Assembly (NCBI GenBank): GCA_028281025.1
Contig: JANQKR010000003.1
Coordinates: 1-64,000 of the forward strand
Reading direction: 5' to 3'
Length of the DNA: 64,000 nt
Origin: Croceivirga sp.
Lineage (GTDB): Bacteria > Bacteroidota > Bacteroidia > Flavobacteriales > Flavobacteriaceae
In this document: positions 1-64,000 of the stretch, one piece after another
Layout: each line of letters opens with the position of its first letter
Position numbering within the stretch: position 1 is the first letter of the stretch
Program-made: the position numbers and the translations under genes
Notes under the pieces: generated by a model
What the model saw: only the letters and a program-made list of their open reading frames with translations
Database searches by the model: none
Told to the model about the DNA's origin: nothing

Positions 1-175
1 ATCCTCCACTTACGGCACCTACCATGGTTCCGTCTTCCAATAGGAGCATCCGAACCCCGGGTCTTCGGTATGAAGAACCTTCCAGGGCCACGACGGTCGC
101 CAAAACGGTTTTTTGACCTTTTTTTTGTGCCGCTTCATAGGAATTGACAATTTTCTTTAGTTCGTGGGTCGTCAT
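1..175 (-). CDS. XdhC/CoxI family protein, N-terminal fragment truncated by window edge
   Basis: My translation from ATG at 175: MTTHELKKIVNSYEAAQKKGQKTVLATVVALEGSSYRRPGVRMLLLEDGTMVGAVSGG. GSSYRRPG..ML and G.VSGG are XdhC-type motifs; ATGA overlap with the moeA stop. Confidence 0.85.
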   Translation of the reverse strand, partial: MTTHELKKIVNSYEAAQKKGQKTVLATVVALEGSSYRRPGVRMLLLEDGTMVGAVSGG

Positions 176-1365
176 ATTATTTTTCGTGTGGGAATAAACC
201 CTACTTTTTCATTGTTTTCTATGGTTTGTCCAGGCTTGACCTTGATAAAACCATTGGCCCTTGTAAGGCTGGTCAGGTCGCCAGAACCATTGCCGTCGAT
301 TAATTTCCCCCGCATTTTTCCCTCCTTTATATAGGCTTTGGCCCGAATGAACCGCATTAAATCCGTGGTATTTTCAAATGATTCCTCTAAAAATAATTGA
401 ATTTCGGCATTGGCCTGTCCCAAACATTTGTTAAGCCATGGTTTAAAATAGATATGAAAATTGGCAAAGGTGGATGTGGGATTTCCGGGAAAACCAAAAA
501 TAGTGGTATTGCTATCGGTATGTTCACCAAACCAAAAAGGCTTTCCAGGTCTTTGGAGCACACGATGAAAACGCTTTTGTACTCCAATCCCTTCCAAAAC
601 CTCAGGCAAATAATCGTATTTTCCTTTGGAGACACCTCCACTTATTAACAGGACCTCACTGGTTTCCAAAGCAGACAGCAACGCATTTTTAATTTTGGTC
701 CTATCATCCTTGACATGTATTATTTCCGAGGCAATACCATTTTCAAAAAGAGCGGCTCGCAGGGTATGCGAATTGGATTGCCTAATTTGATGTGGTTTGG
801 GTACCTGGTTCACAGGGACCAGTTCATCTCCTGTAGAAAACAGCGTGATCCTGGGATTCTTTTTTACCACTAGTTCCGCTTTTCCTATGGAAGCCAATAC
901 GCCGATTTCGGCAGCTGTGACCAATGTACCCCTACTGAGGACCACGGCACCTTGGGCTTCGTCACTCCCCCTATAATGTATATTCTGCCCTTTTGTAACG
1001 GGCTTGACAATTTTAGCCGAACCGTTCCGTATGTCCAAATGCTCATACATTACCACGGTATTGGTGTTTTTGGGGAGTACCGCCCCAGTCATAATTTCGT
1101 AACAACCAGAAGTGGACTGCAGTTCCTTTTGGGGAGAGCCTGCAGCGGCAACACCTTCAATGGTAAAGGTATCCAATGGCATTTCCCCATCAAACTGTAT
1201 GGCAATACCGTCCTTGGTCGCACGGTCAAAAGGCGGAAAATCCCTATCCGCAAAGACGTTTTCGGCCAGTATTCGGCCATCGGCTTTTGCCAAGGGAACG
1301 GTAACATTCCCAAAATCACGGGTATTACCTAAAACGATTTGATATGCCTCTTCAAATGAAATCAT
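172..1365 (-). CDS. moeA: Molybdopterin molybdotransferase MoeA
   Basis: Full-length ORF with MoeA features (STGDELV, GGVSKGKYDY, RPGKPFWFG, FGFPGNPTST); Moco gene context. Confidence 0.95.
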   Translation of the reverse strand: MISFEEAYQIVLGNTRDFGNVTVPLAKADGRILAENVFADRDFPPFDRATKDGIAIQFDGEMPLDTFTIEGVAAAGSPQKELQSTSGCYEIMTGAVLPKNTNTVVMYEHLDIRNGSAKIVKPVTKGQNIHYRGSDEAQGAVVLSRGTLVTAAEIGVLASIGKAELVVKKNPRITLFSTGDELVPVNQVPKPHQIRQSNSHTLRAALFENGIASEIIHVKDDRTKIKNALLSALETSEVLLISGGVSKGKYDYLPEVLEGIGVQKRFHRVLQRPGKPFWFGEHTDSNTTIFGFPGNPTSTFANFHIYFKPWLNKCLGQANAEIQLFLEESFENTTDLMRFIRAKAYIKEGKMRGKLIDGNGSGDLTSLTRANGFIKVKPGQTIENNEKVGFIPTRKII

Positions 1366-2144
1366 GAAAAAAGATGAATTTGAAGTCCGTTCCCAATCAG
1401 CACACGAACACCTACCAAAAAGACCAGAACAGCCGTCAATATCCGAATACCCTTAGGGGAAATCTTCACCAAGGTCATACGGACCCCTAACTGTCCTCCA
1501 ATGAAAACGGCCAGTATAAGACCTAACAATTCTGGCCAGAATACCTCAAAAGTACCACTGGTCACCAAACCTGTAATCCCAGAAATGGAATTCACCAAAA
1601 TGAAGAAACTCGCCAAAGCAGCTATGTTCAATGGCTTATCCCATTTCATATAATTCAGGATCGGGGCTAAAAATATGCCCCCTCCAATACCGACAAGGCC
1701 GGATAACAAGCCCACTCCACCCCCAATCCCATAAGAAAACCAGAGCGGATACTTAGAAGGTTGGTAATTGGATTGTAGGTTCAATGTCTGAAAAATCAAG
1801 GAAAGTGCAGCCAATATCAATGCAATTCCCAGCAAAATAAAAAAGATATGTTCCTCCAGACGAAATACCGCACCAATAAATGCCAAAGGAATACTGGTCA
1901 GTATAAAGGGTAAAAATTTCTTGAACTTCAGGTGGCCTGCCCTATAAAACAGGAAGCAACTCCCGGAAACCACAACGAGATTGCATACCAATGCCGTACT
2001 TCGTATAACAAAAAAGGGGGTAATGGAAAGGGCCAAAATGGCCAAATAACTGGACCCACCTCCAAAGCCTACGGAAGAATAAAGCAGTGCAATACAGAAA
2101 AAGGCAAGTACCAAGAGGATAAATTCACCCCATTCTAGTGACAT
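1362..2144 (-). CDS. TauE/SafE (sulfite exporter/UPF0721) family membrane protein
   Basis: Polytopic; GFGGGSSYLAILAL and GLVGIGGGIFLAP repeats typical of the TauE/SafE family; overlaps moeA start. Confidence 0.85.
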   Translation of the reverse strand: MSLEWGEFILLVLAFFCIALLYSSVGFGGGSSYLAILALSITPFFVIRSTALVCNLVVVSGSCFLFYRAGHLKFKKFLPFILTSIPLAFIGAVFRLEEHIFFILLGIALILAALSLIFQTLNLQSNYQPSKYPLWFSYGIGGGVGLLSGLVGIGGGIFLAPILNYMKWDKPLNIAALASFFILVNSISGITGLVTSGTFEVFWPELLGLILAVFIGGQLGVRMTLVKISPKGIRILTAVLVFLVGVRVLIGNGLQIHLFS

Positions 2145-3202
2145 AACATGGAAATTTGGTTCATTCCTCCCCCAATGCTGTATATTTTTGCATTGGGATA
2201 GGTTTGGACGAGTTGTTGCGCGGCCTGGGCACTTCGTTTACCGGATTGGCAAACAAGATATATTGGGGTTTTAAAATCAATTTGATGAAGTGTTTCGCCC
2301 AAAGTGGGCAATGGGATGTTTACCGCTCCCTCCCAATGGTTTTCCTCAAACTCCTGCAATGAGCGAACATCTATAACCTGTTTTGGATGGTCCAAAGCCA
2401 GGAATTCCGCGGCATCCAGGTTTAGGTCCATGGAACAAGGTGCCGGTCCATAGGAGTCGGCCAATAGTTTTATCGTTTTGTTCTTTGGATTTGTATTAAA
2501 TTGTACCAATCGGTTTTCTTGAGACAGTCCATTGTATATCAGTAGTTTTCCAGATAACACCTCTCCCACTCCTGTTAAGATCTTAACCACTTCCAACGCC
2601 TGAAGACTTCCTACAATACCAGGAATTACCCCAAGGACACCATTTTCATCACAGTTTGGTATTTCTTCCATACGCGGCATCTTTGGGAACAAACAGCGGT
2701 ACGTGGGACCGTCATTATGGTTAAAAACGCTGACCTGTCCTTCAAAATCATGCAATGCACCATAAACAAAAGGTTTGTTCAATATCACACAAGCATCGTT
2801 TACCAGATAACGGGTGGCAAAATTATCCGACGCATCCACGATTACATCGTAGTCTTGGATGATTTCCAAGGCATTGTCCTTGGCTAAATATTCCGGGATT
2901 ATGGTAATGGAGGTTTGCGGATTTTGCTTTCTCAGCTTCGCTGCCGCCACTTGTACCTTGGATTGACCTACTTCCGCCTCGGTGTACAGCACTTGCCGAT
3001 GTAGGTTATGGAGTGCAATGGTGTCATTATCCATAAGGCCCAAAGCACCAACACCCATGGCGTTCAGGTACTGGGCAACAGGCACGCCCAAACCTCCTAA
3101 ACCAACTATTAATACTTGGCTACCAGCTAATTTTAATTGATTATCTAAACCAAAACTTTCAAGATTAATCTGTCTTTGATATTTCGCTAAACCTGGAATC
3201 AT
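2135..3202 (-). CDS. moeB: ThiF/MoeB/HesA adenylyltransferase with C-terminal rhodanese domain
   Basis: VGLGGLGVPVAQYLNAMGVG nucleotide-binding motif; CDENGVLGVIPGIVGSLQALE; C-terminal VIDVRSLQEFEENHWEGAVNIP...CQSGKRS rhodanese. Start trimmed from the track ORF (3376) to ATG at 3202, which gives an ATGA overlap with mobA. Confidence 0.92.
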   Translation of the reverse strand: MIPGLAKYQRQINLESFGLDNQLKLAGSQVLIVGLGGLGVPVAQYLNAMGVGALGLMDNDTIALHNLHRQVLYTEAEVGQSKVQVAAAKLRKQNPQTSITIIPEYLAKDNALEIIQDYDVIVDASDNFATRYLVNDACVILNKPFVYGALHDFEGQVSVFNHNDGPTYRCLFPKMPRMEEIPNCDENGVLGVIPGIVGSLQALEVVKILTGVGEVLSGKLLIYNGLSQENRLVQFNTNPKNKTIKLLADSYGPAPCSMDLNLDAAEFLALDHPKQVIDVRSLQEFEENHWEGAVNIPLPTLGETLHQIDFKTPIYLVCQSGKRSAQAAQQLVQTYPNAKIYSIGGGMNQISMLCH

Positions 3203-3795
3203 CCTAACTTTTCCTTTGCCAATTGGTATTCCTCCATGGAATTGGCGTTGAACAAAAAATCTTCTTGGGAAGGTTCCACCAATTGGATATCCGAATTGAT
3301 CAAAAACTTTCTTGGGCAAGAGCTTTGCACCGTTTTTAGGTATTCTTTTGCCGCGACCAGGGCATGTGGTTCCCATATGGCTATCAAGGGTTCCGGCAAT
3401 CCAGAGCCTTTGGCTGAAAAAGCTGTGGCCATCTTGTTGTAGTTTCGATGGGAAACCAGTTCATACAAACCCTTTTTGTCCAAAAGTGGTAAATCACAGG
3501 CCAAAACCAACCAAGCTACGTTGGGATGTGCAGAATGTGCACTTAGTATGCCATTAAAAGGACCACGGTATGTATTTTGATCGATGATAACCGGCATATG
3601 GTCCGGGAAGGATTGGAGTTGGTCCTGTCGGGCACTGAAGTACACGTTATCACAAAACCCTTCGGCCAACTCAAAAAGATACTCCCGCTGGGGTTTTCCA
3701 TGATAGGTCAATAGGCCCTTATCATTTCCCATACGGTTGCTTTGACCTCCAGAAAGGATTAAACCATAGAGTGTTATTATTTTTGGATTATTCAT
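3199..3795 (-). CDS. mobA: Molybdenum cofactor guanylyltransferase (MobA/NTP_transf_3)
   Basis: LYGLILSGGQSNRMGNDKGLL signature and ACDLPLL motif; Moco context. Confidence 0.9.
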   Translation of the reverse strand: MNNPKIITLYGLILSGGQSNRMGNDKGLLTYHGKPQREYLFELAEGFCDNVYFSARQDQLQSFPDHMPVIIDQNTYRGPFNGILSAHSAHPNVAWLVLACDLPLLDKKGLYELVSHRNYNKMATAFSAKGSGLPEPLIAIWEPHALVAAKEYLKTVQSSCPRKFLINSDIQLVEPSQEDFLFNANSMEEYQLAKEKLG

Positions 3796-4105
3796 TGTTT
3801 ATATATTTATCCAAATACTTGAAAAATAAATCAAAAGCAAGCGTTTCATCTCCATTTGATTTTAATAAAAAGAAATTCTTGAAGAAATTTTCGTTACCAA
3901 AATAGTTAAGCCCCCCATCTTCAAAAAAAGTACTATGTCTAAAGTTCCAAAAAGGAGGCTCAATATCTGGATATGGATTTGCTAATAAATAACCATTAAT
4001 GAAGTTTTGGAGTGCATCAATTGACTTTTTAGTTAAATATCTTTCTGGATAATCTCGAATTATATCCAAAACTTCGTAAATATTTTTAGAGTCTATTATC
4101 TCCAT
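3788..4105 (-). CDS. Hypothetical 105-aa protein inside the Moco operon
   Basis: ORF overlapping mobA start; acidic/aromatic composition; no recognised family. Confidence 0.65.
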   Translation of the reverse strand: MEIIDSKNIYEVLDIIRDYPERYLTKKSIDALQNFINGYLLANPYPDIEPPFWNFRHSTFFEDGGLNYFGNENFFKNFFLLKSNGDETLAFDLFFKYLDKYINNE

Positions 4106-4147
4106 TTTTATACCAAATGATTTTTTTGAAGACCGATATACTGCAAA

Positions 4148-5134
4148 CTACCCCCCTATTGAGGTCATACTATTGTCAAAAACCGAGGCTTGGTGTTCTT
4201 GTTGCGCATCAAAGCCTGTTTTGGCCCTTGTTCCTATAGCGTCCAATATCGCCTCCCTGATTTTTTCCTTGGAGTTTTCGCCCCTTACCAAGTCCCGGAC
4301 ATTGGTTTTGGGTTTTCCATAAAGGCAGGTAATCACATCCCCCTTAGCCGTGACCCGCAATCGATTGCAGCTTCCGCAAAATGTTCGACTGAAGGACGGG
4401 ATGATTCCAAACGTACCCTTATGTCCTTCAATTTTGTAGTTGATGGACGTTGACGTTTTTGGGGAATCCAGTTTTTGGTACTTCGGATAATGACTTCCTA
4501 TATAGTCCAAAATGGTTTTATAATCCCATTTAATGCTCCCAAAGGAACGGGAACCGCCATTAAAGGGCATTTCCTCCAAAAACCGAACCGATACCGGATA
4601 GCTCTTCATGGCCTCCAAAATAGGCAGGATATCCTGCTCATTCTGCCCATCCAGCACAATGAAATTGATACGAACATTGAAATCTTCCTCAATCAACCGT
4701 ATCAGGTTTTCCATGACCACCTCATAATTGTCCCTTCGGGTTATCCGCCGGAACGTCTCTTTATCGATGGCATCCAAGCTCACGTTGACATTTTGGACCC
4801 CCAACGCCTTAAGCTCGGCAATATGGGAACCTATCAAGGTGGCGTTGGTCGTTACGGAGATATCCTTCAAGCCCCCAAGTGGTGCCAGAAAGCGCAACAG
4901 TTCCATTAGATCCTTACGTACAAAGGGTTCGCCTCCGGTCAATCGAATTTTATCGATTCCCATATCAATCAAGAGTTGGGCAACGAACTTCAACTCGTCC
5001 GTAGTCAATAGCTGTTCCCTTTTGGCAAAGTTTATCCCCTCTGCGGGCATGCAATAGTTGCAACGGAGATTGCAACGATCGGTTACTGCCAATCGCAAAT
5101 AATTGATTTGTCTTCCATGGTTGTCAATCAGCAT
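4148..5134 (-). CDS. moaA: GTP 3',8-cyclase MoaA
   Basis: Radical SAM CNLRCNYC, LTGGEPFVRKDL, C-terminal CGSCNRLRVTAKGDVITCLYG cluster motif, terminal GG. Confidence 0.97.
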   Translation of the reverse strand: MLIDNHGRQINYLRLAVTDRCNLRCNYCMPAEGINFAKREQLLTTDELKFVAQLLIDMGIDKIRLTGGEPFVRKDLMELLRFLAPLGGLKDISVTTNATLIGSHIAELKALGVQNVNVSLDAIDKETFRRITRRDNYEVVMENLIRLIEEDFNVRINFIVLDGQNEQDILPILEAMKSYPVSVRFLEEMPFNGGSRSFGSIKWDYKTILDYIGSHYPKYQKLDSPKTSTSINYKIEGHKGTFGIIPSFSRTFCGSCNRLRVTAKGDVITCLYGKPKTNVRDLVRGENSKEKIREAILDAIGTRAKTGFDAQQEHQASVFDNSMTSIGG

Positions 5135-5143
5135 AACCCTAAA

Positions 5144-5791
5144 TTAAAAACGATATTCGACAATTCCATTATCCAAATCAAAAACTTCGGGATAATGTTC
5201 ACGTAAATTTTGAATCATAAAGTCCAAGGGAACATCTTCAAAATGTCCATAATCCTCTAAATATTCCATGAATTTCTGCCCTTCTTCATTGTATTCCTGA
5301 AATATGGAATCCGTTGTCCCATCAAACTCCAATGGCTTTACATTACACTTATCGCAGAGGGCCTTGTTAAAAGCCGGGGTGGCTTTTACCCATTGATTAT
5401 CCAGGAAAACGTCTACCATACCATGCGGTGTCAAAATATTGGTGCCAAAACGCTCCGTTAAGCGTTCCACGGCAATATGATTGGTCACTTTGGCAAAATG
5501 TAAACGTGCAGGAATTCCCAATCCCCTTAAACATGCCGTTAAAAGGACCGCTTTCTCCACGCAATGTCCTTCCGTTTTTTTGGCAATGGTACTGGCACGA
5601 TAATTCTCGGGGTTCAAACTGATTTGATATGGATTGTAGCGCCAGCCGTCCCGTATGACCAGATACATACCCTTTGCCTTTTCCATGGGGGACAGTTCCT
5701 CCGATGTAAACGGCGAAATCAGGTCCTGAATTGCCGCTGCGCCATAGTCCAAATATGTGGTTGCCTTTAAATATTCCATACTATTACCCAC
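5144..5791 (-). CDS. Transglutaminase-like domain protein
   Basis: TEGHCVEKAVLLTACLRGLGIPARLHFAKVTNH...TPHGMVDVFLDNQWVKATPAFNK resembles the Cys-His-Asp core of transglutaminase-like proteins; ATG may be 5791 or 5779. Confidence 0.8.
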   Translation of the reverse strand: MGNSMEYLKATTYLDYGAAAIQDLISPFTSEELSPMEKAKGMYLVIRDGWRYNPYQISLNPENYRASTIAKKTEGHCVEKAVLLTACLRGLGIPARLHFAKVTNHIAVERLTERFGTNILTPHGMVDVFLDNQWVKATPAFNKALCDKCNVKPLEFDGTTDSIFQEYNEEGQKFMEYLEDYGHFEDVPLDFMIQNLREHYPEVFDLDNGIVEYRF

Positions 5792-6038
5792 CGCTCACAG
5801 GAGGAATTAATGCGATTTCATCATAGGAGTTCACTTCGGTTTTATCATCTGCATATGAATTGTTGACCGCAATGGCCAAAGATGATAACGTATTGAGTTC
5901 GGGATAAGCGTTCCCGAGAAATTGCCGTAATTCGCCTACATTCTTGGGCAATTTCCTCCCATTGATAGATGTACTTGGTATAGAAAGCGAAGGGCTACCA
6001 ATGATATCCTTGGTAACCCCAAATAATAAAATAGTCAT
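5784..6038 (-). CDS. moaD: MoaD/ThiS-family sulfur carrier
   Basis: 84 aa, beta-grasp-like, ends EIALIPPVSGG with the terminal Gly-Gly. Confidence 0.9.
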   Translation of the reverse strand: MTILLFGVTKDIIGSPSLSIPSTSINGRKLPKNVGELRQFLGNAYPELNTLSSLAIAVNNSYADDKTEVNSYDEIALIPPVSGG

Positions 6039-6045
6039 ATATGAT

Positions 6046-8280
6046 TTATCCGATTATTTCTTGTTTTTTAGGTTTCAATAGCTCTGGAAACTTGGCAAAG
6101 GGCTGTTTATAGAGACGGTTCCCAGTGGCTGCTTTTAAGGCATTGGCCACAGCCCCACCAGCCGGAGGCAAAGTGGGCTCACCCAAACCTGTTGGCGCAA
6201 TTTCGTTCTCTATGAAATGGGTCTCCACCATAGGTGCTTCCTTCATCCGTATCAATCGGTAACGGTCATAATTGCTGGCTAGGGGTTTTCCGTTCTCAAA
6301 ACCAAAATCACCATACATGGCATGTCCAATCCCATCCAGTATACCTCCTTCAATCTGATTTAAGGCCCCTAAAGGATTGACGACAATTCCACAATCCACA
6401 ACACACGTTACTTTCTTTATTACGGGCTGTCCGTTTTCAATCTCAACATCGGCCACCTCCGCAACGTGGGTATTGTGGCAATAATAATTCACAAAACCTT
6501 GATAAACATTGCTGGGTTTTGTTCCCCATCCTGATTTCTCAACGGCGGTCTCGATTACCTTAATCATGCGTTCCGGGGAATATTGAATACGTTCATCGGC
6601 CTCGGCATCCACTTTTTTAAGTAGATCAATACGCATTTGAACTTTGTCCACATCCATTAACTCCGCCAGCTCGTCAAAGAAACTCTGCTCCGCGAAAGCC
6701 AAGAAATTGGTATAGGGCGCACGCCAGGCACCGGTAGTAATATTACTTTTGTATACGGCGGCATCCACTTTATAGTTTTCGATGGCACCCGCTGGGAAAA
6801 AGTTAGGGATGAGTCCGTACATATTGGAGTTTACGGCTGCTTCTTTTAAATGGTACGCCGTCACCTTCCCGTCTTTTATCCCCGCTTTGATCCGATATTT
6901 CAGGGCCATGCGGTAGATACCATCATTCATATCATCCTCACGGGTATAGACCACTTTGACGGGTTTTCTGATTTTGTCCGCAATCTCTGCGGCCTCCAAC
7001 ACAAAATCCCCATATAACCTTCGTCCGAAACCACCTCCTTGCCGGGTCATTTCCAACTCTATTTCTTCCGGCTTTCTGTCGAGCATTGCAGAAACGGCAC
7101 CTGCTTTCCATGCCGGTGTTTGTATGGGGCCCACCAAATGCACTTTCTCATCTGTGATATGGGCATAAAAATTCATGGGCTCCATGCAATTATGCGGAAG
7201 GAATGGGGCTTCATACGTGCGCTCAAGAATTTGATCGGCCTCGGCAAAGGCCTTTTCCACATTGCCATCCTCACGCATGGTATTGAATTCCTGGCCATCC
7301 AATAATTCGTTCATTACCTTATCATGGTCTTCCGTACTTTCCATCTTTACATCATCTTCCCACGCCGCCTCAATGCTTTCTTTGGCTTTGAATGCCTGCC
7401 AGGTGGTCTTTGCCACCACGACTACCTTATCACTGGTTGAGAGAATATTGGCAATATTGGGTTGTGCTTCAATAAGTTTTCTGGCTTTGTCACCAATGGT
7501 GAGCACCTCCAAAACGCCGGGCATTGATTTTGCTTCGCTAGCGTCAAAGGAAGTTAGTTTTTGTCCAAATGCCGGTGGCCTGACCACAGCGGCATAGACC
7601 ATGCCTTCCGTTTTGTAATCCAACCCAAATAAAGGTTTCCCCGTAATGATTTCATCAATATCCACGTTTTGGGCATCCTTACCAATAATTTTATAATCCT
7701 TTGGTTTTTTCAACGTAACGTTTTCCGGAACCTCCAATTGGGCAGCCTCGGTCACTACTTCCCCATAGCCCAAGGTCTCTCCATTCGGATTGGTAATTAC
7801 GCCTTCACTGACCGTACATTGGGAAGCCTCCACTCCCCAGCGCGCTGCAGCCGCATTGACCAACATTTGTTTGGCCGTGGCCCCGGTCTGCCGAAGTGCA
7901 TCCCAACCCTGTCTAAGGGATTGACTTCCTCCAGCTACCTGCCGAGTAAAATTTTCCGTATCCAATTTCCCCTGGACCACGTGAACATTTTTCCAAGCCA
8001 CGTCCAATTCTTCCGCGATGATCATTGGCATGGAGGTTTTTACCCCTTGTCCGATCTCTGGATTGGGGGAAAAAATGGTGACCACGCCATTTTCAGCTAT
8101 TTTGATAAAAGCGTTGAAATCTTTGTAATCCAAGTTGGAAAGATCTACAGGTGGTTCTATCTTCACTTGCGGTTTACACGCCTGAAACAGGTTGAAACCG
8201 ATCAACATTCCGCCTCCGGCCAAACTTGTGGTCCGCATGAAGGCCCTTCTGCTAAATGCCATTTTAGTATTTGTTGCCAT
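6046..8280 (-). CDS. Xanthine dehydrogenase family molybdopterin-binding subunit, isoquinoline 1-oxidoreductase beta-like
   Basis: Tat-like N-terminus SRRAFMRTTSLAGGG; GFGRRLYGDFVLEAAEIA; GLGEPTLPPAGGAVANA. Confidence 0.93.
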   Translation of the reverse strand: MATNTKMAFSRRAFMRTTSLAGGGMLIGFNLFQACKPQVKIEPPVDLSNLDYKDFNAFIKIAENGVVTIFSPNPEIGQGVKTSMPMIIAEELDVAWKNVHVVQGKLDTENFTRQVAGGSQSLRQGWDALRQTGATAKQMLVNAAAARWGVEASQCTVSEGVITNPNGETLGYGEVVTEAAQLEVPENVTLKKPKDYKIIGKDAQNVDIDEIITGKPLFGLDYKTEGMVYAAVVRPPAFGQKLTSFDASEAKSMPGVLEVLTIGDKARKLIEAQPNIANILSTSDKVVVVAKTTWQAFKAKESIEAAWEDDVKMESTEDHDKVMNELLDGQEFNTMREDGNVEKAFAEADQILERTYEAPFLPHNCMEPMNFYAHITDEKVHLVGPIQTPAWKAGAVSAMLDRKPEEIELEMTRQGGGFGRRLYGDFVLEAAEIADKIRKPVKVVYTREDDMNDGIYRMALKYRIKAGIKDGKVTAYHLKEAAVNSNMYGLIPNFFPAGAIENYKVDAAVYKSNITTGAWRAPYTNFLAFAEQSFFDELAELMDVDKVQMRIDLLKKVDAEADERIQYSPERMIKVIETAVEKSGWGTKPSNVYQGFVNYYCHNTHVAEVADVEIENGQPVIKKVTCVVDCGIVVNPLGALNQIEGGILDGIGHAMYGDFGFENGKPLASNYDRYRLIRMKEAPMVETHFIENEIAPTGLGEPTLPPAGGAVANALKAATGNRLYKQPFAKFPELLKPKKQEIIG

Positions 8281-8298
8281 CTGAATTCCTTGTTTGGG

Positions 8299-8760
8299 TT
8301 AACGCATGTTTTCAGCAGCTTTTTCCACTGCCCTATAGATTCGGTTGTAACTGGCACACCTACAAATATTGCCGTTCATGGCATTTTTGATTTCATCCTC
8401 AGTTGGGTTGGGATTGCCCTCCAAAAATGCGGAAGCCGTCATGATCTGTCCCGCTTGGCAATATCCACATTGAGGTACGTCAATTTCTTTCCAGGCCTGT
8501 TGAACGGGATGTTCCCCAAATTCCGATAGGCCTTCAATTGTAGTGATCGATTTTCCTTCCACCTGTTCCAAGGTCATGGTACAACTCCGCATGGCCGTTC
8601 CATCTACATGGACCGTGCAGGCACTACATACATTTATTCCACAACCATACTTTGTTCCAACTAGGTCTAAATGATCCCGCAGTACCCAAAGTAAGGGTGT
8701 ATCTGCGGCTACATCAACGGACTGGGATACTCCGTTGACGGTAATTTGATACGTTGGCAT
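8299..8760 (-). CDS. (2Fe-2S)-binding subunit, isoquinoline 1-oxidoreductase alpha-like
   Basis: GTKYGCGINVCSACTVHVDG and QCGYCQAGQIM...NGNICRC double [2Fe-2S] motifs. Confidence 0.95.
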   Translation of the reverse strand: MPTYQITVNGVSQSVDVAADTPLLWVLRDHLDLVGTKYGCGINVCSACTVHVDGTAMRSCTMTLEQVEGKSITTIEGLSEFGEHPVQQAWKEIDVPQCGYCQAGQIMTASAFLEGNPNPTEDEIKNAMNGNICRCASYNRIYRAVEKAAENMR

Positions 8761-9144
8761 AGCTTTTTGATTTCTGTTCTCCTGTTGAAGGTACCAAAAT
8801 TTGAAGCTGTCCTGTCTTTTTTAACCGTAGAAGGACGGCTTTTAACTTTTTTTTACGAACCCTGTTTAAGGAAAAGGTCCCTAAATGAAAGCTGATGCTC
8901 CGGTCCCAAGGCTCGCCTACAAAAACCTGTTGCGCTCACTTTGGACAAACCCAAACAAAGGCCAGGGATTTTTGATGTCAAAAAGTTTTCTAAGACCTAC
9001 GTTCCCGTCCATTGGATATCCCAGAACCGTTTGAATTCAACGTAAGGATCCCTGTCTTTTCTTTTTTTGATTTTTTTTAGGTATTTTGTTGCAACTGGAT
9101 TTACGTTCAAAATCTCGCGTTATAGTATTTAAGTTCACTTCCAT

Positions 9145-17731: not shown

Positions 17732-20551
17732 ATGAAACAGACAATTGAAGCAATAAAACTACTTTCGGTCTTCTTTTTGGTACTAACATTCTTAGGTTGT
17801 GAGGATGATGATACCGTACTACCTGTGGTAGAAGCAGGTTTTACCTTTACCCAGGACCAAAATACCGGTACGGTAACTTTTATCAATACCTCTACCAATG
17901 CCAACAGCTTTGCCTGGAACTTTGGGGATGGTACAAGCTCGGAGGAGATCAATCCCACAAAAATCTACACGGAAAATGGTACGTTTACGGTGGTGCTCAC
18001 AGCATCCAGTGTGGCAGGTGCTTCCGGTACTTTTGAAGGTGAAGTCACGATTAGTGTTCCAGACCCTCTTGGACCAATAGCATTGCCCGTTAATTTTGAC
18101 GGCACCAATGTGGATTATGGTACCATTGTGGGTGACAATATTGGGTTCTCCATAGTAACAAACCCCGAAACTGGCAATGGAAACACTACCAATGTTGGCC
18201 AAATGGTAGCTGGTGGTGGTCAATTCCAAAATATACAATTCCCTTTGGGAACGGCAGTAGACTTTAGCGGTGAAAATAAGACGATTCAATTGGAATTGTT
18301 CTCATCAGCTGAAATTGCTGTTTTGATTAAATTTGAAGAAGGTGTTGATGGTGCACGGGATGTAGAGGTTGGGGCGACCCATACCGGTTCAGGTTGGGAA
18401 ACGTTACGTTTTGACTTTGCCACGGATGCCGTAGCCAGTTTTATTCAAGATGACCCCCAAAATGGCCAGGCTTTGGTTCCAGATGGTCAATATGGTGAAA
18501 TGGTATTATTTGTCGGATTCGCTGCCGATCCTGCAGTTGAGGGCACTTTCTTTGTAGATAATATTGCCCAAACCACAACCGACGGCGGAGGTATGGCCAC
18601 CGAACCAACAATGGCTGCAACGGCACCGACCCAGGATGCAGCAAGCGTGGTTTCGGTGTTCAGCAACGCGTATACCAATATTGGGGGAACAAACCCCAGG
18701 GCATTTGGAAACGATGGCGGGGCCACGTTCTCCGAGATTCAGGTGGCTGGTGATGATGTGTGGAGCTATGCCGACACCAATTTTGTGGGTCTCCAGAACG
18801 ATGCAGGGTTTGACCTAACTGGAAGGACCAACTTCAGTATGGACATTTGGGTGGCCGAGGATGTTTCGTTCAGGGCCGGTCTCATTTCATTTACCGACCC
18901 CGCTACCAGAGAGGACGTAGAGGTGAACCTGACCGGTGGTCAATGGAACAACATCGATGTGGCCCTTGCGGACCTGGTACCCTCTATAGGTGGCGAAGGA
19001 GCATTGCCCGATGACCCAACGATCAACCAGATCATCTTCGACGTTCTGGGAGATGGGGTTGAGGCAAGCATTTTTGTGGACAACGTATTCTTCTATACAG
19101 CCGATGGTGGTGGAACGGCCACCGAACCTACAATGGCCGCACCAGCACCGACCCAGGATGCCGCGAACGTGACTTCGGTGTTCAGCAACGCGTATACCAA
19201 CGCAGCGGGCACGAACCCCAGGGCGTTTGGAAACGATGGCGGGGCCACGTTCTCCGAAATCCAAGTGGGCGGTGATGACGTGTGGAGCTATGCCGACACC
19301 AATTTCGTGGGCCTACAGAACGATACAGGTTTTGACGGAAGGACCAACTTCAGCATGGACATTTGGGTGGCCGAGGATGTTTCGTTCAGGGCCGGTCTCA
19401 TTTCGTTCACCAATCCCGCTTCCAGGGAGGACGTAGAGGTGAACTTGACCGGTGGTCAATGGACCAATATCGATGTGGCCCTTGCGGACCTGGTACCTTC
19501 TATAGGTGGCGAAGGACCTTTACCCAACGACCCAACGATCAACCAGATCATTTTTGACGTTTTGGGAGACGGGGTTGAGGCAAGCATTTTTGTGGACAAC
19601 GTATTTTTCTATACAGCTGATAGCGGTAGCGGCGGATCTGCCGTAAGTCCATTCTGCAGAACCCAGATACAAGCCTTTGCCGGTGATGCCGGTTCAGACA
19701 TCTTTTTGTCCGTTTTCAATGTGGATGCCCAAACCATGCGTGTGGAAATTGAATCTGCCGATTCAGACCCTGTTGACTTATTGATTCTCCCGGCAGGCGC
19801 ATGGAATCCTTCCAACGCTGGAATTTCCTTGTCACCAGCCGAAGTATCTCCAGGGGTATGGGCCGGAGAGTTCTTCTTTCCAGATGGAGCACCTGATAAT
19901 GTGGAGTTCTTTATTGAATGGAGTAAGCTATCGTTTCCTGGAAACTGGAGATCTACGGACCCCGCAGGCTCCCTGGATACAGTTCCATTTACGGCTACCT
20001 GTGATACCTCCGGTGGCGGCGGTGGAAGCGCCAGTGGATGTACGGGCACGGAAATCGCTGCAACAGCACTTCCTTTGGATTTTGAAGGTTGTGAGACATT
20101 CCTTGCCTCGGCTAATTTTGGTAGCGGACTAACTTCTGAACTTGCAGCTAATCCATCTAAAACAGGCATCAATACATCTGATTTTGTTTTAAGAATTGAT
20201 AAACCAGCAAGCTCGGACGTTTTCGCAGGCATTCAAAATACATTTCCGACCAATTTTGACCTCACGACCACCAACACCTTCAAAGTAAAGGTGTATTCAA
20301 CAAAAGCCAATGTGAATTTCAGATTTGAGCTGGCGGTTATTCCAAATGATGGCAGTATTGGTAATCCCGCACCAGTGGTAGTCAATATCCCAAATGCCAA
20401 TGAATGGACCGAGGTAGAATTCACTTTTGTTAATCTACCAGCTTCACCAACTACCTACAATCATTTGGTTATTAAGCCAGATAACGATTTAGTCGACAGT
20501 CCTCTTGTTGGGGATGGTACCTACTACATAGATGATTTAATTTTGGAATAA
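17732..20551 (+). CDS. PKD-domain lipoprotein with tandem jelly-roll modules, putative surface glycan-binding protein
   Basis: Start trimmed to ATG 17732; lipobox FLGCEDDD; PKD (FAWNFGDGTSSEEINPTKIYTENGTFTVVLTAS); two near-identical ~174-aa modules ending NVFFYTAD. Confidence 0.8.
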   Translation: MKQTIEAIKLLSVFFLVLTFLGCEDDDTVLPVVEAGFTFTQDQNTGTVTFINTSTNANSFAWNFGDGTSSEEINPTKIYTENGTFTVVLTASSVAGASGTFEGEVTISVPDPLGPIALPVNFDGTNVDYGTIVGDNIGFSIVTNPETGNGNTTNVGQMVAGGGQFQNIQFPLGTAVDFSGENKTIQLELFSSAEIAVLIKFEEGVDGARDVEVGATHTGSGWETLRFDFATDAVASFIQDDPQNGQALVPDGQYGEMVLFVGFAADPAVEGTFFVDNIAQTTTDGGGMATEPTMAATAPTQDAASVVSVFSNAYTNIGGTNPRAFGNDGGATFSEIQVAGDDVWSYADTNFVGLQNDAGFDLTGRTNFSMDIWVAEDVSFRAGLISFTDPATREDVEVNLTGGQWNNIDVALADLVPSIGGEGALPDDPTINQIIFDVLGDGVEASIFVDNVFFYTADGGGTATEPTMAAPAPTQDAANVTSVFSNAYTNAAGTNPRAFGNDGGATFSEIQVGGDDVWSYADTNFVGLQNDTGFDGRTNFSMDIWVAEDVSFRAGLISFTNPASREDVEVNLTGGQWTNIDVALADLVPSIGGEGPLPNDPTINQIIFDVLGDGVEASIFVDNVFFYTADSGSGGSAVSPFCRTQIQAFAGDAGSDIFLSVFNVDAQTMRVEIESADSDPVDLLILPAGAWNPSNAGISLSPAEVSPGVWAGEFFFPDGAPDNVEFFIEWSKLSFPGNWRSTDPAGSLDTVPFTATCDTSGGGGGSASGCTGTEIAATALPLDFEGCETFLASANFGSGLTSELAANPSKTGINTSDFVLRIDKPASSDVFAGIQNTFPTNFDLTTTNTFKVKVYSTKANVNFRFELAVIPNDGSIGNPAPVVVNIPNANEWTEVEFTFVNLPASPTTYNHLVIKPDNDLVDSPLVGDGTYYIDDLILE
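18601..19620 (+). repeat. Two-copy tandem intragenic repeat, ~522-bp period
   Basis: Long identical stretches in both copies (tcggtgttcagcaacgcgtatacc, gcatttttgtggacaacgta). Copy 1 ~18601-19122, copy 2 ~19123-19620; copy 2 lacks two codons (AGFDLTGRTN vs TGFDGRTN). Confidence 0.93.
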
Positions 20552-20577
20552 ACAAAACAACATTAAAAACAAAGGAA

Positions 20578-20612
20578 AGGTCGGTACTGAAAGAAATTTT
20601 AAGGGCCGACCT
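20578..20612 (+). promoter_or_regulatory. Intergenic hairpin between surface-protein genes and cytosolic phosphorylase gene
   Basis: AGGTCGG (20578-20584) pairs with CCGACCT (20606-20612); no long T-tract. Confidence 0.4.
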
Positions 20613-20647
20613 CTTTCATAAAACTTAATAAATCAACAACCTAAAGA

Positions 20648-23600
20648 TTGGAAATGTCTGAAACGGATATTTATATCGGGAACTCCAAAATAACCAGGAC
20701 CCAAAAAGAAATCACGGGAAAACAGGTCAGGTTTGAAAATGAAAATTATTACAGGATTTCGAACTACGATGCCATGCGTCCCTTCTTTATGAGCGTGGTG
20801 AGCGATTCGAATCACTGGATGTTTATTTCCAGTAATGGAGGTTTGTCCGCCGGAAGGCAGAACTCGGAATCTGCCCTATTTCCCTATTACACGGATGATA
20901 AAATAACGGAATCCGCGGATATTACGGGAAGCAGGACCCTATTCCATGTACATTCCGATGATAGGATTTTTTTATGGGAACCTTTTTCCGGGCAGTCTTC
21001 GGATGTATATACCATCCAACGAAACCTTTATAAAAACAGTCTTGGCAATAAGATTGTTTTTGAGGAAATCAATGAAGATTTGGGCTTGACCTTCAGATAC
21101 CACTGGAATTCGAGCAATCGATTTGGATTTGTAAAAAAATCCACACTTGAAAACAATCGTGACAAAGAGGTTAAGGTTACCGTTTTGGATGGTATCCAAA
21201 ACATTATGCCCTACGGGGTGAATTCAGCCTTGCAAAATGCCAGTAGCAACCTTGTTGACGCCTACAAAAAAAATGAACTGGAAGCGGAAATAGGACTTGG
21301 CATTTACGCATTGAGTGCCATTATAGTGGACAAAGCAGAACCCAGTGAAGCTCTAAAAGCCACAACGGTCTGGTCCACCGGAATTGAAAATGCAAGATAT
21401 TTGCTTTCCTCATTACAGTTGGATGCTTTCCGAAAAGGACAGCAAATTGAACAGGAAATCGATATCAAAGCGGAAAGGGGAGCTTACTTTGTCAATGCGG
21501 ATATCGTTCTAAAACCCAATGGCCAAAAAAATTGGATGTTGATTGCCGAGGTGAACCAATCCAAAGCGGCTATTGCGGAAACTGCCCATCTGATCAAAAC
21601 AAAGAAGAATCTTTTTGATGTTATTCAAGACGATGTTGAAAAGGGGTCGGCCCTTTTGCTGCAACTCAATGCAGCTGCTGATGGAATACAAATGACTGCG
21701 GATAAGCTCAGAAATACACGACATTTTTCCAATTCGCTTTTCAATATCATGCGGGGCGGAATTTTTGATGATGCCTATTCCATTGAAAAAGAGGACTTCA
21801 TCACTTACATTCAAAAAGCGAATACCGGAGTCTACTTAGAGAAATTGGATAAACTTCATGAACTTCCCGCAAACTTTGCCCATAGCGAGCTCAAGGCCAT
21901 GGCGGATAATGATGACAATTCGGATTTTAGAAGGCTGGCGATGGAGTATATGCCGTTAAAGTTCAGTCGTAGGCATGGCGATCCCAGTCGCCCCTGGAAC
22001 AGATTTTCCATCAATACGGAAAACGAAGACGGCAAAAAGATCCTGGATTACGAAGGTAACTGGCGGGATATCTTCCAAAACTGGGAAGCCTTGGCCCACT
22101 CCTACCCTGCTTTTATCGAAAGCATGATCTTCAAGTTTGTGAACGCCACTACTTTTGATGGATACAATCCCTATCGGGTGACCAAGGACGGTTTTGATTG
22201 GGAAATCATAGAACCGGATGACCCATGGTCCTACATTGGCTATTGGGGCGATCACCAAATCATTTACCTGCTCAAATTTCTTGAGTTCATTGAGGATCAT
22301 TACCCACAACAACTGGCATCCTATTTTAATGAGGACATTTTTACCTATGCCAATGTCCCCTACAGGATAAAAAATTATCAAGCAACACTTGAAAATCCAA
22401 AGGACACCATTGAATTTAATGAGGAACTGGATGCGAAAATCAATGAAGAACGCCAACAACTGGGTGCGGATGCCGCTTTATTGAAGGATACAAATAATAA
22501 CATTTATAAGGTAAACCTTCTGGAAAAATTATTGGCAACGGTACTCGCCAAAGTATCGAACTTTATCCCGGAAGGCGGTATCTGGATGAATACGCAACGT
22601 CCTGAATGGAACGATGCCAACAACGCTTTGGTGGGCAATGGCGTATCTATGGTCACCCTTTGTTACCTAAGGCGATTCCTTCATTTTTTTGAAAAGGTGT
22701 TAAATGATTCCACTGATACCGAATATCAGGTTTCGGAGGAACTCCTTCAATTCTTTAAAGCGAGTTGGGCTGCATTATCAGACAATTCATCCATGCTCTC
22801 AGGTGAAATTTCCAATACGGAAAGGAAGACCTTAATGGATGGATTGGGAAATTCCGGTAGTATTTACCGAAGTACCATTTATGAAACAGGTTTTGGCGGT
22901 AAAAAGGAAGGGCTTACCAAAGACCATCTCCTGCAATTTGTTCAAATCACCCTGAACTACCTGGAACATAGCATTGAAGCCAACAAAAGGCCGGATAATC
23001 TCTACCATGCCTACAATCTGATGACGGTTGAAAACGACCATGAAGTCTCCATTTCCTATCTATCGGAAATGTTGGAAGGTCAAGTTGCCGTTTTGAGTTC
23101 GGGCTATATTTCGGGGAAAGCTTCCCTGGAACTTTTGGACGCATTAAAGCAAAGTGCGCTGTTCAGGCCGGACCAATATAGCTATATTCTTTATCCGAAT
23201 AAGGAATTGCCCCGTTTTTCCAATAAAAACAACATACCGGCCCATAAGATGGAGCAATCGGAGTTGGTACAAAAACTTTTGGAGGATGGAAATACGAAAA
23301 TTGTTGAACAAACCATCAATGGTAGCTATCATTTCAATGGCAATTTCAATAATGCCAATAGCTTAAAAGCGGCATTGAAAAGACTTCCGAAAGCATATGA
23401 TGAATTGGTGGAGAAAGATACCCCACTATTGCTGGAGACTTTTGAACAGGTTTTTGACCATAAGGCATTTACCGGTCGTTCGGGAACCTTCTTTGGTTAC
23501 GAAGGTTTGGGCTCCATTTACTGGCATATGGTTTCCAAATTATTGTTGAGTGTCCAGGAAACGTGCCTGGCAGCTATCGAAAACAAGGAAAGCGCGGAGA

Positions 23601-24109
23601 CCATAGGCCGATTATTGGAACACTATTATGAAATTAATGAGGGTATAGGGGTACACAAATCCCCTGAACTCTATGGTGCTTTTCCAACAGATCCCTATTC
23701 TCATACACCGGAGGGAAAAGGGGCCCAGCAACCTGGTATGACCGGTCAGGTAAAAGAGGACATCTTGAGCCGTTTCGGGGAGTTGGGTGTTTTTGTTCAA
23801 GAAGGTGAATTGCTATTTAAACCCCATTTGCTACGAAAAGAGGAGTTTTTGAAGCATTCCCAAACGTTCCAATACATAGATGTCAATAAGGAACCTAAGG
23901 AAATCCAATTGGAAGAAGGTTCGCTTTGTTTTACCTATTGCCAAGTACCCGTTGTATATCAGTTATCCAAAAAAGAAGGAATTAAAATTATGTCCGATGA
24001 CCGTGCCATTCAGGAAAACGATGTACTGAAGCTTGACAAAGAAACAAGTGCTTTGATTTTCAATAGATCTGGCGATATCAATCGAATTATAGTTGCAATC
24101 CAAAAATAG
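20648..24109 (+). CDS. GH149-like beta-1,3-oligoglucan phosphorylase, cytosolic
   Basis: ~1150 aa without signal peptide; N-terminus (YYRISNYDAMRPFFMSVVSDSNHWMFISSNGGLSAGRQNSESALFPYYTDDK) resembles GH94/GH149-type phosphorylases; flanked by beta-1,3-glucanases. True start may be ATG 20654. Confidence 0.8.
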   Translation: MEMSETDIYIGNSKITRTQKEITGKQVRFENENYYRISNYDAMRPFFMSVVSDSNHWMFISSNGGLSAGRQNSESALFPYYTDDKITESADITGSRTLFHVHSDDRIFLWEPFSGQSSDVYTIQRNLYKNSLGNKIVFEEINEDLGLTFRYHWNSSNRFGFVKKSTLENNRDKEVKVTVLDGIQNIMPYGVNSALQNASSNLVDAYKKNELEAEIGLGIYALSAIIVDKAEPSEALKATTVWSTGIENARYLLSSLQLDAFRKGQQIEQEIDIKAERGAYFVNADIVLKPNGQKNWMLIAEVNQSKAAIAETAHLIKTKKNLFDVIQDDVEKGSALLLQLNAAADGIQMTADKLRNTRHFSNSLFNIMRGGIFDDAYSIEKEDFITYIQKANTGVYLEKLDKLHELPANFAHSELKAMADNDDNSDFRRLAMEYMPLKFSRRHGDPSRPWNRFSINTENEDGKKILDYEGNWRDIFQNWEALAHSYPAFIESMIFKFVNATTFDGYNPYRVTKDGFDWEIIEPDDPWSYIGYWGDHQIIYLLKFLEFIEDHYPQQLASYFNEDIFTYANVPYRIKNYQATLENPKDTIEFNEELDAKINEERQQLGADAALLKDTNNNIYKVNLLEKLLATVLAKVSNFIPEGGIWMNTQRPEWNDANNALVGNGVSMVTLCYLRRFLHFFEKVLNDSTDTEYQVSEELLQFFKASWAALSDNSSMLSGEISNTERKTLMDGLGNSGSIYRSTIYETGFGGKKEGLTKDHLLQFVQITLNYLEHSIEANKRPDNLYHAYNLMTVENDHEVSISYLSEMLEGQVAVLSSGYISGKASLELLDALKQSALFRPDQYSYILYPNKELPRFSNKNNIPAHKMEQSELVQKLLEDGNTKIVEQTINGSYHFNGNFNNANSLKAALKRLPKAYDELVEKDTPLLLETFEQVFDHKAFTGRSGTFFGYEGLGSIYWHMVSKLLLSVQETCLAAIENKESAETIGRLLEHYYEINEGIGVHKSPELYGAFPTDPYSHTPEGKGAQQPGMTGQVKEDILSRFGELGVFVQEGELLFKPHLLRKEEFLKHSQTFQYIDVNKEPKEIQLEEGSLCFTYCQVPVVYQLSKKEGIKIMSDDRAIQENDVLKLDKETSALIFNRSGDINRIIVAIQK

Positions 24110-24116
24110 AATTCAG

Positions 24117-25421
24117 ATGAAGAACATTAAAATTAACATTGTACCCATTGTTTGCCTATTGTTTATTTTCACAATGTTCTCCTGTAAAAACAAGACCAAC
24201 AACGAAAGCAAAACAGCTACTGTGAAAGAAGAACCGGTATTGAGTGCAAAGGATATTTTAGGAAACCCAAACTATTTGGCCATGTCCTATGGGGGATACA
24301 GACATGCGGACCATGGTATTGAGCCCACCCTGGATGAATTAAAAGAGGACATGAAAATTTTGGCCGCCATGGGAGTCGGGATCATACGTACCTATAAAGT
24401 CCATTTACCCCATGCTTCCAATGTGTTAAAGGCAATCAGTGCCCTAAAACAAGAGGATCCCAGTTTTGAAATGTATGTGATGCTCGGTGCTTGGATCGAT
24501 TGTAAAAATGCATGGACCGGCCAAGAGCCCGATCACCATCAAGAAAGCGAAAGAAATGCCATCGAAATAGCCGAAGCCGTCAGATTGGCCAATGCCTATC
24601 CCGATATCGTAAAAATCGTGGCGGTAGGCAATGAGGCCATGGTAAAATGGGCCACAAGCTACTATGTGCAACCCGGGGTGATTTTAAAATGGGTCAATCA
24701 TTTACAGGACTTGAAAAAATCGGGAAAGCTATCCAAAGATTTATGGATTACAAGCTCTGACAATTTTGCTTCCTGGGGCGGTGGCGATGCCGAATACCAT
24801 GTTGGGGATTTGAACAAATTGATCAAGGCAGTGGACTTTCTTTCCGTACACACCTACCCCATGCACGATACCCATTACAACCCAGATTTCTGGGGAGTGC
24901 GTGAATCCGAAAAGGAACTATCGGACCTTGAAAAGATTCATTCGGCCATGCAAAGATCCAAGGAATATGCGATGACACAATACCAAAGTGTATATGATTA
25001 TATGAAAAGCTTGGGTGTTGACAAACCTATCCATATCGGTGAAACGGGCTGGGCCACTATTTCCAATGGGCATTACGGACCCAATGGCTCAAGGGCCACC
25101 GATGAGTACAAAGAAGCGGTGTTCCATGAGCACATTCGGGACTGGACCAATGCTGAAGGGATTTCGTGTTTTTATTTTGAAGGATTTGATGAGCCCTGGA
25201 AGGATGCGAGGAACCCCCAGGGGTCCGAAAACCATTTTGGACTGTTCACCGTTGATGGCCAGGCAAAATACGCGCTCTGGAGTATGGTGGACCAGGGAAC
25301 TTTCGAAGGGCTGAAACGCAACGGTAACCCAATAACCAAGACTTACAATGGTGATAAAGAAGCCTTGTTGCGGGACGTATTGGTGCCACCCATGGCCAGT
25401 GAAACCAAAGTTCAACAGTAA
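24117..25421 (+). CDS. GH17-like beta-1,3-glucanase/transglycosylase lipoprotein
   Basis: Start trimmed to ATG 24117; lipobox FTMFSCKNK; VAVGNEAMVKW and HIGETGWAT match the GH17 acid/base and nucleophile motifs. Confidence 0.88.
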   Translation: MKNIKINIVPIVCLLFIFTMFSCKNKTNNESKTATVKEEPVLSAKDILGNPNYLAMSYGGYRHADHGIEPTLDELKEDMKILAAMGVGIIRTYKVHLPHASNVLKAISALKQEDPSFEMYVMLGAWIDCKNAWTGQEPDHHQESERNAIEIAEAVRLANAYPDIVKIVAVGNEAMVKWATSYYVQPGVILKWVNHLQDLKKSGKLSKDLWITSSDNFASWGGGDAEYHVGDLNKLIKAVDFLSVHTYPMHDTHYNPDFWGVRESEKELSDLEKIHSAMQRSKEYAMTQYQSVYDYMKSLGVDKPIHIGETGWATISNGHYGPNGSRATDEYKEAVFHEHIRDWTNAEGISCFYFEGFDEPWKDARNPQGSENHFGLFTVDGQAKYALWSMVDQGTFEGLKRNGNPITKTYNGDKEALLRDVLVPPMASETKVQQ

Positions 25422-25445
25422 GAATGTATTGTAAGACATCGGGGA

Positions 25446-26942
25446 ATGAGAACATTGAACCATTACATTTTTATCGCATTGACAATCGGTATGTTGGGGT
25501 GTAAACAAAAACAGGAATCCTTGGATGTAACGGTGTACGAAACTTCCGCAGGCGGAAATAAGCTGCAAAAAGTGGAAACGACCACTGCTACAGAAAATGT
25601 GACATCCATAAAACTTTTACCCAATCAGGAGTATCAGACCATTACGGGGTTTGGGGGGTCGTTTACCGAAGCGTCCGCACATTTGTTGAACCAACTGGGC
25701 AAACAAAACCGAAACAAGGTATTGGAAGCCTATTTTGGTGAAAGCGGAGCAAGGTATTCGTTGACACGAACCCATATGAATTCCTGTGATTTCTCCTTAA
25801 CCAATTATTCCTATGCCTCCGTAGATGGTGACATGGAGTTGGAACATTTTTCGATTGAGGAGGACAAAAATGATATCATTCCAATGATTAAGGAGGCCAT
25901 GGCACTGTCCAAGGATGGATTTAAAATTGTAAGCTCACCATGGACGGCACCCCCTTGGATGAAAGACAACAAAGATTGGCGTGGAGGCAAACTGCTGCCC
26001 CAATATTACGATACTTGGGCCTTGTTCTTCGCCAAATACATCGATGCCTATAAAGCTGAAGGGATTGATATTTGGGGTTTTACCGTAGAGAACGAACCTT
26101 TGGGTAATGACAATAACTGGGAGAGCATGCACTTTACGCCCCAGGAAATGACACAATTTGTGCAAAACCATTTGGGCCCTAAACTGGAAGCGGACGGTAA
26201 AGGTCATATTAAGGTTTTGGGGTACGATCAGAACCGGGAGCATTTAAAGGAATGGGTGGATGTCATGTATGCGGATGAAGCAACCTCAAAATACTATGAT
26301 GGTACGGCAATCCATTGGTATGCGAGTACCTATGAGGTTTTTCCGGAAGCACTTCAGTATGCCCATCAAAAAGCACCGAACAAACATTTGATACAAACGG
26401 AAGCCTGTGTGGATGCCGAAATCCCAAAATGGAAGGATGATGCGTGGTACTGGTCCAAAGAAGCCACGGATTGGGGATGGGATTGGGCTCCGGAAGCGGA
26501 TAAAAAATACCACCCCAAATATGTGCCCGTATATCGTTATGCCAGGGACATCATAGGTTGCTTGAACAACTGGGTAGACGGTTGGATAGATTGGAATATG
26601 GTACTTGACCGCCAGGGAGGTCCCAATTGGTTCAAGAATTGGTGTGTTGCGCCGGTCATTGTAGATCCCAAAAAGGATGAAATCTATTTTACGCCCTTAT
26701 ACCATACCCTGGCACATTTTAGCAAATACATAAGGCCCGGGGCCAAAAGGATTGGGTTCAACACCACGGATGGTTCCCTATTGGTCACGGCAGCAAAAAA
26801 TCCCGACGGGACAATAGCAGTAGTGGTTTTGAATATGGATACCGACCCCAAAAACGTGGAGTTGTCCATGGAGGGGCGTTCAAAGCAGGTGAAAATCAGT
26901 CCGCAGGCTATTCAGACCCTGTTGGTCAAACAACTAAATTAA
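25446..26942 (+). CDS. GH30 family beta-glucosidase/glucanase lipoprotein
   Basis: Lipobox GMLGCKQK; ITGFGGSFTEASA; FTVENEPLGN acid/base; LIQTEACVD nucleophile. Confidence 0.95.
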   Translation: MRTLNHYIFIALTIGMLGCKQKQESLDVTVYETSAGGNKLQKVETTTATENVTSIKLLPNQEYQTITGFGGSFTEASAHLLNQLGKQNRNKVLEAYFGESGARYSLTRTHMNSCDFSLTNYSYASVDGDMELEHFSIEEDKNDIIPMIKEAMALSKDGFKIVSSPWTAPPWMKDNKDWRGGKLLPQYYDTWALFFAKYIDAYKAEGIDIWGFTVENEPLGNDNNWESMHFTPQEMTQFVQNHLGPKLEADGKGHIKVLGYDQNREHLKEWVDVMYADEATSKYYDGTAIHWYASTYEVFPEALQYAHQKAPNKHLIQTEACVDAEIPKWKDDAWYWSKEATDWGWDWAPEADKKYHPKYVPVYRYARDIIGCLNNWVDGWIDWNMVLDRQGGPNWFKNWCVAPVIVDPKKDEIYFTPLYHTLAHFSKYIRPGAKRIGFNTTDGSLLVTAAKNPDGTIAVVVLNMDTDPKNVELSMEGRSKQVKISPQAIQTLLVKQLN

Positions 26943-26957
26943 TCAAACCGAAAAATT

Positions 26958-35745: not shown

Positions 35746-37230
35746 CTAATTTAAGAGATTTTCCAACACCAGGACATCCACATTGGTTTCGGCCCATTGT
35801 TTTGAAAGATTGTCCGGTACGGGAGTAAAAACATAAGTAAAGGAACTCAATAGAATATCCATGTCCCCATCAGCGTCCACATCTCCTTTATCCATCAAAA
35901 ACCACCTTCCCTGGTTGGGATGCTCCAAAATTTTTGTGCGAAACCGATAGGCATCCGCTTCCTCATTTTCCAAATAGACAAATGTGAGCTGAGGAGCCCT
36001 ATCATAATTTGGAAACGTACTGATCAGTCCAAAGTCAATATCACCATCGGCATCAAAATCATCGGCAATCAAACGTGTAGCGCCATTTAAAGGATAAAAG
36101 AACACTTCGGAAAAATTGTTTTGGCCATCATTGAGGTGGATGCGCATTCCATGGTACGGTTTATGTACATAGGACTTATCGGCATTGTCCCCATTTACGG
36201 TAACGATATCATCAAAACCATCGTTATTGTAATCCACCAACTCAAACCAACTGCTTCCATACACCGAGCTAAATTCAAGAACCTTGTCCGCCTCAAATAC
36301 CAAATCTTCCTTTTGGTATAAAATGGTAATACTTTCCCAAGCCTGGGACGTAATGGTGACCAAATCCAACTTCCCATCCCGATCCATGTCCTTTGCAATG
36401 GTCCTGATGCATCCTGGCAGATTTAACAGTACTTTCTTGTCATACACACCCGTATCTTTTTGAACCAACAAGGACAATCGACCTGTTTCATTTCCAAACT
36501 CGGAGACAACCATTTCCAAAGTTCCATCCCCATTTAAATCCTCGACCAAATTATGGACCGGTCTATGGAAAGCATGGTTCAGGGCAAGGGTGTCCTTTCC
36601 TTGCTTAAGGACAATCTTTCCCCTTTCCAGTTCTGAAGGGTCAAGGATGCCCACCTCGGAAATAAACTCTGTGTCCCTATTTTTGTTGTACCAGGTAACG
36701 GGAGTTTCCCCTTGAAAAAGCTGTGCAACGCTTTCGGACTGGAAATCATACCGTTTTACGCTGCCGCCAATATCTCCCAGCACCATAGTATTGTTCCCTT
36801 CCTCATATTGCAGAAAGGTAAAGAATGCCCCATTTTGGTCATCCAGTTCCAATGCTTTGGTCCTGAAACCGGAGAGCAGTTCCTGTTTGGGCAAAGGTGT
36901 TTCGGGAAGTTGCTCCGGTGCCAGGGAAATCACATAATTTTGTAATGCGATCCAGTCATTGAGCTTTATCTCTGGTCTAAAACCCGCTTTTGTCTGATCG
37001 GGGGCTTCATAGAGTTCCTTGATCTTCATTCGGGATGCCATATCGGGTAAGACGTAATCTTCCCAAATGTCCTTGGGCAAGTTTCCGATTTCAGGAGCCA
37101 GGTGACAACTGGCACAATAGTTTTCGTACAGGACAACTTCCCGTTTTTCAGGTTCTGGGGCACAGGAAAACAATATTGTAACCAACAAAAGGGAAACGAC
37201 CCATCTTTGGGCCAAGGTACTATTGCGCAT
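35746..37230 (-). CDS. FG-GAP/VCBS repeat lipoprotein with N-terminal cytochrome c-like heme motif
   Basis: Start trimmed to ATG 37230; ILFSCAPE lipobox; YENYCASCHLAPEIGNLP (CxxCH); DMDRDGKLDLV, YNNDGFDDIV, DFDADGDIDFG, DVDADGDMDIL Ca-binding repeats. Confidence 0.88.
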   Translation of the reverse strand: MRNSTLAQRWVVSLLLVTILFSCAPEPEKREVVLYENYCASCHLAPEIGNLPKDIWEDYVLPDMASRMKIKELYEAPDQTKAGFRPEIKLNDWIALQNYVISLAPEQLPETPLPKQELLSGFRTKALELDDQNGAFFTFLQYEEGNNTMVLGDIGGSVKRYDFQSESVAQLFQGETPVTWYNKNRDTEFISEVGILDPSELERGKIVLKQGKDTLALNHAFHRPVHNLVEDLNGDGTLEMVVSEFGNETGRLSLLVQKDTGVYDKKVLLNLPGCIRTIAKDMDRDGKLDLVTITSQAWESITILYQKEDLVFEADKVLEFSSVYGSSWFELVDYNNDGFDDIVTVNGDNADKSYVHKPYHGMRIHLNDGQNNFSEVFFYPLNGATRLIADDFDADGDIDFGLISTFPNYDRAPQLTFVYLENEEADAYRFRTKILEHPNQGRWFLMDKGDVDADGDMDILLSSFTYVFTPVPDNLSKQWAETNVDVLVLENLLN

Positions 37231-37255
37231 AAGGTATATTTTGGTTTTTTGGGTA

Positions 37256-38125
37256 TTAAGGTAATGGGACATAGGTCGTATCATTTGGCATCATAGGAAA
37301 TTCCTTTCTCCTCCAAGCTTCTTTGGCACTGGTTATTTTTTCTTTTGATGAAGCCACAAAATTCCAGAATATGTGCCGTTCCTCGGGGAAGGGAATTCCA
37401 CCAAAAAGGAGGATATGGGAATTGGGCCATAAGGAAATGGAACAGGTATCTTCCACTTTGGAAACCAAAATATGCCCTTTTTCAATCTGTTCCCCGCATG
37501 CTTGTATTCCACCTTCCACAATACAGATGCCGATTTCCCCCTTTAGTTCATCCTTTACCTCGAAATCATAGGAGTCCGTGTTTTTTATTTCCACCATAAA
37601 TAGTTCCGAATGTACGGGCACCGGGGACTTTCTGCCATAGCCGTCCCCAGCTACCAGCGTAAATTTTGCGGAACCATCATGCCAACTGGGCAACTCATGA
37701 CCTGGGATATGGTGGAACTCCGGTTCCATCTCCTCCAAGTGCTTGGGTAAAGCCACCCAAATCTGATAGCCATGGGCCGTAAAGCTCCTACCATTCCGAA
37801 GATGTTCCGGAGTACGTTCGGTATGGGAGACACCCTTTCCGGCGGTCATCCAGTTCACGGACCCTGGTTGGATCAACTGTTTGGAGCCCATACTGTCCTC
37901 GTGCATCAGCTCTCCTTCCAGCATATACGTCAAAGTAGAAAGTCCAATATGTGGGTGTTGATCCACATCCATATAAGTTGTTGGGCCCAATTTTGTAGGT
38001 CCCATATGATCAATAAAAATAAAGGGGCCTATCATTCGTTTTTTGCGAAAAGGAATCAATCGGCCTACCAGAAAATCACCAATATCACGACTTCGTTCTT
38101 CAATGATCAAACCTAAGTTCGACAT
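37256..38125 (-). CDS. Pirin family protein
   Basis: GPFIFIDHMGP, HPHIGLSTLTYMLEGE, MTAGKGVSHTERTP. Confidence 0.95.
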   Translation of the reverse strand: MSNLGLIIEERSRDIGDFLVGRLIPFRKKRMIGPFIFIDHMGPTKLGPTTYMDVDQHPHIGLSTLTYMLEGELMHEDSMGSKQLIQPGSVNWMTAGKGVSHTERTPEHLRNGRSFTAHGYQIWVALPKHLEEMEPEFHHIPGHELPSWHDGSAKFTLVAGDGYGRKSPVPVHSELFMVEIKNTDSYDFEVKDELKGEIGICIVEGGIQACGEQIEKGHILVSKVEDTCSISLWPNSHILLFGGIPFPEERHIFWNFVASSKEKITSAKEAWRRKEFPMMPNDTTYVPLP

Positions 38126-38181
38126 GATTTTAATAGTTATATTTAGGTTCTGAAAAATACAACAAATACCGCTCCTTGTCC

Positions 38182-39516
38182 ATGAAATGGTTTAAAAGAA
38201 TCCTGTTTTTACTCGCTATCATTATCGTTCTGGTAATTATCGAAAATTATCCGAAGCTCACCATTATTTCTGGCTATGCGTCTAAGTATATGGCCTCCAG
38301 TGTTTTGGTTGGAGATAGAATGCCTGCTTCGATCAATACCGTGGATTTGGACATTCCTTTGGTAAATTTGGCCACTACGGAGTTTGTTGACGATAGTGGA
38401 TTTGCCATGTCGAACGTTTATGGCCTACAAGAACGAAAAGCCATAGACCGAAAGGGTCTTGGGGCCGTACTGGTCAATAAGGACTATGAGGACGGTGAAC
38501 CTTATTTGCAACCCAACAGACAACAAAAATTTGATTCCCTACCCTACCCTCTTGGCCACTTGGCCCCCAAAGATTCCATATTTCCTGAAATTGACTATGA
38601 TAAATTGAACCAGGCCGTGGCATTACCTTTTGGAAATCCGGAAGTACAAAAAACACGAACCCTATTGGTCCTGTACAAAGGACAGCTTTTACATGAACGC
38701 TATTTGGAAGGTTTTGACGCCACCACCCCAATTTTGGGTTGGTCCATGACCAAAAGTGTTTTGGCAACCTTATATGGCGTTTTGGAACATCAGGGAAAAT
38801 TGCAAATGGATTTGCCCGCCCCCGTTGCCGAGTGGGAGAATGACGAACGCAAAAACATTACGCTAAACCATCTGTTGCGAATGCAGAGCGGATTGGAATG
38901 GGAAGAAGACTATGGCAAAATCTCCGATGTTACCAAAATGTTGTTCCTGGAAAGCGATATGACAGCAGCACAAAAAGGGAAGGAGGCCATTGCAATACCC
39001 ACGGAAATCTGGAATTATTCCTCCGGGACAAGCAATCTGTTGTCCGGAATCCTTAGACAACAGTTCGCGACCCATCAAGCGTATCTCGATTTTCCATACG
39101 CTTCCTTAATTGATAAAATTGGTGCCCATTCCATGCTCATTGAAGCCGATTTGAAAGGTAATTATGTAGGCTCCTCCTATGGATGGGCCAGCACAAGGGA
39201 CTGGGGCCGCTTGGGACAACTTTACCTAAATAAGGGACAATGGAAGGGTGAACAGCTCTTTGCTCCGGAATGGGTCGATTATATTACCGAGCCCACGGCG
39301 CATTCCGATGGAACCTACGGAGCACATTTTTGGTTGAATTCCGGTGGAATTTACCCAGATGTTCCCAAAGACCTGTACTCCATGAATGGGTATCAAGGTC
39401 AATACGTCTTTATGATTCCGTCAAAGCATTTGGTGGTAGTACGGACCGGACTGGCAGAATTTCCGGAATTCGATATCAATGGCTTTCTTTCCACCTTGGT
39501 CAGTGCCATAGAATAA
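38182..39516 (+). CDS. Serine hydrolase (class C beta-lactamase-like)
   Basis: SMTKS (SxxK) motif, WNYSSGTSNLLS, N-terminal TM; start ATG 38182. Confidence 0.88.
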   Translation: MKWFKRILFLLAIIIVLVIIENYPKLTIISGYASKYMASSVLVGDRMPASINTVDLDIPLVNLATTEFVDDSGFAMSNVYGLQERKAIDRKGLGAVLVNKDYEDGEPYLQPNRQQKFDSLPYPLGHLAPKDSIFPEIDYDKLNQAVALPFGNPEVQKTRTLLVLYKGQLLHERYLEGFDATTPILGWSMTKSVLATLYGVLEHQGKLQMDLPAPVAEWENDERKNITLNHLLRMQSGLEWEEDYGKISDVTKMLFLESDMTAAQKGKEAIAIPTEIWNYSSGTSNLLSGILRQQFATHQAYLDFPYASLIDKIGAHSMLIEADLKGNYVGSSYGWASTRDWGRLGQLYLNKGQWKGEQLFAPEWVDYITEPTAHSDGTYGAHFWLNSGGIYPDVPKDLYSMNGYQGQYVFMIPSKHLVVVRTGLAEFPEFDINGFLSTLVSAIE

Positions 39517-39672
39517 AGGGGAAAATTTAACCCTGATTTCATTTTTGCCTTAGCACACCACAAAACAAGGGGCGTTCACAACAATAATTTCCGTAAGGAA
39601 GGCCCTAGTGGTACATTTACATCATAATATTAAAGCAAGTAAATTTTTTCATTTTCATATAGTGTTCTCGTT

Positions 39673-39707
39673 AAAAGGGCCTTAGTTTAAACGCTAGGGT
39701 CCTTTTT
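39673..39707. terminator. Stem-loop terminator between convergent genes
   Basis: aaaagggccttag (39673-39685) pairs fully, with G-U wobbles, with ctagggtcctttt (39694-39706); T and A tracts on both sides suggest bidirectional function. Confidence 0.8.
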
Positions 39708-39779
39708 AGTTGGTGGCACTATAGTATACATTTTAGGCAAAACAAATTGTCGCACCAATTCCCCCTTAAACGGAACTGC

Positions 39780-40625
39780 CTAAGGAATCCATTTGTTCTT
39801 CCCAAAATTTGGTTTTCGTTTTTCCAAAAAGGCATTTCTTCCTTCTATGGCCTCATCGGTCATATATGCCAAACGCGTGGCCTCTCCCGCAAACACCTGC
39901 TGCCCCACCATGCCATCGTCCGTTAGGTTCATGGCAAATTTCAACATTTTAATGGACGTTGGCGATTTTGCCAAAACCTCCTGTGCCCATTGGTAGGCCG
40001 TAGCTTCCAACTCCCCATGTGGGACAACGGCATTGACCATCCCCATTTCATAGGCTTCCTGAGCCGAATAATTACGGCCCAAAAAGAAGATTTCCCTAGC
40101 TTTTTTCTGTCCCACCATTTTAGCCAAATAGGCGGATCCATATCCACCATCAAAACTGGTCACATCGGCATCGGTCTGTTTAAATAGGGCATGCTCCTTA
40201 CTGGCCAAGGTCATATCACAGACCACGTGTAGGCTATGCCCTCCACCTACGGCCCAGCCAGGGACTACGGCAATGACCACCTTGGGCATAAAGCGAATCA
40301 ACCGTTGTACTTCCAAAATGTTCAGACGATGGTACCCATCTTCCCCTACATAGCCTTGATGTCCCCTGGCCTTTTGATCGCCACCACTGCAAAACGCCCA
40401 GCCCCCATCCTTGGGTGAGGGCCCCTCCCCAGAAAGGAGAACAACCCCTATTGAGGTATCTTCCTGGGCATCATAAAATGCGCGGTACAACTCGCTTGTG
40501 GTTTTAGGACGAAAGGCATTGCGAACCTCTGGTCGGTTAAAGGCGATACGGGCAACCCCGTCACATTTTTTATAGGTAATATCCTCAAATTCGATGGCGG
40601 TCTGCCAGTTGGGTGCATCTTTCAT
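39780..40625 (-). CDS. menB: 1,4-dihydroxy-2-naphthoyl-CoA synthase
   Basis: Crotonase fold: AFCSGGDQKARG, VPGWAVGGGHSLHVVCDMTLAS, DADVTSFDGGYGSAYLA. Confidence 0.95.
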   Translation of the reverse strand: MKDAPNWQTAIEFEDITYKKCDGVARIAFNRPEVRNAFRPKTTSELYRAFYDAQEDTSIGVVLLSGEGPSPKDGGWAFCSGGDQKARGHQGYVGEDGYHRLNILEVQRLIRFMPKVVIAVVPGWAVGGGHSLHVVCDMTLASKEHALFKQTDADVTSFDGGYGSAYLAKMVGQKKAREIFFLGRNYSAQEAYEMGMVNAVVPHGELEATAYQWAQEVLAKSPTSIKMLKFAMNLTDDGMVGQQVFAGEATRLAYMTDEAIEGRNAFLEKRKPNFGKNKWIP

Positions 40626-40630
40626 TTATT

Positions 40631-40987
40631 TCAATTGAATTTTAATACTTCCTTGAACAACAAATAGGTGACTACCGCTCCTGCGATTGATAGGAAGTTT
40701 CCAACAACAAAGTAGTCATTGCTCACTTTTCTTTCTTTATCGCTATCCAATCGTGTCCCTAGTTTTATGGCACCAAATAATACCAAAGCACCTCCCTGCA
40801 GGTTTGATAACAACAAAAATGCGAGAAACAACCTTTCCAAAAACCCCTTGAGCCATGATGTGAACTTTTCCGTATTGTTCGTAATGGGATTTTTAGGGTT
40901 CAACCATTTTGAAACGGCATAGAATATTATGATCAAAAATACTTCGACCATGATCCAATAAAGGATTTGATATTTAATATCACTCAT
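40631..40987 (-). CDS. Small membrane protein, partner of SatD-like gene
   Basis: 118 aa, three predicted TMs; overlaps end of the upstream satD-like ORF. Confidence 0.7.
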   Translation of the reverse strand: MSDIKYQILYWIMVEVFLIIIFYAVSKWLNPKNPITNNTEKFTSWLKGFLERLFLAFLLLSNLQGGALVLFGAIKLGTRLDSDKERKVSNDYFVVGNFLSIAGAVVTYLLFKEVLKFN

Positions 40988-41618
40988 TACCTATAATTTG
41001 AAAAACAAGCTGTTTTACGATATTGTATTCATCGATTCGCAATGATTTCCCTTTTTTCCATGCACCTGAGCGCGTTTTATAAAGGCCTATTCTTTTAAGA
41101 TCCTTGTAATCCTTATGCTTTAGAAAGGCCGATACGATCTCAAATTCCGACAGTTTCCATTCAGACTTTATGGATTGATAGAGTTTCATGCACAATCGTA
41201 GTTGATCGTCCAGGTGTTCGTTTATAGCAATGAAATAGTTGTCACCGGCTTCTTTTGCCGTTGTTAGGGCCTCCCTGGCCTTGGTCAGTCCGGGACCATA
41301 CATTTCATAAGCAATCTCTTTGTTGATTTCAGTCTCTATTTCCCCAAAGACCAAGGAATATCTAAGGCCATAGGGATAGTGCGCTTCTATGATCTGCTCC
41401 TCCAAAAAAAATAGCAGTTCGAAAAGCGTTTTGGTGCTATTGACAATGCCTTGAAATTCATCCCCAAGTGTAATGGTCAATGGTGAGATGATGTGACGGG
41501 TAAACTCGGTATTTGCCAATTTTACCAATGCTTTGAATTGATGCATGAAATCATCATTCTTATTGATGTGACGACTTGAGATAATATCCGCCATTATGAT
41601 ATGATGACTTGCTGCCAT
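40980..41618 (-). CDS. SatD family protein
   Basis: IIMADIISSRHIN...LTITLGDEFQGIVNS and LRYSLVFGEIET match the SatD pattern. Confidence 0.85.
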   Translation of the reverse strand: MAASHHIIMADIISSRHINKNDDFMHQFKALVKLANTEFTRHIISPLTITLGDEFQGIVNSTKTLFELLFFLEEQIIEAHYPYGLRYSLVFGEIETEINKEIAYEMYGPGLTKAREALTTAKEAGDNYFIAINEHLDDQLRLCMKLYQSIKSEWKLSEFEIVSAFLKHKDYKDLKRIGLYKTRSGAWKKGKSLRIDEYNIVKQLVFQIIGNE

Positions 41619-41651
41619 TCTTGTTTCTTGTTTGTGGAAATATATGAATTT

Positions 41652-41698
41652 ATTTCCTTTTTATGGAAACAATAGGATAAATTTCCTTTTTATGGAAA
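41652..41698 (-). promoter_or_regulatory. Putative operator: two identical 18-bp palindromic sites upstream of satD-like gene
   Basis: atttcctttttatggaaa at 41652-41669 and 41681-41698, each with TTTCC/GGAAA arms, 34-80 bp upstream of the start codon; extra half-site tgtggaaa at 41633-41640. Confidence 0.65.
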
Positions 41699-41901
41699 TA
41701 TTATATTCCTACTTCCTTATATTTCCCATAAACTTCATGACCATCACCACTGAAATACTAACTTTATATAGCCTTATATGGGCAACGAGGCATGGCAGCC
41801 ACTAAATCCTAAGCAGAAAAAACCGGACTATTGTCCAGTTTCCAAGTTTTCAATCATTATGGATATAAACCTTTAGTAGTTATTCATTAAAAACAAAAAA
41901 C

Positions 41902-42252
41902 ATGAAAGATTTTATGATGCTGTTCCACAGCGAACCCGATCCTGATGTTAACCCTACTCCAGCACAAATAGAAGAGGAGGTCAAAGCCTGGCAGGATTGG
42001 ATGGACGGAATTAGCGCACAAGGCAAACTCAAAAATCCGGGTGAGGCCCTGGGATTTGAAGGTAAGACCATGCATGCGGATGGAACGATTACCGATGGCC
42101 CCTATGCAGAAGTAAAAGAGATTGTGGGAGGTTTTATGATCGTATCGGCAGCTTCCATTGAAGAAGCCATCCAACTTGGTAAGGGTTGTCCCGTCCTAAG
42201 TAGTGGCGGCAAAGTGGAGATTAGGGATGTTATGGTCTTGGATGGCATGTAG
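41902..42252 (+). CDS. YCII-related (DGPF) protein
   Basis: MKDFMMLFHSEPDPDV, DGPYAEVKEIVGGFMIV; precedes ECF sigma gene. Confidence 0.92.
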   Translation: MKDFMMLFHSEPDPDVNPTPAQIEEEVKAWQDWMDGISAQGKLKNPGEALGFEGKTMHADGTITDGPYAEVKEIVGGFMIVSAASIEEAIQLGKGCPVLSSGGKVEIRDVMVLDGM

Positions 42253-42278
42253 TACATCGTCCAACGGGAAGCAATCTT

Positions 42279-43499
42279 ATGGACAACAAACAACTGTCCG
42301 AGGTATTTAAGTCTGAGTACAGCAACTTGATTGCTGTACTCTGCAATTATTATGGGCTGGACGATCTGCAATTGGCCGAGGATATTGTATCCGAAACCTT
42401 TCTTAGGGCCATGAAGGCCTGGTCCCATAAAGGCATTCCCAATTTTCCAAAAGCCTGGCTTCGAAAAGTTGCCCAAAATCTGCTGTACGAACACTACAGA
42501 AGAAAAAAAATCTATACGGAAAAAATCATCCCTGAACTGGGTGCGGGAAACGGGCAAACCAACCCTATCGAGATTACGGACAAAATAATTGAGGACAGTC
42601 AGCTTCGGATGCTGTTTGTGCTCTGTGACCCCAAACTCAATAATGAATCCCAGCTTTGTATTACCCTGCGAATTTTATGTGGTTTCAGTATTGAAGAAAT
42701 TGCCAGGGCACTGTTATCAAACAAAGAAACCATTACCAAAAGAATATACCGGGCCAAAAAAGCGATCAAAGAACGTAATCGAATTGAAACGAATCTTGCG
42801 GCTGACCAATATGTTTCAAGGCTAGACAATGTATTGCGGGTCATTTATTTACTGTTCAACGAAGGGTATTGCAGCAGTGTCAATGAAGAAAGTATCCGCC
42901 ACGAAATATGCTGGGAAGCCCTACGATTGAGTCTTTTCCTGTCCCGGCAAAAAATCTTTCCAAAACCAAAAATATACGCCCTTATCGCCCTAATGTGTTT
43001 CCATGCTTCCAGATTGGATGCCAGGACATCCGGGGAACACGGTGATCTTTTGTACCATGAACAGGATAAAGGAAAATGGGACAAGGATTTAATTCAAAAA
43101 GGCAAAAAATACCTAAAGCGCTCTGCGGCCGGCAATGAGTTAACCAAGTATCATCTAGAGGCGGCCATCGCTTATTGGCATACCGAGGAAACCAAAGAAA
43201 AATGGAATAGCATATTGGCGTTGTACAACCAATTGCTCACCATAGAGTATTCGCCTATCATAGCCATGAACCGGACGTATGTCCTCGCCAAAGTAAATTC
43301 CGTGGATGAGGCCATTCATGAAGCCCATAAATTGAAGCTAAAGGATAACCACCATTATTTCTGTTTGTTGGCAGAACTTTATCGTATGAAGAACAATACG
43401 GATATGGAAATGGACTATCTGCACAAAGCCATGGAATTCGCCAACAAGAAAAATGAAAAGGAATTGATCCAGGACAGATTGGAAAAAGCAAGGGGATGA
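42279..43499 (+). CDS. ECF-type RNA polymerase sigma factor with C-terminal TPR-like extension (ECF42-like)
   Basis: AEDIVSETFLRAMKAWSHKGIPNFPKAWLRKVAQNLLYEHYRRKK; CGFSIEEIARALLSNKETITKRIYRAKK; ~200-aa helical extension; YCII partner. Confidence 0.92.
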   Translation: MDNKQLSEVFKSEYSNLIAVLCNYYGLDDLQLAEDIVSETFLRAMKAWSHKGIPNFPKAWLRKVAQNLLYEHYRRKKIYTEKIIPELGAGNGQTNPIEITDKIIEDSQLRMLFVLCDPKLNNESQLCITLRILCGFSIEEIARALLSNKETITKRIYRAKKAIKERNRIETNLAADQYVSRLDNVLRVIYLLFNEGYCSSVNEESIRHEICWEALRLSLFLSRQKIFPKPKIYALIALMCFHASRLDARTSGEHGDLLYHEQDKGKWDKDLIQKGKKYLKRSAAGNELTKYHLEAAIAYWHTEETKEKWNSILALYNQLLTIEYSPIIAMNRTYVLAKVNSVDEAIHEAHKLKLKDNHHYFCLLAELYRMKNNTDMEMDYLHKAMEFANKKNEKELIQDRLEKARG

Positions 43500-43594
43500 T
43501 CAGGGATTTCCTTCGCCTTCCAGTGGGCTTGTCAACGGAAACCATTTTTTGTATCCCGTTACAAAATTTAAAATGTCTTCCCTTGTTGAATCAT

Positions 43595-43602
43595 TATCTT
43601 TG
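43595..43602 (+). promoter_or_regulatory. Candidate Bacteroidota -7 element (TATCTTTG) upstream of mutS2-like gene
   Basis: Exact match to TAnnTTTG 18 bp before the ATG; no convincing -33 TTTG identified. Confidence 0.35.
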
Positions 43603-43620
43603 CCCCGCTAGAAGAGGAAC

Positions 43621-45792
43621 ATGGAACCCATTCATTCAAAAACCTTACAGGACTTAGAGTTTCCCATCGTTTTGGAACAACTTGCTGCGCGTTGTACCAC
43701 GGAACTGGGCAAGGAATCCGCAATGGAACTTGAACCGCTGACCCATCAAGAAACCCTGTTGCAACAATTAGGGCAAACCTCGGAATATTTGGCTTCCTTT
43801 TCCAATGAAAACCGTATTCCCAACCATGGCTTTGATGCCATTACCAAGGAGTTGAAATTACTTCAAATAGAAAATACCGTTTTGGAGGTTTCCGGATTTC
43901 GGCGGATTGCCCATTTATGTACTACCATATCCCTGCACAAGAAGTTTTTTAAAAAGTTCAGGGAATACTATCCCCTATTGTTTGCATTCACGGAGGGAAT
44001 CCAGGAAAACACCTTTATCCCCGACGAGATTGGAGCGGTGATTGACAAATTCGGAGAGATTCGCGATAATGCCTCCGCAGACCTAAAACGGATTCGTTTG
44101 GATATCAATTCGGTCCGGGGTAAGATCAATCAAAGTTTTGGGGCCGCCCTTTCCCGTTATCTGTCGGCCGATTTTTTGGATGACATTAAGGAATCCATTG
44201 TGGAAAACAGAAGGGTTTTGGCCGTTAAGGCCATGCACCGCCGTAAAGTGAAGGGTACGGTCATGGGAAATTCAAAAACGGGAAGTATCGTATATATTGT
44301 TCCCGAAACCACTTTACAGTATAGCACGGAACTCAGCAATCTGGAGTTTGAGGAAAAAGAGGAAATTCGACGCATCCTGTTGGAACTCACCAATGCCATT
44401 CGCCCAGAGGCCTCGGCATTGGAAGCTTTCCAGTACTTTTTGACCCATATGGATATGACCGCGGCCAAGGCCAAATACGCCTCGGAAATGAACGCGCTAT
44501 TGCCTGAAATCAGTGCGGAACGAAAACTGATCTTGCGAGACGCCTACCACCCACTGTTATATTTGACCAACAAACAAAAAAAGGAAAGAACCTGGCCACA
44601 GACCATAGAACTGCAACAAAACAATCGGATTATCGTGATTTCCGGTCCCAATGCCGGAGGAAAAAGTATTACGTTGAAGACCATAGGGTTACTTCAGGTA
44701 ATGCTCCAATCCGGACTCTTAATCCCTGTTCATGAAAGGAGTTCCGTATGCTTTTTTGATAAGGTTTTGACGGATATTGGTGATAATCAATCCATAGAAA
44801 ACCATTTGAGCACTTATAGTTATCGCTTAAAGAACATGAACCAGTTTTTAAAGCGATGCAATAACCGTACGCTATTCTTGATCGATGAATTCGGAACGGG
44901 CTCGGACCCGGAACTTGGAGGAGCCTTGGCGGAAGCCTTTTTGGAGGTGTTTTATGAACGCGAAGCTTTTGGTGTGATTACCACCCATTATGCCAATTTA
45001 AAGTTGTTGGCCAATGAAATGCCCCATATGACCAATGCCAATATGCAATTCGACAATAGAACCCTGGAACCAACGTTTCAACTGGTTTTAGGGGAGGCAG
45101 GAAGTTCCTTTACCTTTGAGGTGGCCCAAAAGAATGGCATCCCCTACTCCTTGATCAACAAAGCGAAAAAGAAGATAGACCGTGGCAAGGTGCGTTTTGA
45201 CGCCACCATTTCCAAATTGCAAAAAGAACGCTCCAAAATGTCCAAAACGGAATCGCGTTTACAGGGCGAAGAAACCAAGGCCAAAGAAGAAGCAGCGCGT
45301 TTGGAGAAGTTAAATGCCAGGATAAAGTCGAAACTTGAGAATTACCAGGAACTATACGACCACAACCAACGCATGATCCATTTGGGCAACAAGGTGAATG
45401 ATATTGCCGAGCGCTATTTTCATGATCAGAAAAAGCGACCATTGATTTCTGAGCTGTTGCGCATTGTGGAAACCGAAAACAGCAAACGCAAAAAATCCTC
45501 TGTCAAAGAAGCCAAGGCCAAAAAGGCCCTTAAAAAACAAACCGCCAATGAATTGGAGCAGAAGTTGGTAAAAGTGCGGAAGGAAAAAGTGGTAAAAAGA
45601 AAAAAGGCCATCCAAGCCGAAAAAGCCAAACCCAGACCTGTCTTCAAGATTGGGGACCGGGTTCGCATGCATGACGGCAAAGCAGTCGGCAGTATCGATA
45701 CGCTGGAAAAAGGAAAAGCCATAGTGAACTATGGCCTTTTTACCACCAATGTCAGTGTAGATTTGTTGGAGTTGGTGGAGGCCAAGAAATGA
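43621..45792 (+). CDS. MutS2-like DNA mismatch repair ATPase, no recognisable Smr domain
   Basis: VISGPNAGGKSITLKTIGL Walker A; FLIDEFGTGSDPELGGALAEA; THYANLK; coiled-coil then KOW-like tail ending LLELVEAKK. Confidence 0.93.
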   Translation: MEPIHSKTLQDLEFPIVLEQLAARCTTELGKESAMELEPLTHQETLLQQLGQTSEYLASFSNENRIPNHGFDAITKELKLLQIENTVLEVSGFRRIAHLCTTISLHKKFFKKFREYYPLLFAFTEGIQENTFIPDEIGAVIDKFGEIRDNASADLKRIRLDINSVRGKINQSFGAALSRYLSADFLDDIKESIVENRRVLAVKAMHRRKVKGTVMGNSKTGSIVYIVPETTLQYSTELSNLEFEEKEEIRRILLELTNAIRPEASALEAFQYFLTHMDMTAAKAKYASEMNALLPEISAERKLILRDAYHPLLYLTNKQKKERTWPQTIELQQNNRIIVISGPNAGGKSITLKTIGLLQVMLQSGLLIPVHERSSVCFFDKVLTDIGDNQSIENHLSTYSYRLKNMNQFLKRCNNRTLFLIDEFGTGSDPELGGALAEAFLEVFYEREAFGVITTHYANLKLLANEMPHMTNANMQFDNRTLEPTFQLVLGEAGSSFTFEVAQKNGIPYSLINKAKKKIDRGKVRFDATISKLQKERSKMSKTESRLQGEETKAKEEAARLEKLNARIKSKLENYQELYDHNQRMIHLGNKVNDIAERYFHDQKKRPLISELLRIVETENSKRKKSSVKEAKAKKALKKQTANELEQKLVKVRKEKVVKRKKAIQAEKAKPRPVFKIGDRVRMHDGKAVGSIDTLEKGKAIVNYGLFTTNVSVDLLELVEAKK

Positions 45793-45920
45793 CGATGTGT
45801 CTTTTTTAAGCAATTCCCATCTTAAATTATAACCCAAGACAGCAAAGAATCCAGGTTTTTTGGGTAAAATTGTAAGAAACCTAATTTCATAGTACTTTTT
45901 ATTCATTAAATCATTTTCCA

Positions 45921-46928
45921 ATGAAACAAAGAATCCTCATTGTCGCAGTCAGTTTATTTTTTGTCGTCTCTTGTCGTACAAAATCGGAATCCAATGCTAC
46001 CACCGAAGCAGCGCAAGAAATTGAAGTTCCCACACCAGACTTTCAAATCTCATTGGCCCAATGGTCATTTCACAACGCGTTTTTAGGGCCCAAGAGAGAA
46101 GGCTATTGGCAGTGGTTCGTAAAAACACTACAAGAATCACCTGATGACATCTTATTGGGTGACGCAGACCCAAACGACTTTCCAAAAATGGCTGCCGAAT
46201 TTGGAGTCAAGTCCATAGAACTGGTGAACACCTTCTACTATGGAAAAGTTGATGATCAAGCCTTTTGGGACGATTTTAAACAGCGGTGCGAAGAAGCTGG
46301 GGTTTCTGTTGGACTTATTATGTGTGATGCATTGGGGAATCTTGGGGATGCTGATGCGGAAGCCAGGAAAAAGGCCGTGGAAAATCATTACAAGTGGGTA
46401 GATATTGCAAAGTTTTTGGGAGCACACTCCATTCGGGTCAATGCTGCCGGAGAAGGAAGTGCTGAAGAGGTGGCGTCCAACGCCGTTGACGGTCTTACAC
46501 AATTGGGCCAATATGGGGCTACCCAGGGCATCAACATTCTTGTGGAAAATCACGGCGGTTATTCTTCAAACGGGTCATGGTTGGCCGGGGTTATGGCCCA
46601 GGTGAATATGGACAATGTGGGTACACTTCCCGATTACGGTAACTTCTGTATTGAGCGTGGCCCTGATGGTTGCGTCAATCAATATGATCGTTATAAAGGA
46701 ATGGCCGAACTAATGCCGTATGCAAAAGGGGTAAGTGCAAAATCACACGATTTTGACGAGAACGGCAATGAAACCCAAACCGATTTCTACAAAATGTTGA
46801 AAATTGTGAAAGATTCCGGTTTCAAAGGGTTTATCGGTATAGAATATGAAGGCAGTACGCTTTCCGAAGAAGAAGGAATCGCAGCTACACTGGCCCTTTT
46901 AAACAAGGCGATTGATAGCATACAGTAA
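45921..46928 (+). CDS. Sugar phosphate isomerase/epimerase-like TIM barrel lipoprotein
   Basis: Lipobox VVSCRTKS; ILVENHGGYSS, PDYGNF, GFIGIEYEG typical of AP-endonuclease_2/xylose-isomerase-like proteins. Confidence 0.85.
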   Translation: MKQRILIVAVSLFFVVSCRTKSESNATTEAAQEIEVPTPDFQISLAQWSFHNAFLGPKREGYWQWFVKTLQESPDDILLGDADPNDFPKMAAEFGVKSIELVNTFYYGKVDDQAFWDDFKQRCEEAGVSVGLIMCDALGNLGDADAEARKKAVENHYKWVDIAKFLGAHSIRVNAAGEGSAEEVASNAVDGLTQLGQYGATQGINILVENHGGYSSNGSWLAGVMAQVNMDNVGTLPDYGNFCIERGPDGCVNQYDRYKGMAELMPYAKGVSAKSHDFDENGNETQTDFYKMLKIVKDSGFKGFIGIEYEGSTLSEEEGIAATLALLNKAIDSIQ

Positions 46929-46953
46929 GGAATCAGGAATACAACCCGAGGGA

Positions 46954-46975
46954 AAGTGGACTTCCGAGTCCACTT
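46954..46975 (+). terminator. Stem-loop downstream of isomerase gene (weak terminator candidate)
   Basis: aagtggact tccg agtccactt, 9-bp perfect stem; poor T-tract. Confidence 0.5.
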
Positions 46976-47131
46976 CATTACTACAAAATTCATAACAGCC
47001 GGCATCAGATTGTTGAATCCTTAACCTGAGGGGCCGGCTGCTTGTCCAAATCATTCCCAAATCTTATTAAAAGACCGCTTTGCGACAAGAACATAATGGT
47101 ATTGTCCATTGAACGTCCCCTAGATTTGTTG

Positions 47132-47183
47132 GTCATTTCAAAATGAGAAGCGAAGCATTGATTAAGAAATCCAGATTCCCTAT
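47132..47183. repeat. Partial copy of dispersed GTCATTTC...AAATGAG repeat
   Basis: gtcatttcaaaatgagaagcgaagcattgattaagaaatccagattccc closely parallels the 47264 element; right arm missing. Confidence 0.7.
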
Positions 47184-47263
47184 CCTTTGGTTCCCTATAT
47201 TCTTAAATACATTATAAAATCTAGGCATTCAATCCCAGCTGCGGTATCTTTGCAATAGCAATT

Positions 47264-47337
47264 GTCATTTCGAAATGAGATGTGAAGCATCGATTGAGAA
47301 ATCTGGATTTCTCGTCGCTTCGCTCACTCGAAATGAC
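47264..47337. repeat. Palindromic intergenic repeat (REP/MITE-like)
   Basis: gtcatttcga ... tcgaaatgac terminal inverted repeats (10 bp perfect) flanking gaagcatcgattgagaaatctggatttctcgtcgcttcgctc. Confidence 0.8.
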
Positions 47338-47355
47338 AAATAGGAACAAATAAAA

Positions 47356-47763
47356 ATGAAAGAAGGCAAAAAAATTATCCTCTTTGATGGCGTGTGCAAC
47401 CTTTGCAACGGAGTCATTCAATTTGTTATCAAACGGGACAAAAAAGATGTCTTCCGCTATGCGGCGCTACAAAGTGAAATTGGCCAGGAAATGATTGCCG
47501 AGCGGGGTATTGATACCGCTAAAACGGATTCCATCATATTGGTTGCGCCAGGGCTTGCCTATTACACCAAATCAGAGGCGGCATTGGAGATTGCCAGGGA
47601 GTTCGGCGGTCTATGGAAAGTATTGTTGGTGTTTAAGTGGGTACCTTCCTCCTTAAGGGACAGCCTATATGATGTAGTGGCGCGAAACCGATATAAATGG
47701 TTCGGCCGCAAGGATCAATGCATGATTCCGACCCCGGAACTACAGGCCAAATTTTTGGGTTGA
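47356..47763 (+). CDS. DCC family thiol-disulfide oxidoreductase (DUF393)
   Basis: LFDGVCNLCNGVIQFVIKRD motif. Confidence 0.93.
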   Translation: MKEGKKIILFDGVCNLCNGVIQFVIKRDKKDVFRYAALQSEIGQEMIAERGIDTAKTDSIILVAPGLAYYTKSEAALEIAREFGGLWKVLLVFKWVPSSLRDSLYDVVARNRYKWFGRKDQCMIPTPELQAKFLG

Positions 47764-47870
47764 CTCATTCAAACCTCCCCTTCCCTAATCCATTTTCGGC
47801 TTTGAATCACTTGGTGTTTTTAAACTGTTCTTTTTGATGGAAGTTTGATTTCAATTTTAAACTGACCGTC

Positions 47871-49967
47871 ATGAAAAAGCTCATCGTATTCCTGTTATGT
47901 ATTCCCAGTATCCTTTTCCCCAATGACCAAAAAGTTCCTTCCAAAATCAAGGCCGTTACCGTGTATTTAAGCGGCGCCCAAATCACCCGGACCGCAAGCT
48001 GCGCTTTAAAGGAAGGCTCCAACAAGGTAGTATTTACAGGACTTTCCCACAAGATCGATGAAAGTAGCATACAGGTTTCCGGACTTGATGCCGTTTCCAT
48101 CCTTTCCATAGCCTATAACATCAATTATCTGGAGAAGTCGGAAAGTAATCCGCAGGTAAAGGAGTGGGAAGATCGGATCAAAGCGTTGGAACATCAAATC
48201 GCTTTGTTAAAGAATAGAATCCATGGGTTGGAGGAAGAGGAAAAGGTAATTACCACTAATCGAATGGTAAGTACGGACACTCAGGCCTTAAACTTGGAAA
48301 AGGTAAAGGAAATCAGTCAATACTATCGTGAACGTATTACGGCCATTAAGGATGAAGTATTCGAGACCAACCTGGAAATCGATGCATTGAAAATGGAGGT
48401 CAAAATGCTACAAAAACAATTGGCCGAAGCCAATGGCGCCCTTGAAGAAGAACAAGGGGAAATCACCATTAAATTTGATGCGCCAAAGGCCACCAATCTA
48501 ATGATGACCCTAAAGTATATGGTCAATGACGCGGGCTGGGTGCCCAATTATGATATTAAGTCCACCGAATTGAACGCTCCCCTGAGCCTTGCCTATAAGG
48601 CCAACGTTTATCAAAATACAGGACAGGACTGGAACAAGGTCAATGTAGTGCTTTCCACGGGAAATCCGGACTACAACATTAGCAAACCCAAATTGGACGC
48701 CCGTTACCTTAATTTTACCACAGCATATTCCAGAAGGTATTCCCCTTCCCAAAAGAAAAAAGGCTATGCCTTTAATCCCAGTGTGAAAAAAGTAGCGGGT
48801 ACGGTAACCGATGCTTCCGGACAGCCTCTGCCCGGTGTCAATATCGTAATCAAGGGAACCAATAAAGGCACCCAAACCGATTTTGATGGCAATTATAGCC
48901 TCGAAGTGCCCTATGGCCAGGAACTCAGCTTCAGTTATATTGGTATGATCGGTCAGGACATTCCACTGTATTCCTCAATCATTAATTTGAGCATGGAAGA
49001 AGATGCTCAAAGACTGGAGGAAGTGGTGGTCACTGCCTATGGCAGTCAAAGCGGTAATTTGACCGGGGCGGTTTCCTCGATCAATCCTGAACAACTACTC
49101 CAGGGACGGCCGGCGGGAGTGCGAATTAGAGGTGTGGGAAGTCCTTCTTTACGTGGTCCCAAAATACGATATCAGGAACCGGCCCCGCTTTATATCATTG
49201 ACGGTGTTCCCGTGGATGGTTTTGTGGAAGGCGATTTGGATGCCAGTGAAATTCAAAACGTGGATATCTTAAAGGGGAGTGATGCCACCGCCCTATACGG
49301 TAGTCGTGCCGCAACAGGCGTAATCTTGATCACCACTAAAAAAAGTAATACCAAGGAAGGTGCCACCAAAACGGAATTTGTCATTAAAAAGTCCTATTCC
49401 ATTCCCTCCAATAATGACATTACGGCCATTGAGATCAATACCTTTAGGCTTCCAGCGACCTATGAGTATTTTGCCGCTCCGATCATCAATGAAAACGTAT
49501 TCCTAACCGCCAGTTTTACCGATTGGGAAAAGCACCAGCTCCTGCCCGGAGAAGCCAATATTTATTTTGAGGGAACCTATGCTGGAAAGACCGTATTGGA
49601 TCCCTATACCACCAAAAAGGAAATGGTACTTTCCCTGGGAATTGACACCAATATTACCATTACCCGAAAACAGGAACGCAATTTTAAAAGCAAATCGTTT
49701 ACCGGGAACAACCGTATCCTGAACAGGACCTATAACTTGGAAGTTAAGAACAACAAGGGGGTCGCCATTGACTTGAAGTTGGTGGACAGGATTCCCAAAT
49801 CCCAGGACAAGGAAATAAAGGTGGATGATGTGGTCACCAACAACGCGACCTACGAAACAAAAAAGGGCCTGCTGACATGGACCATGAACCTAAAGCCGCT
49901 GGAAAGCAAAACAGAACATTTTTCCTTTCAAGTAAAATATCCTCGGGGAAAATACATTTCACTTTAA
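47871..49967 (+). CDS. MuiA/DUF4139 family protein with inserted CarboxypepD-reg and TonB-receptor plug domains
   Basis: N-terminus VTVYLSGAQITRTASCALKEGSNKVVFTGL and C-terminus (KSYSIPSNN...ATYEYFAAP...YNLEVKN) fit DUF4139. Inserted GTVTDASGQPLPGVNIVIKGTNKGTQTDFDGNYSL and PLYIIDGVPVDG...DILKGSDATALYGSRAATGVILITTKK are SusC-type. Confidence 0.92.
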   Translation: MKKLIVFLLCIPSILFPNDQKVPSKIKAVTVYLSGAQITRTASCALKEGSNKVVFTGLSHKIDESSIQVSGLDAVSILSIAYNINYLEKSESNPQVKEWEDRIKALEHQIALLKNRIHGLEEEEKVITTNRMVSTDTQALNLEKVKEISQYYRERITAIKDEVFETNLEIDALKMEVKMLQKQLAEANGALEEEQGEITIKFDAPKATNLMMTLKYMVNDAGWVPNYDIKSTELNAPLSLAYKANVYQNTGQDWNKVNVVLSTGNPDYNISKPKLDARYLNFTTAYSRRYSPSQKKKGYAFNPSVKKVAGTVTDASGQPLPGVNIVIKGTNKGTQTDFDGNYSLEVPYGQELSFSYIGMIGQDIPLYSSIINLSMEEDAQRLEEVVVTAYGSQSGNLTGAVSSINPEQLLQGRPAGVRIRGVGSPSLRGPKIRYQEPAPLYIIDGVPVDGFVEGDLDASEIQNVDILKGSDATALYGSRAATGVILITTKKSNTKEGATKTEFVIKKSYSIPSNNDITAIEINTFRLPATYEYFAAPIINENVFLTASFTDWEKHQLLPGEANIYFEGTYAGKTVLDPYTTKKEMVLSLGIDTNITITRKQERNFKSKSFTGNNRILNRTYNLEVKNNKGVAIDLKLVDRIPKSQDKEIKVDDVVTNNATYETKKGLLTWTMNLKPLESKTEHFSFQVKYPRGKYISL

Positions 49968-49974
49968 AGTCTTT

Positions 49975-50001
49975 GGGTGGCAGAAATGTCACCCTTTTTT
50001 T
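49975..50001. terminator. Intrinsic terminator
   Basis: gggtggca gaaa tgtcaccc then ttttttt; 8-bp stem with GAAA loop, between convergent genes. Confidence 0.9.
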
Positions 50002-50003
50002 GT

Positions 50004-50744
50004 TTAATCAAACGAAATGGGCTCCGTCAGTAATTTGATAATCTCTTCGTCGCCCTCAAATTGTTTTTGCCAGTTGTAGACCACTTGTTTGTAGGGATTA
50101 TACCCCAACAAAACCAGTTTTTGATTCCTATAATTTTCAACCATGCGATAGAGTCTGTTCGGATTTTTCCCAGGGTTTGAATCCAGGTATGATTTGAGCT
50201 GTTCGCCTATAGCCTCCCGCCAAGAGAGCGATTCCAGCAAATCTTTTCTTGTAATTTCATCCAAGCCGGGAGCCTCCTTCATTTTTTCCATTTTGGCTTT
50301 TGAAAACAATTGTCGGTTTAAAAGGGAAACCCATGGTTCCTTTGGGGCGTCTTTAAACTTTTTCTTGATTTCTTCAACAGATTTCCCCTCAATGGATGTT
50401 GAAGCAACATAAGTGGAATCCGGTATAACCACATCGCGCTGCAGCAATCCCAATACTGCCCTTCCCGGACGGGCAATGATATAGTTATGATGATTAATCC
50501 TTTCTTTGATCAGAATGGTGTCCACCCTAAGGACGTCATTTTCATCATAAAGCTCGCGTTCTTCGGTGATCAAAAACAGGGCCTCCTTCTCATCGTAGCG
50601 GTTTAGGTCCCCATAGCTACCAAAGACATACAGGGTTTTGGGAATAACGGAATGCCCGCTTTCCTGTGCATACAACTTTGGGCAAAAAAGGATAGCACTA
50701 AAGGCAATGATTCCAAACCAACGCCCTATCCGGGACAGTTTCAT
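50004..50744 (-). CDS. Hypothetical secreted protein
   Basis: N-terminal signal peptide; no recognised family. Confidence 0.65.
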   Translation of the reverse strand: MKLSRIGRWFGIIAFSAILFCPKLYAQESGHSVIPKTLYVFGSYGDLNRYDEKEALFLITEERELYDENDVLRVDTILIKERINHHNYIIARPGRAVLGLLQRDVVIPDSTYVASTSIEGKSVEEIKKKFKDAPKEPWVSLLNRQLFSKAKMEKMKEAPGLDEITRKDLLESLSWREAIGEQLKSYLDSNPGKNPNRLYRMVENYRNQKLVLLGYNPYKQVVYNWQKQFEGDEEIIKLLTEPISFD

Positions 50745-51087
50745 AATAGTGTATTAAGGGGTCTTAAAATAGGGCAAAGCACTGAACACTTCGCAATTTC
50801 GTGTATGGAAGGTGTCCTTTTATTCACATTCGGTTACAAAAGGTTCATATGTAGTGATTTTCCATGCTAAGCATAGGAATCGCAAAAAATTTAAGAAAAT
50901 AATAGTCGTACTACCACCTTTTTAACAATAGCTGGCATACAATTTGTGACTTCTTTAGATAAAAGCCAAAAGGCTTAGGTATGGTTATGGGTGAATTTCG
51001 ATAGGAACACTACGGAGAATTTTCCTTTAAGTCGTACCAACGTCTTGGCTCAGAAAACTACTAATATTAATTCAAAATAGTTGTGCT

Positions 51088-51918
51088 ATGAAAAATCTAA
51101 TTACGCTCTTTCTTGTTATGTGTTCGGTATTGGCCTTTGCGCAAGGGAGCACAAAAAACGACATCATTTTTACCAAAGATGGTCAATTGATTCAAGCTAA
51201 AGTCGTAAAAGTAACCGCTACTACGATCAGTTTCAATTATCCTGGGGAAACGGTTATCAATGAGGTTGAAAAGAGTGCCTTGGAAAAAATTGTATTTGCC
51301 AGTGGGCGTACCCAAACCTTTGGGAAAGGTGCTTCCACACCAACAAAAAAGGGGGAAACTGTTTTTGTCCCTGCGGAGAAACCCGGACCTATTCCCAAGG
51401 AGGAAATCTTTCTTAACGAGCGTATTGAGGATATGAGCATTGCGGTTGTTCCTGCATCCTTCAACAAAAATGGAAACTACAGCAAAGAACTTTCCAGTGA
51501 ACTGAGCAGTTACATTACGACATACCTGGCCAAAAAGTCCGCGGAACACCAATTGAAGATACAGGATATGACCAAAACCATACGCAGTCTTGTAGACAAT
51601 GGTATTGGCTATCAGGAATTGAAATCAGCTTCCATAGGCCAGTTGCGAAATGCTTTGGGCACCGAGTTTTTATTAAAGATTGAAGTAGAGGAAAATCAAA
51701 ACAAAACCACCGCCAAGGCTGGAGGTTTCTTTGACGATGCCAAGGAAACCGTAAGTGGGAATACCAAGACCACCATTCATTTAAAGGTCTATGGCATGGA
51801 AAATGACAATGAGATCCATATGGCCTCCATGACCTATGAGCAAATGAAGCCAACAAACAATTGGCAAGCCTTGTCCGAATACATGATTGACCAGTTTATT
51901 GCTTTAAAAAGCCTTTAG
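51088..51918 (+). CDS. Hypothetical secreted protein
   Basis: Signal peptide (MKNLITLFLVMCSVLAFAQ); N-terminal segment KNDIIFTKDGQLIQAKVVKVTATTISFNYPG common in Bacteroidota secreted proteins. Confidence 0.75.
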   Translation: MKNLITLFLVMCSVLAFAQGSTKNDIIFTKDGQLIQAKVVKVTATTISFNYPGETVINEVEKSALEKIVFASGRTQTFGKGASTPTKKGETVFVPAEKPGPIPKEEIFLNERIEDMSIAVVPASFNKNGNYSKELSSELSSYITTYLAKKSAEHQLKIQDMTKTIRSLVDNGIGYQELKSASIGQLRNALGTEFLLKIEVEENQNKTTAKAGGFFDDAKETVSGNTKTTIHLKVYGMENDNEIHMASMTYEQMKPTNNWQALSEYMIDQFIALKSL

Positions 51919-51928
51919 ATAGTTATAG

Positions 51929-51960
51929 ATCCCCAATCCCATATTGGTTTGGGGATTTTT
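51929..51960. terminator. Intrinsic terminator between convergent genes
   Basis: atccccaa ... ttggggat followed by ttttt. Confidence 0.85.
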
Positions 51961-51980
51961 GTATTTACGAGGAATACCCC

Positions 51981-53153
51981 CTACTTAAGGTTGTTCAGAA
52001 TAAAATCCAAGGTGGTGTTCGTATTCAATTTTTTGTCAAAAGAAAGGCTTCGATGGGTTATTTTGTGGGCTAGCCCCAATTTACCGAGGTGTTTGATGTT
52101 TTCTAAATCGTCCAGGGAGATTTTTCCCATAAACAGCACATCCATATCCTGTTCCTGTTTGTAACGCTTGTAAATTTTTCTTAGTCCACTAAGGTACAAC
52201 CGGTCTTTTGTGAACCCTCCACCACGATGTGCCCGTAAGGTAATGCTAAAAGCTTCCTCCCTATTGAGTTTGTATTTGTTATGGATTAAATCAAAGGTGT
52301 CCGCAAAACCGTAGCCCTTGATCAAACTATCCGAAGCCATGACCCGATAGGCCAATTCCTTTAAACGCTTCAACGTCAACGCCCCGCCCATGTATTCGCT
52401 CAATACGGCCAAGCCCTCCTGTGATTCCACATTTGTGGGCATGCCGTTGGAAAATATTTTTAGTGGTTGCATTAAGCCATTATACGTAGTGACCAAATGC
52501 ACCCCTATTTCATGATGCGCAAGCGTTAGCAATTGGTTCTTACTGAATTTGGCGTTCTTTTTAATAATAAGGGTCTTTGAGCTGTTGCTCACCATGGCCT
52601 CCGCTGCGATATGGGTCGAAAACCTAATGTTCAATGGAAAATCGTACTGATTCGCAAACTCCAAAAAATAGTCCCTGGCCTCCAAAGGGGTATGGACCTT
52701 TTGCATATCCAGGGATAAGGGCTCATCTTCATAATGAAGTATAAACTGCGCATTCTGCACGTCTTTTTCCGTTGGGGTCCCATAAACACTAAGGGAATTG
52801 TAATAAAAGCTTTTTCCCTTACCAATGGTTTCTATGCATTGGATCATATTGGAGTAATAGTTGATGATTTCCTCATACATTCTCCGAATGGTATCGTCCT
52901 CTATACGCTCCAAGCGCTGCGCAAAGAAGAGACGCTGTAGTTTATAGGGATTGAACTTTACCTTGGGGTAATTAAAATGCGGTTCAATGGCATATTTTGA
53001 TGCGAAAAAACGGTGCTTTTCCTTTTCTACATTAATGGGATTGACATAACTGAGCAACTCGATCTTATGAATCAATCGGTCTAAGTTGCCGTCTATTTCA
53101 AAAACATGGGGAAACTCTTGCTGCAGTTGTTTTTGGTCTTGGGTAGCTAACAT
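51981..53153 (-). CDS. DUF1704 / QEGLA-motif putative zinc metallocarboxypeptidase
   Basis: LTLAHHEIGVHLVTTYNG (HExxxH) and VESQEGLAVLSEYMGG (QEGLA). Confidence 0.92.
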   Translation of the reverse strand: MLATQDQKQLQQEFPHVFEIDGNLDRLIHKIELLSYVNPINVEKEKHRFFASKYAIEPHFNYPKVKFNPYKLQRLFFAQRLERIEDDTIRRMYEEIINYYSNMIQCIETIGKGKSFYYNSLSVYGTPTEKDVQNAQFILHYEDEPLSLDMQKVHTPLEARDYFLEFANQYDFPLNIRFSTHIAAEAMVSNSSKTLIIKKNAKFSKNQLLTLAHHEIGVHLVTTYNGLMQPLKIFSNGMPTNVESQEGLAVLSEYMGGALTLKRLKELAYRVMASDSLIKGYGFADTFDLIHNKYKLNREEAFSITLRAHRGGGFTKDRLYLSGLRKIYKRYKQEQDMDVLFMGKISLDDLENIKHLGKLGLAHKITHRSLSFDKKLNTNTTLDFILNNLK

Positions 53154-53974
53154 GTACTCTTTTCAAACTCAGTGGCCTGCAAAGGTATCAATTCCTGCAA
53201 TTGTTTCTCCACCGTGGCCACAACTTCCGGAAAGATAACGCCCGTGAGCTCATCGCAGTATATTTTGGAAATCTCGGTCGCCAATACCAGGGTATTCGCA
53301 AAGTGTTTTGTGATGTATTTTAAAAAATGGCCATTTCCCTGAAAGGTGTCATTGATTTTTGATGTGGATGTAATACCATAGGGCAGGCTTAGTCCACTAA
53401 GTTTGGCACTCCATGAATCCACGATGGCCCCAAACCGATGGGTATCAATATTGGTCGTTCCCAAATTCCAGACCGGTACTTCCCGCTCCCAACGTTTCCA
53501 ATTGTAACTGTGCATATCAAAGACAATGATCTTAGGGAACAGTGTTTCCAGTTTGGCCACTAAAGCGTGGACCACCTGGTAAAAGCCATCATGTTTTTTA
53601 AGGCTTTTTTGTTTCATTTCGTTGGACAGCGGTACTTTCCAAAGCTGTTTTCCCCAAGCCGTGTCGAAAACCGCGCTTTCCGGAGGTCGATTTAAATCAT
53701 ATTCAAATCTACTGTCCAATCCCGCAATAACTATGGGATGGGATTGGACCATCTGTTTGGTACAGGGGTCTTCCTCATACCAACGTTCATACGTCGTGTG
53801 TAAACAGTTTTCCCAAAGCTCTTTGCGGAACTGATGTCCATCATGCACGGCACCACAGATATAGGGCACATAGCCATCCACCTTTATCGTGAAGGAGTAA
53901 TCCTCCGAAACGGCCTCAAAGGGAATCCGTTGGTTAATTTTTGCAATGATTTCAGGAATGGAAAGCCTATGCAT
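53147..53974 (-). CDS. N-formylglutamate amidohydrolase family protein
   Basis: Start trimmed to ATG 53974; FDMHSYNWKR, VPVWNLGTTNIDTHR and C-terminal LATEISKIYCDELTG fit the family; overlaps both neighbours. Confidence 0.85.
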   Translation of the reverse strand: MHRLSIPEIIAKINQRIPFEAVSEDYSFTIKVDGYVPYICGAVHDGHQFRKELWENCLHTTYERWYEEDPCTKQMVQSHPIVIAGLDSRFEYDLNRPPESAVFDTAWGKQLWKVPLSNEMKQKSLKKHDGFYQVVHALVAKLETLFPKIIVFDMHSYNWKRWEREVPVWNLGTTNIDTHRFGAIVDSWSAKLSGLSLPYGITSTSKINDTFQGNGHFLKYITKHFANTLVLATEISKIYCDELTGVIFPEVVATVEKQLQELIPLQATEFEKSTC

Positions 53975-54998
53975 CCTCCACCTCTTTTCGCAAACGGGAT
54001 CGACGGTCAAAGGCCTGTAGTTTTACGGTGACCTTACTTTCAATGAAATCGATTACCTGGCATTGTATTTTGGTTTTGTATACCTTGTTCATATACGTAA
54101 TCCCACCCGGGGACATCACATTTACTTCGACCAACTTTCCCCCAATAACATCAATTCCCACAAAAAACAATCCGTCCTTGACCAATTTGGGACCGATCTG
54201 TTTGCACAGTGCTTTTTCCTCCTTGCTCATGGAATGTTTGGCCACCGATCCCCCGGCGGAAACATTGGAACGATGATCATCACTTCCAGGTACCCTTCGC
54301 ATGGCCCCAATGGGTTCCCCATTTAATAGGAGTATGCGGACATCCCCTAAATCCGCACCTTCAATATATTCTTGAAGTATAACATAGTTAGAAGTTCCAT
54401 CTGAGTTGGTTACATAAAAATCCAAAAGCGATTTTATATTGCTCATCGCCGATTTTTCAATCAAAATAACCCCCGATCCCCCAAAACCATTTAACGGCTT
54501 CAATATCATTTTATCCGCAGTTGATTCCTTAATCTGCTGGACCAAATATTTTTTGTTTTTGGACACATGGGTCACGGGAATAATATTGCTATGGCTGTCC
54601 CCAAATGCCGCTGTATAGAGCTTATTGTTCGCTTCGCGAAGTCCTTGAAGGGAATTCATGATAAAAACATCGTCCTTTACGGAATCCAAAAAATTGAGCA
54701 TTAAAGGATCCAATGGGGGATTGGCGCGCATGAAAATCACGTCAAAACCTGCCAAGGGCAGCATTTCTTCCCTGATCTTAGCCTGTTTATAAAATGTTTT
54801 TAATGGGGCGGGAACCTTATCCATACGCCCAATAACGGTACAGAAGGCACTGGTAACGCTATTTCGGATGGTGAGATTTGCCGGTGTACAAATGGCCACA
54901 CCGTGCTTACGTTTTACACATTCGTGGATCAGGGCAAGACTTGTATCGTTTTCTGGGTCGATTTCTTCCCAGGGATACATTAAGAAGCAAATATTCAT
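53967..54998 (-). CDS. Glutathione synthetase-like ATP-grasp ligase
   Basis: MILKPLNGFGGSGVILIEK, YIEGADLGDVRILLLNGEPIGAMRRVPG, GIDVIGGKLVEVNVMSPGGI. Confidence 0.93.
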   Translation of the reverse strand: MNICFLMYPWEEIDPENDTSLALIHECVKRKHGVAICTPANLTIRNSVTSAFCTVIGRMDKVPAPLKTFYKQAKIREEMLPLAGFDVIFMRANPPLDPLMLNFLDSVKDDVFIMNSLQGLREANNKLYTAAFGDSHSNIIPVTHVSKNKKYLVQQIKESTADKMILKPLNGFGGSGVILIEKSAMSNIKSLLDFYVTNSDGTSNYVILQEYIEGADLGDVRILLLNGEPIGAMRRVPGSDDHRSNVSAGGSVAKHSMSKEEKALCKQIGPKLVKDGLFFVGIDVIGGKLVEVNVMSPGGITYMNKVYKTKIQCQVIDFIESKVTVKLQAFDRRSRLRKEVEDA

Positions 54999-55085
54999 CT
55001 CATCTACAGTTTGTTTGAACCCTTAAAGTAAAGGATGTTTACAAGAAAACAAAGTTCAGACCCCATAAGCTGTAAGATTTAAGGT

Positions 55086-64000: not shown

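What the first reader, a model, noticed from the sequence alone, without database searches (positions are those of the whole stretch)
51981..54998. Coupled DUF1704 metallopeptidase / N-formylglutamate amidohydrolase / ATP-grasp operon
Seen: three genes overlapping by 7-8 bp on the minus strand. The DUF1704 protein has an HExxxH motif (HHEIGVH) plus the QEGLA motif; the ligase is glutathione-synthetase-like. Established: eukaryotic DUF1704 proteins (MATCAP type) remove C-terminal tyrosine from tubulin, and the opposing tubulin tyrosine ligase is ATP-grasp. Inference: a bacterial ligate-and-trim cycle that adds a residue to a peptide or protein tail and removes it again, or a pathway to a small peptide metabolite with the amidohydrolase deprotecting an N-acyl glutamate-like unit. 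The annotated flavohemoglobin link for QEGLA proteins does not explain this set.
Basis: partly seen in the sequence, partly recalled or inferred. Interest (0 to 1): 0.75.

Follow-up and report, generated by a model that had tools for sequence, protein, structure and literature searches.

The report
Peptide ligase with two metallo-hydrolase partners
A compact set of three bacterial genes, one enzyme that joins amino acids and two zinc-type enzymes that cut them off, stays together across distantly related bacteria and includes a relative of the human enzyme that trims tubulin tails, but what it acts on is still unknown.

Summary
In detail: three minus-strand genes (54998→51981) overlap by 8 and 7 bp and encode a PRK12458-type ATP-grasp ligase, an FGase-family amidohydrolase and a MATCAP/DUF1704 metallopeptidase with an intact HExxxH...QEG site. 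The trio is a real module. It is collinear in 71 of 80 Flavobacteriaceae loci, occurs in Alpha- and Gammaproteobacteria, and FGase and MATCAP are fused in Photobacterium/Vibrio and in one Bacteroidota genome. In 199 Bacteroidota genomes ligase and MATCAP co-occur in 11 (13 and 12 carriers; Fisher 2.5e-15). The host lacks both searched gshA families, so ordinary glutathione synthesis is unlikely. Upstream GltP and aroC are host synteny, not members. Best reading: a writer (ligase) coupled to FGase as its processor or eraser, plus MATCAP, a C-terminal trimmer with a job of its own, acting on acidic peptide or protein ends. The substrate is unproven. Prior description in ATP-grasp surveys I could not read is possible.

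The parts
53967..54998 (-). ATP-grasp ligase, PRK12458/NF009110 subfamily (GSH-S_N + GSH-S_ATP), first gene of the module
   Evidence: D283, E291, N293 (aligned to E. coli GshB D273, E281, N283), R221, R235, R243 invariant in 25 sequences incl. proteobacteria
53147..53974 (-). FGase-family (N-formylglutamate amidohydrolase-like, PF05013) metallo-amidohydrolase; likely start ATG 53974 (mechanical ORF to TTG 54010)
   Evidence: AlphaFold pLDDT 87.1, top PDB matches 2q7s and 2odf, then M14 carboxypeptidases; H56, R101, D105, N107, R108, D165, H167, E246 (numbered from the TTG) invariant in 26 sequences
51981..53153 (-). MATCAP/DUF1704 (PF08014) metallopeptidase, short form 390 aa
   Evidence: HEIGVH (H214, E215, H219) and QEG (E246) invariant in 34 sequences; fold match to human MATCAP 7z5g
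55086..56417 (-). GltP-like dicarboxylate/amino acid symporter; neighbour, judged NOT part of the module
   Evidence: AroC-GltP pair persists in genomes without the module (L120, L124); module occurs without GltP beside it in Aquimarina, Dokdonia and Proteobacteria

Best explanation
A peptide-bond writing and trimming module. The ATP-grasp enzyme uses ATP to add an amino acid (most likely glutamate, or another residue onto a glutamate-type carboxylate) to a peptide or polypeptide end. The FGase-family enzyme, whose fold is close to M14 metallocarboxypeptidases and deacylases, is the ligase's usual partner and processes or removes an acidic or acylated unit. MATCAP is a zinc carboxypeptidase that trims C-terminal residues next to acidic residues and has a substrate of its own, so it survives without the other two. 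Shown: family membership, intact catalytic motifs, conserved operon, fusions, joint loss of ligase and FGase. Inferred: the reactions, their direction, zinc, glutamate specificity. Unknown: whether the substrate is a protein tail or a small peptide.
For: Collinear trio in 71/80 Flavobacteriaceae loci and in Shinella, Sinorhizobium and Roseateles plasmids. Photobacterium has a ligase 60% identical to the window's beside an FGase-MATCAP fusion. Fusions also in L016 and Vibrio. Co-occurrence of ligase and MATCAP in 11 of 199 genomes with 13 and 12 carriers. Gain or loss as a cassette between GltP and DCC/MutS2 (L120). About five joint losses of ligase+FGase with MATCAP kept and selected. Vibrio HDW18 without an adjacent ligase has DMYAYN where ligase-bearing Photobacterium have DIHSYN. 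FGase recurs with other ligases (RLAN-RimK, GCS2) in operons lacking MATCAP. Eukaryotic MATCAP/TMCPs remove C-terminal Y, A, E, G and polyglutamate (PMC10499314).
Against: No substrate, product or phenotype is known. L023 carries MATCAP-long and a ligase with no FGase found in the genome, so ligase-FGase coupling is not absolute. The ligase passes NCBI's PRK05246 glutathione synthase cut-off (280 vs 272). The very high ligase conservation (71-93% within the family) would also fit a small-molecule enzyme. Joint loss could each time be one deletion of two adjacent genes.
Confidence: 0.5

Rival explanations
1. Small-peptide metabolite cycle: the ligase makes a short acidic or N-acylated peptide (an osmolyte, a glutathione analogue or a storage peptide), and FGase and MATCAP hydrolyse it from the two ends.
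For: GSH-S type ligases make small peptides; FGase relatives remove small N-acyl groups; the FGase model also resembles succinylglutamate desuccinylase weakly. Photobacterium damselae ligase (annotated GshB) and adjacent QEGLA gene rise 38- and 27-fold at 1% versus 3% NaCl (PMC10308900).
Against: MATCAP is retained without the ligase in about five lineages and is under purifying selection where tested. No amino-acid or acyl-donor gene is a constant member. Co-induction of ligase and hydrolase at low salt is not what a simple osmolyte would show.
Confidence: 0.32
2. Literal ligate-and-trim cycle: the ATP-grasp adds a residue and MATCAP removes the same residue, like tubulin tyrosine ligase and MATCAP.
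For: Conserved adjacency in three bacterial classes; the MATCAP family reaction reverses an ATP-grasp ligase in eukaryotes; L023 keeps MATCAP and ligase without FGase.
Against: MATCAP repeatedly outlives the ligase with intact active site and low dN/dS; ligase and FGase go together instead. No bacterial substrate was identified.
Confidence: 0.12
3. Ordinary glutathione synthetase that happens to sit beside two hydrolases.
For: NCBI names PRK12458 glutathione synthetase and the window protein passes the PRK05246 cut-off; 1gsa is the best solved relative (E 4.7e-37).
Against: No PF04262 in 16 genomes of the family tree of carriers and PF04107 in only 2 of 16, not in the host: one gene in G131 and one GCS2 of a different operon in G176. 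The E. coli TSPTCIRE segment is MSPGGITY here. Fixed linkage to FGase and MATCAP.
Confidence: 0.05

Closest known systems
Eukaryotic MATCAP/TMCP1-2 (KIAA0895L, KIAA0895) with tubulin tyrosine ligase
   Same: Same Pfam family PF08014, same fold (TM 0.59/0.69), same HExxxH plus E metal site; paired in biology with an ATP-grasp ligase
   Different: About 19% identity; no tubulin; here the genes are one operon with an FGase; ligase is GSH-S/RimK type, not TTL family (PF03133 only E 0.012 in one long-form ligase)
Bacterial RLAN-RimK + GCS2 + FGase operons (L110-L116)
   Same: ATP-grasp and/or GCS2 ligase with an FGase-family partner in Bacteroidota operons
   Different: Those have GCS2, at least once a C39-like protein, and no MATCAP
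QEGLA (TIGR02421) flavohemoglobin expression-modulating protein
   Same: MATCAP-domain protein; Photobacterium and Shinella forms pass the model
   Different: Window protein is below the cut-off (312 vs 338.65) and the name does not describe the ligase/FGase module; stand-alone forms exist (L108, L013)
E. coli glutathione synthetase GshB
   Same: Domain architecture and ATP/Mg residues
   Different: Host lacks gshA of the two families searched; acceptor-side segment differs; forms subfamily PRK12458 with its own fixed partners
Vibrio vulnificus clade-2-specific VV2_1203 (COG3930) and VV2_1204 (glutathione synthetase)
   Same: Same adjacent pair by annotation, listed before as hypothetical (PMC3091676)
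   Different: In the passages read no function or three-gene logic is proposed

Membership tests
MATCAP/DUF1704 (PF08014) | Profile match over full domain | tested here: met
   1.7e-103, positions 1-363/365
MATCAP/DUF1704 (PF08014) | HExxxH and downstream E metal-site motif | tested here: met
   H214, E215, H219, E246 invariant in 34 sequences
MATCAP/DUF1704 (PF08014) | MATCAP fold | tested here: met
   AlphaFold model best match 7z5g, E 6.4e-9
MATCAP/DUF1704 (PF08014) | Metallocarboxypeptidase activity, zinc | not testable with these tools
   Known only for eukaryotic members (PMC10499314)
QEGLA TIGR02421 hypothetical equivalog | Score above curated cut-off 338.65 | tested here: not met
   312 bits
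FGase PF05013 | Profile match above 28.9 bits | tested here: met
   47.1 bits; fold match to 2q7s/2odf
HutG N-formylglutamate deformylase TIGR02017 | Score above 278.75 | tested here: not met
   22.1 bits
Glutathione synthase GshB | Equivalog models | tested here: inconclusive
   PRK05246 280 vs 272 met; TIGR01380 235 vs 299 not met; PRK12458 subfamily 465 vs 408 met
Glutathione synthase GshB | gamma-glutamylcysteine ligase present in genome | tested here: not met
   No PF04107 or PF04262 match in the 99.7% complete host genome; PF08886 not tested
RimK family TIGR00768 | Score above 143.4 | tested here: not met
   89.8 bits
Ligate-and-trim pair (tubulin tyrosine ligase/MATCAP analogue) | Writer and eraser act on the same bond and depend on each other | tested here: inconclusive
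   Adjacency conserved, but MATCAP retained alone after about five losses of the ligase

The most novel reading that the evidence does not exclude
A bacterial counterpart of the tubulin-tail code: an ATP-grasp writer and two unrelated metallo-erasers (MATCAP type, and an M14-like FGase whose model also matches carboxypeptidases such as 4b6z) reversibly modify the acidic C-terminus of a bacterial protein, and modules of this kind are related to the source of the eukaryotic MATCAP enzymes.
Probability: 0.2. Interest if true: 0.85.

Novelty: new variant of a known kind. Interest (0 to 1): 0.55.

Why it matters
The MATCAP family was shown only recently to trim tubulin tails; no bacterial function was found in the literature searched. 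A fixed three-gene context, with gene losses that separate MATCAP from the ligase/FGase pair, makes the bacterial role directly testable. It also suggests that NCBI's 'glutathione synthetase' (PRK12458) and 'flavohemoglobin expression-modulating' names mislead in many genomes.

Tried and rejected
GltP symporter as a substrate importer: rejected, aroC-GltP persists without the module and the module exists without GltP beside it. Rhodanese insert (L017, L020, L059, L075 and others) as a sign of a thiol product: rejected, GltP-rhodanese pairs occur without the module (L121, L122). DCC/MutS2 genes: opposite strand, host synteny. Lost-partner loci as ORF-calling artefacts: L044 was one (antisense ORFs, corrected by tblastn), but eight loci were confirmed by whole-genome search. 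Phage link: only an unverified Pseudomonas phage Y1 record. Internal promoters/terminators: counts not above shuffles, no conclusion. Sinorhizobium locus tags guessed for expression data: no papers. Taking a proteobacterial plasmid locus as centre for a genome survey is not supported, so breadth outside Bacteroidota rests on plasmid records. The 2009 amidoligase survey of Iyer and colleagues (recalled, not read) is not held.

Full report
Observation. The three ORFs lie on the minus strand at 54998-53967 (ATP-grasp, 343 aa), 53974-53147 (FGase; the mechanical ORF starts at a TTG at 54010 but the ATG at 53974 has a GGAGG before it and the methionine is invariant in relatives) and 53153-51981 (MATCAP/DUF1704, 390 aa), with overlaps of 8 and 7 bp. 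Families: PF02951+PF02955 and NF009110/PRK12458 for the ligase, PF05013 for FGase, PF08014 for the metallopeptidase. The best solved relatives by sequence are E. coli glutathione synthetase 1gsa (E 4.7e-37) and human MATCAP. The residues of HExxxH and the QEG glutamate are invariant in 34 Flavobacteriaceae sequences, and the expected ATP-grasp and FGase catalytic residues are invariant too.

Structure. AlphaFold2 models were confident (MATCAP pLDDT 92.6, FGase 87.1). MATCAP matches human apo MATCAP 7z5g first and M32 carboxypeptidases next. FGase matches the two solved N-formylglutamate amidohydrolase-family structures and then M14 carboxypeptidases. Both are thus metallo-hydrolase folds; metal binding itself is inferred.

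Conservation. A survey of 199 Bacteroidota genomes found PF08014 in 12 and the ligase at E<=1e-25 in 13, 11 in common, and in all 11 the genes are adjacent (Fisher exact 2.5e-15). A scan of the GTDB species genomes returned the best 80 of at least 584 relatives, all Flavobacteriaceae or unnamed Bacteroidota close to them. Of the 80, 71 have ligase, FGase and MATCAP in that order on one strand (sometimes with a rhodanese or a 108-aa gene between), one is cut by a contig end (L087), and 8 lack ligase and FGase. Other arrangements: FGase - long MATCAP (about 610 aa) - second ligase type (L019, L021, L022; Shinella L105, Sinorhizobium L104/L127, Roseateles L126); both ligase types around one FGase/MATCAP (L017, L018); FGase-MATCAP fusion (L016; Photobacterium L106, L128; Vibrio L107). 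The Photobacterium ligase is 60% identical to the window's.

Degenerate FGase domain. The extra N-terminal ~230 residues of long MATCAPs match the FGase alignment (hhalign probability 94%, E 1.4e-7, a single pairwise comparison) but have no counterpart of the AIHDGH and DMHS motifs. So MATCAP is usually found next to an FGase, fused to one, or carrying a probable dead one, which suggests that the two proteins work in contact in some lineages. This is inference.

Boundaries. In a Flavobacteriaceae genome without PF08014 (G183, L120) aroC and GltP sit directly next to DCC and MutS2 with no module between, and GltP-rhodanese pairs occur in L121 and L122 without the module. The module is therefore a cassette of ligase, FGase and MATCAP; GltP, aroC, rhodanese, DCC and MutS2 are local neighbours.

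Coupling. Eight loci (Arenibacter x4, Maribacter flavus, Croceivirga radicis, Galbibacter mesophilus, Flagellimonas hadalis) keep MATCAP behind GltP but have neither gene in between; whole-genome searches found no FGase and only distant ATP-grasp proteins. On the MATCAP tree the label needs five changes (quick tree, several forks with only 84-92% SH-aLRT). The HE...H and QEG residues are intact in these proteins, and Arenibacter pairs have dN/dS 0.03-0.06, like pairs that kept the partners (synonymous sites partly saturated). Vibrio HDW18, with no ligase beside its fusion, has DMYAYN in place of DIHSYN (one genome). Together these point to a ligase-FGase pair and a MATCAP with its own task. 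Counter-example: L023 has MATCAP and ligase and no FGase found in its genome. A separate Bacteroidota operon pairs FGase with RLAN-RimK and GCS2 ligases without MATCAP (L110, L114, L115 and shorter forms), again linking FGase to ligases.

Not glutathione. No PF04262 match in 16 genomes and no PF04107 match in the host; G131 and G176 have PF04107 genes, one of those in G176 lying in the RimK-GCS2-FGase operon. PF08886 was not tested. The ligase does pass one NCBI glutathione synthase cut-off and fails another.

Regulation and literature. In Photobacterium damselae the genes annotated GshB (RS17020) and QEGLA (RS17025) rise 38- and 27-fold at 1% versus 3% NaCl (PMC10308900). In Vibrio vulnificus VV2_1203 (COG3930) and VV2_1204 (glutathione synthetase) are listed as clade-2-specific (PMC3091676). 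Eukaryotic family members remove C-terminal Tyr, Ala, Glu or Gly and shorten polyglutamate (PMC10499314). Searches for DUF1704, QEGLA, COG3930 and the three-gene combination found no functional study of a bacterial member, but only open-licence papers are held, and a 2009 survey of amidoligase gene neighbourhoods that may mention this cluster could not be read.

Verdict. New variant of the known ligase-plus-peptidase kind.

Noticed in passing
window 47871-49967: DUF4139/MuiA-like protein with what reads as a carboxypeptidase-regulatory and TonB-plug-like segment inserted (VAGTVTDASGQPLPGVNIVIKGT...EEVVVTAYG); a common neighbour in related loci.
   Followed up: no
L110, L111, L113, L114, L115, L116: A different recurring operon: C39-like protein, RLAN-RimK ATP-grasp, GCS2 ligase and FGase in other Bacteroidota, in full or part.
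   Followed up: partly
L070, L076, L080, L081, L083, L093, L099: One or two secreted 'QVGIGTTNPS...' type proteins sit co-oriented just upstream of the ligase in Dokdonia and related genomes.
   Followed up: no
L108 6953-8230 and L013 7931-9205: Stand-alone MATCAP-domain proteins (424-426 aa) without ligase or FGase nearby, a separate subtype.
   Followed up: partly
L106 4913-5317, L128 3387-3854, L107 5864-6223: A small MaoP/DUF413-like gene lies just upstream of the module or fusion in Vibrionaceae, with a divergent LysR-type regulator.
   Followed up: no
L109 5001-5681: Unverified Pseudomonas phage Y1 record carries a MATCAP-like stretch; possibly bacterial contamination.
   Followed up: no
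L105, L126: In Shinella and Roseateles the module is beside photolyase, YbaN and DUF2934 genes, which may hint at a stress regulon.
   Followed up: no
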